From: Planctopirus ephydatiae
GTDB lineage: Bacteria > Planctomycetota > Planctomycetia > Planctomycetales > Planctomycetaceae
Direction of reading: 5' to 3'
NCBI RefSeq assembly: GCF_007752345.1
Contig: NZ_CP036299.1
Coordinates: 3,125,501-3,189,500 of the forward strand
Length of the DNA: 64,000 bases
Shown: in pieces, positions 1 to 64,000 of the stretch
Layout of the letters: each line of letters starts with the position of its first letter
Numbering within the stretch: the stretch's first letter is position 1
The notes under the pieces: generated by a model
What the model was told of the DNA's origin: nothing
The model's input: the letters and a program-made list of their open reading frames with translations, nothing else
The model's database searches: none
Translations under genes and position numbers: made by a program

Positions 1-2233
<2,233 letters not shown>

Positions 2234-3100
2234 ATGGATCTGGATCAGTTAAGATATTTTCTGCAGGTGGCTCGTGAAGGAAGTTTCACCAGAGCTGCTG
2301 AAACACTCCATATTTCTCAACCAGCCCTCAGCCGCTCGATTCAAAAGCTGGAAGAAGAGTTTGGTCGCCCAGTCTTTGAGCGCAAAACTCGATCTGTCGA
2401 ACTGACCGATGCGGGCCAGTTGCTGCAATCGCGGGCCCAGCAGGTCCTCTCCATATTAGACGACACCAAATCGGAATTGATGGATGATGGAGAAAGTGGC
2501 CGGGTCCGCATCGGTGCCATTCCCACCATTGCACCCTATTTTCTACCAACTGTTCTCCGCCGTTTCTCCCAAAAATTTCCTCGGGCGACGGTCTTCGTGC
2601 AGGAGAGCACGACCGATGTCCTGTTGAAAAGTTGCACGCAGGGAGAAATCGACCTCGCTGTCCTCGCACTTCCTGTCCCGGCCAAGTATCTCGAAGTCGA
2701 AGAACTTTTTGAGGAAGAATTACTGCTGGTGCTGCCGACAGATCATCCCCTGGTTGAGAAAGACAAGATCCGGGTGGCAGACGTGGAGCCTTTCCCCTTT
2801 GTTCTGCTCGATGAGGCTCACTGCCTCTCGGATAACATCGTCTCCTTTTGTCGCCAACGATCTTTTCAACCTGTGGCGGTCGAACGTATCAGTCAATTGG
2901 CCATGGTGCAGGAACTGGTCTCTCTTTCACACGGCATCTCGATGATCCCGGCTATGGCGCGGCAACTCGATCAGAGTGACCGTCGTGTCTATCGTTCGTT
3001 TGCCGGGAAAAAACCGACCCGCACAGTCGCCGTCGCATGGAACCCTTATCGCTTCCAGAGTCGCTTACTGGAAGCATTTCGTGAATGCCTGAGGCAGTGA
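2234..3100 (+). CDS. oxyR: LysR-family hydrogen-peroxide regulator, OxyR type
   Basis: Transcription factor expected to sense peroxide and control katG. The N-terminal winged helix-turn-helix (about residues 1-60) contains the LysR signature ([22 protein letters not shown]), followed by a periplasmic-binding-like effector domain. Within it, DEAHCLSDN and the downstream FC give Cys197 and Cys206, nine residues apart, matching the redox pair Cys199/Cys208 of Escherichia coli OxyR. The start at 2234 gives the usual MDLDQLRYF beginning; an in-frame ATG at 2219 would add five residues. Length of 288 residues is normal for the family. Divergence from katG supports the assignment. Another LysR function is possible but less likely given both cysteines and the neighbour. 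Confidence 0.9.
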
Positions 3101-3237
3101 TGATGATTGGGTTTCAAATATGGAAAGTGTGACGGTGCGAGTCATTATGATGGAATTTGAATTCGCCTTGCATGACCTGGATGGATCCGTGGATGATTAG
3201 GCGATTGTTTGAACAGGGTATCATTGAAAGTTTCACC

Positions 3238-4833
3238 ATGATTCGAAGGCTCTTTTGGCCAACAGCACTTTACTTTCTTACCTTCTGCGGTTTATTCGCA
3301 CCAAGCCAGGTTGCAGATGCAGGTTCAATGAACTTGACGTTACGCAGCCGCACTCCGATTCCAGTCAAGGAGCCCACAAGTCGCGCTGAGAGCTTTCCTG
3401 CTACGGGCAATCACTATCTGACCAATCAGCGGGCTCTTTGGGATCCTCAGAAAACCGCACTCGTCATTTGTGATATGTGGGATCAGCACACTTGCCCGAA
3501 TGCGTCCAAAAGGGTGGCAGAAATGGCACCGCGAGTGAACGAGGTGGTGCAAAAACTGAGATCACAAGGTGTCCTGATCATCCATGCCCCCAGTGATACT
3601 ATGAAGTTTTACGAAGGGCATCCCGCCCGGCGACTGGCGCAAACAGCGCCTGTGGCGAAACCCGAGACTCCACTCAAGCGCTGGGCAGGGCTGGATTCAT
3701 CGAAAGAACCACCTCTTCCCATTGATGATTCCGATGGTGGCTGCGACTGCGAAACCAATTGGAAGAAAGGCATGCCCTATCCGTGGACGCGGCAGATCGC
3801 CTCGATTGAGATCGCCGAAGGAGATGCTATTTCTGATTCAGCTGAGATCTACAATCTGCTGAAGGCCAGAGGCATTGAGAACGTGCTGGTCACGGGCGTG
3901 CATACGAACATGTGCGTACTGGGCCGCCCTTTTGCCATTCGCCAGCTTGTCAATCAGAAGTTCCATGTCGCACTGATTCGCGACTTGACCGACACCATGT
4001 ACAACCCGGCGAAGGCACCCTTTGTGAGTCACTTCACGGGGACAGATCTCGTTGTCGAGCACATCGAAAAATATTGGTGCCCCACGATCACCAGCGATCA
4101 ACTCGTGGGTGGTCAGGCATTTCGCTTCCAGGACGATCAACGCCCACACATCGTGATGCTCATCGGCGAACCTGAGTATCAGACAGCGACCACTCTACCA
4201 GCCTTTGCAATCAGCCATCTGGGAAAAGATTTTCGTGTCACGATTCTGAACATCGACGAGAAATCACAAAATCATTTCCCGGGAATTGAAGCTGTTGGTG
4301 AAGCCGACATTCTCTTGCTGAGCGTGCGCAGACATCCCTTGATTCCTAACGATCTGCAGATCATTCGCAACTATCTCTCGGCGGGGAAACCTGTGATTGG
4401 TATTCGGACAGCCAGCCATGCCTTCTCATTACGCAATAAACCTGCACCGGAGGGAACTGTCGACTGGCCCTTGCTCGACCCCGAAGTCTTCGGCGGCCAC
4501 TACACCAATCACTATGGTGCCGAACTCAAAACCACTGCCACCATCGTCGCTGAGCAGGCCCATCACCCCATCCTGAATGGGCTGCCGATGAACAGCTTTC
4601 GCACAGGTGGCAGCCTCTATCAGGTTCTACCGCTGGAAGAAAAAACGACGATTCTTGTGTGGGGCAGGGCAGAAACGATCGAACAACCCCAACCTGTGGC
4701 CTGGCTTTTTCAGCGTGCCGATGGCGGCACCTCGTTCTACACGTCACTCGGACATATTGATGACTTTCGCGGAAGTGAATTCCCGAAACTGCTGACACAG
4801 GCCATTCAATCTCTCGTGCCGAAGAAATCCTGA
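3238..4833 (+). CDS. Secreted isochorismatase-like hydrolase fused to a ThuA-like domain
   Basis: Two-domain protein. Residues 1 to about 30 are a signal peptide, so it probably acts outside the cytoplasm. Residues about 70-290 are an isochorismatase-like cysteine hydrolase: ICDMWDQHTC holds the family Asp (Asp79), and HTNMCVLG holds the nucleophilic cysteine (Cys226). Residues about 305-530 resemble ThuA/class-I glutamine-amidotransferase-like domains, starting at a PHIVMLIGEPEY segment. The start at 3238 is preferred because it puts the signal peptide at the very N-terminus; the frame is open back to a TTG at 3157, which would add 27 residues ahead of the signal. The substrate is unknown; the family includes nicotinamidases and other amide hydrolases. 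Similar fusions occur in planctomycetes, where ThuA-like proteins are often linked to sugar use. Confidence 0.85.
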   Translation: MIRRLFWPTALYFLTFCGLFAPSQVADAGSMNLTLRSRTPIPVKEPTSRAESFPATGNHYLTNQRALWDPQKTALVICDMWDQHTCPNASKRVAEMAPRVNEVVQKLRSQGVLIIHAPSDTMKFYEGHPARRLAQTAPVAKPETPLKRWAGLDSSKEPPLPIDDSDGGCDCETNWKKGMPYPWTRQIASIEIAEGDAISDSAEIYNLLKARGIENVLVTGVHTNMCVLGRPFAIRQLVNQKFHVALIRDLTDTMYNPAKAPFVSHFTGTDLVVEHIEKYWCPTITSDQLVGGQAFRFQDDQRPHIVMLIGEPEYQTATTLPAFAISHLGKDFRVTILNIDEKSQNHFPGIEAVGEADILLLSVRRHPLIPNDLQIIRNYLSAGKPVIGIRTASHAFSLRNKPAPEGTVDWPLLDPEVFGGHYTNHYGAELKTTATIVAEQAHHPILNGLPMNSFRTGGSLYQVLPLEEKTTILVWGRAETIEQPQPVAWLFQRADGGTSFYTSLGHIDDFRGSEFPKLLTQAIQSLVPKKS

Positions 4834-5027
4834 CCCAGTGATACTGCATGAGCAGACTCCTCGACTGATTAGCGGCAGATTCCGCCGCAACTTCACCTGA
4901 GGCTGGTCGATTCTCGCCTTCTGTCTGGCGATGAACTTGTGATAACTCTCGTATGTGAATATGAGCTGATGGTTCAGAAAAAATCTGAACTCGACGCTCT
5001 GCCCCGGAGCTCACAGAGAGGTCAATC

Positions 5028-5696
5028 ATGAGACGTCGTACGTTTCTTCATACCGGTTGGGTGGCCATGACGTCGTTCGCAGCCGCGCAGCTTGGATGCC
5101 GAAACAAGCAGGTGGCACATATCCTTTCTGAAGACGACAAAGACATGGTGGGCAGCCATACGGCTGGCGCAGAGACGTGGGAACCCCTGATCCAGACCTC
5201 CGTCGGCCAGCTCCTTGGCAGGCAGGAAATTGTGCTTCCCACCAGTGGTGGCGATATGGCCTTTCCTCTGCGAAAGAAAATCTGCTTCGCGGGAGTCGAG
5301 AACAAAAGCTCCGAAGAAATTGGTGATTTCAAAGCCCAGATCTATCAGAAGATCGATTCGTGCATCAACTCTTCAGAGAGTTTTGAAGTCATCAATCAGA
5401 GATACGTCGAAGCAGGACTCCGGCAGTGCGGACTTCGCCCCGATGATCTGTTTGTGCCCAGCAGTCGTCGCACGTTCGTCGCCACGATGGAAAAGCTGGA
5501 ACAACCATTCGACTATCTACTTTTTGCAACCATTACCTCAGGCACCACACGCAGCAACGAGAAGAACTATCAACGCGACTATCTGTTAACGCTTGAGCTT
5601 GTCAACCTCGATAACGGAACTGCTGATAAAGAATCGGCTGAGATCCGCAAAGGATATCATAAATCGCAACTGGGCAAGCTGAAGAACTATGGTTGA
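5028..5696 (+). CDS. LpoB-like lipoprotein (penicillin-binding-protein activator family)
   Basis: Lipoprotein of 222 residues. The N-terminus has an arginine pair (MRRRTF), a hydrophobic stretch and a lipobox ending QLGC (Cys24), predicting lipid anchoring. The mature part resembles the LpoB fold family: IQTSVGQLLGRQ, a VENKSSEEI segment, then FEVINQRYVEAGLRQCGLRPDDL and FDYLLFATI, parallel to the LpoB order of strand, helix, QLGL segment and YVLY strand. Enterobacterial LpoB is an outer-membrane lipoprotein that activates PBP1b; whether this homologue does so is inference. A GAGAGG ribosome binding site precedes the ATG. The next lipoprotein gene follows within about 65 bases, so the two are probably co-transcribed. 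Confidence 0.7.
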   Translation: MRRRTFLHTGWVAMTSFAAAQLGCRNKQVAHILSEDDKDMVGSHTAGAETWEPLIQTSVGQLLGRQEIVLPTSGGDMAFPLRKKICFAGVENKSSEEIGDFKAQIYQKIDSCINSSESFEVINQRYVEAGLRQCGLRPDDLFVPSSRRTFVATMEKLEQPFDYLLFATITSGTTRSNEKNYQRDYLLTLELVNLDNGTADKESAEIRKGYHKSQLGKLKNYG

Positions 5697-5761
5697 TCGA
5701 TGAGAGAGAATTCTCATCTCGTGGATTGCCATTTCTTTCCATTCCTCCCGGTCATTTCGTC

Positions 5762-7147
5762 ATGAGCTGGCTGTTGCTGAAAGAGCGATATCGCATTCTT
5801 GCGACGGTTTTCATACCGGGGGCTATGCTGTGGCTGGCTTCAGGCTGTGCTTCGCACTCTGCCCGAGCAATGGCCATTCGAGAATCGTTCTACGCCAACA
5901 ATCTGCCAGTCGCTATGGAAGAAATCGACCGGCACAAAGATCGGCGTTTGCGGAATAACGATGTCAAACAGCTCGATCGAGCGATCATCGAACTGGCGCA
6001 AGGCGATCCCCAGTCGGCCGAGCGACTTCTGCGAACAGTACGGGATCGATTTGATCATTACGAACAGATTTCATTAGCCGACGAAGTCGGCAATCTGCTG
6101 GCGGACAGCAATGCTCGTGCCTATGCCGGTGAAGACTACGAGAAGGTTCTGATCCGTACTTTTCTCGCTCTCAGCAGTCTGATGCATAGTGGTGAAGATG
6201 CCGGGGCGTATGCCCTGCAAACCATCGAAAAGCAGCAGCAGATCATTGATCGGATCAAGTCCCGCGATCAGGAACAGGAAGCTGAGATTCTGGCCTATAA
6301 GCAAGTCGCCATCGGTCCTTACATTCGCGCGATGCTGGCTGAAGAATCTCCGCTCACACTGGATGAAGCGGCTCAGGCACGAATTCAGGTCGCTAACTGG
6401 GCACCCGATTTTCGCGATGCCAAGAGCGATCTTCAGCGGGCACAATTCGAATCGCCGCATCGCCCTGGCGAAGGAACTTTGTATCTTTTTGCCATGGTTG
6501 GTCGCGGCCCCATCAAGGAAGAAGTCGCTGAGATTGCTACTCAGGCCTCACTACTGATTGCTGACCGCATCATTTCGAATAACTCGAACCGAGGTTTGCC
6601 ACCCACTTTAGCGCCGGTCAAAGTTCCTAAAGTGCGAACTTTTACACCGTCGATCCAAGCTGTCGAACTGGTGGTCGATGGCCAGCGTTCTGCTGAAACA
6701 GCAACACTCCTTGATATTGGCGAGATGGCCCAGCGTCAGGCAGATGCCCATTTCCCGCGTGTGATTGCTGAAGCCGTTGCCCGTCGAGTGATCAAGAAGG
6801 GTGTGATCTACGCCGCTAAAGAAGGTGTCGATGCTTCCCCCTGGTCGGCAGCCAGCGTGGGGCTGTCCGCATTGGGAGTGGCCTGGGAAGCGACGGAAAC
6901 TGCTGATACCCGCTGCTGGTCGCTGCTGCCGGATCAGATTCAAGTGGCCCGAGTCTCACTACCTGTCGGCGAACATGAGGTGCAGCTCCGGGGAGTCAGG
7001 GGTACCCTGAAGTATCCCGGGTCTTCCGCCCAGAAAGTGACCATTCGACAGGGGCGCCACACTTACCTGATGGGTTTTTTCCCGGATGAGCAACTCGTCG
7101 GCCAGCTCATCGTCAGTGAAGGCCCGGATTCTCGCAGTGAAGATTAG
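5762..7147 (+). CDS. Lipoprotein of the COG3014 type, function unknown
   Basis: Lipoprotein of 461 residues. A hydrophobic signal with lipobox LASGC near residue 29 predicts lipid anchoring. The mature region is helical and repeat-like (RESFYANNLPVAMEEIDRH, and a segment on accumulated elements), then a C-terminal region beginning KVPKVRTFTPSIQAVEL and ending in a beta-rich HEVQLRGVRG segment. It resembles COG3014-type proteins, which I recall as neighbours of LpoB-like genes; the pairing here fits. The start at 5762 is chosen because it places the signal at the N-terminus; the frame is open upstream to a TTG at 5693 that overlaps the preceding stop. No enzymatic motif was seen. Confidence 0.6.
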   Translation: MSWLLLKERYRILATVFIPGAMLWLASGCASHSARAMAIRESFYANNLPVAMEEIDRHKDRRLRNNDVKQLDRAIIELAQGDPQSAERLLRTVRDRFDHYEQISLADEVGNLLADSNARAYAGEDYEKVLIRTFLALSSLMHSGEDAGAYALQTIEKQQQIIDRIKSRDQEQEAEILAYKQVAIGPYIRAMLAEESPLTLDEAAQARIQVANWAPDFRDAKSDLQRAQFESPHRPGEGTLYLFAMVGRGPIKEEVAEIATQASLLIADRIISNNSNRGLPPTLAPVKVPKVRTFTPSIQAVELVVDGQRSAETATLLDIGEMAQRQADAHFPRVIAEAVARRVIKKGVIYAAKEGVDASPWSAASVGLSALGVAWEATETADTRCWSLLPDQIQVARVSLPVGEHEVQLRGVRGTLKYPGSSAQKVTIRQGRHTYLMGFFPDEQLVGQLIVSEGPDSRSED

Positions 7148-7191
7148 TCAAACTTGATGGTGAACCCCTGAGACAATTTTGTACGAGATCA

Positions 7192-7977
7192 TCATAGTCT
7201 CTTTTCACCCTGAGCCTGGCCTTCTCGCTGAAAGGCTTTGCGATACTCACCGGGTGAAGTTCCCGTGGCTTCGCGAAACTGTCGGCTAAACGACGCCTGA
7301 TCGTAGAAGCCGCACTCGATCGCCAGGTCTCGCAAAGGAATCGCCGATTGCCTCAAGGCAATAGCGGCTGCCTCAATGCGCGCTTTTGTCAGCAATTGCC
7401 TTGGTGATAAGCCCGACATTTCTCGAATTTTTCGCTCAAACTGACTGACCGATAAACCCGATTTAGCCGCCAGTTCCATCACGCGCAGCGGCTCAGCAAA
7501 ATCATTCGTCAGCGCGTCGAGTGCCTCAGCCATCGGATTCAAAGATTGTCCCTGATCGGCAGGCGTCGCGAGATCCCGCGAGATTCCCGCCAGAGCCACA
7601 ATCTTCCCGGAAATATCACTGACGGGAATTTTCTGAGAGACAAACCAGCCAATCGCACCATCCGTCCGCGTTACCATTTCCAGGCGGTTATGGACTGGCA
7701 TCCCGGTGGACAGTACTGCGTCATCCTGTTGTTCATAGCCAGCGGCCAGAGCTGATGGAAAGAGACTTTGGGCCGTCTTTCCTAACAACTCGCTCAAAGT
7801 CCTCAATCCGGCCGCTCGAACAAAAGCCGAATTTGCAGCCACATAACGCCTCTCCACATCTTTCACGCAGAAGAGCACATCTCCCAGCGCATCAAAGAGC
7901 ATTTCGGCGGCAGCTAATCCGGGAACATCCCGCAAAAGTTCATTCCGCAGATTTTTTGCGTGAGAGGTTCTTGCCAT
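7192..7977 (-). CDS. AraC-family regulator with N-terminal PAS domain
   Basis: One-component regulator of about 261 residues. A PAS domain spans about residues 25-135 (VERRYVAANSAFVRAAGL and a GAIGWFVSQKIPV core). The C-terminal about 100 residues hold the AraC/XylS double helix-turn-helix (IPLRDLAIECGFYDQASFSRQFREATGTSPGEYR). The ATG at 7977 is preferred over an upstream TTG at 7989. The gene is divergent from putA with about 150 bases between, so control of proline use is a reasonable guess. The ligand of the PAS domain is not evident. Confidence 0.88.
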   Translation of the reverse strand: MARTSHAKNLRNELLRDVPGLAAAEMLFDALGDVLFCVKDVERRYVAANSAFVRAAGLRTLSELLGKTAQSLFPSALAAGYEQQDDAVLSTGMPVHNRLEMVTRTDGAIGWFVSQKIPVSDISGKIVALAGISRDLATPADQGQSLNPMAEALDALTNDFAEPLRVMELAAKSGLSVSQFERKIREMSGLSPRQLLTKARIEAAAIALRQSAIPLRDLAIECGFYDQASFSRQFREATGTSPGEYRKAFQREGQAQGEKRL

Positions 7978-8129
7978 GAGGAGCGTCAATTCGTTGAAAC
8001 AGAATCATCCGGGTTCAGCGGCCAATACATCTAAAACGTCGACCGGTGGAATTCATTGTATAAATTCGGCGTCGCAACAGGGCGAATTCCCACACGACCA
8101 TCATCGGATTTCAGGGTAACATTCCGATT

Positions 8130-11100
8130 ATGAAAACACTCACCCCCCCTGACTTTTCCGTCAATCTGATTGATTCTGCTTCCTTCATGGAGAGCGTGAC
8201 TCAGCGTGCCGAGCAACTGCTGGTCAAATCCCGCCTGGCTCAAACCTCGGCCGAGAAGAAAGCCGCTCAAAATGTGGCCGGCATGATGAACGACCGTGCC
8301 GGGAAGTCGCTGACGCTGGCGATGGTTGACGAAGTCTTTCGCAGCCATCAACCAGCCCGACAGGCCCAGAGGTGGCAATCGGCATTAGACAGGTTTGGTA
8401 TTCCCGGATATCTCCCCTGGATTGATCGCTGCCTTATGCAAATGGGCTCTCTAGCAAGTCGAATTGCCCCGGGGATCGTCATGCCTTTAGTGACGAGTCG
8501 ACTGCAAAGCGAAAGCTCGAATGTCATTCTCGATGCCACACCGAGTGAACTCAAAAGGCACTTTGCCACACGCCAGAGCGAGGGCTTTCGCTGCAACCTG
8601 AATCATCTGGGAGAGGCAATTCTCGGTGAGGAAGAAGCGCAACACCGCCTAAAGCTCATTCTTGGGTATCTGGCCAATCCACTTGTCGACTACGTATCGG
8701 TCAAGATCACTGCGATTTTCAGCCAGGTGAATATCGTTGCCTGGAAAGAAACCCGAAGCGAGATCTGCGAACGACTGAGAACAATCTTCAGAGCAGCACT
8801 TCCACAAGGAAAATTCGTCAATCTCGATATGGAAGAGTATCGAGATCTGGCCATTACCATTGAAGCGTTTCAGACCGTGCTCGATGAGCCTGAGTTTCGT
8901 CAGCTATCAGCCGGCATTGTGCTTCAGGCGTATCTGCCGGATTCATTCACAGCCCAGAAGAGCTTGACGGCATGGGCCAGAAAGCGAGTTGAATCTGGTG
9001 GCAAAGATATCAAAGTCCGCCTTGTGAAAGGGGCGAATCTGGCCATGGAACAGGTCGAAGCCGAACTTCACGGCTGGAATCAGGCGCCCTATCCCACCAA
9101 AGCCGATACAGATGCCAACTTCCGCCGCATGCTCGAATATGGTTGCCAGCCCGAACATGCCGAGTATGTTCGTTTAGGAGTCGCTTCCCACAATCTGTTC
9201 GATATTGCACTCGCGCTGGAACTGCGCGAACGCCTGGGGACAGCCGATCGTGTCGAACTTGAAATGCTGGAAGGGATGGCCAACCATCAGGCGCGGGTGG
9301 TACGTGATGAAGCCTATGGTTTGTTGCTGTACTCACCCGTGGTGCAGAAGGCTGATTTTTTCAGTGCCATGTCGTATCTTGTGCGCCGCCTTGATGAGAA
9401 CACGGCACCCGAAAACTTCTTGCGAGCGGCCTTTTCTCTCGAACCAGATTCACCCACCTGGCATGAGCAGAAACAACGATTTGCAGATGGCTGGAACCAT
9501 CGAACAACCGTGAGTGCTCTCTCTCGGCGAATCGAGCCACGCCACGATCCGCAGACGATGTCGACCTTTGAAAACGAGCCAGACAGCGACTGGACTCAGC
9601 CCAATGTTCGCGAACAACTCAATCAGGCGATTGCCAACTGGTCAAACCCGGCCTTACCGCCAATTGCCGAACTTGATCTCGTGCTCGATCAGGCAGTTGT
9701 TGCACAGCCTGCATGGGAATCGAGAGCGATCGAAGAACGCCGGGAAATCCTCAAATCAGCCTCAAAAGTCATGCGACAGGATCGTTTCCGAACGATTGCC
9801 TGCATGCAGCGGGAAGCCAAAAAGGCGATCTGGGAAGCTGATGCCGAAATTTCTGAGGCCATCGATTTCGCTCGTTACTATGCGATGGAATTCGAAACTC
9901 CAGCCTCGTTGAAGGCTCAAGCACTCGGAGTTGTGGTTGTCACTCCGCCATGGAATTTTCCTTACGCAATACCGGCTGGAGGGGTTCTCGCAGCACTCAT
10001 GGCTGGTTGCAGTGTCATCCTCAAACCAGCTCCGGAAACCGCGGCCACGGCATACCTGCTGGCAAGTCAACTCTGGGAAGCTGGCGTCCCCAGGGATGTC
10101 CTGCAGTTTTTCCCCTGCGAAGATGGTGAGACTGGAAAAGCTCTGATCACAGACTCTCGTGTCGCTGCAGTGGTGCTGACTGGCGGATGGGAAACCGCGC
10201 AGATGTTCCGCAACTGGCGGCCAACGCTGCGTTTATACGCCGAAACGAGTGGCAAGAACGCCATGGTCATCACTGCTCAGGCAGACCGTGAACTGGCGAT
10301 TAAAGATCTTGTGAAGTCCGCGTTCGGACATTCAGGACAAAAATGCAGTGCAGCCAGCCTCGCGATTGTCGATCAGGAGATTTATCACGATCCAGCTTTT
10401 CGCAGACAACTGCGCGATGCTGCATCCAGCCTGTTCGTAGGCCCAGCGACTGATCGACGCAGTATTGTCACACCGCTGATTCGCCCGGCCAGCCCCGCAT
10501 TACATCGAGCCTTAACGATTCTCGAACCCGGAGAAGAATGGCTGCTGGAACCCGTTCAAAGCCCCCAAGATCCTTGCCTGTGGTCTCCGGGGATCAAACT
10601 CGGCGTGAAACCTGGCTCATGGTTCCATCTCACCGAATGTTTCGGCCCGGTCCTGGGAATCATGTGCTCGACCACTCTTGATGAAGCGATCAAGTGGCAA
10701 AATGCGACTTCCTTCGGTTTGACGGCCGGCCTGCATACTCTCGACAAAGAAGAGCAGGTCTACTGGAAAGATCGCGTGCAGGCTGGAAACGTCTACATCA
10801 ACCGCTCCACAACGGGAGCCATTGTTCGTCGGCAGCCTTTTGGTGGTTGGAAGCGATCAAGTATAGGCCCCGGTGCGAAAGCTGGTGGCCCGAATTACTC
10901 CCATCTCTTCACACGATTGACCGACAGGAACAGCTTCGTTTCACCAGTTGAGATTGGGCATAGCTACCAAAAAGCCTGGAATCAGCAGTTCAGCCTCAGT
11001 CATGATCCATCGAAATTGCACTGCGAGCGAAATGAATTTCGTTATTGTCCATCTCGAGGTGTCATCCTGCGAGTTGGTATCTGTGACGAAATCGCGGCCT

Positions 11101-11402
11101 CTCAAGCGATTGAGCGTGCTCAACTGGTTGCGCGGATCACTGGCGTCCGGCTGATCATCAGTGATTCGAAGATAGAATCGGAAGTCGATTTTCTCACTAG
11201 TCTTGCAGTCCTTGCTGGTCAGGCCGAGTTTCTGAGAATTGTCGGAGCTGTCTCTGAAGCAGTCTTTAAAGCTGCGGCAGATCTTGATCTCAACTGGATC
11301 GATGCGCCATTAACAGCTCATGGTCCAACAGAACTTCGATACTGGTTGCGAGAACAGAGTGTTTCCCAGACACGACATCGTTACGGATTAATCACCGATT
11401 GA
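8130..11402 (+). CDS. putA: Bifunctional proline dehydrogenase / glutamate-semialdehyde dehydrogenase PutA
   Basis: Oxidises proline to glutamate in two steps. The N-terminal half (about residues 20-460) is the FAD-dependent proline dehydrogenase barrel, with VRLVKGANLAMEQ, a LEGMANHQ segment and YLVRRLDENTAPENF near its C-terminal end. The second half (about 520-980) is the NAD-dependent aldehyde dehydrogenase, with VVVVTPPWNFP, the catalytic Glu705 in YAETSGKNA and the nucleophile Cys739 in SGQKCSA. A further ALDH-like C-terminal tail extends to 1,090 residues, as in longer PutA proteins. No ribbon-helix-helix DNA-binding domain is present, so it is not a self-regulating PutA. A rho-independent terminator follows directly, and a PAS/AraC regulator lies divergent upstream. 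Confidence 0.96.
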   Translation: MKTLTPPDFSVNLIDSASFMESVTQRAEQLLVKSRLAQTSAEKKAAQNVAGMMNDRAGKSLTLAMVDEVFRSHQPARQAQRWQSALDRFGIPGYLPWIDRCLMQMGSLASRIAPGIVMPLVTSRLQSESSNVILDATPSELKRHFATRQSEGFRCNLNHLGEAILGEEEAQHRLKLILGYLANPLVDYVSVKITAIFSQVNIVAWKETRSEICERLRTIFRAALPQGKFVNLDMEEYRDLAITIEAFQTVLDEPEFRQLSAGIVLQAYLPDSFTAQKSLTAWARKRVESGGKDIKVRLVKGANLAMEQVEAELHGWNQAPYPTKADTDANFRRMLEYGCQPEHAEYVRLGVASHNLFDIALALELRERLGTADRVELEMLEGMANHQARVVRDEAYGLLLYSPVVQKADFFSAMSYLVRRLDENTAPENFLRAAFSLEPDSPTWHEQKQRFADGWNHRTTVSALSRRIEPRHDPQTMSTFENEPDSDWTQPNVREQLNQAIANWSNPALPPIAELDLVLDQAVVAQPAWESRAIEERREILKSASKVMRQDRFRTIACMQREAKKAIWEADAEISEAIDFARYYAMEFETPASLKAQALGVVVVTPPWNFPYAIPAGGVLAALMAGCSVILKPAPETAATAYLLASQLWEAGVPRDVLQFFPCEDGETGKALITDSRVAAVVLTGGWETAQMFRNWRPTLRLYAETSGKNAMVITAQADRELAIKDLVKSAFGHSGQKCSAASLAIVDQEIYHDPAFRRQLRDAASSLFVGPATDRRSIVTPLIRPASPALHRALTILEPGEEWLLEPVQSPQDPCLWSPGIKLGVKPGSWFHLTECFGPVLGIMCSTTLDEAIKWQNATSFGLTAGLHTLDKEEQVYWKDRVQAGNVYINRSTTGAIVRRQPFGGWKRSSIGPGAKAGGPNYSHLFTRLTDRNSFVSPVEIGHSYQKAWNQQFSLSHDPSKLHCERNEFRYCPSRGVILRVGICDEIAASQAIERAQLVARITGVRLIISDSKIESEVDFLTSLAVLAGQAEFLRIVGAVSEAVFKAAADLDLNWIDAPLTAHGPTELRYWLREQSVSQTRHRYGLITD

Positions 11403-11447
11403 TGAACGCAGCGGGATCCAAACATTAATCTCGTCTTGCATTCACTC

Positions 11448-11497
11448 CAAACCGGCCAATTCAGGGAGATCAACACTCCTGGGATTGGCCGGTTTTT
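11448..11497 (+). terminator. Rho-independent terminator of putA
   Basis: A long hairpin with outer arms AAACCGGCCAAT and ATTGGCCGGTTT, plus an imperfect inner stem CAGGGAG/CTCCTG, is followed by a run of six T. It lies about 46 bases after the putA stop codon. Confidence 0.9.
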
Positions 11498-11499
11498 TG

Positions 11500-11915
11500 G
11501 TTTGATTGGCAGTAGGGATCTCATTGAGTGACCGATGCCATGCTTCTTGCAGTCTTTATGCAAATCCGGTCACCCAACTCATAAAGCCAGTGCTTATACC
11601 TACACCAGTATGAGTAAAGAAGGAGTAAAATCCGATAATCTAGTGATAATCGTTAAAACCTGTTCACCCGGAAGACTCGATAAGTTTGCTTCCACATGCA
11701 TACGGTGAATGATCTTACAGTCAAGAGCTCTCCGATTGAATTCACCATGTTGACCAGCCCCTACAGGGACTTTTACAGTCAAAGCCGATGAACGAATTCA
11801 GGTTTAAAAAGTTGGATTGAATTCAACTTGTATAAATCCGTTCAGTCATCAGCAGGACGGAGAGCCCGATGCAAGGATGTATCGCACATGAAATGAATTC
11901 AAAAGGCTGTTTCCC
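11500..11915. other. Upstream region of the polyketide synthase operon
   Basis: About 415 bases without a recognisable gene between the putA terminator and the synthase start. It is AT-rich near the synthase and holds a spaced inverted repeat, AAGTTG at 11809-11814 and CAACTT at 11824-11829, about 90 bases before the start codon. This could be an operator, but the arms are short. The synthase promoter must be in this stretch; no clear -35/-10 pair was assigned. Confidence 0.3.
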
Positions 11916-14900
11916 ATGGTACAGGTTCCCCCCATCGCCGTTATTGGTGTCTCATGTCGGATGCCCGGTGGCGACGGTATCGCAGAATACTGGAAGCTGA
12001 TCTCATCGGGATCGAGCGCCATTCGCGAGTTACCTGCTGATCGACTCGATAAGAGTCTCTATTTTGATACTGAGCAGGGGAAACCCGGACGTTGTTATAC
12101 CGATCTGGGAGGCGTCGTTACCGAGCGACCGGTCAATCGACAGATCTGTCCCATCTCGGATAAAGACCTGCAGACTTCTGATTCAGCACATCTGACACTT
12201 TGCGAAGTGGCTTCTTCGGCACTGAAGCATGCGGGGATGGATCCTACCAAGGTTCCTTACCGACGAACGGGTGTCTATGTCGGACATTCTGGTGGCAGCT
12301 GCCTGGGGGGAGATGCTGCTTTTGCCAGATATGCGGGGATTGCAGGAGAGATTCTCCGCAAGCAAGAGGAATTCAAAGGCTGCTCACCATCCGCCCGGGC
12401 CGAGATTTCTCGCCGTATGGTCGATCAACTGCGATCCCAGTTTCCCGATGAAGAATCGCTCAAGCCGATTAATTTTGCAGCGACAAATGCCGCCATGCTG
12501 ATTTCTCGCGTGCATGGTTTCGAAGGTCCATCGCTGGTAATCGATGCCGCCTGTGCTTCATCACTGATGGCGTTGAGCCAGGCTGCTTACGCCTTGGCGC
12601 GTGGCGAAATCGATATGGCTGTGGCCGGTGGGGCATCGTACAGCAAATGGTTTGGCCTCGTACTGTTCTCCATGGCCATGTCCATCAGTGGAACCGGATC
12701 AAGACCTTTCGATGCCGATGCCGATGGCCTCATCAGTTCAGATGGTTATGGGCTGGTTGTTCTCAAGACACTCCCGAAAGCTCTGGCCGATGGTGATCGA
12801 ATTCTGTCGGTCATTCGCGGGATTGGCGTCTCTTCTGATGGACGCGGTAAAAGCCTGTGGGCGCCGCGGCAGGAAGGGCAGATTCTTGCTGTCGAACGGG
12901 CTTACTCGAAGAACATCGACCCCGCGTCGCTGCAATACATCGAATGTCATGCCACATCCACTCAGGTCGGGGATGCCACTGAACTCAAATCCCTCGCACA
13001 AGTGTTGACCGGCAAAATCCCGGCTGGTCGAAAAATACCGATTGGCAGCGTGAAGGCCAATATTGGCCATACTCTCGAAGCCGCAGGGATTGCAGGGTTT
13101 ATCAAAACCGTCCTCGCCATGGAACATGGCGTGATCCCCCCCCAGATCAATTTCAAGACGCCTAATCCTGAAATTGAATGGAAGAACGCACCTTTTGAAG
13201 TTGCTACTAACGCCAGAGAGTGGGATCGTCCCGCAGGAGGCATGCCGCGACGAGCTGCCGTGAATTCGTTCGGTATCGGCGGTCTCAATGTCCACATGGT
13301 GATCGATGACGGGCTCTTGCCAGGTGAAAAATCCAAGACCTCAGTTTCCGTACCATCGGCACAGCCAAACAGCAACGTGGCTTCGGCTCCGGTACAGCAG
13401 CCGATGGCCGTCATTGGCATGGCATCCATCCTTCCCGGCGCTTTGACAAAAGCCGCCCTGTGGGAGGCTCTCATCGCCGGTAAAGACCCCAAGTGTGAGT
13501 TTCCCAGAGAAAACAGCACTTTGGCCTCTACGCTCCTCGCCGAAGAGCAGAAGTCACAAAAACCAGAACTGACATCGCGCGGAGGTTATGTCGCAGATTT
13601 CGTTTACGATTGGAAGCGGCATAAAGTTCCACCCAAACAGGTTGCGAATGCCAATCCACTGCAGTTCATGCTGCTCGATGCGGCTGACCAGGCTTTGACG
13701 GATGCTGGTTACGAAAAGAAACCCTTTGATCGTCATCGTTCCACAGTCATCGTCGGCACGATGTTCGGAGGTGACTTTGCAATTCAACTTCAGTTGGGTC
13801 TACGGTTACCGCATATTCAAAAGGTGTTGCGCGAACATCTGGAAGCCAACGGCACAAAACCAGACCAGATTGACGAAGCTCTGCTTCAGTACGAAAAGCA
13901 CTTCCTGAAAGTTTTGCCGGCATTACTGGATGAAACAGGCAGTTTCACCAGCAGTACACTGGCTTCAAGACTTTCAAAAACCTTCGATTTCCGGGGTGGT
14001 GCATTTGCGCTGGAGGCCGAAGAAGTTTCCGGGCTGGCAGCTGTCAACCTTGGGATCAATATGCTCGAAACCGGCACGACAGATCTTGTTCTGTGTGCTG
14101 CCGGCCATCAATCGATGAGTTACAACAGCTTCGAAAAACTCGTCGAGAAGGATCTTCTGAGCAAAGGGCAATCCCGCTCGGCCTTTGATGCCGATTTCGA
14201 TGGAATTCTGCCTGCAGAAGGTGTGGCCGTTCTTGTCCTGAAACGGCTGGAAGATGCCGAACGTGATGGCGACACAATCCGTGCCATCATTCGCGGCACA
14301 GGCCAGTGCAACCGTCGTAACGATGAAGCCGGTGCCATGCGCGAGTCGTTTAGCACAGCTCTCAAAGTTGCCAACACCTCACCGAAAGCTATTGGTGCGA
14401 TTGAAGTCTCAGGTGTCGATTGCAAAGCCCGCAATCTCGACCAACTCGAACTGGCCAGAGCCATCGATCAGGAAAGCGGCCAGCCGCAAGCCTTGATTGG
14501 TTCGCTGACTCCTCAAATCGGTTACCTGCGTGGTGCCTCGGGAGTGGCTTCGATTGTCAAATCGATTCTCGAATTGCAGAACGGTCAAATCGCGCCGCAG
14601 TTTGGTCTCAAAAAACTGGCTGCGGAAGTTCAGCCTGTCGCACATGCCATACCTCAAAATGTCATGCCGCTCTATGCGACTGCCCCAGGAGAGAAGGGGC
14701 AGATTGCGATCAGCAACAGCTCTCTCGATGGATCGGGTTTCAGCCTGATTCTCGAAAGTGCCCAGAAACTGCCACTCCGCCCGGCAGCCGCTCCTTCTGT
14801 TACTCTCAGCCAACCAGCCAGTACAAAACAGGCCCCGGCGACTCAGCCTTCCCGACTGACGACCTCTCAGTCAAAAAGAGCAAAGCTGGCTCTCGCCTTT

Positions 14901-17900
14901 CCAGGGCAGGGGTCTTACTACGCAGGGATGGGCGCCGACCTGGTTGCGAATTACCCCGAAGTCCGGCAGAAACTGGCGGAGTTCAACGAAGTCCTCAAAC
15001 TCGAAAACTGCCCGGATTTTGAAACGCTGTCTGCAGACCCGGGTAACGGTATTCTCAATGCTCAACTTTCGATGCTCGTTATCGATCTGCTCTATTACAC
15101 GGCCTACAAGACTGCGGGTATTCAGCCAGATTTTGTCTGTGGACACAGCTATGGCGAGTTTCCGGCATTGGTGGCCGCTGGGGCACTGACCTTCCGCAGT
15201 GCGGTGATTGCGACACGCGATCGATCTCATGTCGTGGAAGAGTTTGCCGGCAAACAGGGGACCTTACTCGCTGTCTCTTCGGATGCCTCCACGTTGCGCC
15301 ATCTGTTGACGAGGGCACCCGTCGAAGTCTTCATTGCCAATATGAATTCACCCGAACAAACCGTTCTGGGTGGCACGATTGACGACTTGAAGCAATTCGA
15401 GAAGATCCTGCGCGAACGCCGGATCGGGAGCCGACTTCTGAAAGTCCCTGCTGCCTATCACACACCTCTGCTCGAACCGGCACTCGTCACTTATCGTGAC
15501 TGCATTCGAGCTTTGCCAATTGCTGTACCGCAGATTCCTATCATCAGTGGCATCGGCAATCGAGAAGTCACCGATCCGGAAGAGATTCGCGAAAATCTCG
15601 TGATGCAACTGGTCAGCCCCATGGACTTTGTGGGGATGGTTCAACTCTTGGGGCAGCTTTCTGTCGGCATGGTGGTCGAAGTGGGGCCGCGAAAGGTGCT
15701 CACGCAACTGATCCAGAAAACGGCCACAGAAGGGCAGATGGAATGCCTTCCAATGGATCCTCGCGACAATTCGTCGCCGGATTGGCAATCCACGCTCAGA
15801 AGCAAATACGAAGGATCTGTCCGCAAATCTGCCCCACAGGCTGCTGCCACGCCCCAGAAAACGCCAGCTTCCCCAGTACCGGCACAGGCTCAAAAGCCAG
15901 TTTCTCAGCCGCAAAAACCCACAGTTCAGTCTGCTGCTGCAAACTCATCCGTTTCGAAACCTGGTCAGACGAAAACCAGCCAGATTCAACCCACTCCCGC
16001 AACGACCACCGTACCAACCACAGGTTCAAAAGTGACAGACCGTCCCCGTATCGTTCACTTCGACGCGACCGCGAAACGAAAAGAAGAAAATCGTCTGCGG
16101 GCAATCCTGCAACGTGCCGAGTCTGGTCGACCTGTAGGCACATCGGCCAGTCCGAAAACTACGCAAAACTCTCCTGCCATTTCTCACAGCGACCTTGCTG
16201 AGACAAATGGACATTCCGGGCACTTCGAGAAGAATGGACACGCTTCGGATGTCACGAGCAAAGCACCAGCTCTCAACTCCGCTCAGATGAAGGAAGAGAG
16301 CGTCCCTCCAGTCGTCGTGATCGAAGAGGTTCCAGCGGCTCCACGCAAGTTGCCTAATCGTGCAGAACTTGAAGCTTTCGTTGTCGAATACATCGTCGAT
16401 CAGACCGGCTACCCGCCGGAGATGGTTGAACTTGAAGCGGATCTTGAAGCGGACTTAGGCATCGACAGCATCAAGAAGGCTCAGATGCTCGGCGAATGCG
16501 CCCAGAAGTTCGAAATCCACTGGCTCGCCAATGAAGTCGCGGATCTTTCGCTCGATCAGTTCCCTAATCTCGCTTCGATCATCAAGTTCCTGACTGAAGA
16601 TGCCGCCAAGGCCACTTCATCACCTGCGGAAGAACAGCCTGTTGAACCCGCACCAGCTGCCGTATTACAAGCCGTAGCCATTGTGACTGAGACCAGCGAA
16701 GAGGCGGCTCCACGCAAGTTGCCTAATCGTGCGGAACTCGAAGCGTTCGTTGTCGAATACATCGTTGATCAGACTGGCTATCCGCCGGAAATGGTCGAAC
16801 TCGAAGCGGATCTCGAAGCCGACTTAGGCATCGACAGCATCAAGAAGGCCCAGATGCTCGGCGAATGCGCTCAGAAGTTCGAACTGCACTGGCTCGCGAA
16901 TGAAGTTGCCGATCTTTCGCTCGATCAGTTCCCCAATCTCGCTTCCATCATCAAGTTCCTCACCGAAGATGCCGACAAAGCCTCTGCAAGCGTGAACACC
17001 ATTGATGTGGCTGCGATTTCAAAATCGGTCGATATCGTCGCCTCACCAAGAGCTGCAACACACCCCGTCGAGATATTACCTGCCTTTGAGGCTAAGTCAG
17101 AAAATTGCGAACCGGCGGCTCCACGCAAGTTGCCTAATCGTGCAGAACTCGAAGCTTTCGTTGTCGAATACATCGTCGATCAGACCGGCTACCCGCCGGA
17201 GATGGTTGAACTTGAAGCGGATCTTGAAGCGGACTTAGGCATCGACAGCATCAAGAAGGCTCAGATGCTCGGCGAATGCGCCCAGAAGTTCGAAATCCAC
17301 TGGCTCGCCAATGAAGTCGCGGATCTTTCGCTCGATCAGTTCCCTAATCTCGCTTCGATCATCAAGTTCCTGACTGAAGATGCCGCCAAGGCCACTTCAT
17401 CACCTGCGGAAGAACAGCCTGTTGAACCCGCACCAGCTGCCGTATTACAAGCCGTAGCCATTGTGACTGAGACCAGCGAAGAGGCGGCTCCACGCAAGTT
17501 GCCTAATCGTGCGGAACTCGAAGCGTTCGTTGTCGAATACATCGTTGATCAGACTGGCTATCCGCCGGAAATGGTCGAACTCGAAGCGGATCTCGAAGCC
17601 GACTTAGGCATCGACAGCATCAAGAAGGCCCAGATGCTCGGCGAATGCGCTCAGAAGTTCGAACTGCACTGGCTCGCGAATGAAGTTGCCGATCTTTCGC
17701 TCGATCAGTTCCCCAATCTCGCTTCCATCATCAAGTTCCTCACCGAAGATGCCGACAAAGCCTCTTCGACATCACAATCAGAATCGCCTGCCGCCTCACT
17801 GGAGACCGAACTGGAACTTCAGGATTCCAGCACTGCCACGGCTACACTGACTGAACCTGCGAGCTCTTCCACACTTGTTGCGACTCAGGTGATCGAAGCC

Positions 17901-20900
17901 ATTCCAGCGGTCTCACTGGTCAGAGAATCTGTCATGGTTCTTCAAGGCAGCCCTTACGAAATGGGCTTCCAGCATGGCCAGAAGGAGAAAGCCGCCATCC
18001 ACGGCATTCTTGAACGCCAGATCACACGGTACGGTGCTCGTCTCGACAACATGCCCGAGTTGGACCAGGCGGTCAGCGATCCCGCACGATACTTCGGAGA
18101 AGACGAAGTGGCCGAGCTGAAAGGGATTGCCGACGGTGCCGAACTTCCTCTCGCTTTCCTGATTGGCCATAACCTGGGCCTCTGTGAAGACTACGTCCCG
18201 GGCTGTGCCCAGTTTGCTGTCTCTGCTCTGGCGAATGGTGGCAAGGGCATGATCCATGCCGCCAACGAAGATTCTTCGCTCGCACTCAGTTTGACGGATT
18301 GCCTCCGCCGCGTGGTGCAGTGTCGAATTCCTGCCCATGGTTATCGACACATCGTCTTCAGCGTGAGTGGACAGGTCAGCGGCATCAATGGCACCAATGA
18401 AAAGGGCCTGACTGTCACCAGCACTTTGCTGCTGGATCGAGCCCCTCGCGACATCACGGCACCTGGTGACATCCATCCGGTGCTCATCAAGAAAATCCTC
18501 GAAAAAGCTGCCACACCGGCCGAAGCGATCGAGATCCTCAAAAGCTCCAAGCGAAATGGAGCCTGGGGAGTCTGCATCAGCCATGCCGATACGGATTCAC
18601 TCTGCTATGTCGAGTATGACAGCGATCAGATTGAAGTCCGCAGCGGGATGACCCGTGTGATTGGAACAAATCACTCGTTGCTGCTCGGCGCCACACATCC
18701 GACACCTCCACACTCCATGCACCGTATGGATCGCCTGCAGGAACTCCTGGCCAAAGAAGAAGCTTTGGGGCTCGACTTCCCGGCTGCTGAAAAAACTCTT
18801 CGCGACCAGTTCGATGGTGGGCGTCAGCGAGTCACTGCTCATGCGACGATGAACACAATCTGCCGTGTCGATAACCAGATCAGCGTGGTTTTTGGCCCAG
18901 GACAGAAAACAATCCGTGTGACTCCCGGTTCATACCGCAAAGAATTTGCGCATGAATTCTCCACGCTTGATGTCGATGGCTTTTTCCGCGGTGCTGATGA
19001 ATTAGTCGTCAACGATGTCCCGACAAACTCAAATGTGGGCTCCAGCGTGAGTTCGGCACTAAATTCTAAACCAGCACAGCAAACCGATCTCCCTCGCTTG
19101 GCTGGTTTACCAGTTATCGATGAGCGTGTGATGCATCGGGTCATCCTGCGTCCACGTGTGGCACCGCTCTCACATGCAGCACAAAGGGCAAGCCTCGCTG
19201 GTAAAACAGTTGTCTATGGTTCCGGTGAAGTAGCGAGGGCCTTGATCTCCAAGTTAAAGACTACAGGTCTCGAAGTCGCTGCGATCCCTACCTGTTTTGA
19301 TGTGACAAAGCTGGAAGCTGAGTTCGAAAGTCTGGCATCTCTTAAATCTGCCAAGAATCTGATTCTGGTAGGGCCACGATCCTCAGAAGAAGTCAGTCAA
19401 GCAAGTGCATCTGCACGATTCCTGACAGCCTTCCGTCTTTGCCAGTTATGGACCCAAAGCGGCCAGGAAGTCTGCCCGCTCGCCGAGAGATCGTTAACCT
19501 TTGTCTCCTTCATGGGAGGGAATTTCGGTCTCGAAGGGAGCCCAGCCAATGCCGATGGTGGTGCCATGTCTGGTCTGGCCAAGGCCCTTCGCCGCGAACT
19601 GGCACCTCTGGCTATGCGCACTGTCGATTTTGCCAGTGACGATGTGACCGATCGAGTCGTGGATCAGTTGGCAAACGAACTCTCACAACCTTTCGAAACT
19701 TGCGAAGTTGCCTATTCGCGTGGTGAGCGTTTTGTCGTGGCAGCCCGCCCTGTGCCGGCGACTCCGGTACCACAAAATGGGCCAACACCAGGTTCAACTT
19801 GGATTATCTCCGGCGGTGCCCGTGGCGTCACAGCCGTTGTGGCCAGAGAGCTCGGAGTTCGTTATGGAGTCCACCTTCATCTGATTGGTTCTTCACCAAT
19901 TCCCGAACTGGATCCCTCGCTTCTGGAGGCTTCAGCCGAAGAGTTGAAAGCCTTGCGTCGGAAAATCATGTCCGAGGCGCGTGAACGTGGCGAAGTTCCT
20001 CTCGATGCCTGGAGTACTTTTGAACGCAGCCTCGAAGCCTGCCGCAACCTGCGGGACATGCGACAAGCCGGTGTCTCCGTCACTTATCATTGCTGCGATA
20101 TCAGTCAGGCTCATGCTGTTGAGAAAACGGTTTCAACAATTCGCACTTTCAATCATCCCATTGAAGGGGTCATCCACGGAGCCGGTGTCGAACATGCCTG
20201 CCGATTCGAACGTAAGCAGTTACCCAAGGTGCAAAAGACCTTCGATGTCAAAGTCGAAGGCGCACGTCACCTGGCTGCAGCACTCGAACATGATCCCGTG
20301 GCCTACTTCGTCGGATTCGGTTCGACCAGTGGTCGCTTCGGTGGTTTAGGTCAGGCCGATTACTCGGCGGCTTCCGACTCACTCGCCAAGTTCTGTAATG
20401 AACTGGGCCGCAAGAACCCCGACTGGCGAACCATTGCAGTTCACTGGCCGCCCTGGGGCGAAGTGGGCATGGCCGCCCGCCCTGAAAGTAAACTCGCTCT
20501 CGAAGCCGGCGGAATGGCATTTATGCCACCGCAAGAAGGCGTCGCCTTCCTGCTGGAAGAATTGGCTTCAACGTCACCAGAACCAGAAATCCTGATTGTC
20601 GATAAGCCAGATGGCCTAGATCTCGATCGTACGCTGCCCGATCTGGCGGAGTGGAAAGACTTCGCAGCCGCCCAGCAAGTGGTCGATGCCTCGCCTCTAC
20701 TGGATACCGTGATCGCCCTGACACCTGGGGAATATGTCGAAGTCGAAGTTCGATTGAACCCGGCACAAGATCCTTTCCTGTACGATCATCAACATCGTAA
20801 TGCCCCCATTCTTCCAATGACATTTGGTCTGGAGACTTTGGCTCAGGCATTCAGAGTTCTGCTTCCCGACACAAAGCAGGTGACTGTTCTCGATGGAGAA

Positions 20901-22487
20901 ATTGTCAATCCCATGCGGTTCTTTGCGGATCGTCAAGAACTCGCCATCGCTCGCATCCGTCGCTCGGGAGACAGCTTCGAAGGGGAACTCGTCACGAGGT
21001 TCTTCAATCGTAAGGGTGTCCTGCTCAAGCATGAACGAGTGCTCGTCAAAGCCCGGCTCAAACCCGGTGTCGATGCACCAGACGCAGCCAAACCTGTCAA
21101 ATCATCCATGCAGCTCAAGAAGGTTCAGTACGCAGAAACGTGGGATCAGGTCGCTGCATTGAATCTGGGGAGTGTTTTCACCGGCCCATCGATCCGAGGA
21201 TTGACGGAGTTCGCTTACGAAGGGAAGACCTTCGAAGGGATCATCGTTCCACCGCCGATCAGTGGATTTGCGGGAAATCGTGCAGCCACCGGCTGGATAT
21301 TGAATCCCGCCGTGCTTGATGCCTGCCTTATTGCGTGTGATCGCTGGGCAGCTCAGGCCGTCGAGCGGCAAAGCCTGCCCGTGAACATCGAAAAGGTCAG
21401 CCTTTATCGACCTGCCATCGATGGTGATCTCTGCCGGATTGACGGACAGGTGCTTGAAGTCACTGAGAAAAACCTGCGATTCAACTTTGCGCTTTGGAAC
21501 TCGAAAGCAGAGCTCATTCTGCAGGTGGAAGGATTCTGCACCACGGCAGTCATGGGTGGTTCGCAAACGGAAACTACGGCAGAAATCCCTGTCGAAATGG
21601 CTTCTCGAACGATTCCCGAAATAAAGTCTCTCAACCCGGCCGATCTGCATCTGCTGTTTCCCGTTGAAGCGGTGACAGCCAGTGCGGATCGCTGGGAAGC
21701 CGAAGTGCGGATCGAGCCTTTGACAGAGCCATTAATGACGGCTCACCGGTTTAACAATTCACCACTTCTCCCCGGAGCTGCGATGGTCGAGTTGTTTGCC
21801 GAAGCTTTGCAGCAGGTTCTGCCCGGCCCCGGTGTTGCTCGAATTCGCAACTTCTCCATTCAGCATTCGCTGCACCTGAAGGCAGCTCTCCCGCGTCGTG
21901 TGCAGGTCGTAGCTCTTAAAGAAGCCGACTGCTATCGCTGCCAGTTGATCGATCTCGATGGTGGCTCCATCACTCTGGCAACCGCTCTGATTGACCGAGT
22001 GGATGCAGCCAGCCTGCAACTGCCACAACTCGATCAACCCAAGGGAAGCTACAGTCCCATGAAGTATCCCGATATGGGGCCATTGATTCATGGTGCGCCA
22101 CTTCGCAGCCTGCAGGCGATGTGTTCTGGTCGAGATGATGCCTGGGCCGAAATCGTACCGACAGAAATGAGCAAATTGCTTGGCCCCAATTCGAAGTGCC
22201 AGCCAGTCATTCACCCCGCGGTCCTCGACGCCAGCTTCTATGCCTGTGGAATCCACGCCTGGCTCAACTTCTTCGGAAGAGTCGAGTTACCACTTGGTTT
22301 TGAAGAACTGCTGATTCTCCGTGATCAGCCATTAAGCAAAACCGACGAGTTGGTCACTCGTGTCCGATTCCGCGACAGTGACGACAAAGGTTCTTCGTAT
22401 GAGATCTCCGTTTTCGACAAACTCAAACAACCAGTCTACGTAGTGAGGAACTATCGCTGTGTTGCTAAAGGCAGCGTGACATTGTGA
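11916..22487 (+). CDS. Giant iterative type I polyketide/fatty-acid (Pfa-like) synthase with embedded C45 acyltransferase domain
   Basis: Megasynthase of 3,523 residues. Domain order: KS1 (about 5-460; triad Cys213, His345, His385 intact); KS2 (about 496-965; ALEAEEVSG replaces the Cys motif and both His motifs are lost, so chain-length-factor-like); AT (about 991-1290; GHSYG Ser1078, His1182); Ala/Pro/Gln-rich linker; four ACPs with GIDSI serines at 1518, 1641, 1778 and 1901; a C45/acyltransferase-like domain (about 2004-2355); pseudo-Rossmann and KR (about 2380-2900; SGGARGVTA, Ser2803, Tyr2816); DH1 (His2958) and DH2 (His3277), each with a following hot-dog half holding NPAVLDA or HPAVLDA. 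No ER or thioesterase was seen. The layout combines features of PfaA and PfaC of PUFA synthases in one chain. The stop overlaps the next start (TGATG), so coupling is likely. The start follows AAAGG. Confidence 0.93.
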   Translation: MVQVPPIAVIGVSCRMPGGDGIAEYWKLISSGSSAIRELPADRLDKSLYFDTEQGKPGRCYTDLGGVVTERPVNRQICPISDKDLQTSDSAHLTLCEVASSALKHAGMDPTKVPYRRTGVYVGHSGGSCLGGDAAFARYAGIAGEILRKQEEFKGCSPSARAEISRRMVDQLRSQFPDEESLKPINFAATNAAMLISRVHGFEGPSLVIDAACASSLMALSQAAYALARGEIDMAVAGGASYSKWFGLVLFSMAMSISGTGSRPFDADADGLISSDGYGLVVLKTLPKALADGDRILSVIRGIGVSSDGRGKSLWAPRQEGQILAVERAYSKNIDPASLQYIECHATSTQVGDATELKSLAQVLTGKIPAGRKIPIGSVKANIGHTLEAAGIAGFIKTVLAMEHGVIPPQINFKTPNPEIEWKNAPFEVATNAREWDRPAGGMPRRAAVNSFGIGGLNVHMVIDDGLLPGEKSKTSVSVPSAQPNSNVASAPVQQPMAVIGMASILPGALTKAALWEALIAGKDPKCEFPRENSTLASTLLAEEQKSQKPELTSRGGYVADFVYDWKRHKVPPKQVANANPLQFMLLDAADQALTDAGYEKKPFDRHRSTVIVGTMFGGDFAIQLQLGLRLPHIQKVLREHLEANGTKPDQIDEALLQYEKHFLKVLPALLDETGSFTSSTLASRLSKTFDFRGGAFALEAEEVSGLAAVNLGINMLETGTTDLVLCAAGHQSMSYNSFEKLVEKDLLSKGQSRSAFDADFDGILPAEGVAVLVLKRLEDAERDGDTIRAIIRGTGQCNRRNDEAGAMRESFSTALKVANTSPKAIGAIEVSGVDCKARNLDQLELARAIDQESGQPQALIGSLTPQIGYLRGASGVASIVKSILELQNGQIAPQFGLKKLAAEVQPVAHAIPQNVMPLYATAPGEKGQIAISNSSLDGSGFSLILESAQKLPLRPAAAPSVTLSQPASTKQAPATQPSRLTTSQSKRAKLALAFPGQGSYYAGMGADLVANYPEVRQKLAEFNEVLKLENCPDFETLSADPGNGILNAQLSMLVIDLLYYTAYKTAGIQPDFVCGHSYGEFPALVAAGALTFRSAVIATRDRSHVVEEFAGKQGTLLAVSSDASTLRHLLTRAPVEVFIANMNSPEQTVLGGTIDDLKQFEKILRERRIGSRLLKVPAAYHTPLLEPALVTYRDCIRALPIAVPQIPIISGIGNREVTDPEEIRENLVMQLVSPMDFVGMVQLLGQLSVGMVVEVGPRKVLTQLIQKTATEGQMECLPMDPRDNSSPDWQSTLRSKYEGSVRKSAPQAAATPQKTPASPVPAQAQKPVSQPQKPTVQSAAANSSVSKPGQTKTSQIQPTPATTTVPTTGSKVTDRPRIVHFDATAKRKEENRLRAILQRAESGRPVGTSASPKTTQNSPAISHSDLAETNGHSGHFEKNGHASDVTSKAPALNSAQMKEESVPPVVVIEEVPAAPRKLPNRAELEAFVVEYIVDQTGYPPEMVELEADLEADLGIDSIKKAQMLGECAQKFEIHWLANEVADLSLDQFPNLASIIKFLTEDAAKATSSPAEEQPVEPAPAAVLQAVAIVTETSEEAAPRKLPNRAELEAFVVEYIVDQTGYPPEMVELEADLEADLGIDSIKKAQMLGECAQKFELHWLANEVADLSLDQFPNLASIIKFLTEDADKASASVNTIDVAAISKSVDIVASPRAATHPVEILPAFEAKSENCEPAAPRKLPNRAELEAFVVEYIVDQTGYPPEMVELEADLEADLGIDSIKKAQMLGECAQKFEIHWLANEVADLSLDQFPNLASIIKFLTEDAAKATSSPAEEQPVEPAPAAVLQAVAIVTETSEEAAPRKLPNRAELEAFVVEYIVDQTGYPPEMVELEADLEADLGIDSIKKAQMLGECAQKFELHWLANEVADLSLDQFPNLASIIKFLTEDADKASSTSQSESPAASLETELELQDSSTATATLTEPASSSTLVATQVIEAIPAVSLVRESVMVLQGSPYEMGFQHGQKEKAAIHGILERQITRYGARLDNMPELDQAVSDPARYFGEDEVAELKGIADGAELPLAFLIGHNLGLCEDYVPGCAQFAVSALANGGKGMIHAANEDSSLALSLTDCLRRVVQCRIPAHGYRHIVFSVSGQVSGINGTNEKGLTVTSTLLLDRAPRDITAPGDIHPVLIKKILEKAATPAEAIEILKSSKRNGAWGVCISHADTDSLCYVEYDSDQIEVRSGMTRVIGTNHSLLLGATHPTPPHSMHRMDRLQELLAKEEALGLDFPAAEKTLRDQFDGGRQRVTAHATMNTICRVDNQISVVFGPGQKTIRVTPGSYRKEFAHEFSTLDVDGFFRGADELVVNDVPTNSNVGSSVSSALNSKPAQQTDLPRLAGLPVIDERVMHRVILRPRVAPLSHAAQRASLAGKTVVYGSGEVARALISKLKTTGLEVAAIPTCFDVTKLEAEFESLASLKSAKNLILVGPRSSEEVSQASASARFLTAFRLCQLWTQSGQEVCPLAERSLTFVSFMGGNFGLEGSPANADGGAMSGLAKALRRELAPLAMRTVDFASDDVTDRVVDQLANELSQPFETCEVAYSRGERFVVAARPVPATPVPQNGPTPGSTWIISGGARGVTAVVARELGVRYGVHLHLIGSSPIPELDPSLLEASAEELKALRRKIMSEARERGEVPLDAWSTFERSLEACRNLRDMRQAGVSVTYHCCDISQAHAVEKTVSTIRTFNHPIEGVIHGAGVEHACRFERKQLPKVQKTFDVKVEGARHLAAALEHDPVAYFVGFGSTSGRFGGLGQADYSAASDSLAKFCNELGRKNPDWRTIAVHWPPWGEVGMAARPESKLALEAGGMAFMPPQEGVAFLLEELASTSPEPEILIVDKPDGLDLDRTLPDLAEWKDFAAAQQVVDASPLLDTVIALTPGEYVEVEVRLNPAQDPFLYDHQHRNAPILPMTFGLETLAQAFRVLLPDTKQVTVLDGEIVNPMRFFADRQELAIARIRRSGDSFEGELVTRFFNRKGVLLKHERVLVKARLKPGVDAPDAAKPVKSSMQLKKVQYAETWDQVAALNLGSVFTGPSIRGLTEFAYEGKTFEGIIVPPPISGFAGNRAATGWILNPAVLDACLIACDRWAAQAVERQSLPVNIEKVSLYRPAIDGDLCRIDGQVLEVTEKNLRFNFALWNSKAELILQVEGFCTTAVMGGSQTETTAEIPVEMASRTIPEIKSLNPADLHLLFPVEAVTASADRWEAEVRIEPLTEPLMTAHRFNNSPLLPGAAMVELFAEALQQVLPGPGVARIRNFSIQHSLHLKAALPRRVQVVALKEADCYRCQLIDLDGGSITLATALIDRVDAASLQLPQLDQPKGSYSPMKYPDMGPLIHGAPLRSLQAMCSGRDDAWAEIVPTEMSKLLGPNSKCQPVIHPAVLDASFYACGIHAWLNFFGRVELPLGFEELLILRDQPLSKTDELVTRVRFRDSDDKGSSYEISVFDKLKQPVYVVRNYRCVAKGSVTL
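16335..17765 (+). repeat. Near-perfect tandem duplication of an ACP pair inside the synthase
   Basis: Bases 16335-16985 and 17115-17765 are aligned at an offset of 780. Over 651 bases I find a single difference (T at 16370, C at 17150). Each copy encodes two ACPs plus their linker; a unique linker of about 129 bases separates the copies. Within a copy the two ACPs are also close to each other at protein level but differ at many third positions. The pattern indicates an older duplication of one ACP and then a recent duplication, or gene conversion, of the pair. Confidence 0.97.
17925..18980 (+). other. Peptidase C45 / acyl-CoA:6-APA acyltransferase-like domain within the synthase
   Basis: Residues about 2004-2355 of the megasynthase look like an Ntn-hydrolase of the C45/AAT family rather than a polyketide synthase domain. 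The segment begins VLQGSPYEMGFQHGQ, a typical family opening. PGCAQFAVS holds the candidate nucleophile Cys2097, and HAANEDSS follows, in place of the family N-x-D. Further matches are SGINGTNEKGLTVTS and IGTNHSLLLG. In AAT the enzyme cleaves itself before this Cys and then transfers acyl groups to or from amines; in-chain placement here makes cleavage of the synthase, or amide-forming product release, possible. This is inference from motif order. Confidence 0.72.
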
Positions 22488-23293
22488 TGAGTAACGACGG
22501 AATGAGTGACAACGGGATCAGGGAGGGAATGACTTCTCAATTCGAGATTCATACCGCCACCAAGGCACAACTTCGAACCGGCCTGCTCTCAAGCGGTCTC
22601 GGGGAAAAGTTTGCCAACGGTGCGGAAATGTTCCTCGACCCTGCCCGCAAAGAGTCGTGGGAGCTCAGCCGATTTCTGATCGCGAGTCGAGTTTTTGCAC
22701 TGCTGAAAACTGATCGCTCTCAGGATTTCTTGTCTCCCGAGTTATCCGAGATCGAAGTCTGGACTCGCAATGACAAGGGCAGGGGGATTCCACCAGCAGT
22801 TTTCATCGAGAACCAGCAGATCCCCTGGACATTTTCGCTCTCACATGCAGGAGACAATTACGCACTCGCCATTTGCAGGCAGCCGCAATTTCGACCCGGA
22901 GTGGATCTGGTCAACACCAGCACTTTCACTCAGGCAGCCTTACAAATGTGGTTCACGCCGGAGGAAAGAAAAAATCTCGCAAATCGTGACGAGCGGGCCG
23001 CAGGAATCATCTGGGCACTCAAGGAAGCAGTCTACAAATCCATAAATCATGGAGAACCATTTCGTCCCAGACAGATTGAAATTCTTCCTGAGGGCAAAAA
23101 GTTGATTTGCCGTGTGAGAGGAATTCATGTGCATTTTGATGAAGCAGTCATCCGCTTCATCGAAAGAGATTGCCTGCTCGCAGCTGTCTTGAACAAGCGG
23201 AACTCTTTCCAGAACTCTGAAGAAGACCAATTCGATAACAAAACCAATTCTCACTCAATAAATGACGCATCTCACGAGCTGATCATGCATTGA
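22487..23293 (+). CDS. Sfp-type 4'-phosphopantetheinyl transferase
   Basis: Transfers phosphopantetheine from coenzyme A to the ACP serines, the step that makes the four ACPs of the upstream synthase functional. The family motifs are seen in order: SLSHAGDNYALAI, GVDLV (Mg-binding Asp) and WALKEAVYKSIN. The ATG at 22487 shares its first base with the synthase stop (TGATG), pointing to translational coupling; a GTG at 22484 is the longest alternative, and internal ATGs at 22502 and 22529 are possible. At about 268 residues the length fits the family. It is the counterpart of PfaE in PUFA synthase clusters. Confidence 0.92.
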   Translation: MSNDGMSDNGIREGMTSQFEIHTATKAQLRTGLLSSGLGEKFANGAEMFLDPARKESWELSRFLIASRVFALLKTDRSQDFLSPELSEIEVWTRNDKGRGIPPAVFIENQQIPWTFSLSHAGDNYALAICRQPQFRPGVDLVNTSTFTQAALQMWFTPEERKNLANRDERAAGIIWALKEAVYKSINHGEPFRPRQIEILPEGKKLICRVRGIHVHFDEAVIRFIERDCLLAAVLNKRNSFQNSEEDQFDNKTNSHSINDASHELIMH

Positions 23294-24117
23294 TGATCAG
23301 ACCTGAAAACCGAATTTTCGCTCCCGGAATTACAGAGTCAAAGGCCACTCGAATGATTGATTTAACCAATAAGATCGCCCTCGTCTCCGGGGCCTCACGC
23401 GGCATTGGTCGCGCGACAGCCCTGCAACTTGCCCGCGCCGGGGCCGACGTGGTCATCAACTATGTCCAGTCTCGCGACAGTGCTGACCGCGTGGCAGAAG
23501 AGATCGCCGCCATGGGCCGCCGCGTGGCCATTGTCCGTGCGGATGTCAGCGAGCAGAGCGACGTTCAGAGCATGATGGAATTTGTCGGCAATGAGTTTGG
23601 CAGGCTCGACATTCTCGTCAGCAACGCCGCATCGGGCGGTTTCCGCCCATTGCTGGCGGCCACTCCCAAGAATTTCGAAGCCGCGATGAATACCAATGTC
23701 CGCGCTCTTTTATTCCTCGTACAGGCCGCACATCCTTTGTTAGGGCAAAGCGTCGATCGAGCCAAGATTGTGGCCATTTCGAGCCATGGCTCACACATGG
23801 CACTCCCATGGTACGGTCTGATTGGTACCTCCAAGGCGGCACTGGAAAGTCTGATTCGCCACATGGCACTCGAGTTTGGCGATCAGGGAATGAACTTCAA
23901 CGTTGTCCAGGCGGGACTGGTTCCCACAGACTCCACCAAGATGATTCCTGGCTCCGAAGTCATGTTCAATGCGCGAAGCTCCAAGACCATGATGGGTGAT
24001 CGCCAGCTGGAACCCGAAGACGTTGCGAACGCAGTCCTTTACCTTTGCAGTCCACTGAGCGATCTGGTTCAAGGGCAAGTCTTGATCATCGACGGCGGGG
24101 CCGCCATTCACGTCTAA
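23293..24117 (+). CDS. FabL-like enoyl-ACP reductase (SDR family)
   Basis: Short-chain dehydrogenase/reductase with the nucleotide-binding GASRGIGRA motif and a C-terminal IIDGGAAIHV. The active-site arrangement is Tyr-x6-Lys (YGLIGTSK), typical of enoyl-ACP reductases such as FabI and FabL, and not the Tyr-x3-Lys of ketoreductases. SNAASGGFRP resembles the NNAASG segment of Bacillus FabL. It probably supplies the enoyl-reduction step that the synthase lacks in cis. The ATG at 23293 overlaps the previous stop (TGATG); an internal ATG at 23353 would give the usual short SDR N-terminus (MIDLTNKIALVSG). The alternative is a housekeeping reductase that sits here by chance. Confidence 0.82.
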   Translation: MIRPENRIFAPGITESKATRMIDLTNKIALVSGASRGIGRATALQLARAGADVVINYVQSRDSADRVAEEIAAMGRRVAIVRADVSEQSDVQSMMEFVGNEFGRLDILVSNAASGGFRPLLAATPKNFEAAMNTNVRALLFLVQAAHPLLGQSVDRAKIVAISSHGSHMALPWYGLIGTSKAALESLIRHMALEFGDQGMNFNVVQAGLVPTDSTKMIPGSEVMFNARSSKTMMGDRQLEPEDVANAVLYLCSPLSDLVQGQVLIIDGGAAIHV

Positions 24118-24209
24118 TGAGTTATTGCCTCTTCCAGGTGGTTTTCGAGTTGGCACTAACCATCTGATCACGGCCACTTTGCCAGAACTGTCCTACGGAA
24201 TCCTGCACG

Positions 24210-25919
24210 ATGCTCAATCTGATCTTCTCCATGATCGGCAGTTTTCTGGCACGGAAAGTCGGCCAGCAGCGAATGGCGTTTCATCAGGCCACAATGCGAC
24301 CCCGCGAATCGCAACAGGCCTTCCTAAAGGAATTGCTCGCTGCTCATGCCGATTCAGCCTTTGGCAAAGATCATTTCTTTCGAGAGATTCAAACTGCTGC
24401 TGACTTCCAGAAGAGAATGCCAATCGCTGAGTACGAGAACTTCGCTCCCTACATCGAACGTGTCAAAGCCGGTGAAACAACCGCGATGTTCTGCAACGAG
24501 CAGATCGTCATGTTCAATCTCACCAGTGGTACGAGCAGCACTCGAAAATTTATTCCCGTCACCAACCGTTACTTGAGCGACTATCGCCGTGGCTGGTCGA
24601 TGTGGGGCTTACAGACTTTTGAAAAGTACCCGCAACTCTTCCTGCAACCAAAAGTCAGCTTTGGCAGTGCCTCGAAGGAATCAGTCACGTCAGCGGGCAT
24701 TCCGTGTGGCAGTTTGAGTGGCCTGACTGTCAAAATGAATCCTGCTGTCGTGCGCAGCACCTATTGCCTCCCTGCTGATACGGCTGACCATGCCGACGCT
24801 TTCGCCAGATGTTACCTCAACTGGCGGATCGGCATCCAAAGAAACCTCGGCATGGGTGTCGCCCCCAATCCGGGTTTGCTTCTCCAATTCGCTCGCTTTG
24901 GTACCGAACACGCTGAACGTCTCATTCGCGAACTGCATGACGGCACTCATTCCTGCACAGCGGCTTTGCCGAGACATCTCCAAAATTGGCTCAAACGCCA
25001 GATCCGTCCGAATCGTAAACGCGCTCACGAGTTAGAACAGATTCATACTCGTCAGAATACTCTTTACCCCAAGGATGTCTGGCCTCAACTTCGATTGATT
25101 GCCTGTTGGCTGGGTGGGCCCACGAGGGCTTACATCTCGCAGATTCCCGAGTATTTTGGCGATGTCACATTGCGGGATATCGGCCTGATCTCCAGTGAAA
25201 GCCGCATCAGCCTTCCCAAAGAAGACAACACACCTGCGGGTATTCTCGATGTGACCAGTGCCTATTTTGAGTTCGTTCCCGTCGACGAAATGGATTCCAG
25301 CCATCCGATCGTTCTCGATGCCGCCGAACTCGAAACCGGCAAAGAGTATTACATCCTTTTAACAACGACCAGCGGTCTCTATCGATACAACATTCATGAT
25401 GTGGTGAGAGTCGTTGACTGGCATGAAAAAACACCCATGATTGAATTTCTGCATAAAGGAAGCAGAATTGCCAATCTCTTCGGTGAAAAACTCACGGAAA
25501 GCCAGATTGTCAAAGCGGTCACAACGTTCGTTCAATCAACAGCCACGCCTCTGGGCGATTTTTCACTGACCATGCCTCTGCCACATGAGCCGATGGCCTA
25601 TCGGTTTTACGCCGAAATGCGAGATTCACTCTCTTCCGATTCGATCGCCACTCTGGCTCGGCAACTGGACGAATCTCTGGGTGAGCAGAACTATCTGTAC
25701 CGCCGCAAAAGAGTCGAAGGCCTGCTCGATCCACTGGAATTGATTGTTATTCCGCAAGGTGCCTGGCGCGCCTGGGATCTCCGTCAACTCGCCCGCAATG
25801 GTGGCACCATGGATCAGTACAAGCATCCTTTTCTCATCACCAATCGCAGCCTGATCGACGATCTCCAGGTTGAACCTGTCAGTTCTCATCCAGCCACATC
25901 GATCAATGATCACCATTAG
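24210..25919 (+). CDS. GH3-family acyl-acid amido synthetase
   Basis: Adenylate-forming enzyme of the GH3 family (first known as auxin-responsive proteins in plants), which activates a carboxylic acid with ATP and couples it to an amine such as an amino acid. Visible features are the nucleotide motif FNLTSGTSSTRKFIPVT (about residues 106-122), GLISSESRI, and the YRYNIHDVVRV motif that matches the family YRxGD-like segment. The 569 residues fit the family. The gene lies 92 bases after the enoyl reductase in the same direction, so it may belong to the synthase operon. Substrates are unknown; an acyl product of the synthase as acid partner is inference. Confidence 0.85.
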   Translation: MLNLIFSMIGSFLARKVGQQRMAFHQATMRPRESQQAFLKELLAAHADSAFGKDHFFREIQTAADFQKRMPIAEYENFAPYIERVKAGETTAMFCNEQIVMFNLTSGTSSTRKFIPVTNRYLSDYRRGWSMWGLQTFEKYPQLFLQPKVSFGSASKESVTSAGIPCGSLSGLTVKMNPAVVRSTYCLPADTADHADAFARCYLNWRIGIQRNLGMGVAPNPGLLLQFARFGTEHAERLIRELHDGTHSCTAALPRHLQNWLKRQIRPNRKRAHELEQIHTRQNTLYPKDVWPQLRLIACWLGGPTRAYISQIPEYFGDVTLRDIGLISSESRISLPKEDNTPAGILDVTSAYFEFVPVDEMDSSHPIVLDAAELETGKEYYILLTTTSGLYRYNIHDVVRVVDWHEKTPMIEFLHKGSRIANLFGEKLTESQIVKAVTTFVQSTATPLGDFSLTMPLPHEPMAYRFYAEMRDSLSSDSIATLARQLDESLGEQNYLYRRKRVEGLLDPLELIVIPQGAWRAWDLRQLARNGGTMDQYKHPFLITNRSLIDDLQVEPVSSHPATSINDHH

Positions 25920-26087
25920 TCAGCCGGCAAAAACCCGCTGAATCGGATTGTTCAGGCAACGGAATGAGATGATGGCCTGTTACTATTTCTCGTGTGATTC
26001 GTTGTCGGTTGCCACGCGCACAATCGATCTTCTGGCAACTGGAATCCCCTGAACGATCCATTCGTCCAAGCTCAGGCCGAAAACTTC

Positions 26088-27104
26088 ATGCATTCCATTT
26101 CAAAAGCCCGTCAGCAGTTACAGAAAAAACTTTTCCCTCAGGGAATTCCGCGACTCTGGTGCCCCTCATTGACGCACTTCTCAGCCGCCGCTCAGTTCGA
26201 CGTCCAGAGAATTCGCGCTCATGTCACCGCGATGTCACCCTGGATCGGTGGACTACTGGTTCCCGGATCGACAGGCGAAGGCTGGGAGATGACCGATGAC
26301 GATATTGAGCAGCTGCTGGAAATCACCTTCGATATTGCCCACTCCCTCAACCTTCCCGTCCTGATTGGTGTCCTGAAAACCTCAACAGACAACGTTATTA
26401 GTGGCATCCAAAGGCTGCATCAATTTTCACAGCATCCACGGTTTGCGGGTTTCACAGTCTGTCCACCGCAAGGTGAAAAGTTAACACAGCCCGAAATTCT
26501 AGCTGGCTTACGCAAGGTCTTTGATACAGTTCACCCGATCGCTCTCTATCAGTTGCCACAAGTCACCAGGAATGAAGTCTCACCAGAAACAGTGCAATGG
26601 CTGGCAGCCAATTACCACAATCTCATCCTGTTCAAAGACACCAGCGGACATGACCGTGTCGCAACCTCCGGCGTCGATCTGCAGGGCGTCTTTCTGGTTC
26701 GCGGTGCGGAAGCTGGCGGCTATGCCCCCTGGCTGAAAGAAGCGGGCGGGCCCTACGATGGATTTCTACTGAGCACTGCCAATGTCTTTGCCAAAGAACT
26801 GGCGACCATGATTCAACTCGCAGAAGCGGGCCAGATCGACGAAGCGAGAACACTTTCGACTCGACTCGAAACACTGGTGCGGCAGACCTTCGATTCGGTG
26901 AAATCCATCTCGGCAGGCAATCCCTTTACCAATGCCAACAAAGTGCTCGATCACATCCGGGCTTATGGAGAAAACTTCCACACTCAGCCAGCACCATTGC
27001 TTTACAGTGGTATTTCGCTTCCCTGGGAACCCATAGCTCAAGGGCATGAACGACTGAAGGAATGGCAGCCAGCACTACTGACCGGATATCTCAACACTCA
27101 GTGA
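26088..27104 (+). CDS. DapA/NanA-family class I aldolase (dihydrodipicolinate synthase-like)
   Basis: TIM-barrel lyase of 338 residues. The family motif VPGSTGEGWEM, the catalytic Tyr in ALYQLPQVT and the Schiff-base Lys in LILFKDTSG are present. Family members make dihydrodipicolinate or cleave sugar acids; the sequence does not decide between these. The gene has its own upstream gap of about 170 bases and no aspartate-pathway neighbour, so a sugar-acid or other keto-acid aldolase role is at least as likely as lysine synthesis. Confidence 0.85.
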   Translation: MHSISKARQQLQKKLFPQGIPRLWCPSLTHFSAAAQFDVQRIRAHVTAMSPWIGGLLVPGSTGEGWEMTDDDIEQLLEITFDIAHSLNLPVLIGVLKTSTDNVISGIQRLHQFSQHPRFAGFTVCPPQGEKLTQPEILAGLRKVFDTVHPIALYQLPQVTRNEVSPETVQWLAANYHNLILFKDTSGHDRVATSGVDLQGVFLVRGAEAGGYAPWLKEAGGPYDGFLLSTANVFAKELATMIQLAEAGQIDEARTLSTRLETLVRQTFDSVKSISAGNPFTNANKVLDHIRAYGENFHTQPAPLLYSGISLPWEPIAQGHERLKEWQPALLTGYLNTQ

Positions 27105-27231
27105 TCGCTGCCGCAATACGCTTGATCTTTACCGTTTCCGTGGCGTGGCATCGCCCTTTGTCGTGTCGTATAACGATGACACTCGAATGACACCAAATGT
27201 TCTGATCCTGTTATTTCCATGAGGTTCTTCC

Positions 27232-27798
27232 GTGTCACAGCCCAAAGTTCTCATCGTTGTCGGAGACGCGACAGAAACCGTCGATACGCTTTATCCTTAC
27301 TACCGCTTAATTGAAGGAGGATATCAGCCTGTTGTAGCCGCTCCGGAAAAACGCAAGTATCAGATGGTTCTGCACGAAGTGAAGCCCGGCTGGACGATCA
27401 CCAAAGAGTGGGAAGGCTATTCAATTGATGCAGAGATCGCCTTCAAAGACATTCGCCCTGAAGAGTATGCCGGGATCTTCTTCAGTGGGGGCAGGGCTCC
27501 TGAGTATATTCGCGAAGACGAAGATCTGCTGAACATCACCCGCTGGTTCTGGGAAAAGGGCCTGCCGATGGCCAGTGTTTGCCATGGCGTCGAAATCCCG
27601 GCTCGTGCTGGCATTGTCAAAGGTCTACGCATGGCGACTGTCGCCAAATGCCGCTTCGATCTTGAAATCTGCGGCGGCATCTATGTCAACGAACCCTGTG
27701 TGATTGATCGAAACATGGTGAGTGGTCGCACTTACCACGACAGCGGCCACTTTGTGGGCCCATGGATTCAAATGCTCGATCGCTCTCGCAAAGCCTGA
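27232..27798 (+). CDS. DJ-1/PfpI-family protein
   Basis: Protein of 188 residues with the DJ-1/PfpI fold. The nucleophile elbow reads ASVCHGVEIPA, with the conserved Cys followed by His; FFSGGRAPEYIRED precedes it. Family members act as deglycases, chaperones or proteases; the exact activity is not decided by sequence. It starts at GTG with a GAGG site eight bases upstream (27221-27224). Confidence 0.9.
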   Translation: MSQPKVLIVVGDATETVDTLYPYYRLIEGGYQPVVAAPEKRKYQMVLHEVKPGWTITKEWEGYSIDAEIAFKDIRPEEYAGIFFSGGRAPEYIREDEDLLNITRWFWEKGLPMASVCHGVEIPARAGIVKGLRMATVAKCRFDLEICGGIYVNEPCVIDRNMVSGRTYHDSGHFVGPWIQMLDRSRKA

Positions 27799-27864
27799 AG
27801 GGGTAGGCTACTCGGTATTTGATGTCGGTAGGACAAGTCAAACGCATTGCTCTGCGTCTTGTCG

Positions 27865-27880
27865 TCGTGCCTCTGCACGA
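27865..27880. terminator. Hairpin between convergent pfpI-like and avtA genes
   Basis: TCGTGC-CTCT-GCACGA forms a six-base-pair stem, which can be extended by TTG/CAA around a small bulge. It lies in the 113-base gap between two convergent genes, where a bidirectional terminator is expected. There is no T run, so the call is weak. Confidence 0.35.
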
Positions 27881-27911
27881 CAACCCAGCCACGAGTTGGC
27901 CGGGCCACCCG

Positions 27912-29201
27912 TTATCCGCGACAAACCAGACTCACCTCGCTGGCGATCACTTCAAAAGCCTTTTCAAGCACATGTGCAGGTTGGGCAAAGTTGAGGCGGA
28001 TACATTGCTCGGCATGCTTCCAAGGTACTTCCAAGCCAAAGAAGAATTCTTCTCCGGGGACAATCAGCACCTTTCTCAGCTTCAGTCGTTCATAGAGCTT
28101 TTGTGAGCTGATCGGGAGCCCAGGTAACCAGAGCCATAGAAAAAACGCTCCTTCGCTGACGTGAATTCGTCCATCAACAGCATGTCGTTTCAAAGCATCG
28201 GTCAGACACTGAACGGCGAAACGACTTTTCTCTTCATAGAATGGACGTAGAACTTTGGGCCCGAGATCGACAATTTCGCCCGACTCGATCAGATCGGCCA
28301 CAAGTTGCTGGCCCACTGTACCATGCGAGAGTCCTGTTACGGCCGACATGGCTGTGATGGCCTTAATGATCTGCGGAGCAGCCACCACAAAAGCCGTGCG
28401 TGTACCTGGCAAACCCAGCTTCGAGAGACTGAACGTCGTGATCATCGACTCATTCCAAACGGGAGTCGTCGGCTGAAAAACCACCCCAGGAAATGGGGCC
28501 CCGTAAGCATTATCGATAATCACCGGCACCCGATGCCTGGTGGCGAGTTCTACGATTTCACGGGTCTCGTCATCGGATAAAAAATTCCCGGAAGGATTCG
28601 TGGGCCTCGAAATCGCCACAGCCCCAATGGAATGTCGCGATAAAGCCGACTCGACGGCCTTCAGATCAACATGGTACTTGAAGAGATGTGGCTGAGACTC
28701 ATCAGGCGTCGATATCCTGGGCCGACAACCCACAAAGAGTCCCGAGTCTAATCCCAAGGGTGAATAGCCAATGTATTCCGGAGTGACAGGCAATAAAATC
28801 CGCCGGTACGAGCCATCAGGCATCTGGCCCGCCAGCAGGTTGAAGAGATAAAAGAAAGCCGTCTGGCCACCACTTGTCACCGCAATGTTTTCTGTGGAGA
28901 CATTCCAGCCATAATGAGTGCGAAGCAGTTGGGCCAATGATTCAATGACCTGCAGATTCCCCTGAGGGGGATCATACTGGCCCAGCGTTCGATCCATGGT
29001 TCCGGTCTTGAGGAGAACCTCGATCCGCTCTCTCCAGATTTGCGTCATCTGCGGGATCAGGGCCGGATTCCCTCCTCCCAGCATCAACATGTGCGGGTCA
29101 GAAGCTAAAGCCCGGCCGAGGTCATCCATCAAAGTCAAGATTCCTGATGGCCCCGCCAGCTTTCCACCCATCCTGGAGAATTCAAACTGCATTTCGGTCA
29201 C
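27912..29201 (-). CDS. avtA: Valine-pyruvate aminotransferase (AvtA)
   Basis: PLP-dependent fold type I aminotransferase of 429 residues that exchanges amino groups between valine and pyruvate (alanine). Typical AvtA segments are seen: the opening LAGPSGILTLMDDLG, LGGGNPALIP, LGQYDPPQGN, ISRPTNPSGN, and the PLP lysine in FSLSKLGLPGTR. The start is GTG at 29201 with an in-frame ATG at 29192 as alternative. It is transcribed alone, divergent from the sigma-54 activator. Confidence 0.93.
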   Translation of the reverse strand: MTEMQFEFSRMGGKLAGPSGILTLMDDLGRALASDPHMLMLGGGNPALIPQMTQIWRERIEVLLKTGTMDRTLGQYDPPQGNLQVIESLAQLLRTHYGWNVSTENIAVTSGGQTAFFYLFNLLAGQMPDGSYRRILLPVTPEYIGYSPLGLDSGLFVGCRPRISTPDESQPHLFKYHVDLKAVESALSRHSIGAVAISRPTNPSGNFLSDDETREIVELATRHRVPVIIDNAYGAPFPGVVFQPTTPVWNESMITTFSLSKLGLPGTRTAFVVAAPQIIKAITAMSAVTGLSHGTVGQQLVADLIESGEIVDLGPKVLRPFYEEKSRFAVQCLTDALKRHAVDGRIHVSEGAFFLWLWLPGLPISSQKLYERLKLRKVLIVPGEEFFFGLEVPWKHAEQCIRLNFAQPAHVLEKAFEVIASEVSLVCRG

Positions 29202-29712
29202 TCACTCTGGAACTTTAAGCCACTGACACGAACAGCTCTGACGAGCTTGTGATGGATCAGATCCATGATTGCTCAAGATTCATCGAGCAATATGCATTGA
29301 AAAAATGTTCTGGATGAGCTTACCGCTTCATCCCCAGTCCGCTTTCATAGTGTGCAATGTATCAACCCTTCTGACATCATGTCACGTTCAACGCTGATAA
29401 ACCGTTTCCATCAGAGCGACTCCAGTTGCTGACAACATCGAAGGCGTTTTCCAGTCTTACAAGCCAGAGTCAGCGATTCTCAGCGATTCCCGAGGATAGC
29501 CACAGGATCCCGGACGTGAGTCGCAACCAGCAACAGCCCACATTTAAGGCATTGCCGCCCGTTCCATTTGCAGACAATGTATTCGCAGCCAAGAATATTT
29601 GAATATTTTTGCATCCCTGCCCAGATTGATTAGCAATCGAGCCTTAAAACGCCTATATTACAGGCAATGAATTCCTGATAAGCGAGCGTTTTCTTCCTCA
29701 TGCGATGATCTC
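29202..29712. other. Divergent upstream region of avtA and the sigma-54 activator
   Basis: About 510 bases with no gene that can be supported. It must hold promoters for the two flanking divergent genes. I looked for a -24/-12 (TGGC/GC) element and found none convincing on either strand. Confidence 0.3.
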
Positions 29713-30780
29713 ATGAGTTCCAACTTAATGTCGAATGGCACAAAAGGCGGTTTTTCCGTCATGGACACCATGATTGGCACCAGCCAATCGATGCTGGATG
29801 TTCATCGGCTTGTCCGTCAAGTGGCATCCACATCCGCGACTGTCCTGCTCCTTGGTGAAACCGGGACAGGAAAAGAGCTTGTTGCTAAAGCCGTTCACGA
29901 AATGAGCCCGCGGGCCTCAGGTCCATTTATCCGGGTCAATTGTGGTGCATTGAGCGAAAGCCTGCTTGAGAGCGAACTCTTTGGTCACGTGAAGGGTGCC
30001 TTCACGAGTGCCTTCGAGAATCGCACCGGGCGTTTTGAAGCCGCCCATGGGGGCACAATTTTTCTGGATGAAATCAACTCGATGAGTTACACGCTGCAGG
30101 TCAAACTGCTGCGTGTACTGCAGGAACAGGAATTCGAACGCGTTGGCGATACAAAAACCATTCGGGTGGATTGCCGGATCGTCGCCGCCACAAACCGTGA
30201 CCTGCTCGATGAAATCGATGCCGGCCGCTTCCGCGAAGACCTCTATTATCGTCTGAATGTCGTCCCGATCTATCTGCCCCCATTGCGCGATCGACCAGAC
30301 GATCTGGCAGACCTCATTGCTCACTTTGCGAAGCGATATGCGATTGCCAATAGTCGCCCCGTGCCTAAAGTTTCTGAAGACGTGATCGCCGTCCTGAGAT
30401 CCTACGCGTGGCCGGGAAATGTGCGAGAACTCCAGAACTATGTCGAGCGTGCGATTGTCTTGTCGTCAGGCGAGACGTTAACGCTCGATCTTTTCCCTCC
30501 GCATGTTCGCGGCATGGCCCCCATCCGCCTGAATCGATCCCGCTCCAACAATCTCGAAACTCTTTGTAGCGAACTGGTCACGCTGGGCCTGCTCGATGCG
30601 GGTGAAGATTGCACCAACGCCTATGACCGCGTAGTGACTCTCGTCGAGAAAGAACTGATTCTGCAGGTTCTGCGAACTTGCCAGGGAGTCCAAACCAAAG
30701 CTGCGACCAAGCTGGGGATCAACCGGAACACACTGCATAAAAAAATCACCGATTATCACCTCGAATCCGAGGCTCGATAA
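29713..30780 (+). CDS. Sigma-54-dependent activator, AAA+ domain plus Fis helix-turn-helix, no sensor domain
   Basis: Bacterial enhancer-binding protein. The AAA+ domain starts almost at the N-terminus, with Walker A GETGTGKE, Walker B GTIFLDEI and the [12 protein letters not shown] segment. The sigma-54 contact loop reads GAFTSA, where most family members have GAFTGA. The C-terminus (about 320-355) carries a Fis-type helix-turn-helix ([17 protein letters not shown]). There is no receiver, GAF or PAS domain. A start at 29761 (MDTMIGTS) is a good alternative, with AAGGCGG ten bases upstream. Targets are not evident; without a sensor it may be controlled by expression level or by a partner protein. 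Confidence 0.92.
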
Positions 30781-30834
30781 CCGGTGAATTGAGTGCTGTT
30801 TCTACCTCGATCTGGATAGAAAACGCCGAGGACT

Positions 30835-31782
30835 CTACTTCAAATTGACCAGATTTCTTGGCTTTTCTCCACGAAATACCTGAACGATCTGTTCCATAAC
30901 TTCCCGTCGCATTTGTTCCAGCGACTGTTCAGAAATAAAAGCCGCATGGGGGGTGACAATCACTCGTTCATCCTGAAAAAGTGGTCTGCTTAAGTCGCAA
31001 GGTTCCGGATCGAAGACATCCAGCGCTGCACCGGCAATACAATCCGACTTGATGGCCTCTTCCAGTGCCGCTTCATCAATCAGTCCTCCACGCGAAGTAT
31101 TGATCAGATACGCCGTCGGCTTCATCTGGCGAAACTGCTCCCTCCCAAACATCTTGCGAGTTGCAGGGGTGAGTGGAGCATGCACTGAGATAAAGTCGCT
31201 CTGCGACAAAAGCTCTCCCAGGCTCACCATCTGGCAGCCCGTTCCGTAATCATTGCCACTGGATGTATGGGCCAGAATCTCCAAGCCGAGGGCTCTGGCT
31301 TTGGGTACCAGTGCGCGAGCCGTATTTCCCAATCCCACAAGCCCCAGCTTTTGGCCTTTGATGCGGGTTAAAGGCAACCCCGCCCCCAGGTTGTATTCGC
31401 CCTGCTTGGTTCGATGATGAAAAAATGCAATCTTTCTCGACAAGGCCAACAGCAATCCGAGGGCATGATCAGAAACTTCGTGAGTGCAGTAATCGGGTGA
31501 ATTGGTGACGGGAATCCCACGGGCCGTACATTCGGGAATCGCAATGTTATCCAGTCCGATTCCCAGACGTGCCACAGTTTTCAACCTGGGTGCAGCCGCT
31601 ATCACTGCTGGCGTCACCTTGGCCCAGTTGGTGGCAATCGCGTCGGCCTCTGCTGCCAGTTCGCAGAGTGTTTTTTCATCACCTGCCGGAGCTTCAATTA
31701 ATCTGGCACCGGCTGCTGCCAGCACTTCTGTTTCAATATCCAGGCTGGGCCAGGCACGATCTGTCAGCAGAACTTGATACAT
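30835..31782 (-). CDS. D-isomer-specific 2-hydroxyacid dehydrogenase (phosphoglycerate-dehydrogenase-like)
   Basis: NAD-dependent dehydrogenase of 315 residues. The cofactor motif LGLVGLGNTAR, the catalytic Arg in INTSRGGLIDE, Glu in DVFDPEP and His in VTPHAAF are present. The short length without an ACT domain argues against biosynthetic SerA as such and for a general 2-hydroxyacid dehydrogenase. GGGAG upstream supports the ATG at 31782. Substrate not decided. Confidence 0.88.
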   Translation of the reverse strand: MYQVLLTDRAWPSLDIETEVLAAAGARLIEAPAGDEKTLCELAAEADAIATNWAKVTPAVIAAAPRLKTVARLGIGLDNIAIPECTARGIPVTNSPDYCTHEVSDHALGLLLALSRKIAFFHHRTKQGEYNLGAGLPLTRIKGQKLGLVGLGNTARALVPKARALGLEILAHTSSGNDYGTGCQMVSLGELLSQSDFISVHAPLTPATRKMFGREQFRQMKPTAYLINTSRGGLIDEAALEEAIKSDCIAGAALDVFDPEPCDLSRPLFQDERVIVTPHAAFISEQSLEQMRREVMEQIVQVFRGEKPRNLVNLK

Positions 31783-32324
31783 CTTGAAAAATGACTCCCT
31801 GTTGAACCTTCAGACCACTTCTTCCAGATGAAACAGACATCTGTGAGATAGTTCTTGAAGCATCAATTCTGTTTGATAGACGCCCGAATCCACTCGGTTT
31901 GAGAGTCTAAGCATACACACCCAGCCACAAATCTCCCAAACTGAGCCTAAGTTCTTTGAGAATCTGAAGATCGAAACTGTTTTCAACTCAGTAGTAAACA
32001 TCGTCTCTCTGAAGACAGGATTTTTCCGACATTCAGCTCACCCCACCGGAACCGGCACTCACGAACGACGCAATCAGCAACAGAATAACAACTTACAACG
32101 CAACAACACTTACGCGCTTGAGTAGAATTCAGGTTGTCCTCGGTCTCACTTTTGAGCTAATATCCGCTCGCCGCGCTAATACTTCCTCCAATGCCCTATT
32201 CCATTCCGCAATCCCCTCCCGCCATCACTTCAATTCGTCCTGTCAGTCACGTTCGGAAATTTCGTCGAAACTTCTTGCGCCTGATCTCACACCAATTTCA
32301 CGTTGTTCGTTTTGAGGCCCCAGT
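31783..32324. other. Intergenic region without recognised gene
   Basis: About 540 bases between the divergent dehydrogenase and DUF481 genes. No coding frame, RNA gene or repeat could be supported. A GAGG at 32314-32317, at the very end, serves the DUF481 gene. Confidence 0.3.
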
Positions 32325-33653
32325 TTGCCCAAGCCTGAACGCACAATTCCGGCTTTGATTCAGCCCTTGGAGATTGCTTCCAGGTGCCTGGGAATGTTCG
32401 TCCTTTGCGTCAGCTTTTTGTGCATTGGCTTAACGGGGTTCGCCGCCGAGAAAGTCCTCCTTCTTGACGGCAGCATTCTGATTGGCAACAGTCAATCCGT
32501 GGAAAATGGGAATGTTCTCTGGCGAACACAAACGGGAGATGATGTTCGCATTCCCATCAGCCAGATTGTACGAATTGATGCAGCAGAACCAACCGGCTCA
32601 ACGAGTCTGCCTGCCAGATCTCAACCCCCGAATTCATCTCGGCAGAACACAAGTACCTCTCCCGATATCCTGAGGCCAAACTCCGAGAAACCCATCTTCT
32701 CGTCGAGTGCCCCACCCCTGAGCATTTCACCAGAGAACTCTTTGTTGAAAAGCATGAATCCGGTTTCAACCACACCGCCCCCAGTGCAGAGAGATCCTCT
32801 GTTAGAAATCCAAAATTCCCTCGAAGACGTCATCGATCTGACTCCTCCCGAGGAAGCCTTTGGTCACGACGCTATCGAAGAGACATGGACGGCCTCAGTT
32901 CCTCTCCTGGGTTCCTCAGTCAATGCCATCAGTTCGGTACTTTCCACGGCGCAACACACCGCCACAGCGGCCACCAACCAGGCTTCTTTGTGGACCAATC
33001 GCATTCAACTGGGTGGAAACTTTACGAACGGAAATTCGAACATCGACATCGTTGATGTCCTTGCTCAATTCGAACGTTCAACCAAAGTCAGCCTTAGACA
33101 AATGGATGTAGGTGGGCAATGGGCACAGACGACCGGGAATGTGACTGCTAACCGCTGGTGGCTGAACGGTAACTTTGACTGGCCATTCTCCAGCGAAGAA
33201 GACCGCTGGATCACGTTTTTGAGTACCAAAAATGAATACAACCAGCTCGCAAATCTGAACATTCGCAGCACAAATACGACAGGATTAGGCTACCGCTTTT
33301 ATTACGAACCCAAAAAACGATTGATCACTCGTATTGGCCCCGCTGTGACTGTCGAAGCGTTTGACTCTCCTGACAATACGCGCACCACGTTTGACTTGTT
33401 TTCAGAGGTTGAACTGCGCTGGCCAATTGCCAAACGGACATCTCTTGAATCGCGGATCCGCTATCAACCGGGGCTTCTCGACGGAGCGATCTACCGTGTC
33501 TTCTCCACCTCTTCCATCATGTGGGATCTCGACGAAGAGAATCGCTGGAAGCTCGCCCTGAATCTTCGCACAGAGTACGTTTCAGTGCCCAGTCCCGGTC
33601 GAAAGTCCACCGACTGGTTCACTATCGTTTCGCTGGTCTATCAGAGAAAATAG
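32325..33653 (+). CDS. Outer-membrane protein with DUF481 (YdiY-like) domain
   Basis: Exported protein of 442 residues. A hydrophobic signal ends around GFAAEK. A short N-terminal beta region (LLLDGSILIGNSQSVENGNVLWRT) resembles the domain seen before DUF481 in planctomycete proteins, then a Ser/Pro-rich linker. From about residue 220 the DUF481 barrel begins (IQLGGNFTNGNSN), with alternating strands to a C-terminal VSLVYQRK, typical of outer-membrane barrels. The TTG at 32325 has GAGG eight bases before it and is preferred; ATG at 32394 is the alternative. Function is unknown; the Escherichia coli relative is salt-induced. Confidence 0.8.
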   Translation: MPKPERTIPALIQPLEIASRCLGMFVLCVSFLCIGLTGFAAEKVLLLDGSILIGNSQSVENGNVLWRTQTGDDVRIPISQIVRIDAAEPTGSTSLPARSQPPNSSRQNTSTSPDILRPNSEKPIFSSSAPPLSISPENSLLKSMNPVSTTPPPVQRDPLLEIQNSLEDVIDLTPPEEAFGHDAIEETWTASVPLLGSSVNAISSVLSTAQHTATAATNQASLWTNRIQLGGNFTNGNSNIDIVDVLAQFERSTKVSLRQMDVGGQWAQTTGNVTANRWWLNGNFDWPFSSEEDRWITFLSTKNEYNQLANLNIRSTNTTGLGYRFYYEPKKRLITRIGPAVTVEAFDSPDNTRTTFDLFSEVELRWPIAKRTSLESRIRYQPGLLDGAIYRVFSTSSIMWDLDEENRWKLALNLRTEYVSVPSPGRKSTDWFTIVSLVYQRK

Positions 33654-33831
33654 TCGATTGGCTTTCAAAGAATCTCGACACGGAACTCTGGGGACTGGTT
33701 GCACAATGCACAACGGGCTAACATTTCGCACATCAACTGGTCAAACTATGGAGGAATCCAGTCACATTTTGCCTGCTGGATTGTCATTCGAATTGACCGC
33801 ACCTGAGACAGACTACTGAAGGATTGGCTCC

Positions 33832-34695
33832 ATGACTTCCCACAAACCGTATTGGCCTATTGGTGTATTTACATCTGTCGATGCCGGGTTAGGTGTCCAT
33901 CTGGAAGTGGCACAGGATCTCAAGGTTCCCACGGTTCAGGTGCATGCCCCTCATCCGCATACGCGAACTCGTGAACATGCTCAGGCTTTTCGAGCGAAGT
34001 GCGATGCCGCAGGTATCCAGGTAACAGTCATCTTCGGCGGCTTTGATGGAGAAAGTTACGCCGATATCCCCACCACGGCACGAACTGTCGGGCTCGTGCC
34101 TCTTGAAACGCGCGCCAGTCGCGTCGCAGAAATGAAAGAGATTTCAGACTTCGCCAGTTGGGTCGGTTGCCCGGCGATTGGATTGCATATTGGTTTCGTC
34201 CCTGAAAGTTCCAGCCCCGATTACAGCGAACTGGTTCGCGTCACCCAGGATCTGCTCACTCATGCAGCAAACCATGGCCAGGCCGTCCATCTGGAAACAG
34301 GGCAGGAATCGGCAGATCACCTGCTGGAATTCATCGAAGATGTCAACCGCCCTAATCTGGGAATCAATTTCGACCCGGCCAATATGATCCTTTACGGGAC
34401 AGGCAACCCGATTGAAGCGCTTCGTAAAGTGGCCCGCTATGTCCGCAGCATTCATTGCAAAGATGCTCTCTGGGCCCCAGTCAACGAACGTGGAAAGTCA
34501 TGGGGCCAGGAAGTCGCACTGGGCACTGGCGATGTCGGCATGGAAGCTTACCTCACGACACTCTGGGAGATGGGCTATCGCGGCCCACTCACCATCGAAC
34601 GCGAAATTCCACACGATCCGGTTCAACAGAAGAAAGATCTCGCCAGTGCTCTGGAACTCCTGACAGGGCTGCGAAAGAAAATCGCCAACTGCTGA
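33832..34695 (+). CDS. Sugar phosphate isomerase/epimerase (xylose-isomerase-like TIM barrel)
   Basis: Protein of 287 residues of the AP-endonuclease-2/xylose-isomerase-like barrel family. Metal-site-like residues lie in VHLETGQES, LGINFDPANM, SIHCKDA and LTIEREI, at the barrel strand ends. It probably isomerises or epimerises a sugar or cyclitol; the substrate is unknown. AAGGA precedes the ATG. A strong hairpin follows the gene. Confidence 0.85.
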   Translation: MTSHKPYWPIGVFTSVDAGLGVHLEVAQDLKVPTVQVHAPHPHTRTREHAQAFRAKCDAAGIQVTVIFGGFDGESYADIPTTARTVGLVPLETRASRVAEMKEISDFASWVGCPAIGLHIGFVPESSSPDYSELVRVTQDLLTHAANHGQAVHLETGQESADHLLEFIEDVNRPNLGINFDPANMILYGTGNPIEALRKVARYVRSIHCKDALWAPVNERGKSWGQEVALGTGDVGMEAYLTTLWEMGYRGPLTIEREIPHDPVQQKKDLASALELLTGLRKKIANC

Positions 34696-34735
34696 AGCCT
34701 GGCCCCGGCGGTTTCTGCCGCACGCACACACTCAA

Positions 34736-34779
34736 AGCCCAGCCCGCAGTCATCACCGGCGAAGTTTGCGGGCTGGGCT
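34736..34779 (+). terminator. 13-bp hairpin after the sugar isomerase gene
   Basis: Perfect 13-base-pair stem, AGCCCAGCCCGCA with TGCGGGCTGGGCT, around an 18-base loop, 41 bases after the stop codon. There is no proper T run, so it may stop or pause transcription, or protect the 3' end. It separates the gene from scpA. Confidence 0.6.
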
Positions 34780-34884
34780 GGATTTAATGGCATTATTCGT
34801 CGATAAACAGGTTGTTGGCTTCGATGGGCTTCTGAACTTTTTCACCTTCAGAATGCGAAATTCTTCACGAACGCGGATCAGGAA

Positions 34885-35658
34885 ATGCCCGACTATCGCG
34901 TTCAACTCGACACCTTCAGCGGTCCTCTGGACTTGCTGCTCTATCTGGTGCGCCGCAACGAAATCGATCTGCTCGATTTGCCTATCTCGCAGATTACGAA
35001 TCAGTTTCTCACATTTCTGCAGGTCCTCGAGCTGATCGATCTGGATACTGTGGGAGAATTTGTCGTCATGGCAAGTTCTCTGATCGAGATCAAAAGCCGC
35101 CTCGTTCTCCCTCGGGCTGAGGATCAGGCCCATGAAGCTCAATCAGCCATGGGGGAAGATCCCCGGGCAGAACTCGTGGAGCAGTTACTCGAATACAAGC
35201 GATATCGAGATGCAGGACAAGCCCTGCAGAAACAGGCCGACGACTGGCACAATCATTTCCCGAGAATGACCAGTGAAAAGCCCAAATCGAGCCGGGATAT
35301 CGCCAACGACTCTTTCAAAGAAGTCGAACTCTGGGATCTGGTGAGTGCCCTGACTCGAGTCATGCAGAAGAAGATCGTCGTCGAAACAGCTGCTATTCGT
35401 TACGACGACACTCCCATTTCTGTCTATGTCGAACGAATTGGAGCACATGTCCGCAAGACCGGTCGGGCATCGTTCAGCGAATTCTTCGAAGGTGCCAACG
35501 AGCGCAGCAAAATCGTGGGCATCTTTCTGGCTGTCCTTGAACTTCTCAGGCATCACCAGTTTCATGCCGAGCAACCGGAACCTCATGGCGAGATTTATCT
35601 CATGCCGCCTGACAATCCGGAGCATGTCTCGTCAGTCGATCCTGCTGAAGCTCCCTGA
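34885..35658 (+). CDS. scpA: Segregation and condensation protein A
   Basis: Kleisin subunit of the SMC-ScpAB chromosome condensation complex. The N-terminal signature (FSGPLDLLLYLVRRNEIDLLDLPI, followed by a VGEFVVMASSLIEIKSR segment) is diagnostic. The C-terminal winged helix lies about residues 175-240 (FSEFFEGANERSKIVGIFLAVLEL). GGAA precedes the ATG directly. scpB is not next to it here. Length of 257 residues is normal. Confidence 0.95.
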   Translation: MPDYRVQLDTFSGPLDLLLYLVRRNEIDLLDLPISQITNQFLTFLQVLELIDLDTVGEFVVMASSLIEIKSRLVLPRAEDQAHEAQSAMGEDPRAELVEQLLEYKRYRDAGQALQKQADDWHNHFPRMTSEKPKSSRDIANDSFKEVELWDLVSALTRVMQKKIVVETAAIRYDDTPISVYVERIGAHVRKTGRASFSEFFEGANERSKIVGIFLAVLELLRHHQFHAEQPEPHGEIYLMPPDNPEHVSSVDPAEAP

Positions 35659-35768
35659 GAGACGGGCAATGACGAATTTCTGATAATGAATTTGGCTTTT
35701 GCTAAAACTTTTGCCAAGATCGGCCATCCCTCTCCGTAGTACCTCGGGATCAGAAACCGGAGGCCAAT

Positions 35769-36218
35769 ATGTCAATTGCCGATGAACTCTTCAAACTGCA
35801 GCAGCTTCGCGATAACGGTACGATCTCGAATGAAGAATTCGAGCTTCAAAAAGCCCGGCTGATTGAACCCAAGCCAGCACTCAATCTGGATGTGAAGCAA
35901 TGGTCAGTGCTACTCCACCTTTCACAATTGTTGAATCTGGTGACTGGCTTTGGCGGAATTATTGCCCCCATTGTCATCTGGATGCTCTTCCGCGATCAGT
36001 CACCAGAAATTGACCAGCACGGCAAAAACATTGTGAACTGGTGGATTTCCAGCTTCATCTACGGAGTTGTCAGCGGCATTCTCTGTGTCGTTATCATTGG
36101 AATTCCGATGCTGATTGTGCTGGTGATCCTGACGATCCTCTTCCCCATCATCGGTGCAATAAAGGCCGGTAATGGAGAGGTCTGGAAATATCCAATGACC
36201 ATCGCCTTTATCAAGTAG
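35769..36218 (+). CDS. Small membrane protein, SHOCT-like motif plus DUF4870
   Basis: Protein of 149 residues. The N-terminus (LFKLQQLRDNGTISNEEFELQKARLI) is a SHOCT-like short helical motif. The rest matches DUF4870: three hydrophobic segments around WSVLLHLSQLLN, IVNWWISSFIYGVVSGI and a final long hydrophobic helix. A GGAGG site lies 5 bases before the ATG. The stop overlaps by 8 bases the end of the convergent next gene. Function unknown. Confidence 0.85.
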   Translation: MSIADELFKLQQLRDNGTISNEEFELQKARLIEPKPALNLDVKQWSVLLHLSQLLNLVTGFGGIIAPIVIWMLFRDQSPEIDQHGKNIVNWWISSFIYGVVSGILCVVIIGIPMLIVLVILTILFPIIGAIKAGNGEVWKYPMTIAFIK

Positions 36219-36591
36219 TCGTCTTTGCGGGTGATGTTTTGTACCAGGCGAACACAAAGAGCCCGGCAAACAAAAAATCAATCGCAGCAGCACCTACGAG
36301 TGGCCACGGCAAACGTCCCACGACTGTCAGAATCAGAGCGGGTATGACAAAACCCACTTTTTCGATAATCGCGGGGATGATCATCAATCGGTAGCGCTTG
36401 ATATCCCAGGACATGATCACGTAAGCCACTTGCCAGGCAATCGTGACTCCCAGAAAACCATAATAGAACTCAGTATGAGTAATTGCGGGTGGATACTCGG
36501 CGGAGAATGTCGATTCCGCTGCATACATCGGTAGCAGCACCACCAGGCCATAGATCCCTGCGATAAGAAAAATGATTCGGGCTGCGAACAT
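36211..36591 (-). CDS. Small integral membrane protein, unknown
   Basis: Protein of 126 residues with about four hydrophobic helices (FLIAGIYGLVVLLPMY, YGFLGVTIAWQVAYVIM, VGFVIPALILTVVG, AAIDFLFAGLFVFAW). GAGG precedes the ATG. I do not recognise the family. It is convergent with, and overlaps by 8 bases, the DUF4870 gene. Confidence 0.75.
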   Translation of the reverse strand: MFAARIIFLIAGIYGLVVLLPMYAAESTFSAEYPPAITHTEFYYGFLGVTIAWQVAYVIMSWDIKRYRLMIIPAIIEKVGFVIPALILTVVGRLPWPLVGAAAIDFLFAGLFVFAWYKTSPAKTTT

Positions 36592-36729
36592 CCAGACATC
36601 CTCGCAAAATGATCGTCAGCTCAAACTTTTGAGAACTGCCGCTTGATTGTATTGATCGCCAGAAAAGCGGCCTGTCATCAGAACGGCACAAGTCATTCTT
36701 TATCTGCAGCAGCATCAAGCTGGCTGGCA

Positions 36730-37917
36730 TCAAGCCGGGTCATTCACATGCCGGGCAGGGCGGCGCGGCCGCTGAGTTTCGAAATCTCGAATCTCGTACC
36801 GTGCCAGTTCCTTGTTGACTCGGATTTCAATGTTGGTCAACTGGTCACCTTCCTCACGCGTCACAAAAGTGATCGCCGAACCAATTTTTTCCGTCGATGA
36901 CAAGCGGCCTGTTCGACCAATCCGATGCACATAGTCATCGCAGTCCATGGGGACGTCGTAATTCACAATATGTGAAATACCACTGATATCAATGCCGCGT
37001 CCCATGACATCGGTTGCAATCAACAGCCTCAAACGACCATCACGGAAGCGGGAAAGCACACCTTCTCTCAGATTCTGCGACAAATCACCGTGGATGAAGC
37101 CAATTCTCGGCAAACGACCACTGAACTTGCGGTAAACCTCTTCCGCACCACGTTTGGTTCTTGTGAATACCAGCACTTGCTGTGGCTTTTCTTGTGAAAG
37201 CACACGAATCAAAGTGCGAAACTTGCGATCCTGATCCACGGGCACATAAAACTGAGTAATCGAATTCTGAGAATTCGCCCCGATGTGAGAAACATCGACT
37301 CGTTCGGGATCGTTCATATACTTCTGAGCCAGCCGCGCCACAGGTGCTGGCAACGTGGCAGAGAGCAACAGCGTCTGCCTTTCTGTCGGGCATTTTCTCA
37401 GAATTCGCTCGATATCGGGCCGAAAACCAATGTCGAGCATCCGATCAGCTTCGTCTAACACCACCATCTTCAACCGGGAAGTATCAAACTCACCGCGTTG
37501 CATCAGATCGATGACGCGCCCGGGAGTTCCGATAACGAGCTGAGCCCCTTTCTTCAGATCGGTAATCTGCGGGCGGATATTTCGGCCACCCACGCAACAA
37601 ACAGATCTCAAAGGATGCTTCAGTGAAAGGCGGCTTGCCTCTTCGGCAATCTGCTGACTCAATTCCCGAGTGGGAGTCAGTACGAGCGCCTGAGGATAAC
37701 CTTTCTCGGCGTCGACTCGTTCAAGAATCGGCAACACAAAAGCAGCTGTTTTCCCAGACCCGGTACGCGCCTGACCGATGACATCTTTACCTGATAATGC
37801 CAGCGGGACAAATGCAGCTTGAATCGGACTGGGGGCTTCAAACCCCATTTTCTTAACGGCTGCCAGAGTTGTCTCACTCAGGCCCAAATCTTCAAAACGA
37901 ACTGTCTGATTCTCCAT
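36730..37917 (-). CDS. DEAD-box RNA helicase, RhlE type
   Basis: ATP-dependent RNA helicase of 395 residues. Motifs in order: Q motif region (FEAPSPIQ), ARTGSGKTAAF, PTREL, GTPGR, DEADRML, LLSATLP, VFTRTKRGAEEV, ATDVMGRGIDI and HRIGRTGR. The compact core with a short basic tail resembles RhlE. It may act in ribosome assembly or RNA turnover; the exact substrate is not shown. Confidence 0.95.
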   Translation of the reverse strand: MENQTVRFEDLGLSETTLAAVKKMGFEAPSPIQAAFVPLALSGKDVIGQARTGSGKTAAFVLPILERVDAEKGYPQALVLTPTRELSQQIAEEASRLSLKHPLRSVCCVGGRNIRPQITDLKKGAQLVIGTPGRVIDLMQRGEFDTSRLKMVVLDEADRMLDIGFRPDIERILRKCPTERQTLLLSATLPAPVARLAQKYMNDPERVDVSHIGANSQNSITQFYVPVDQDRKFRTLIRVLSQEKPQQVLVFTRTKRGAEEVYRKFSGRLPRIGFIHGDLSQNLREGVLSRFRDGRLRLLIATDVMGRGIDISGISHIVNYDVPMDCDDYVHRIGRTGRLSSTEKIGSAITFVTREEGDQLTNIEIRVNKELARYEIRDFETQRPRRPARHVNDPA

Positions 37918-38178
37918 CCGGGGAGCAATACCTCATTCAAACATGATCGGGAGAACCGTCGCGTCTCCCTCGCGTCATCTACATCGAAACTCTGGCGGAA
38001 CACACCACAATCTGGTAGTGCGAACATCGCTCATCAAGTTTTCCGACAGATCCAGAGAGACTTGCAGTCGCAAAACATTCTCTCATGTGACTTGACAGAC
38101 TACCGCCCCGCACTCTCGAACACAATCTGGAATTTTTGCTTCTTTGAGGAAGGTGGAAGCGAAAACATTACGGATCAG

Positions 38179-39837
38179 TTATCCGGAAGTAGAATTCGCA
38201 GCGGTTTGACCGGCCAGGTCTTCGGGCTCGAGCACATAATTTTTGACGTTCAACGTGTAATGCTCGCGAAAGAACGACGCCATGTGTTTCTCAAACGCAT
38301 CGTCCCACGTCCTCAAGGTATGCCACGTCGTGCCTGTCGGGGTCGATCGCAACTCCCCACCATCGACGACCACTTCACCACCTTTGAGGACATATCGGGG
38401 GATTTCGAACATCTCTCGGAGATCATCCTGCCGGGAATAAATGGTCACATCGGCATCCGCACCGCGGCCCAGGTGACCTTTGTTCGCCAACCCGAGCATC
38501 CTGGCCGGGGCAGCTCTCGTGATGATGGCAATTTCGCGCAAACTGTACTCTCGCTTTAAATCTCCCAGAATCGTCTTCGACCGCATGGCCGCCGGTAAAC
38601 GAGCCAGCATTTCGGCTCGCAACGATTCACTCATCAGCAACGCGATAATCTGCGGATACGCCAGAAACGAGGCCCCATTCGGATGGTCGGTACTCATGGC
38701 AATTCGCCATGGATCACTCATCAGCAGATACCACTCAAGGCCAATGGCCCATTGAAGAGCATGGACAGCACTTTTATCGCGATAGGTGATCGGTACGACA
38801 CCACAGCCACCTTCGACTTCCGTATCGCCGCTGAACCACCGGCGTCCCGTCAGTCGATGCAGGTAGTAACCGACCTGACTGTCTCCGGTCATCGAAACTG
38901 TGTCACCAAAGAGCACCTGCCCCACATCGACGGTAATTTCCGGATGACTCTCGACGTACTCAACCAGTTGCGCAGTTGCCGAACCAAACGTCGCCTGATC
39001 ATTCGGTTCACCGGCATAGCTGTGATACTGAATATGTGTGAAATGCCCGCGATGCCCCTCCAGTGACTGCATCGTTGCCAAAGTCGTACGCCAGTTACCG
39101 GGAATCCCCAGATGGTTGCAATGGATATGCACAGGATGCGGCAGACTCAGTCGATCGGCAGCCTCGGCCAGTTGTCTCACAATGTGACGAGGTGTCACTC
39201 GCTCACTTCCGATAGGCATATCGAGATCATCAAGTGGTAAACGAGCACTTTTCCAGTATTCCACACCCCCGGGATTCACGATCTTTACGGCATATCCATA
39301 GGCAGCATTCAGCACCCAAGCCACGAACGCTTCCAGAGCCGGCTGATTGTTCTGCTCGAGGCATTGCATCACGAACTGGTTATTACCCAAAAGCGTATAA
39401 AAGCCCTTATCAAGTATGGGAAGATCTGCAAACTCGGCATGCACAGCTCTTGCATGTAATGGCGGAATCGCGGCATCAAATGCCGTCGTATATCCCAGCC
39501 CCGCGTACAGATATCCCGTGGCAAAACTCGACGGCACCGGGCCGGCATTTCCCGCTCGCGGAAATTCATGCACTCCAAGCTGCCTCGCACTTCGCTGGGC
39601 ACCTGCCAGCATGCGACGTGCGGCATTCACTTTCGGCCCCGCGATATGACAGTGCATATCGACTCCCCCAGGCATCACGACACAACCACTGGCATCCAGC
39701 TCTTTGTCAGCTCGGAAAGCAGGATCGGCAGGTGGTTCGACAACTTTGCCGTTTTCGATCCACAGATCGATGATTTCGCCATCGCGATAATGGAGAGGAT
39801 CATAAACCGCTCCACCACGGATTACTAAAGTTGCCAC
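38179..39837 (-). CDS. fhcA: Formylmethanofuran dehydrogenase subunit A / FhcA (amidohydrolase fold)
   Basis: Amidohydrolase-type subunit A of formylmethanofuran dehydrogenase or the bacterial formyltransferase/hydrolase (Fhc) complex, which interconverts formyl-methanofuran-type carriers and formate. The VDMHCHIAGPKVNAAR metal motif, YAVKIVNPGG (Lys likely carboxylated), HIHCNHLG, THIQYHSY and the catalytic Asp in MSTDHPNG are visible. Planctomycetes are known to carry methanopterin-linked C1 genes; none of the partners (fhcB, fhcC, fhcD, mch, mtdB) is in this window. AAGGA seven bases upstream supports the GTG at 39837 (MATLVIRGG) over the GTG at 39852. Confidence 0.88.
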   Translation of the reverse strand: MATLVIRGGAVYDPLHYRDGEIIDLWIENGKVVEPPADPAFRADKELDASGCVVMPGGVDMHCHIAGPKVNAARRMLAGAQRSARQLGVHEFPRAGNAGPVPSSFATGYLYAGLGYTTAFDAAIPPLHARAVHAEFADLPILDKGFYTLLGNNQFVMQCLEQNNQPALEAFVAWVLNAAYGYAVKIVNPGGVEYWKSARLPLDDLDMPIGSERVTPRHIVRQLAEAADRLSLPHPVHIHCNHLGIPGNWRTTLATMQSLEGHRGHFTHIQYHSYAGEPNDQATFGSATAQLVEYVESHPEITVDVGQVLFGDTVSMTGDSQVGYYLHRLTGRRWFSGDTEVEGGCGVVPITYRDKSAVHALQWAIGLEWYLLMSDPWRIAMSTDHPNGASFLAYPQIIALLMSESLRAEMLARLPAAMRSKTILGDLKREYSLREIAIITRAAPARMLGLANKGHLGRGADADVTIYSRQDDLREMFEIPRYVLKGGEVVVDGGELRSTPTGTTWHTLRTWDDAFEKHMASFFREHYTLNVKNYVLEPEDLAGQTAANSTSG

Positions 39838-39946
39838 TCGGTTTTCCTTCACGACCGATCAATCTGGCCAGCGATGATGATCGTCATGACCATCCACCCA
39901 TGGTCACGACTGTAATCCATTCATGCCCAGTTCGGCAGTGAAAAAC

Positions 39947-42541
39947 TCAAATGGGCTGCTGACTCACGACGGCCGAAGGATGACCCAGTTCATCAATCAG
40001 TTGCAGCAAGGCATGGCGATCAATCGGCTTGGTCATGTACTCCGTACATCCCGCCTGCAGGCACTTCTCGCGATCACCCACCATGGCATGGGCTGTTAAC
40101 GCCACAATCGGAATTTGACATCCCATACTTCGCAACCGGCGTGTTGCCTCGTAACCATCCACAAAGGGCATCTGCATATCCATCAGGATCATGTCGATAT
40201 TCTGCCCCTCTGCGATGGCCCGCTCATACAGGGCAATCGCAACTCCTCCATGTTCGGCAACAGTCAGATCGTGCCCCGCCTTACGGAGAATCAGATCGAT
40301 CAGTTTCTGATTATCCAAGCCATCTTCAGCCAGCAAGATGCTCCGGGGTGTATCCCGAACTCTGGCTTCCGCTTTGAGTGCTCTTGTCAACCGTGGGCCA
40401 GAGATCTGTCGCGAAGTTCCCAGAGCCGAATGACTGATTTTTCCGGTTGGCAATGTGATCGTGAAGGATGACCCACTCCCGAGAATACTTTTGACCTGCA
40501 GATCACCGCCCATTAATTCAATTAATCGCTTACTGATTGCCAGCCCTAATCCAGTTCCTCCAAATCGTCTACTCACCGAAGAATCAGCCTGCGAGAATGG
40601 AATAAACAACTTATCCAGATGCTCAGCCGCGATCCCGATTCCCGTATCACAAATCTGCATCTGTAGACGTGGTGCGGTCGTAAACTCTTCCGTCATTCGC
40701 ACAGAAAGATCCACACCGCCTTGCTCCGTAAATTTGACGGCATTGCTCAACAGATTCATCAGCGATTGCTTCAGCCTCAGAACATCAGTCTCGATGCAGA
40801 CGGGCACATTCGTCGCAAAATTCACTGTCAATCCGATCTTCTTTTGCGCGGCTTTAGGCCCGATCGATTGCACGAGATCATGAATCAGCGCGCGCAAGTC
40901 ACATGTCGTTTTCTCAATGACAAACAGACCGGATTCAATCTTCGAGATATCGAGAATATCGTTAATCAGTTTGAGCAGATGCTCGCCATTCCGCCGAATG
41001 ATCGACAACGCTTCACAATCCTCTGATCGATTCAAACTCGCAGAAACTTGCTCGGCAAAACCCAGAATGGCTGTCATCGGCGTCCGAATCTCATGACTCA
41101 TATTCGCCAGAAAATCAGACTTCGCACGATTCGCTGCCTCTGCCGATTTTCTTGCCTCAGAAAGACATGTCGCCTGCTGTACCAATTCCTCAGCCTGAAT
41201 CTTTAATCGAGCCTGAGATCTCGAAGATTCTTCAATCGATTCTCGCAAGCGATCTTCGTATCGCTTGCGCTCAGTGATATCTCTCACGATCCCTGTGAAG
41301 TAACGCCTTGCACCCTGCCTGACTTCACTGACGGACAACTCCATCGGAAAGGTCGAACCATCGCGCCTTCGGCCCACAGTCTCCCGACCAATCCCAATCA
41401 CACGCCGCATTCCAGTCTGCTGATACTTCTGCAGATAACCATCATGCTCACCACGATAAGGATCCGGCATCAGCATGCACACGTTCTCGCCAATCATCTC
41501 ATGATGCGAGTAACCAAACATCTTTTGAGCGGCTGAATTCAGCGATTTGATCAATCCCGATTCATCGATCGTAATGATCGCATCGACCGCCGTTTCCAGT
41601 ATGGCACGGACGTGGGCTTCACTGTCTCGAAGTGCTTCTTCCGTTCGCTTATTATGGGTAACATCCCGAACTGTCCCGACAAAAAATCTTTCTTCACCGT
41701 CTGTGACTTCTGAAATTGATAGATTCATCGGAAAAACGGTTCCGTCTTTCCGTTTTCCTATCACTTCTCGACCAATCCCGATGACTCGCCTCTCTTTGGT
41801 TTCGAGATAGCGTTTCAGATAATTGTCATGCTCCTGCTGATAAGGCGAAGGCATGAGCATATTGACGTTCAAACCCAGAACTTCATCGCTCGAAAATCCA
41901 AACACACGCTCCGCGGCAGGATTAAAAGCCTTGATCACCCCACGGATGTTGATGATCACGATCGCATCCACAGCCGAATCCAGCAAAGCCTGGTGGCGGG
42001 CCTCAATCCGTTTATAAGCACCTTCAAGCTGGCGAATGACGGAGATATCGCGAAAACTCAGCAGGTGACACGACCTCGATGTTCCCAGTTGTGCCACCCG
42101 ATGATGCACTTCGAAGGAACGATTTGACCCATTCGAATCATTGTGCTCGACGATAATCCGTTCCAGCCGATCGCCGTGGCAAGCATTCTTCAAAGAACTC
42201 AGTAATGCGGATCGATTCCAGCACCCCTCGTGAATCTCAATCAGACGTTTCCCTGTAATCTCCGCCTGCTGACACGACATCATCTCTTCGTAGGCGAAGT
42301 TCGCATAGAGCACGTCCCACTCGTTTGATCCCACGAGTAATGTGGCATGACCAATGGCTTGCAGGCACTGTTCAACGCTCTCAATCGTCGGAATGTCGGG
42401 CGATAACGACAACACCATTGGTAGGACTTTCCAACACGTCTGTCTCAGTAGCAACAAAGAACCGGCACGAAGACACTCTCTGATCAAATGAATCACCGAG
42501 GATTCATCGGCCAGCCAACCATACTTCATCCCTATCTGCAT
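39947..42541 (-). CDS. Hybrid histidine kinase with three PAS domains, two FixL-like, and a receiver
   Basis: Protein of 864 residues without clear membrane helices. PAS1 about 55-170; PAS2 about 185-300; PAS3 about 305-425; coiled linker; HisKA with His483 in NMSHEIRTPM; HATPase with LLSNAVKFTE, DTGIGI and GGTGLGL; receiver at about 735-850 with Asp788 in ILMDMQMP and the C-terminal Lys in MTKP. PAS2 and PAS3 each carry a HDxYL His and, 20 residues on, the Arg of VIGIGR. This spacing matches the heme-ligand His and the oxygen-contacting Arg of rhizobial FixL, so both may bind heme. No partner response regulator is adjacent. Confidence 0.92.
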   Translation of the reverse strand: MQIGMKYGWLADESSVIHLIRECLRAGSLLLLRQTCWKVLPMVLSLSPDIPTIESVEQCLQAIGHATLLVGSNEWDVLYANFAYEEMMSCQQAEITGKRLIEIHEGCWNRSALLSSLKNACHGDRLERIIVEHNDSNGSNRSFEVHHRVAQLGTSRSCHLLSFRDISVIRQLEGAYKRIEARHQALLDSAVDAIVIINIRGVIKAFNPAAERVFGFSSDEVLGLNVNMLMPSPYQQEHDNYLKRYLETKERRVIGIGREVIGKRKDGTVFPMNLSISEVTDGEERFFVGTVRDVTHNKRTEEALRDSEAHVRAILETAVDAIITIDESGLIKSLNSAAQKMFGYSHHEMIGENVCMLMPDPYRGEHDGYLQKYQQTGMRRVIGIGRETVGRRRDGSTFPMELSVSEVRQGARRYFTGIVRDITERKRYEDRLRESIEESSRSQARLKIQAEELVQQATCLSEARKSAEAANRAKSDFLANMSHEIRTPMTAILGFAEQVSASLNRSEDCEALSIIRRNGEHLLKLINDILDISKIESGLFVIEKTTCDLRALIHDLVQSIGPKAAQKKIGLTVNFATNVPVCIETDVLRLKQSLMNLLSNAVKFTEQGGVDLSVRMTEEFTTAPRLQMQICDTGIGIAAEHLDKLFIPFSQADSSVSRRFGGTGLGLAISKRLIELMGGDLQVKSILGSGSSFTITLPTGKISHSALGTSRQISGPRLTRALKAEARVRDTPRSILLAEDGLDNQKLIDLILRKAGHDLTVAEHGGVAIALYERAIAEGQNIDMILMDMQMPFVDGYEATRRLRSMGCQIPIVALTAHAMVGDREKCLQAGCTEYMTKPIDRHALLQLIDELGHPSAVVSQQPI

Positions 42542-42928
42542 CGACTGCTACGGTGAACTTTCAGTCTCCACGCGAATCAATTTGAAGAACTTCAGTGAAA
42601 ACACTCGCTGTTTTTTGGGGGGGGTATTCACTGAATGCCACTTCGCAGTAGGTAGCCATCACTTCACCGCTCCTGAACTGAAGACGTCTCACTCTCGCTG
42701 CGGTGCACTTTCTGGATGAATCATTGATTCGGTTCTGGATCAATTGATCTTCGAATTGAAGAGGAAAAACGCTCAAAACTCTTTGAACCTCAAGACGACT
42801 GACGAGGGAAGCGAAGGAAAAACTTATCACGAATCGTCAACGAACAACCTGTTGATCGAGTGTATTGCCCATGGTTCTCCGTTACGATTTGAGACAGTCA
42901 TCTCACTGCAATTGGTAAAGGAAACCTT
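42542..42928. other. Intergenic region between divergent kinase and moxR genes
   Basis: About 390 bases with no supported gene. It contains a T6G8 homopolymer run near 42612-42625 and must hold promoters for both flanking genes. Confidence 0.3.
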
Positions 42929-43945
42929 GTGGCCACAGAAAAACGAGACTTTGACGATTTTCTGGAGAAGTTCCGCAAACACCGCGAACTGATGCAGGAA
43001 GAACTCAGCAAGATCATCGTTGGTCAAAAGCCTGTCATTGAGCAGATTCTCGGAGCCATCTTCACTGGTGGGCACTGCCTCCTCGAAGGTGTGCCTGGTC
43101 TTGCCAAAACTCTCACAGTCGCCACCATCGCTCAGATTCTGGATGTCCACTTCAAACGCGTGCAATTCACTCCCGATCTCATGCCTTCAGACATCACGGG
43201 TACGAACGTCCTTGACGAAAACGAAAGTGGCCGACGCGAATTCCGTTTTGTCGAAGGCCCGGTCTTCACGAACGTCTTACTGGCCGACGAAATCAATCGC
43301 ACGCCACCCAAAACACAGGCGGCACTTTTGCAGGCCATGCAGGAACGGGAGGTGACTGTCGGCCAAACCACCTACCGCCTCCCAGAGCCTTTCTTCGTCA
43401 TTGCCACTCAAAATCCCATTGAGCAGGAAGGAACTTACCCACTTCCTGAGGCACAACTTGACCGTTTCATGTTCAACGTCGTCGTCGATTATCCCAATCT
43501 CTCGGAAGAAGAAGAAATACTCACCGCCACCACACGTGGCGAACGACCAGAGATCCGTAAAGTCCTTTCCGCAAAATCCATTCTGTTCCTGCAGAAACAA
43601 GTGAGCATGGTCGAAATTGGCCCACTTACAGTGAACTATGTCGCCCGGTTAGTTCGCGCCACCAGGCCACGCGACGATTCCGCACCAAAGTTCATCCGCG
43701 ACCTGGTGGATTGGGGAGCAGGGCCCAGAGCCGGGCAATTCCTGATTGCCGGGGCCAAGGCCATGGCAGCGATGGATGGTCGCCCGAGCGTCGCCATTGA
43801 AGATATTCATCGCGTGGCCATTCCCGTTCTCAGACATCGCATTTCCACCAACTTCCAGGCCCAGGCTGAAGGACTTTCACGCGAAGCCATCATTGCCCGT
43901 TTGCTCGATGCTGTCCCTGAGCCATCGATCAAGAAATACTCCTGA
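42929..43945 (+). CDS. MoxR-family AAA+ ATPase
   Basis: AAA+ chaperone-like ATPase of 338 residues. Walker A-like LLEGVPGLAKT, QFTPDLMPSDITG, Walker B VLLADEINRTPPK, sensor-1 FFVIATQNPIEQEGTYPLPEAQLDRF and the C-terminal helical lid are all present, as typical for MoxR. It starts with GTG after AAAGG. The DUF58 gene 71 bases downstream is its usual partner; such pairs act in maturation of envelope or von Willebrand-domain proteins. Confidence 0.95.
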   Translation: MATEKRDFDDFLEKFRKHRELMQEELSKIIVGQKPVIEQILGAIFTGGHCLLEGVPGLAKTLTVATIAQILDVHFKRVQFTPDLMPSDITGTNVLDENESGRREFRFVEGPVFTNVLLADEINRTPPKTQAALLQAMQEREVTVGQTTYRLPEPFFVIATQNPIEQEGTYPLPEAQLDRFMFNVVVDYPNLSEEEEILTATTRGERPEIRKVLSAKSILFLQKQVSMVEIGPLTVNYVARLVRATRPRDDSAPKFIRDLVDWGAGPRAGQFLIAGAKAMAAMDGRPSVAIEDIHRVAIPVLRHRISTNFQAQAEGLSREAIIARLLDAVPEPSIKKYS

Positions 43946-44016
43946 TTGCCTGACTGCCAAGTCCAGATAGAAAGCCATGATCGACTGCTGATACGGAACC
44001 ATACCGGAATACTGTC

Positions 44017-44916
44017 ATGCCCAACTCAGCCGAGCAGTATTTGAATCCCGAAGTGATCCGCAATGTTTCACGTCTGGATCTCCGCGCGCGTTTCATTGTT
44101 GAAGGTTTTTTGCAAGGGCTTCACGCCAGTCCTTTTCATGGTTTCAGTGTCGAATTCAGCGAACATCGCCGATATTCCCAAGGGGACGATCCCAAAGATA
44201 TCGACTGGCTCGTCTACGCCAAAACAGATCGATACTTCGTCAAGAAATTTGAAGCCGAAACGAATATCTCGGGCATGCTGCTGATGGACCTCTCCGCCAG
44301 CATGGGATACACCTTCCGGCAACAACTCAACAAGTTCGAGTATTCGATCTGCCTCGCTGCGGCACTCGCATACCTGATGATTCATCAGCAGGATCCTGTC
44401 GGACTGATGACGTTCGACACCAATATCAATGCGTCATTACCACCTCGGAGCCGGCGCTCCCAACTCGCTGAACTGCTGGGTCTCCTTTCGCGATTAAGTC
44501 CGACGGGAACAACCGATTTCGGCACATCCATGAAGCGTGCAGCTGGGATGTTAAGGCACCGCCATCTGATGATGATCTTTTCTGATCTCCTTTCTGATCC
44601 TGATCAGATTCTGGAAGGACTTCGATACTTAAAGCATGGTGGTCACGACGTCATCCTGTTCCACGTTCTCGATGAAGCTGAAGTCACGTTTCCCTTCCAG
44701 GGGGCATCGATGATGATTGACCCCGAGAGTGATGAGTCTTTGATCGTTGACGCCTTAGGGACAAGACCTGCTTATCTCGAGGCACTCAAAACCTGGCGGA
44801 AAACTCTCGCTGACGATTCTCTCAAGCTCGGTATCGATTACGTTCCTCTGGATACCAGTTTGCCATTTGATCGAGCTTTGGTGGAATACCTCTCGCAGCG
44901 CCGAGCGAGGGGTTAA
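44017..44916 (+). CDS. DUF58-domain protein, MoxR partner
   Basis: Protein of 299 residues with the DUF58 motif (FSEHRRYSQGDDPKDIDWLVYAKTDRYFVKKFEAE) and a von Willebrand-A-like region (LLMDLSASMGY with the DxSxS metal site). No membrane segment is evident. It follows moxR and probably belongs to the same transcript. The usual further genes of such clusters (BatA/BatB-type membrane proteins) do not follow; glgC does. Confidence 0.92.
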   Translation: MPNSAEQYLNPEVIRNVSRLDLRARFIVEGFLQGLHASPFHGFSVEFSEHRRYSQGDDPKDIDWLVYAKTDRYFVKKFEAETNISGMLLMDLSASMGYTFRQQLNKFEYSICLAAALAYLMIHQQDPVGLMTFDTNINASLPPRSRRSQLAELLGLLSRLSPTGTTDFGTSMKRAAGMLRHRHLMMIFSDLLSDPDQILEGLRYLKHGGHDVILFHVLDEAEVTFPFQGASMMIDPESDESLIVDALGTRPAYLEALKTWRKTLADDSLKLGIDYVPLDTSLPFDRALVEYLSQRRARG

Positions 44917-44959
44917 CTTTCCATAACGAACCTGTAGCGGCTGCTGAAAGTCTCACTGA

Positions 44960-46210
44960 ATGCGAAATGTACTTGCTCTGATACTCGCGGGTGGTAAAGG
45001 AACACGCCTCGAACCCTTGACTCGCGACCGCGCAAAGCCGGCAGTTCCCTTTGGGGGAGTATATCGCATTATCGATTTCGCACTCTCCAATTGTATCAAC
45101 AGTGGGCTGCGAAAAATGCTTATCATGACGCAATACAAAGCCGCCAGTCTTGACCGACATATCAATCTGGGATGGCGATTCTTATGCCGTGAACTGGATG
45201 AATTTATCGACATTCTTCCTCCACAGCAGCGTATCGATGAAAGCTGGTACCAGGGGACTGCCGACGCGGTCTATCAGAATATTTATTCGATAGAAAAAAC
45301 CAGAGCCGACTATGTACTGATTCTGGCTGGAGACCATATCTACAAAATGGACTACTCCCAATTAATCGCAGACCATATTGTCTCAGGTGCTAAACTGACA
45401 ATTGCCTGCATCCCGGCCACTCTGGAAGAGGGAAAGCAGTTCGGCGTCATGCAGGTCGATGCTAATCGTCGAGTCATAGAATTCGCAGAAAAGCCCTCTC
45501 ATCCAAAATGCATGCCCGATGATTCCACTCGTTGCCTGGCTTCGATGGGCATTTACGTTTTCAACGCTCAATTTTTATATGATGAACTTTGTCGCGATGC
45601 GACCGAACCCGATAGCCATCGCGATTTCGGAAAAGATATCATCCCCGGTGCCATACGCGATCATCTGGTCAGAGCGTGGCCATTTCGCGATAAGAACACT
45701 GGCAAATCGCTCTACTGGCGCGATGTGGGCACACTCGACGCCTTTTACGAAGCCAATATGGATCTGGTGGCTGTTGATCCCGAGTTGAATCTGTATGATC
45801 GCAGCTGGCCAATGCGGACTTATCAACCTCAATTACCGCCGCCCAAGTTTGTCTTTGCCGATGAATCAACGACACCCGCACGGATCGGACAGGCCCGTGA
45901 CAGCATGATCAGTACGGGTTGCATCATCTCCGGCGGTTCAGTCACACGATCTGTACTATCACCTCGAGTGCGTGTGAACAGTTACGCGACAGTCGAGGAT
46001 TCGATTCTTTTCGAAGGCGTCGAAGTGGGGAGACATTGCCGGATTCGCAAAGCGATCATCGACAAGGGAGTCAGAATCCCTGAGGGAGTCGAGATTGGTT
46101 TCGACCCCGCCGCTGATCGAGAACGAGGATTTACCGTGACAGATTCGGGAGTCTGTGTTCTCGGAATGGGGTACGACTCACTACTCGTCCAGGACTGGTC
46201 GATCGACTGA
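44960..46210 (+). CDS. glgC: Glucose-1-phosphate adenylyltransferase
   Basis: Makes ADP-glucose for glycogen synthesis. The N-terminal motif [24 protein letters not shown], the substrate segment [29 protein letters not shown] and the C-terminal left-handed beta-helix ([27 protein letters not shown]) are visible. At 416 residues it is a normal length. Only 43 bases separate it from the DUF58 gene, so it could be read through from there. Other glg genes are not nearby. Confidence 0.96.
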
Positions 46211-46307
46211 CTCTCGATCGTCGATTGTGCATTCGAACGCTTTCAGCCTGCGATGACACTGGCTCGAAAGCAATGAATACCCGGCCTGAACAAATTACGT
46301 CCACATA

Positions 46308-46808
46308 TTATGTCCACATGGAAAAACCAGAACCTAGAAGTTCGTCGCCATGGTCAATGGTATGCCGACCTGTGGGATGCAGAGAGTTGGGTCGGCTGAC
46401 TCTCAAGTGATTTGGCTGAGGAATTCCACTGGAGTTAGCAGCTGCCAGCTTTTCACCCAACAGCTGCCACGTCTCTTGATGAATCATCAGAATTCGTAAG
46501 CCATTTGCTGCATGCACTGGGCTCCGCTCGACATCTGCCATCACCAACTGCTTATAGCAGAAGGCAAACAAGGCCTGCTGTCTCGAGGCCAGTTCAGGAG
46601 CAGCTTCCTCGCGGACACCATTCATTAACTCAGCCACACAAGCTCTCGCCTTGGCCACAGCCTCCAGGACATCATCAAAATTGGCTGTATTCCACTGCTC
46701 AACTGCAAAACGAGCATTCCGGACAGCAGCATCCACCACCATTTTGTGTAACTGGTATGGGGAAGCTGTCTCGATACTGGCCAGAAAGTATTCGTTCGGA
46801 GAAGTCAC
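46308..46808 (-). CDS. fliS: Flagellar secretion chaperone FliS
   Basis: Cytosolic chaperone for flagellin export. The N-terminal region (ASPYQLHKMVVDAAVRNARFAVEQW) matches the FliS pattern, followed by helices rich in Ala. The GTG at 46808 with AGGA about eight bases upstream gives an N-terminus MTSPNEYFLAS close to the usual FliS start; the frame is open to a TTG at 46844. It has an unusual His/Ser/Pro-rich tail of about 35 residues. It lies downstream of fliD in the same direction, the normal order. Confidence 0.85.
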   Translation of the reverse strand: MTSPNEYFLASIETASPYQLHKMVVDAAVRNARFAVEQWNTANFDDVLEAVAKARACVAELMNGVREEAAPELASRQQALFAFCYKQLVMADVERSPVHAANGLRILMIHQETWQLLGEKLAAANSSGIPQPNHLRVSRPNSLHPTGRHTIDHGDELLGSGFSMWT

Positions 46809-47086
46809 GGGAGATTCCTGAAGACGTACACCGCAAGGAAGCAAAGCATCCAGAAAGTCCAGTTATGACATGTTGCACATCAAGTTCTGACTGACGAGAT
46901 ACCCTATGGAATCGCATCGACCGCATGCTTCACCTCACGTTGAAAATTTCCCCGACAAGCATCTCTCTGCCATGATCGGCAAAGCTTCTACGAACGGAAA
47001 AATGGATCGACTGGAACACTTATCAACGAACGACGCAACTCATCACCAGCGACTCAAAGAGATGCAGGAAAACCCTTGAAATGAGT

Positions 47087-49828
47087 TTATCGACTGGATC
47101 GACTGTTGTTGAACTGGGTCAAGAATGAGGTCAGTGCGTTCCCTTGGCTTTGCAGTGAATTGATCACCGTCTCAAGCTGAGTAAACTGCAATGTCAATCG
47201 TGTCCGGCGAAGCGCCAGTCGATCATCGATTCGCTTGACTTGCCCCGTGATGGTTGTCGCTGTCGCTTCCAAAGACTTCGTCGTATTAGTTAATGAACCA
47301 TCGATAGAATCTGTCATCGACTTGGCAAGACTATCCAGCTGTTTGCCAACACCGGTCTCATCCGTGGTGAAGAAAGCAGCGACACTTTCAGGCGATGCAG
47401 CCAGCGCGTCATTCAGCTTGGCCGTATCAATCTGCAATTGCCCGCCAGTCGTGACAGTTACACCCAGATCACCCAAAGATCGAATATCTCCCGTTGCACC
47501 AGAGTTTCGATAATTGACGATACTACTCAAACTTTCCTGCACACGCAGTACAGAGGCTTCACCCTGCAGAATGGCCCGCGTGTTAGTGGCAGTATTGAAC
47601 GCTGTTAACGTGCTGATTGTCGAAAGCACCGTATTATACGAAGTAACAAAATCGCTCACAATCTGGCTCGTGGCGGCATTGTTTCGTGAGATAGTGACGT
47701 TCGTTGGATTGGCCCCGACCGCCTTGATCGAGACATCCACAGCAGTAGCCACGTTGTTAAAGCTGTTAATGGGTGAGGTCAAAAAGTAGGCACTGGCAGC
47801 CGAATTCCCGACGCGTAGAACCGCATCGCTCCCATTCGCGGGATCGGTGACTCCCAGTACGTCATTGGCATCTTCGATCAAGAAACTGCCTCGAGAACCA
47901 CTGGCGGTTGCACTGAACGAGATTTTGACAGGACTGACCAGTGAACCCGTATTGATTGCAGTCGCGCGTACACGCCCACCCAATGAATTCAGCTTTGAAA
48001 TCACATTGTTCACAGTGTCCGTGGCTGCGACGTCAATAGTGAGCACACGTCGTCCATCAATCACCTGTTTCCCATCACCGCCAACCACTCCACTCCCCAG
48101 CAGATTGAGTTCCGTTGCAGTTTTTCCGGAGATTTCCTCGACGGAAAGGGTGCCACCCCCCGCTGCCTGATCGACAAGTTCAATCCCGTCGCCAGATCGA
48201 CTGAGTTGGGCTGTCACCTGCCCACCAGTGGCCTGATTGATGGCCGAGAGCACATCACCCACAGTTTTTGTAGTAGAACTGACTGTGACGACAAACTGAC
48301 TTCCCGACGAATCGTTTATCCGAAATGATCCCGTCGGAACCGAGACTCCTGCCGTCGAATAAGTGGAGAGGCTCGTTGCTTCGTTAATGCTACTCAGCTT
48401 CAAAGAACCTGAAGCGATGGATGTCGTCGTCGTCGAACCGGCGATTTTGAGATCAGCGGCTGTCGTTCCTCCCCCCACATCGGCCACAACCAGCGGTGAT
48501 GCCGAACTTCCGGACGTGTCCACCAGGCGAATACCAGTTCCTGAATTATCCACACTGGCTGTGACAGCTAAAGGATTCCCGCCACTGTCAGTCGCACTGT
48601 TAATCGCCAGCAGCACATCCTCCAATGTCTCTGCCGACAACAGATTAATCTGTGCGGTCTTTCCTGTACGGTCTGTGACTTCAATGGTGCCTTGGGTCGT
48701 GACCCCTGCGCCGCCATTCAAATTTTTCAGCAGTACAGTCCCCAGGCCGGCTGCCAGACGGCTGCCCGTCAAGGTTCCTCCGGCGGGTGTGGTTTCTAAT
48801 CCCAGCACATCCTTCGCATTCGACGAATTCAAATTCGCAACAGCCAGTGTCCCTGCGCCTGTCGTTTGATCAGCGAGGACAAGTCGACCATTCACCAGAG
48901 AAGCAGAGAGCTTTCCCGCATTGTCCGCATCATCATTGATTCGAGTCAGCACATCACCAATCGTTAACGCACCATCAAGATTGACATCAATCTGGGATCC
49001 ATCGGCTGTCGTGAACCTCAGGTCATCAACACTGGCTTGCTGATAAAGGCCATTTCCGTCGTTAATCGTGCTCAGCAGAAAGTTTTCCGTCACTTCGAAC
49101 AGATCATTGCCAGTTAATGTCGAACCGCTGACTGTCGTCGCAATCCCCAGTTGACTCGCCGTTTTTCCGCCCGAGATATCGGCAATTGTCAGTGAACCCG
49201 AGCCTCCCGATAGATCGGTGATGACGAGCCGATCCTGTTGAATCCTGGCGCTGATGTTAATGCCACTGGCTTCATTAAGGGCACTGACAACATCTTCAAT
49301 AGAAACAGCTTTCGATAGATCGACTGTCGCCGTGGTTCCGGTCCGGTCGGTAATGCGGATATTCCCTCTCTGAACTCCACTCCCTCCATTGAGCAGTTCC
49401 AACCGTGTGGTCGAGTTCAATCGTGCAGGATTCGAAATTTTAATCTGACCGGCTTTGCCGACAGTTTGTGTGTCGGCATTTGCAAAACCGCGGGAAGTCG
49501 TCTGGGCAAAACTGGCCTCTCGAATGGCCTGAAACTGATAACTTCCCACCTGTGCGCCAGATCTGGTGGTCACTGCAAGCTGATTCGGATCACCTACCGC
49601 CACGCTCGTCGTGCGAAAGGTCGAAGCGGAAGCCAGCTTACTGGTGGCTGTCTGAAGATTCAAAATCGTTGCCGAAAGCTGCGTAAACGCCGCCTGCTTA
49701 GACTGAACATTCTTCAGTCTCGATTCCAGTCGAGCCGCAGGGGCACGTTCGGCATTGATGATCGCATCTGTCAACGCTGAATAATCAATACCACTGATCA
49801 GTCCGGTTCCAGTGGAAATGCCAGTCAT
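47087..49828 (-). CDS. fliD: Flagellar filament cap protein FliD, enlarged
   Basis: Filament cap (hook-associated protein 2) that helps flagellin polymerise. The FliD N-terminal domain is seen at once (MTGISTGTGLISGIDYSALTD, then LKNVQSKQAAFTQLSATILNLQ), and the C-terminal FliD domain at about 690-910 (NNAATSQIVSDFVTSYNTVL and a VTVTTGGQLQID segment). Between, residues about 150-600 hold about five flagellin hook-IN-like repeats (for example RITDRTGTTATVDLSKA, EVTDRTGKTAQINLLSA, INDSSGSQFVVTV). With about 913 residues it is nearly twice the size of enterobacterial FliD. The ATG at 49828 is preferred over an upstream in-frame start at 49894. Confidence 0.93.
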   Translation of the reverse strand: MTGISTGTGLISGIDYSALTDAIINAERAPAARLESRLKNVQSKQAAFTQLSATILNLQTATSKLASASTFRTTSVAVGDPNQLAVTTRSGAQVGSYQFQAIREASFAQTTSRGFANADTQTVGKAGQIKISNPARLNSTTRLELLNGGSGVQRGNIRITDRTGTTATVDLSKAVSIEDVVSALNEASGINISARIQQDRLVITDLSGGSGSLTIADISGGKTASQLGIATTVSGSTLTGNDLFEVTENFLLSTINDGNGLYQQASVDDLRFTTADGSQIDVNLDGALTIGDVLTRINDDADNAGKLSASLVNGRLVLADQTTGAGTLAVANLNSSNAKDVLGLETTPAGGTLTGSRLAAGLGTVLLKNLNGGAGVTTQGTIEVTDRTGKTAQINLLSAETLEDVLLAINSATDSGGNPLAVTASVDNSGTGIRLVDTSGSSASPLVVADVGGGTTAADLKIAGSTTTTSIASGSLKLSSINEATSLSTYSTAGVSVPTGSFRINDSSGSQFVVTVSSTTKTVGDVLSAINQATGGQVTAQLSRSGDGIELVDQAAGGGTLSVEEISGKTATELNLLGSGVVGGDGKQVIDGRRVLTIDVAATDTVNNVISKLNSLGGRVRATAINTGSLVSPVKISFSATASGSRGSFLIEDANDVLGVTDPANGSDAVLRVGNSAASAYFLTSPINSFNNVATAVDVSIKAVGANPTNVTISRNNAATSQIVSDFVTSYNTVLSTISTLTAFNTATNTRAILQGEASVLRVQESLSSIVNYRNSGATGDIRSLGDLGVTVTTGGQLQIDTAKLNDALAASPESVAAFFTTDETGVGKQLDSLAKSMTDSIDGSLTNTTKSLEATATTITGQVKRIDDRLALRRTRLTLQFTQLETVINSLQSQGNALTSFLTQFNNSRSSR

Positions 49829-50709
49829 GACAGAATCACCACGCGACTGAAAACTGATCAGAACCCTAGACTCGAATTTCCGGCTCGTTATCAACCCGTC
49901 GAATGAACGTCAGACCCTATCAAAGCCACTTTGTATCAGTCTTAACGAGGATTCCGCAGGAGTCTCTTCTTGATTGATCGGACGGGTCATTCATTTCTCA
50001 TCATGGAAAGTCCACCGTTCCTGTCCTTAATAGCACACGGCTCACTTAAGTCTAACGATTATGACTGAGATGCCGATTACCAGCCGCTTGACAGGAGGCC
50101 TGACCAGCCGAATTCCAGAACCTGCTTCGCCGAGAGTATTGCGCCATCGCGTCGGCTGTAACGGCGCTCAGATGTCAGGAAAATCAGACCGAAAAAAAAT
50201 GTACAATTGACCAGAGCAAAGTCTACGGCGTGACTGGAAATCAACATCAAAACGGCCTTTACAAGAGAGTTCTCTCTTGACGATTTCATCCTCACATGTT
50301 TTTAATAAGCGATGGTTGAACTGTTGCCAGAAGTACCGGCTGGGGTCTGCCGAAAGGCGGATTCGGGAAACTGTCAACAACATTCTGACTGACATCCACG
50401 AGCAATTGTGTGTTATCGGGCAGATTTATGGTGTGTTTGGCAATTCTGACGGTGGGGACCGAAGGAATGGCCAGCTTTCTGATTTGCTACAAAGTGGCCA
50501 GTGTCATTGAGTTTTTGGCGAAAATTGGTCGATAAACCAATGCCCGAACTCCCTTACAAAGGCTTGTGCTTCATTTCGCAACTGGATTTGCAAGATGGTG
50601 GACATGTGGCATTTCGTAGTGCCGGAAGGTTTTTTCTGTCTTTGATGGACAAGACTCACGGCGAATCGAGCTGCAGTGGAACAGCCGCTCGAAACTGAGG
50701 GCTGCTACG
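49829..50709. other. Long intergenic region upstream of fliD
   Basis: About 880 bases between fliD (minus) and the FabF-like gene (plus). Short open frames here have no recognisable features. The fliD promoter must lie near its left part. A GAGGG site at the right end serves the FabF-like gene. No RNA gene or repeat could be supported. Confidence 0.3.
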
Positions 50710-52002
50710 ATGGCAGGCAATAACTTACATACAGATGCTGTCCCACGCATTGTGGTGACCGGGGTGGGTATTGTCTCGCCCATTGGTATTGGGAAAGAGG
50801 CATTCTGGGACAGCCTCAGCCAGGGAGTATCTGGAATACAAGCAGATTCCAGCATCTCTGGCCATCCGTTGGGGGCAAAGGTCAATGAGTTTGACCCTGT
50901 CGCTCATATTTATCAGAAGAAATTTATTCGCGTCATGCCGCGAGAAGTGCAACTAGGTGTTGCCGCAGCCTCAATGGCGATGAAAGATGCCGGCCTGGAG
51001 CGAGGCTCCCTCGATCCTTATCGCATCGGTGTCGAATTTGGTGCCAGTCATATTTCGACCTCAGCTGAAGATCTGCTTGATGCCGCCCGCGGCCTGAAAA
51101 CAGTTGTCGATCCCGAACTCTTCGCCAGTCAATTTGGTTCTGCGAATATGGATCAGATCGGCCCGCTGTGGCTGATCAAGCAATTGCCCAACATGCCTGC
51201 CTGCCATGTTGCGATGGAGCACGATGCCCGCGGCCCGAACAATACAATTACCAGTTCGGAATCGTCGGCAATCCTGGCACTCGCCGAAGCCGTTCGAATC
51301 ATCGAACGTGGTGCCGCAGATGTCATGATCGTGGGTGCGTGCAGTTCGCATTTTGACCCAGTCGAATGGACACGAGTAACCACTTACGAGCAGTTGAGCC
51401 AGGAATCCGATCCTGATCGTGCCTGCCGCCCATTCGATTTGAATCGCTCGGGAACGGTCATGGGTGAAGGAGCAGGGGCGTTCATTATCGAACGATATGA
51501 GCACGCCATGGCTCGTGGTGCGACCATCTATGGGGAAGTGCTGGGAGTCGGGGCAGGTTGTGATGGTGCAGGTTTAGAAAATCGCCGCCAGGGGACAGGT
51601 CTGGTGCGTGCGATTGAGCATGCTTTGCGCCGCAGTCAGCTGACTCCGCAGCATCTGGGCCATATCAACGCTCACGGCAAAGGGACCGTCATTGATGACC
51701 TGACAGAGGCCAAGGCCTACCACAGGGTTCTCGGGTCTGTCGCGGAGACGATCCCGGTCACGGCATTGAAGAGTTACTTTGGACACTTCGATGCCGGTGC
51801 TGGTGCTGTCGAACTCGTAGGCAGCATTCTCGCGTTACGCCACCGGCTGATTCCCCATACACTCAATTACCACACTCCAGATCCTGAGTGTCGACTCAAA
51901 ATTGTCCGCGGCGAGCCACGACGTATGACGAGTGATATCGCCCTGAGTGTCAATCGCACGCGTATGGGTCAAAGTGCTGCTGCTGTCATTCGTGCGATTT
52001 AG
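50710..52002 (+). CDS. FabF-like ketosynthase with the active-site Cys replaced
   Basis: Protein of 430 residues with the full thiolase-fold KAS II architecture (IVVTGVGIVSPIG at the start; INAHGKGT and SYFGHFDAGAGAVE carry the two His). The nucleophile position, which reads TACAS/T in active FabF, reads TSSESS here, so Cys is replaced by Glu184. It therefore cannot form the acyl-thioester and resembles chain-length-factor or KSQ-type decarboxylase-like proteins. No active ketosynthase or ACP gene is adjacent. GAGGG precedes the ATG and a strong terminator follows. Confidence 0.88.
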   Translation: MAGNNLHTDAVPRIVVTGVGIVSPIGIGKEAFWDSLSQGVSGIQADSSISGHPLGAKVNEFDPVAHIYQKKFIRVMPREVQLGVAAASMAMKDAGLERGSLDPYRIGVEFGASHISTSAEDLLDAARGLKTVVDPELFASQFGSANMDQIGPLWLIKQLPNMPACHVAMEHDARGPNNTITSSESSAILALAEAVRIIERGAADVMIVGACSSHFDPVEWTRVTTYEQLSQESDPDRACRPFDLNRSGTVMGEGAGAFIIERYEHAMARGATIYGEVLGVGAGCDGAGLENRRQGTGLVRAIEHALRRSQLTPQHLGHINAHGKGTVIDDLTEAKAYHRVLGSVAETIPVTALKSYFGHFDAGAGAVELVGSILALRHRLIPHTLNYHTPDPECRLKIVRGEPRRMTSDIALSVNRTRMGQSAAAVIRAI

Positions 52003-52054
52003 TGCCGAGTACGTGCTGAAGAAGGTATTGAACAGCCAACTCAAGTCAGTATCT

Positions 52055-52095
52055 AAGAAAGGCTGCTACCGCTTTTGGCTGTAGCAGCCTTTCTT
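52055..52095. terminator. Bidirectional terminator between FabF-like gene and phoD
   Basis: Perfect 15-base-pair stem (AAGAAAGGCTGCTAC with GTAGCAGCCTTTCTT) around an 11-base loop. The A-rich and T-rich ends make it usable on both strands, and it lies between two convergent genes. Confidence 0.88.
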
Positions 52096-52128
52096 GTTGA
52101 ACACTACATACTGAGCAATTCATCCTGC

Positions 52129-53733
52129 CTAGATCTTCTGGGCACCGGCTTTACCGCTTTCAACGGCAAAGCTCGCACGCGTCACCAGTGGTGCACCGGG
52201 CTTGTCGACATACTCAACAACCTGATAGTTCGACGTCCAGCTCTTGGGAGTGATCTCACAACTGACATACCCGCGCTCAGCATTGTAGAACTTCACGAAA
52301 GGGTTCTCATCCTGCACAGTTTGGGCATATTTCAGATTCTGTGATCCATTCCCACCAGAACTGATCGATGTCACGACAAACTCAGTGGCTACAGCTTGGG
52401 CCTTATCATCCTGACCTGGCGCCAGGTTGTTAACCCAGTTGCTGTGAATATCACCTGTCAGAACAATAGGATTGGAAATCTTCTCGCGATCAAAGAAACC
52501 AAGAATTCTTTGTCGCTCGACTTCATAACCTGGCCATTGATCCATGCTATAAGCCACCTCTTCCCCGGCTTTGCGATCCACATGCCCCATCATGACCTGC
52601 TGAGCCAGTACATTCCAGATGGACGACGAGGCCTTGAGCCGCTGAGCCAGCCACTTTTCCTGGGCAGGCCCCAGCATGGTTTGCGAAGGCGAGAGCGATT
52701 CCGGGCAGGGAGGTTTGTTTCCATCCCCACAGGGCTGATCCGAACGGTACTGCCTCGTATCCAGCACAGAAAAATCGGCCAATCGGCCAAATGTGGCGGG
52801 ACGATAAAGAGCCATATGCGGCCCCTCAGGCAGGCAGGCCCGAGGTAAAGGCATATGCTCGTAATAAGCCCGGTAGCTGTTCGCTCTCCGGTCGAGAAAT
52901 TTCGCAGGATCGACATCTTTCTGCTCAGAAATGTATCCCGCGCAATTGTTATCGAATTCATGATCATCCCAGGTCACAATCCATGGGCAAAGTGCGTGAG
53001 CCGCCTGGAGAAATTCATCGCTTTTGTACTGAGCGTGCCGCTGTCGGTAGTCTTCGATCGATTCGATCTCATTGCCTCGATGCTTGCGCACCAGACGATC
53101 CTTCCCCTTGTATTCATAAATGTAATCCCCCAGATGAAAGATCAGATCGAGGTCTTCTTTCGACATGTGGTCATACGCAGTGAATAGGCCCTGCTCAAAG
53201 TGCTGGCAGGATGCAAACGCCATTCGCAACCGGTTGCTGAGAGCCTCGGGCCTGGGCATGGTTCGAAAACGGCCTGTTCGACTGGCACCTCCAGAGGCGA
53301 GGAAGCGATAGAAGTACCATCGATCAGGATCTAACCCGCTCACTTCGACATGTACCGAATGTGCCATATCGGGAGTGGCAACGGCAGTTCCCTTCTGCAC
53401 GATCTTCGAGAACTTCTCGTCGTGTGAGACTTCCCATTGGACAGGAATCGCCACAGGTTCAACGGGCTCATCACTCAGAGGATCGGGAAGAATACGCGTC
53501 CAAAGCACAGCACCAGTGGGTTGAGGATCACCGGAAGCCACACCCAGTCCAAAAGGATTCGGTCCCAGTCGATAATTGCGATTGAGAACAGCCCCTTCAG
53601 TCCATGTCGATAACGTCGGCCACAGGACAGCACCTAATCCAGCAGCCATGATCTCTCGCCGAGACCACTTCAGCGGGATCTGACCTTGACGAATTTCTCT
53701 CGATAAGGGCTCCGGGGTGTTATCGGTGGGCAC
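52129..53733 (-). CDS. phoD: Alkaline phosphatase D family phosphodiesterase/phosphatase
   Basis: Exported metallophosphoesterase of 534 residues. The N-terminus has a Tat-like motif (SRREIMAAGLGAVLWP). The mature part has the PhoD N-domain (FGLGVASGDPQPTGAVLWTR) and metal-site segments FASCQHF, IFHLGDYIYEY, TWDDHEFDNN and VLTGDIHSNW. It should release phosphate from organic phosphodiesters outside the cytoplasm. The GTG start is supported by AGGAG about 8 bases upstream. No Pho box was recognised. Confidence 0.93.
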   Translation of the reverse strand: MPTDNTPEPLSREIRQGQIPLKWSRREIMAAGLGAVLWPTLSTWTEGAVLNRNYRLGPNPFGLGVASGDPQPTGAVLWTRILPDPLSDEPVEPVAIPVQWEVSHDEKFSKIVQKGTAVATPDMAHSVHVEVSGLDPDRWYFYRFLASGGASRTGRFRTMPRPEALSNRLRMAFASCQHFEQGLFTAYDHMSKEDLDLIFHLGDYIYEYKGKDRLVRKHRGNEIESIEDYRQRHAQYKSDEFLQAAHALCPWIVTWDDHEFDNNCAGYISEQKDVDPAKFLDRRANSYRAYYEHMPLPRACLPEGPHMALYRPATFGRLADFSVLDTRQYRSDQPCGDGNKPPCPESLSPSQTMLGPAQEKWLAQRLKASSSIWNVLAQQVMMGHVDRKAGEEVAYSMDQWPGYEVERQRILGFFDREKISNPIVLTGDIHSNWVNNLAPGQDDKAQAVATEFVVTSISSGGNGSQNLKYAQTVQDENPFVKFYNAERGYVSCEITPKSWTSNYQVVEYVDKPGAPLVTRASFAVESGKAGAQKI

Positions 53734-54125
53734 TGGATCAACTCCTTGTTGTTAATACTGGAAATGACGCATCGTCACATGCGCGTCCTGGCTCAGAAGA
53801 AATTTTCAGTCTTATTCGAATCAAAAATCATCAATAAACGGTGAAGATTTAACTGGGGATCAATTTTTTATCGTAAACTATTGTTTCAGAAAAGAGCCTG
53901 TCTTGAGTCTTGTGATCAGCAACGACCAGAGACGTGACCTCAGATCGATCAACGCCTGCCACCATGATCCTTTAAAACAACGCTGATCTGCCTGGACTTA
54001 CGCAGTTGATAACAAACCGGAAGGCTTTGTGATTGGGGGCAAGCACAAAAAGCGTTACTCTGAATTTGAAGTCCAGAGAATCGAGGCATAGTCAATCGTC
54101 TACTCTTTGCAGATCTGAAAGCGTT
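53734..54125. other. Upstream region of the ExbB/ExbD operon
   Basis: About 390 bases without a supported gene, between divergent phoD and the ExbB-like gene. It is AT-rich at 53815-53890, a likely place for promoters; no consensus elements were assigned. Confidence 0.3.
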
Positions 54126-54833
54126 ATGGAGCTGAACCAAATCATCGAGTGGGCCGGGAACTCCATCTACGCCTTTCAGGCATTGGGAGCATTAGTCGGT
54201 GGGACATTGTGTGTGATTCTGTTTCGCCAACTGGCGACCAAACGTTTTCGCACACACAAAGAGGCGGAAGAGTTTCGCGAAGAATGCTCTCAATGGATTC
54301 GCGACCGCAATTGGGAAGCCTTGATAGCCCGTTGCGATGCACCACCCTGGTGGACAAAAGTTTTGCCTCAACTGTTGGGCCTGGCTGCCAGCCGGACGGA
54401 CATCGCTCCCGCCGAGATCCGAAATTTTGCACTCGATCAGTTCGAGCGGGAAGTTCAGGCGGAACTTGAGCACAAAGTCATGTGGGTCAACACCGTCATC
54501 AAATCAGAACCCATGCTGGGGCTCTTGGGGACAGTTGCGGGGATGATTGCAGCTTTCGGAAAAATTGCTTCCATGCAAAAATCCGGGACCGATCCTTCCA
54601 TGCTGGCCAACGATATCAGCCTGGCGCTCATCACCACCGCTGTTGGACTGGTGATTGCATTACCACTCATGACTGCGATTTCTGCCATCCTGATCCGTGT
54701 TCGCAAATTGCAGTTCGAAGTCGATCAGATCCTTACTCCACTCCTTGATCAGCTGGCAGAGGCCCGGTTTGCTGAAACCCAGCAAAAAGTACGTCTATCA
54801 TCCAGCGAACGGCAGGTGGAACGTACCCGATGA
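54126..54833 (+). CDS. MotA/TolQ/ExbB-family proton channel protein
   Basis: Inner-membrane protein of about 235 residues. A first hydrophobic helix near residues 12-33 is followed by a cytoplasmic region and then two helices in the conserved block (SEPMLGLLGTVAGMIAAFGKIA, then ISLALITTAVGLVIALPLMTAI). These are the ExbB/TolQ signatures. With ExbD-type partners it forms a proton-driven motor acting on the envelope. The ATG at 54126 is preferred over an upstream start in the same frame. The gene overlaps the next by ATGA. Confidence 0.9.
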   Translation: MELNQIIEWAGNSIYAFQALGALVGGTLCVILFRQLATKRFRTHKEAEEFREECSQWIRDRNWEALIARCDAPPWWTKVLPQLLGLAASRTDIAPAEIRNFALDQFEREVQAELEHKVMWVNTVIKSEPMLGLLGTVAGMIAAFGKIASMQKSGTDPSMLANDISLALITTAVGLVIALPLMTAISAILIRVRKLQFEVDQILTPLLDQLAEARFAETQQKVRLSSSERQVERTR

Positions 54834-55351
54834 ATCGGCCAACTCAACACGAACATTCCCCTTCGAACAAATTGGAAAGCGCAACGGGCAAATTGTTCGA
54901 TGCCCAGCCACCAGCCCGGGCCGAACGAGTTCGTCGAAAGTCAAACAACGCGGCTCTCAACAGCGTCGAACTCGACATCACTCCCATGATCGATTGTGTC
55001 TTTCTGCTGCTGATCTTCTTTATGGTCTCGTCCACAATGCAGGGAACACCCGATCTCGACGTCCCCTTTGCGATTCACACGCAAGGCGTCGATAGCCGGC
55101 AGTCGACCGTACTGATTCTCAGGCCAGGCAGAAACCCGGGTGATCGCGCACTGATTACTCTTGAAGATTCCGGCCAGCCAATCTCATTTGCAGAAATTGG
55201 TCAACGGGTGACAGACGCTGTGCGAAACGGCCAGCGAAATGTCGTCGTCAAGGCCGAGGGGGACGTGGCCCACGGCGATGTCCGGGATGCCATGCAGGCT
55301 GCAGCAAAAGTCCAGGGCACCAGCGTGTTTGCCGGTGTACGGGAGAAGTAG
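54830..55351 (+). CDS. ExbD/TolR-family protein
   Basis: Protein of 173 residues: about 48 cytoplasmic residues, one membrane helix with the conserved motor Asp (DITPMIDCVFLLLIFFMVSS) and a periplasmic domain. The Asp in PMID is the proton-carrying residue in the family. It overlaps the ExbB-like stop (ATGA). Confidence 0.93.
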   Translation: MNRPTQHEHSPSNKLESATGKLFDAQPPARAERVRRKSNNAALNSVELDITPMIDCVFLLLIFFMVSSTMQGTPDLDVPFAIHTQGVDSRQSTVLILRPGRNPGDRALITLEDSGQPISFAEIGQRVTDAVRNGQRNVVVKAEGDVAHGDVRDAMQAAAKVQGTSVFAGVREK

Positions 55352-55354
55352 CTC

Positions 55355-56107
55355 ATGCCCATACGCTTCCGCTGTAATGCCTGCGGGCATCGGTTATCAA
55401 TCACCTCCAGTAAACAGGGGCAAACGACCACCTGTCCGATCTGCCAGAGTGAGACCACCATCCCCGTCGAAGTCGATGATCTTACCAATCATACTCACGA
55501 GGATATCGAAAACAATCAGCCTCAAGCAGTCGATACTGAACCCTCTGCAGAACCTCCGGAAACTGCTCAGCGTCTTCCCATGGCTGCTAAACCTCGATCG
55601 ATCAAAAGGATTCCCATCGATCTGGAAGAGATGGATCTCACGCCGATGGTTGATGTTACCTTTCTGCTGCTCATTTTCTTCATGATCACAGCCTCCTTCA
55701 GCCTGCAGAAAACGATTCCATTCCCCACGCCTGACCCACAAAAGTCGGGCGGCAAAGCCTCAATGCAATCCCTCGATGATCTGCTCAACCAATCGATTCT
55801 TGTGGAAGTCAGTCGAGAAGGAAGAATCACGATTGATCGTCGACCGATTGAGACGGACTCTCGAGTCCTTGAAGAAGAGTTCCGCCTGCAAATGACTCGT
55901 GACAATAAACAGGAACTGGTTCTGACTGCTGACCCTGCGGCTAAGCACCGCCTGGTGATCACGATCCTCGATGCTGCCAATGCTGCAGGATTGCAGAAAA
56001 TTCGGATCGTCACAGCCGGAAGTCAAGTGCCACTCAGAGTCACTCGAATTTCACCGGCTACTAATCCCACCCGGACGCTCACTCAAACCATGACGGAGGG
56101 AGTGTGA
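55355..56107 (+). CDS. ExbD/TolR-family protein with N-terminal zinc ribbon
   Basis: Protein of 250 residues. The N-terminus is a CxxC-CxxC zinc ribbon (Cys7, Cys10, Cys27, Cys30). A variable linker follows, then the ExbD motif (LEEMDLTPMVDVTFLLLIFFMITA) with the motor Asp and a periplasmic domain. Two different ExbD subunits next to each other suggest a heteromeric motor. It starts 3 bases after the preceding stop. Confidence 0.9.
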   Translation: MPIRFRCNACGHRLSITSSKQGQTTTCPICQSETTIPVEVDDLTNHTHEDIENNQPQAVDTEPSAEPPETAQRLPMAAKPRSIKRIPIDLEEMDLTPMVDVTFLLLIFFMITASFSLQKTIPFPTPDPQKSGGKASMQSLDDLLNQSILVEVSREGRITIDRRPIETDSRVLEEEFRLQMTRDNKQELVLTADPAAKHRLVITILDAANAAGLQKIRIVTAGSQVPLRVTRISPATNPTRTLTQTMTEGV

Positions 56108-59100
56108 TGCCGGAGCTTGTCGTCGTCTGCCCAGGGACTGCCAATCGTGTTTTGGAACTCACCAAAACTCACCCTGTCATGATTGGCTCGCTGGAATTCA
56201 ATGAAATTGTTGTACCAGGCGACAACGTTCCAGCAGTTGTCTGCCGGGTCAGCTGGAATGGCTCGGCATTCGAAGTCACTGTCGCCGGTGCTCCTTCTGT
56301 GAGTGTTAATGGAGCCGATGTCGCTCAGTCCGAACTCTCTGCAGGAGATGTGATCTCGATTGGCAAAGTGGCCATTCGGTATCAGGATTTACAGCAGCAC
56401 GGGATGGAAAAGTCAGTGCCCGCTCCAGAGGCTCAAACACTCCCAAAAAAATCACCTCGGAAAGGGCAGCCTGAACAGCCAGTCGTCATTATTGAAGAAG
56501 AATCTTCCACCAGCCTGAGCGATCTTCCGGCACTTCCCACGCGAGATAACGCCGTCGCCAGTCGACTGGCAGCACGCGAGTCCGCTGGATCACCCGGAGG
56601 CAGTTTTTCGGAAAAACCTGATCTTCGTCAAAGAGGGCTTAAGACGGCTCCCGCACTTACCCGTCCGGGAGAAGAGGACCTTGTCAGATCGCCGTTCGTT
56701 CTGGGAATGGCCATCTCTGTGGGTTTACTCATCGTGGCAGGACTGGTCACGACTTTCCTGATTCAACAAAGATCTCTCGAGCGGGAATTCGGCCTCGCAG
56801 AACTCGACTTCAAAGAAGGGCGTTTCTCTCAGGCTTACGAAGGATTCCAGAAGTTCTCCACAAATCACCCCAGGGCCAAACGCTTCAAAGAAGCCAGACG
56901 CTACGCCTGGAAAGCAGCCATTGAACGCGAACTCCTCGGAGCGACTCCCGATTTTTCTCAGGCCATGTCCCATTTGCAGAAGTGGACTGTTGATGACCGG
57001 GATGCAGAAGACTTCAGCTCGATCAGACCAGATTTACTTCGTGCAGCCGAAAGAATTGCAACTGGTAGCGCCACAGCCTCTGCTGCTAATGCCGATGCCG
57101 AACTTCTGAACATTTCCGATGAAGCCACCCGACTGATCGAACGCTATAACGACGACCGGACATCTCTGACGGCTTCACTCGAACGCCTGGAACTGTTGCG
57201 AAAAGCCGCCAATCGCGCTCTGGTTCGAAAAAACCGTCTTGATACCGCTACCAGTGAGATCCAGTCCGCCTTAAAGGCAGATCAGGCTTTGAAAGCACTC
57301 GCCATTCATCGGCAACTGCTGGATCATCACCCGGATCTCAAGAAAAACCAGGAGTTGAACGAACTGCTTGCAGAAGCCATTCGACTCGAAACAAAACAGG
57401 TCGTTGAACGTCCTGTCGAGTCACTTCCTCAACCTGACAAACCTCGTGAAGCTGCCAGCGTCATGCCCTACTTCCGGCAGCGCAGCCGCAGCGAGGATGC
57501 CACCAGCAGTCTGATACTCCCACTGCGCTTGCAGGATTCATTAGTCGCCATTCAACCCGAAACCGGCAAACTTCTGTGGCAATATCCACTGGGAAAATCC
57601 AATTCCCCATTTGCGATCCCCTTAGCAGGGAATGCTGAGCGCTGGCTGGCATGGAGTGAGCGTGAACAGGGCCTCATTTTGTTCGACTCGGAAAATGGGC
57701 GGCCTTTATGGCTCTGTCGGACAGGTCAACTCGCTCAGGGGATTCCTGCGCAAGCGGAGAACTCGCTCTTCGTGAGCCTGGCCTCGGGAGAGGTCTGGCG
57801 GATCGATAAAGAAACAGGACGAGTGACTGCCGCCCTAAAGTTTCCGCAGAGACTCGTGACACAACCCGTATTGTTACGAGACGCGACTCATCTCGTCGCG
57901 GGCGGGGAACAGTCACTTCTCTACACCTTCAGCCGCAATCCTCTTCAGATCGTGGCAGCAACATACTTAGGTCATGACAAACACACGTTGACAGTCCCTC
58001 AACTGGCAACGGGAGATTTACTCCTCGTGGGAGAGAATGACCAACTCGACTCAGCCAGATTGCACGTACTGTCCACCGGGCAACCCCTACAGCCCCTGGC
58101 AATCAGGCAAACTTTGGAATTGCCCGGTCTGCTCATGGGAGCTGGGAAAATTCGTGGATCAACGCTTGTATTGCCCCTCGTCGGCGAACGACTGGCTCTC
58201 TTCAACGTCACCGATCAACCCGGCATGACTCCTCTGACGGAAGTGGATGGCTATCCTTTACAATCGAACTACAACGGGCCGATTGAACTCTGGTTCTCAC
58301 CACAAGATGAAATCTGGATGTACGGTTCCCGGTTGAAACGATTCTCCACTCGTTCCGATGGGCTCAGCCTGCTCTCAGGAGATTCCATCACAGGGTGGGC
58401 TGCCGGTCCCATCACCAGCTTTGATCGACAGGTCATGATCCCCCGCAGAGCTTCGTGGACGACCGGAACAACCACCAGCACGGTCAATCTGGCTGGTCAG
58501 CCCGGAAACTGGAAAATGATCTCCGGTGGAGAGTTACTCGGGTCAGCCACCGCCCCAGATCGATTGCTCACTGCCAGTGAAGCCGGCATTCTTTCCCAAT
58601 GGACAACGATTTCTCATAACGAGTCTTCCGTCATGGAATCGCAGGTCGTGATTGACTTGCCACCTCTGGAAAATTGGCAATTGTTCGCCACTCCCTGGAG
58701 TGGCAAACTCGTGGTCACAGCCACCAGAGCTGACTCTGCTGGGTCTTCAACCCGCTACTGGATCTATGAAGGGACATCGACACTTCCACCACCGCGATCC
58801 ATCGAAGGTCATCTTGAGTTAGCCCCATTGTCGCTCGATGGCGGAATTGTTCTTTTCCAATCTGGAACTGCCACCTGGCTCAATCCCCAAACGGGCCAGA
58901 AATCGCAAGTCGTCCAGCCACAGATTGCGACCGAGAGTGATGCAACCTTGCAGAGAAGCTGGAAGTGCGCGGCCGTATTACCAGATTCCATCGTGGTCGC
59001 GACAAAAGATGGTGAACTCTGGAAACTGGCCATGCTCCAGGGTCAATTGACACGCATCGCGACAATCAAGTTGCCTGACGCAGATGTTGCTCAAATGGCG

Positions 59101-59661
59101 AGCTGCGGCCGCTATATCGCAGTTCTTTTGCGTTCGGGACAAGTCGATCACTCAGGTCAGCTTCATTTGTATCTGGCTGAAACACTCGACCCGCGCGGAA
59201 CAATTGAACTTTCAGATTCTGAATCTGACAACGAAATTCATGCCCTCATCGGTGATGAACAATCGCTGATCGTGTCGACCAGTCAAGGAGTCGAACACTT
59301 TGATTTGAGCGGCAGTTTTAACTCAGCGATGGCCAACCAGACGACACCGCATCGCTGGAAGATCCCTTCAAAACAGTCACATCGATTACTGGCACACTTT
59401 CAAGACGCAACGATCTGGATTGTCACTGCACCCGATCAGGTTCAGCAGGTGGATCGTCGCTCAGGAAAAGTATTGCAAAGGGTTCAGACTCAAATCCAGA
59501 TTGATTCGCTATTTGTTGCCTTTGGAAAACTCTTTGCAGCCTCCAGCGATCTGGCCATCGAGTTGATCGCCAACCCCACCAATCATTTTATTGAAGATCG
59601 GCAGCAGACACAGAACACGAGTGATCCTGAAAATCGACCTGCTGAAGGGATCGAGCCATGA
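56107..59661 (+). CDS. FHA-like / membrane helix / helical repeat / beta-propeller protein, unknown
   Basis: Protein of 1,184 residues. Residues about 1-95 form a beta-rich module resembling a degenerate FHA domain (VMIGSLEFNEIVVPGDNVPAVVCRVSW, then VSVNGADV). A charged linker leads to one membrane helix (about 198-222, PFVLGMAISVGLLIVAGLVTTFLI). A TPR-like helical part follows (FKEGRFSQAYEGFQKF). From about residue 460 there is a PQQ/quinoprotein-like beta-propeller (VAIQPETGKLLWQYPLG, FDSENGRPLWLC, WRIDKETGRVTA). The topology puts the FHA-like part inside and the propeller in the periplasm. Start ATG overlaps the preceding stop (TGATG). Confidence 0.75.
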   Translation: MPELVVVCPGTANRVLELTKTHPVMIGSLEFNEIVVPGDNVPAVVCRVSWNGSAFEVTVAGAPSVSVNGADVAQSELSAGDVISIGKVAIRYQDLQQHGMEKSVPAPEAQTLPKKSPRKGQPEQPVVIIEEESSTSLSDLPALPTRDNAVASRLAARESAGSPGGSFSEKPDLRQRGLKTAPALTRPGEEDLVRSPFVLGMAISVGLLIVAGLVTTFLIQQRSLEREFGLAELDFKEGRFSQAYEGFQKFSTNHPRAKRFKEARRYAWKAAIERELLGATPDFSQAMSHLQKWTVDDRDAEDFSSIRPDLLRAAERIATGSATASAANADAELLNISDEATRLIERYNDDRTSLTASLERLELLRKAANRALVRKNRLDTATSEIQSALKADQALKALAIHRQLLDHHPDLKKNQELNELLAEAIRLETKQVVERPVESLPQPDKPREAASVMPYFRQRSRSEDATSSLILPLRLQDSLVAIQPETGKLLWQYPLGKSNSPFAIPLAGNAERWLAWSEREQGLILFDSENGRPLWLCRTGQLAQGIPAQAENSLFVSLASGEVWRIDKETGRVTAALKFPQRLVTQPVLLRDATHLVAGGEQSLLYTFSRNPLQIVAATYLGHDKHTLTVPQLATGDLLLVGENDQLDSARLHVLSTGQPLQPLAIRQTLELPGLLMGAGKIRGSTLVLPLVGERLALFNVTDQPGMTPLTEVDGYPLQSNYNGPIELWFSPQDEIWMYGSRLKRFSTRSDGLSLLSGDSITGWAAGPITSFDRQVMIPRRASWTTGTTTSTVNLAGQPGNWKMISGGELLGSATAPDRLLTASEAGILSQWTTISHNESSVMESQVVIDLPPLENWQLFATPWSGKLVVTATRADSAGSSTRYWIYEGTSTLPPPRSIEGHLELAPLSLDGGIVLFQSGTATWLNPQTGQKSQVVQPQIATESDATLQRSWKCAAVLPDSIVVATKDGELWKLAMLQGQLTRIATIKLPDADVAQMASCGRYIAVLLRSGQVDHSGQLHLYLAETLDPRGTIELSDSESDNEIHALIGDEQSLIVSTSQGVEHFDLSGSFNSAMANQTTPHRWKIPSKQSHRLLAHFQDATIWIVTAPDQVQQVDRRSGKVLQRVQTQIQIDSLFVAFGKLFAASSDLAIELIANPTNHFIEDRQQTQNTSDPENRPAEGIEP

Positions 59662-62264
59662 AGCAGCGACTAACACTTCATCGCTGGTTATTAGTCATGG
59701 CTGTGGCTGTATCGGGCTTCACCTTCTTCGACGCACTTTTCGCTCAGGAAGTCTCTCCCGACACCAAAGCACAACTCACTGAAACCGCACAGCCTTCGGG
59801 CAATCAGACTTCGGGCAATCAGAGCCCCCCCACCAGCAATACAGCCGCCGATGAAGCTGCAGAAGAGGAAGAAAAACTCCCGACGTTATCGACACTGGCA
59901 TTACCCGATGTAAGAACGTTGCTCAAAGGACGACCTGTCGACTGGATAATTCTCAAAACTGACGAAGTGATTGTGGTTGAATCACTCGAGCCTCGACCCG
60001 GCGCTCTCGAAAAGCAGATCAACGATCAACTGGAGGCCATGCGAAAACCATTGCCACCTCAGAAGAACGCCATGGAACTCGAACAGGCGCGCCGCCGCGA
60101 ATTGGGAACACTCAAGATCACACTGGCCGATCCCGAGGATCCTCAACCGGAATACCGAATCGATCTCAAACTTATCCGGGAAGTTCTTTACCATGAAGAT
60201 TTGCTGCTTCGCCGGGTTGATGAGTTGCTGAAATCGGGCGAGACAGATGTGGCCTATGAACTGCTTTCCGAAATCTGTGAGATCGCTCCAGGCTGGCGAG
60301 GCACTCAGGAAAGACAGAAAGATCTTTTTCGAACGGAAGCTCGTCTGGCGATTAAGGCAGGAAACTCATCGCGTGCGAGAATACGACTTCTCAAACTTTT
60401 GGAACTCAACGCCGCCAATCGCGACGACATCGCAGATCTTGTCATACTCACCCGCGAGGAGATCGAAGCAGCGGTTGCTTCCGGCAACATGCGTCTGGCG
60501 CGAGAGATCCTTCAAAACCTGCCCAGTTCGATTCGCCAGAGCCCGGCTGGGGAGTCGCTATCGAGGTTACTTCCCTCAAGTCTTCGACCGACATCAACAA
60601 TCCCTGGAGAGGCCAGCCAGTGGGAGCCATGGCAAAAACTGATCAACTGGCGTCAAACGACCACTGATCTGCCGCTTCTCAGGAAACTCTGGCGGGAACA
60701 GTCTCAAGGGAACGCGCTGTTGCGGATTGTCCGCACAAACGATGGTCGAAAAGATATTCTCGAACTGACAGAGGTTCGACTCTTTCAACAAGTCCCGCTG
60801 GCTTTCAATGAAACAAAACGACCAGTGCCCAGTGTCACAACTCACAATGCGATATGGTCTTCGCCGATTCTTCAGAGCTGGGAACCGACAGATCTGGGTC
60901 GGCAGGAACGACTCACTTTGAATCGGTTCGCCATCGAAGCTGGATGGAATGCCGATCGACTGGCCCAATGGCTGGGACAATCAACAGCCGATTCCTCGAC
61001 TTTGCTTTCGCAATACATCGATGGCTACAAGGTCCTCAACGCTACCGAACTCGTGATCGATTTGCGGAGTTCACCGCGCGCTTTCGAGGCCATTTTTTCT
61101 GACGCACCACCCCTGGATTCAACATCGTACGGTCTGCCGGATGATCAATCTCAAAACCAACTCGCCGCCTGGCAACAGGTACAATACGAACCTGTCAGTT
61201 CACCTGAGCAGAAGTTATTAGGAGAGAAGCGATCGAGCCCGCAGGTCGTCATCCTCCAGAGAAATCGTGCCAGACCTGCCATCAGAAGCGCCGCGACTTC
61301 GTTCATTTACTGGATTCATCAGACAAGACTCGATTCTGAGGCTGAGGGTGTTCGGGAGTTACTTCAGGGAGAAGCCGACTTTTTCCCGGTGATCGATCCT
61401 CAGGATACAGTTCGATTCCAGAAAGACAGTCGTTTTTTCACAATTCCTTATGCCACTCCTTCGATTATCACCCTTCGATTTTCTCCTCGATCACCGCTGG
61501 GGCAGTGCGAGCCTTTAAGGCAAGCTATCAACCTTTGCATCGATCGCAAAAAAATGGCAGAGGTGGTGGCTGGAACCGATGGAAAAAACTTTGTTCAACC
61601 AGCCACACAGTTTTTTGGCCAGTCAGCTGCTCGATCCAATTCATTACTTGGTGAACAACTCTCCGAGTTCGATCCACTGACGGCAGCCTCATTTCTGCAA
61701 CTTGCCAAAGAAAAGTGCCCGGAATTCAATCGCCCTCTCCGCTTCGAAAGACCAGCATCGGATGTCTTTCGTCGCTGTCATGAGATGTTAACGAACACCT
61801 TGAATCGACTGGGAATTGCTACGGAAATTGTTCCTGCAGATTCCGGTCTGGCTGATCTTCGCTGGGAACGCCAGGTCATTTCTAATCCACTCGACAACTG
61901 GATCAACCTGATCAGACCCGATGCTCCCCAACATTCCAACACGCGCTCCCCATGGAATCTCATCTACAGTACGACTCAGAATGGAAAGAGTGATGCTACA
62001 GCGTTCGCGGAATGGGATTTTGCTGGTTCGAACTTTCGTTATCTTGCAGCCGAATTACAGCGGACCACGAATCCGGAAATTGCTACGAGACAGGCCTTAA
62101 AGCTCGAATATGACCTCCGGCTTTCCGCCTGGGCATTACCTGTCCTCAGAATCACAGATCATGCGGTCTGTTCCAGGAAACTCTCTCGCTTACCAGCGGA
62201 ATTGAGTACGCCTTTTGATGGGATTGAACAGTGGCTGATGAATCTGGAGGAAGAATCCAGATGA
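59658..62264 (+). CDS. Exported protein with family-5 solute-binding-protein-like domain
   Basis: Protein of 868 residues. A signal peptide (WLLVMAVAVSGFTFFDALFAQ) is followed by a Thr/Asn/Pro-rich linker and a helical region with TPR-like character (VDELLKSGETDVAYELLSEICEIAPGW). The C-terminal half resembles SBP_bac_5 peptide/nickel-binding proteins (SPLGQCEPLRQAINLCIDRKKMAEVV and a LTNTLNRLGIATEIV segment). No permease or ATPase gene of an ABC system is nearby. It overlaps the previous gene by ATGA and the next by ATGA. Confidence 0.75.
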   Translation: MKQRLTLHRWLLVMAVAVSGFTFFDALFAQEVSPDTKAQLTETAQPSGNQTSGNQSPPTSNTAADEAAEEEEKLPTLSTLALPDVRTLLKGRPVDWIILKTDEVIVVESLEPRPGALEKQINDQLEAMRKPLPPQKNAMELEQARRRELGTLKITLADPEDPQPEYRIDLKLIREVLYHEDLLLRRVDELLKSGETDVAYELLSEICEIAPGWRGTQERQKDLFRTEARLAIKAGNSSRARIRLLKLLELNAANRDDIADLVILTREEIEAAVASGNMRLAREILQNLPSSIRQSPAGESLSRLLPSSLRPTSTIPGEASQWEPWQKLINWRQTTTDLPLLRKLWREQSQGNALLRIVRTNDGRKDILELTEVRLFQQVPLAFNETKRPVPSVTTHNAIWSSPILQSWEPTDLGRQERLTLNRFAIEAGWNADRLAQWLGQSTADSSTLLSQYIDGYKVLNATELVIDLRSSPRAFEAIFSDAPPLDSTSYGLPDDQSQNQLAAWQQVQYEPVSSPEQKLLGEKRSSPQVVILQRNRARPAIRSAATSFIYWIHQTRLDSEAEGVRELLQGEADFFPVIDPQDTVRFQKDSRFFTIPYATPSIITLRFSPRSPLGQCEPLRQAINLCIDRKKMAEVVAGTDGKNFVQPATQFFGQSAARSNSLLGEQLSEFDPLTAASFLQLAKEKCPEFNRPLRFERPASDVFRRCHEMLTNTLNRLGIATEIVPADSGLADLRWERQVISNPLDNWINLIRPDAPQHSNTRSPWNLIYSTTQNGKSDATAFAEWDFAGSNFRYLAAELQRTTNPEIATRQALKLEYDLRLSAWALPVLRITDHAVCSRKLSRLPAELSTPFDGIEQWLMNLEEESR

Positions 62265-63889
62265 ACCTGTTCAACGATCGGACCGCGATCATTGTTTCTA
62301 GCTTTTGCCTGTGGTTATTGGCAAACGGTTTGAGCTTCACTCCGGAAGCAGGTCACAAAGTCATCGGGGCTGAAACAATCGGAGCAGAAGTGAACCCGGC
62401 TGATTCCCAAAGCCTTGTGTCTTTGCCAACCGCTGAAACGCCAATCGCCTGGGAATTGTCGCGTTATCGAGTAGCGTGGGAATTTCGTCAAGACGATAGC
62501 CAACCCGAAAACACGACCCAACATTCTCATAAAGCCGAGTTCGAACAACGGATTCTCAGTACCAGCACACGCATCAGTTCGGGCCTTTGGCAATCAACTC
62601 TTCATCGCCAAAGGAATAGCCAACCCATTGCTGCTGCCGATGTCGAAATTGTTGTCCTTTGGAGAGTGGAGGGGGGTGGTTATTCGGCGATCGTCACGTT
62701 GGCTCAACCTGCCTACAACCGCTTGGTGGAGTTCTCCATCTCCCGACAACCTGATCTTGATGCACTGGTGCAAGCGGTTGTTCGCTCCTGCCTGAAGCAA
62801 TTTGCTCCCGAGTTACGACTCGCGACGGGTTCTTCCGGCCAATTGATGGCCACACATCGCGGCGAACTGTTGTTTCCAGAAGTGGCCACACGCTGGTCTC
62901 CTCGAAACCTCCACCTGGCCATTCCCTGGATCTGCTATCTCGATGAACAGGGCAAGACCATCCGCCAGGAACCTGTCGAGTGGACAGTTCTCGAATTACC
63001 ATCCGCTGGTGCGCCGATCCTGCATTCTGGAAGCCGAATCAATCTGGCTGGACGTGGACGTTCGCAGATTGAACTCAAGGGATTACTGATACCACCCAAT
63101 GACCAGCCAACAAAACTTTCCATACTCACTCTGGGGAGTCGGCAACCTCAACCGGGCCTCGACATCTTCGTTTCTCACGAGCAATTGGCAGCAGCAACTC
63201 GCGTGCAGTTGATCCAGAGTTTACGGCCCTCCAATCAACAAAAAACTCCCACCACGACAGAAAACACCACCGAAGCAGCTGATTCGAAAAGTTCAGCATC
63301 ATCGCAGCCACCCCGGCCAATCCTTGTCACCACGAACCTGCGCGGTGAGGTGCTCATCACTTCTCAATCAGAGAGGGATAAATCTCGCCTATTGTGGCTG
63401 AATGTGTACAGTGGCGATCAACTTCTGGCTCGCGTGCCGATGATTGCCGGAGCGGAAAGACACGTGCAATTGTTACTTCCGGATGACGGACCGCGACGTG
63501 AAGCGGAAGCACAACTCCAAAGTCTTGCCGATGAAATCACCCTCATTGTTGCCAGGAGAACTTCACTTCTGGCGCGCTTAAGAAATGCCTCCCGGCAAAG
63601 AAACTGGCAACTGGTGAGTAACCTACGAAGGCAGATTGGCCAACTCCCCACCGATCAGAATGTCGAAACCTTGATCTCTGCGATTCAATCGACCAGTTCA
63701 GAAGCCGCCAAAAAAATCTCCAGCCGATCCGCAGCCGAACGTATCCGCAGACAATCTTCAGCCTTGCTTAAACTCGCACAGCAGCACCTGGGAACGGAAG
63801 CACTCAAAGTTCTCGATGAAGAAATCGCTCAATTGCGGGCACTGGACGACGCTGCTCCTCAAACTACTCCCAAAGTCGATGCTCCCTGA
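62261..63889 (+). CDS. Exported protein of unknown function, last gene of the ExbB/ExbD operon
   Basis: Protein of 542 residues from the ATG at 62261, which overlaps the preceding stop (ATGA) and has GGAGGA upstream. An N-terminal hydrophobic signal (AIIVSSFCLWLLANGLSFT) predicts export. The rest is beta-rich with a Thr/Ser-rich linker near residues 325-350 and helical C-terminal segments with a possible coiled coil (EAEAQLQSLADEITLIVARR). I do not recognise the family. Confidence 0.75.
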   Translation: MNLFNDRTAIIVSSFCLWLLANGLSFTPEAGHKVIGAETIGAEVNPADSQSLVSLPTAETPIAWELSRYRVAWEFRQDDSQPENTTQHSHKAEFEQRILSTSTRISSGLWQSTLHRQRNSQPIAAADVEIVVLWRVEGGGYSAIVTLAQPAYNRLVEFSISRQPDLDALVQAVVRSCLKQFAPELRLATGSSGQLMATHRGELLFPEVATRWSPRNLHLAIPWICYLDEQGKTIRQEPVEWTVLELPSAGAPILHSGSRINLAGRGRSQIELKGLLIPPNDQPTKLSILTLGSRQPQPGLDIFVSHEQLAAATRVQLIQSLRPSNQQKTPTTTENTTEAADSKSSASSQPPRPILVTTNLRGEVLITSQSERDKSRLLWLNVYSGDQLLARVPMIAGAERHVQLLLPDDGPRREAEAQLQSLADEITLIVARRTSLLARLRNASRQRNWQLVSNLRRQIGQLPTDQNVETLISAIQSTSSEAAKKISSRSAAERIRRQSSALLKLAQQHLGTEALKVLDEEIAQLRALDDAAPQTTPKVDAP

Positions 63890-63969
63890 ATCCTCCGAAA
63901 GACATCACCACCGAACAGCATGACGACTGGCTGTTCTCGATCATCCAATCAGTGTAAAATCCGTTGATT

Positions 63970-64000
63970 ATGGCAGGAAACAGTTTTGGGCAAGCATTTC
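63970..64000 (+). CDS. aroC: Chorismate synthase, first ten codons only
   Basis: The ATG at 63970 opens MAGNSFGQAF, which matches the highly conserved N-terminus of chorismate synthase (MAGNTFGxxF). The rest is outside the window. It makes chorismate for aromatic amino acids. It lies 80 bases after the preceding operon. Confidence 0.7.
   Translation, partial: MAGNSFGQAF

Follow-up and report, generated by a model that had tools for sequence, protein, structure and literature searches.

The type J pfa locus of Planctomyces limnophilus consists of pfaD and KS-MAT-ACP3-KR (Shulse and Allen 2011, PMC3098273); its different domain content rules it out as the identity of the locus reported here. 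OlsH of Singulisphaera is presented, in the excerpted text of PMC12493201, as a GH3-like N-acyl-ornithine synthetase that uses fatty acids. Our GH3 is ruled out as an OlsH orthologue by its score on the OlsH model NF052613 (114.9 bits against a cut-off of 620). The stieleriacines are, in the excerpt of PMC12479983, planctomycete N-acyl amino acids produced for the most part by NasY1, which belongs to another type of enzyme (the NasY N-acyl amino acid synthases); this rules out the stieleriacine locus. Stieleria sedimenti has a relative of our synthase with C45, and gave no GH3 match. One passage of the P. limnophila essential-gene paper mentions a group of five ketoacyl-synthase paralogues, all essential and with its members unnamed, which looks unrelated. 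Among the matches listed in open-licence PubMed Central there was no description of a C45/Ntn domain in a synthase, of such a GH3 locus or of such a planctomycete Pfa or polyketide locus.

The window, the whole 64-kb stretch of DNA analysed, carries four ORFs on the forward strand at 11916-25919, in the order synthase-PPTase-SDR-GH3 claimed by the initial annotation (Table 1). The PPTase ORF overlaps the synthase by 4 bases. Pfam and NCBIfam profile matches back every domain of all four genes. The earlier picture, in which iterative acyl-chain machinery comes with a dedicated PPTase, a FabL-type enoyl reductase and a GH3, is supported. That annotation could not assign the locus to a known product, and no known product could be assigned here either. 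Our tentative reading, which we give close to an even chance, is of a secondary-lipid (Pfa-like) synthase whose chain is released by C45 and amidated by GH3.

Table 1. Features of the locus, in window coordinates
Feature	Coordinates	Strand	Basis
Iterative type I synthase, 3,523 aa, 380 kDa, KS-CLF-AT-ACPx4-C45-KR-DH-DH	11916..22487	+	ORF, Pfam, NCBIfam, relatives
KS1, condensing domain with its active-site Cys in DAACASS, aa 1-470	11916..13325	+	PF00109/PF02801
KS2, chain-length-factor-like, aa 495-960, Cys to Glu in EAEEVSG	13398..14795	+	Pfam, motif
AT, aa 985-1290, GHSYG	14868..15785	+	PF00698 101.3 bits
Four tandem ACPs, LGIDS in each	16332..17780	+	PF00550, four stretches
In-chain C45 (Ntn hydrolase/isopenicillin-N-acyltransferase-like), aa 1995-2345	17898..18950	+	NF040521, AF2, 2x1c
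Codon of Cys2097, predicted N-terminal nucleophile	18204..18206	+	Structural alignment to mature beta chains
KR and structural subdomain, aa 2380-2910, with the active Tyr in ADYSA	19053..20645	+	PF08659 100.4 bits; subdomain boundary estimated
DH1, aa 2920-3225, catalytic His	20673..21590	+	PF21089/PF14765, two stretches
DH2, aa 3240-3523, catalytic His	21633..22484	+	Pfam
4'-phosphopantetheinyl transferase (PPTase), 269 aa, overlaps synthase stop	22484..23293	+	PF01648 45.1 vs 25 bits
FabL-like trans enoyl reductase (SDR), 254 aa, ATG at 23353	23353..24117	+	PDB match, YxxxxxxK
GH3 family acyl-amide synthetase, clade A, 569 aa	24210..25919	+	PF03321/PF23571/PF23572 (N, M, C domains)

The gene-order comparison across planctomycete genomes that the initial annotation had suggested found the same order again in three genomes: G001, of the same genus (87-100% identity for each domain or gene), and G003 and G027, where identities range from 35% (PPTase) to 88% (enoyl reductase). 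As the order is repeated in relatives, the locus is no chance reading. The upstream PutA gene and the downstream DHDPS-like gene are both retained in G001, but neither was seen around the related loci L050 and L051 (for L050 the downstream side alone was covered), and both are therefore excluded from the system. Promoter and terminator scans at the locus gave values inside the spread of shuffled controls. One contig scan used two short peptide patterns, which diverged copies escape.

The domain list first given for the synthase stood and was refined at one point: the second KS has no Cys at its active site and is, by its motif, chain-length-factor-like, with EAEEVSG where KS1 has DAACASS. This position is non-Cys in 20 of 21 aligned rows (L074 is the exception), and the KS1 Cys is present in 18 of 21, the other three being matches that landed on a KS2-type domain. 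Alignment with relatives shows the active-site residues of KS1 (Cys), AT (Ser), KR (Tyr) and DH (His) to be intact. Both DHs are PKS-type by Pfam, the AT scores 169.5 bits on the NCBIfam fabD model, under its 260.9 cut-off, and the ACP repeats look like a duplicated two-ACP block, with copy 3 and copy 1 sharing 99% identity. By Pfam the synthase, like PfaA, combines KS, AT and KR with tandem ACPs in a single chain, and PfaA is its best whole-protein NCBIfam family (TIGR02813, 796.7 bits, below the 1010.1 cut-off). This match favours an alternative that we think rather unlikely, in which the synthase makes a Pfa-type secondary fatty acid, free or esterified, C45 is a mere thioesterase, and GH3 is co-transcribed but belongs to another pathway.

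The PPTase scores 23.2 bits on TIGR00556, under the 45.35 cut-off, and a PPT-like ORF lies next to many related synthases. The SDR ORF opens at a TTG at 23290 (275 aa, 23290-24117), and relatives show the 254-aa form. The best PDB match of the SDR is FabL (3oic, 2.6e-51; next best 5.7e-37), YxxxxxxK (Tyr-x6-Lys) is found in 13 of its 14 relatives, and it scores 263.5 bits on the FabL equivalog NF005975, under the cut-off of 328; judged by sequence, it is a FabL-like enoyl reductase. Among the 12 proteins scanned in the window there was no reductase family of the PfaD kind, and the reductase of the locus is this FabL-type SDR.

The C45 domain scores above curated cut-offs (131.6 against 85 bits for NF040521 and 47.3 against 23.2 bits for PF03417). 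Its AF2 model (pLDDT 87.9, pTM 0.89) matches the IAT precursor (TM 0.76, E 4e-19), with structural Z values of 35.2 for IAT (2x1c), 32.2 for acid ceramidase and 31.2 for NAAA. Mature beta chains start aligning at model residue 103, which is Cys2097 of the synthase; this holds for 5u7z_B (from its residue 143), 6dxx_B (from 126) and 3pva_A (from 1). As this Cys occupies the N-terminal nucleophile position of the IAT/ceramidase/NAAA fold, the model predicts that the synthase cleaves itself between Gly2096 and Cys2097 into pieces of 225 and 155 kDa. The readable C45 rows (n=26) have Gly-Cys in 21 cases and Gly-Gly in the other five. The predicted cleavage of the megasynthase by C45 goes beyond what had been proposed in the initial annotation.

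The fate of the Cys in relatives differs with the neighbouring gene. It was kept in all seven readable synthases adjoining GH3-A, the GH3 clade of the locus, and was missing in 7 of 11 synthases near a thioester reductase (p 0.013, kinship ignored). In one supported clade (six rows, 100/99) the domain has lost the Cys but is still part of the chain, and these copies retain the invariant Asp125, Asn258 and His259 (model numbering), which suggests some role without the nucleophile. Such persistence in the chain, with the other invariant residues kept, would suit an explanation we consider distinctly improbable: that C45 is structural or proofreading and not catalytic in release, and that GH3 or an unlinked enzyme releases the chain. 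A separate C45 protein with the Cys occurs in only three of eight Gly-type genomes, which also fits; however, the fact that such proteins occur argues the other way, as does the loss of the Cys near thioester reductases against its retention at GH3-A loci.

Three of the four stand-alone C45 proteins have an ACP-like N-terminal part, with BLAST E values between 3e-7 and 3e-10; the fourth, L063, has E 0.19. The attachment Ser is absent in all four and none of the four heads reaches the Pfam PP-binding cut-off, so the head is a degenerate ACP at best. It is possible, at somewhat under an even chance, that this fatty-acid or polyketide megasynthase is cut in two by its in-chain Ntn domain and that the freed Cys is a releasing acyltransferase onto an amine, while in sister lineages the Cys was lost and release passed to the thioester reductase, and some genomes have a separate Cys-bearing copy with the degenerate ACP-like head. 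A sulfotransferase lies beside the synthase in G116 and G206, both of the PGC type (those with the PGC motif in C45) and without GH3-A, and G148, a complete genome of the PGC type also without GH3-A, has a thioester reductase adjoining the synthase. The thioester reductase in GH3's place at related synthases is an addition to the initial annotation.

GH3 enzymes are a family of ATP-dependent acyl-amide synthetases that act on free acids. The best PDB matches of the locus GH3 are plant GH3 structures (1.4e-34), and it carries TSGTSS at 105, ISSES at 327 and GLYRYNIHDV at 389, which we take to be nucleotide motifs. Another GH3, of clade B, occurs widely across the family, which means that a GH3 by itself does not mark the system; the genomic context of clade B pointed to no function. 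GH3-A is a single clade in the tree (10 rows, support 100/100) and, with its line drawn at 490 bits to the locus GH3 after the data had been seen and with a query from the locus itself, occurs in 11 of the 170 genomes of the family. The C45 family is present in 10 of these 11 against 12 of the 159 others (Fisher p 1.6e-9, phylogeny ignored), and GH3-A adjoins the synthase in eight of the 11. The remaining GH3-A genome, G024, has no C45 and no synthase match.

Of the 22 C45-bearing family genomes, 17 have the PGC motif and 10 of these also have GH3-A, which is in none of the five with Gly-Gly only. G002, where the stretch with the Cys is cut off, is counted as PGC by its 97% identity. That seven PGC-type genomes (G013, G118, G130, G150, G148, G116 and G206) manage without GH3-A speaks for the free or esterified fatty acid, as does the use of free acids by GH3 enzymes, given which C45 may merely hydrolyse. 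The presence of C45 in nearly all GH3-A genomes and the adjacency of GH3-A and synthase in eight argue against a GH3 of another pathway, and relatives of the C45 fold form acyl amides or act on them. The role of the GH3 family, the IAT/ceramidase/NAAA fold of C45 and the concentration of GH3-A in C45 genomes make amide chemistry at the locus plausible.

The order argB-argD-argF-GH3 in G021 and G064 hints at an ornithine-pathway amine; both are relatives of one genus, so the clue may be one event, and in G000 ArgF is not adjacent to GH3. With OlsH as a planctomycete GH3 that acylates ornithine in the excerpt of PMC12493201, this order is what would favour an N-acyl-ornithine (lyso-ornithine lipid) as the product, from a further route of the OlsH kind that has its own acyl chain. 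We think this unlikely, as the argBDF order was seen in a single genus, the OlsH model gives 94-145 bits for five GH3-A members, the locus GH3 among them, far under the equivalog cut-off, and no alpha/beta-hydrolase (OlsI-type) family was present among the 12 scanned proteins of the window.

For release by C45 and amidation by GH3, we infer the following route, including the saturation and length of the chain and the identity of the amine. The PPTase would prime the four ACPs, and KS1-CLF would elongate with malonyl units loaded by the AT, with KR and the two DHs acting in cis and the FabL-like enzyme reducing enoyl groups in trans, which would leave a long chain that is fully or partly saturated. 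C45, behind the ACPs, would fold and cut the polypeptide at Gly2096/Cys2097, and the freed N-terminal Cys would remove the chain from an ACP, as IAT does from acyl-CoA. The acyl-enzyme might be resolved by water, giving a free acid, or by an amine. GH3-A with ATP would then activate the carboxylate and couple an amino acid, perhaps ornithine or an arginine-pathway neighbour. With two amide-forming catalysts acting in succession, one would be superfluous unless C45 is a hydrolase.

Comparison with relatives suggests that the product is a fatty amide of no known class, and the locus, if so, also points to planctomycete lipid amides of that kind. If the reading is true, an in-chain Ntn cysteine acyltransferase is a new mode of chain release for an iterative synthase, and the megasynthase is self-cleaving, with natural Cys-less comparators present in genomes. 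Planctopirus limnophila is a planctomycete with existing gene tools.

The locus has KS, CLF, AT, tandem ACPs, KR, DH and PPTase, and probably iterative logic, in common with the Pfa or secondary-lipid synthases (PfaA-PfaD; PMC3098273), but its synthase is one chain with C45 behind the ACPs, its reductase is a FabL-type SDR and not PfaD, it has a GH3 partner and it falls below the PfaA cut-off. The SDR has FabL as its closest PDB structure and shares YxxxxxxK with it, although it scores under the equivalog cut-off. IAT, acid ceramidase and NAAA share the fold, the nucleophile position and the C45 proenzyme model with our C45 domain; they are free enzymes, whereas here C45 sits inside a megasynthase beside the ACPs. 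OlsH, as far as the excerpt of its paper goes, is like the locus GH3 a planctomycete member of the GH3 family, but it is found with OlsG and OlsI, whereas the GH3 of this locus is found with a synthase.

The four genes lie in a row on a host genome of a single contig (G000, 5,214,061 bases). Pfam and NCBIfam place two KS domains, an AT, four ACPs, a C45/AAT domain, a KR and two PKS-type DHs in the synthase. KS1 carries the active-site motif DAACASS, and its KS2 counterpart, EAEEVSG, has no cysteine. Among 21 rows from relatives, a few of them the same genome taken twice, the KS1 cysteine is kept in 18, the remaining three being matches that landed on a KS2-type domain, and the KS2 position is not cysteine in 20 (exception L074). 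As this pattern holds across relatives, the two KS domains are, judged by sequence, a KS-CLF pair. The AT serine, the KR tyrosine and the histidines of both DHs are all present in the window synthase. The ACP region (16332-17780) contains four 300-nt repeats, of which copies 2, 3 and 4 share 86, 99 and 88% identity with copy 1. The near-exact duplication of this block (copy 3 against copy 1) makes a recent change in the number of ACPs probable. In the SDR the Tyr-x6-Lys motif reads YGLIGTSK; 13 of the 14 relatives examined share it, all but L053, which is just 41% identical. Among solved structures the SDR matches B. subtilis FabL best (2.6e-51; runner-up 5.7e-37), and its score falls short of the NCBIfam FabL equivalog cut-off (263.5 vs 328). 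A scan of 12 window proteins gave no alpha/beta-hydrolase family match.

Positions of the window genes and of stand-alone C45 proteins with the cysteine
Feature	Position	Orientation	Basis
Synthase ORF, 3,523 aa	11916-22487	same direction as other three	Pfam + NCBIfam
PPTase ORF	22484-23293	same direction as other three	Pfam + NCBIfam
SDR ORF	23290-24117	same direction as other three	Pfam + NCBIfam
GH3 ORF	24210-25919	same direction as other three	Pfam + NCBIfam
Stand-alone C45 with Cys (G021)	L040:10327-11820		
Stand-alone C45 with Cys (G064)	L055:2042-3613		
Stand-alone C45 with Cys (G067)	L058:9563-11101		
Stand-alone C45 with Cys (G072)	L063:9521-11089		

The C45 domain scores 131.6 against NF040521 (cut-off 85), and an AlphaFold2 model built with 24 rows reached pLDDT 87.9 and pTM 0.89. 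The top Foldseek match was the isopenicillin-N acyltransferase precursor (TM 0.76), and the best-ranked different proteins after it were acid ceramidase and NAAA; VIA-align gave Z 35.2 (rmsd 2.6, 310 residues), 32.2 (3.0, 312) and 31.2 (3.1, 310) respectively. Model residue 103, which is Cys2097, is where the alignment starts for many mature beta chains (5u7z_B from 143, 6dxx_B from 126, 3pva_A from 1), and several structure matches bear titles with 'precursor', 'uncleaved' or 'self-activated'. Propeptide-bearing enzymes of this fold are known to cut themselves before the nucleophile cysteine. As Cys2097 occupies that position, the synthase is predicted to split in two, into a piece of 2,096 aa (225 kDa; KS-CLF-AT-ACP4 and the C45 propeptide) and one of 1,427 aa (155 kDa; C45 core-KR-DH-DH).

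C45 related to the synthase domain (E <= 1e-60) occurs in 22 of 170 family genomes and in 8 of 393 sampled across the phylum; the 27 C45 loci found on GTDB contigs are labelled planctomycetes, except two labelled only as an unnamed 'bacterium'. The nucleophile column reads Gly-Cys in 21 and Gly-Gly in 5 of 26 readable rows including the window (L052 and L076 are unreadable there), a first set of 15 rows has 7 Cys, 4 Gly and 4 neither, and six further rows have Cys in L212, L214 and L215 and Gly in L213, L139 and L142; these sets share some genomes. In a 30-row tree, from which L212-L215 are absent, the Gly-Gly copies group as a single clade of 6 rows (100/99), and those with the PGC motif make up a second one of 13 rows (87/90, with an open fork). 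The cysteine-to-glycine clade of in-chain domains (L064, L066, L067, L068, L069 and the G021 in-chain copy) keeps other invariant residues and is read as candidate pseudoenzymes or uncleavable forms. A split synthase, with a KS2-ACP protein and a KS-CLF-AT-C45-KR-DH protein, is seen in L070, L071, L072 and L075 (Stieleria sedimenti and kin); the C45 cysteine is intact, and GH3 was not found in those genomes.

The four stand-alone C45 proteins form one clade (95/95) within the PGC-motif clade. The N-termini of three of them are 28-30% like the window ACP, none of the four reaches Pfam PP-binding, and in all four the attachment serine is missing, DG or DP replacing DS. From these sequences, the ACP-like heads are perhaps docking pseudo-ACPs. 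A stand-alone cysteine copy is present in three of the eight family genomes with a Gly-type in-chain domain (G021, G150, G130, G015, G019, G023, G119, G185) and absent from five, so replacement is occasional at most.

GH3 at E<=1e-100 is found in 119 of 170 family genomes. A 36-row tree (26 rows from an earlier tree and ten hand-picked from family GH3 loci) separates clade A, to which the window GH3 belongs (10 rows, 100/100), from clade B, and a 28-row tree concurs; the partial row G002/G061 was omitted for length, and the 36-row tree also leaves out the two long rows of G082. The second GH3 of G000, of clade B, lies outside the window (G000:C1:2124294-2125922). With the line between clades set at 490 bits to the window GH3 as query, chosen after inspecting the list, GH3-A occurs in 11 of 170 family genomes. 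C45 is present in 10 of these 11 vs 12 of the 159 others (Fisher p 1.6e-9, kinship not accounted for); G024 is the one GH3-A genome that lacks C45. Of the 22 genomes with C45, 17 have the PGC motif (in chain or stand-alone), and 10 of these also carry GH3-A; the 5 whose C45 is solely of the Gly-Gly type all lack it. GH3-A is missing from seven PGC genomes: G013, G118, G130 and G150 (drafts, 65-99% complete), G148 (complete), G116 (96%) and G206 (82%). GH3-A adjoins the synthase in 8 of 11 (G000, G001, G002, G003, G027, G028, G087, G142), in G087 about 1.1 kb 3' with no PPTase or ER in between. In one genus it closes an argB-argD-argF-GH3 row (G021, L040:3539-11820; G064 = G151, L138:165-4887); in both G021 and G064 C45 has its own gene, which in G021 sits 1.7 kb upstream of argB, beyond an opposite-strand ORF. 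This context suggests an arginine-pathway amine. ArgF is not beside GH3 in G000.

Other finishing genes accompany the same core. A thioester reductase lies near the synthase at 11 C45-bearing loci (Pfam NAD_binding_4 confirmed in L212, L065 and L044, the rest by BLAST at 36-46%), four with the C45 cysteine (L212, L060, L065, L073) and seven without (L039, L066, L068, L042 and the close kin L043, L044, L049). The cysteine is present in all seven readable GH3-A loci (window, G001, L050, L051, L053, L054, L057) vs 4 of these 11 (p 0.013, kinship not accounted for). No locus compared has both genes beside one synthase, and neither was seen in L056, L059, L061, L062, L064, L067, L069-L072, L074, L075, L139, L142 and L213-L215, several of which end at contig edges. 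L046 and L047, relatives without C45, gave weak reductase matches (28-30%). L044 (12659-19638), L049 and L043 combine a degenerate-C45 synthase with a nearby PPTase, Rieske oxygenase, thioester reductase, class III aminotransferase and AMP ligase (the last two Pfam-confirmed in L044), with an ER in L044 and L049; such a gene set resembles a pathway to a long-chain amine or amide. In L215 (5485-6612, Pfam-confirmed) and L214 (1806-2933) a sulfotransferase gene, a further finishing gene, adjoins the ER of a C45-bearing synthase. One synthase core is combined with varying release or finishing genes.

The proposed reading takes C45 as the release step, which would move the acyl thioester onto its cysteine and pass it to water or an amine, and GH3 as the enzyme for ATP-driven amidation. 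If C45 itself makes an N-acyl amino acid, GH3 could join a second amine to its carboxylate.

The locus is not described in the available portions of the 2024 type III PKS paper, the 2025 planctomycete metabolite review, the 2023 essential-gene paper or the 2026 PUFA-hybrid paper, and no title or abstract opening among the literature matches listed mentions a synthase of this kind that contains a C45 or Ntn domain, which is weak evidence of absence. We file the locus with the secondary-lipid synthases. Shulse and Allen, in the part available, give a single P. limnophilus type, J, which is a different locus from the window synthase (PMC3098273). G000 has a second synthase-like match (G000:C1:1512964-1514304, open frame 2,297 aa), perhaps their type J pfaA. 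Available text names NasY1 as the main source of stieleriacines (PMC12479983), and N-acyl-ornithine as the product of OlsH, a GH3 from another planctomycete (PMC12493201). The window GH3 clearly fails the OlsH model; by analogy with OlsH, the arg context near GH3-A hints at ornithine as the amine.
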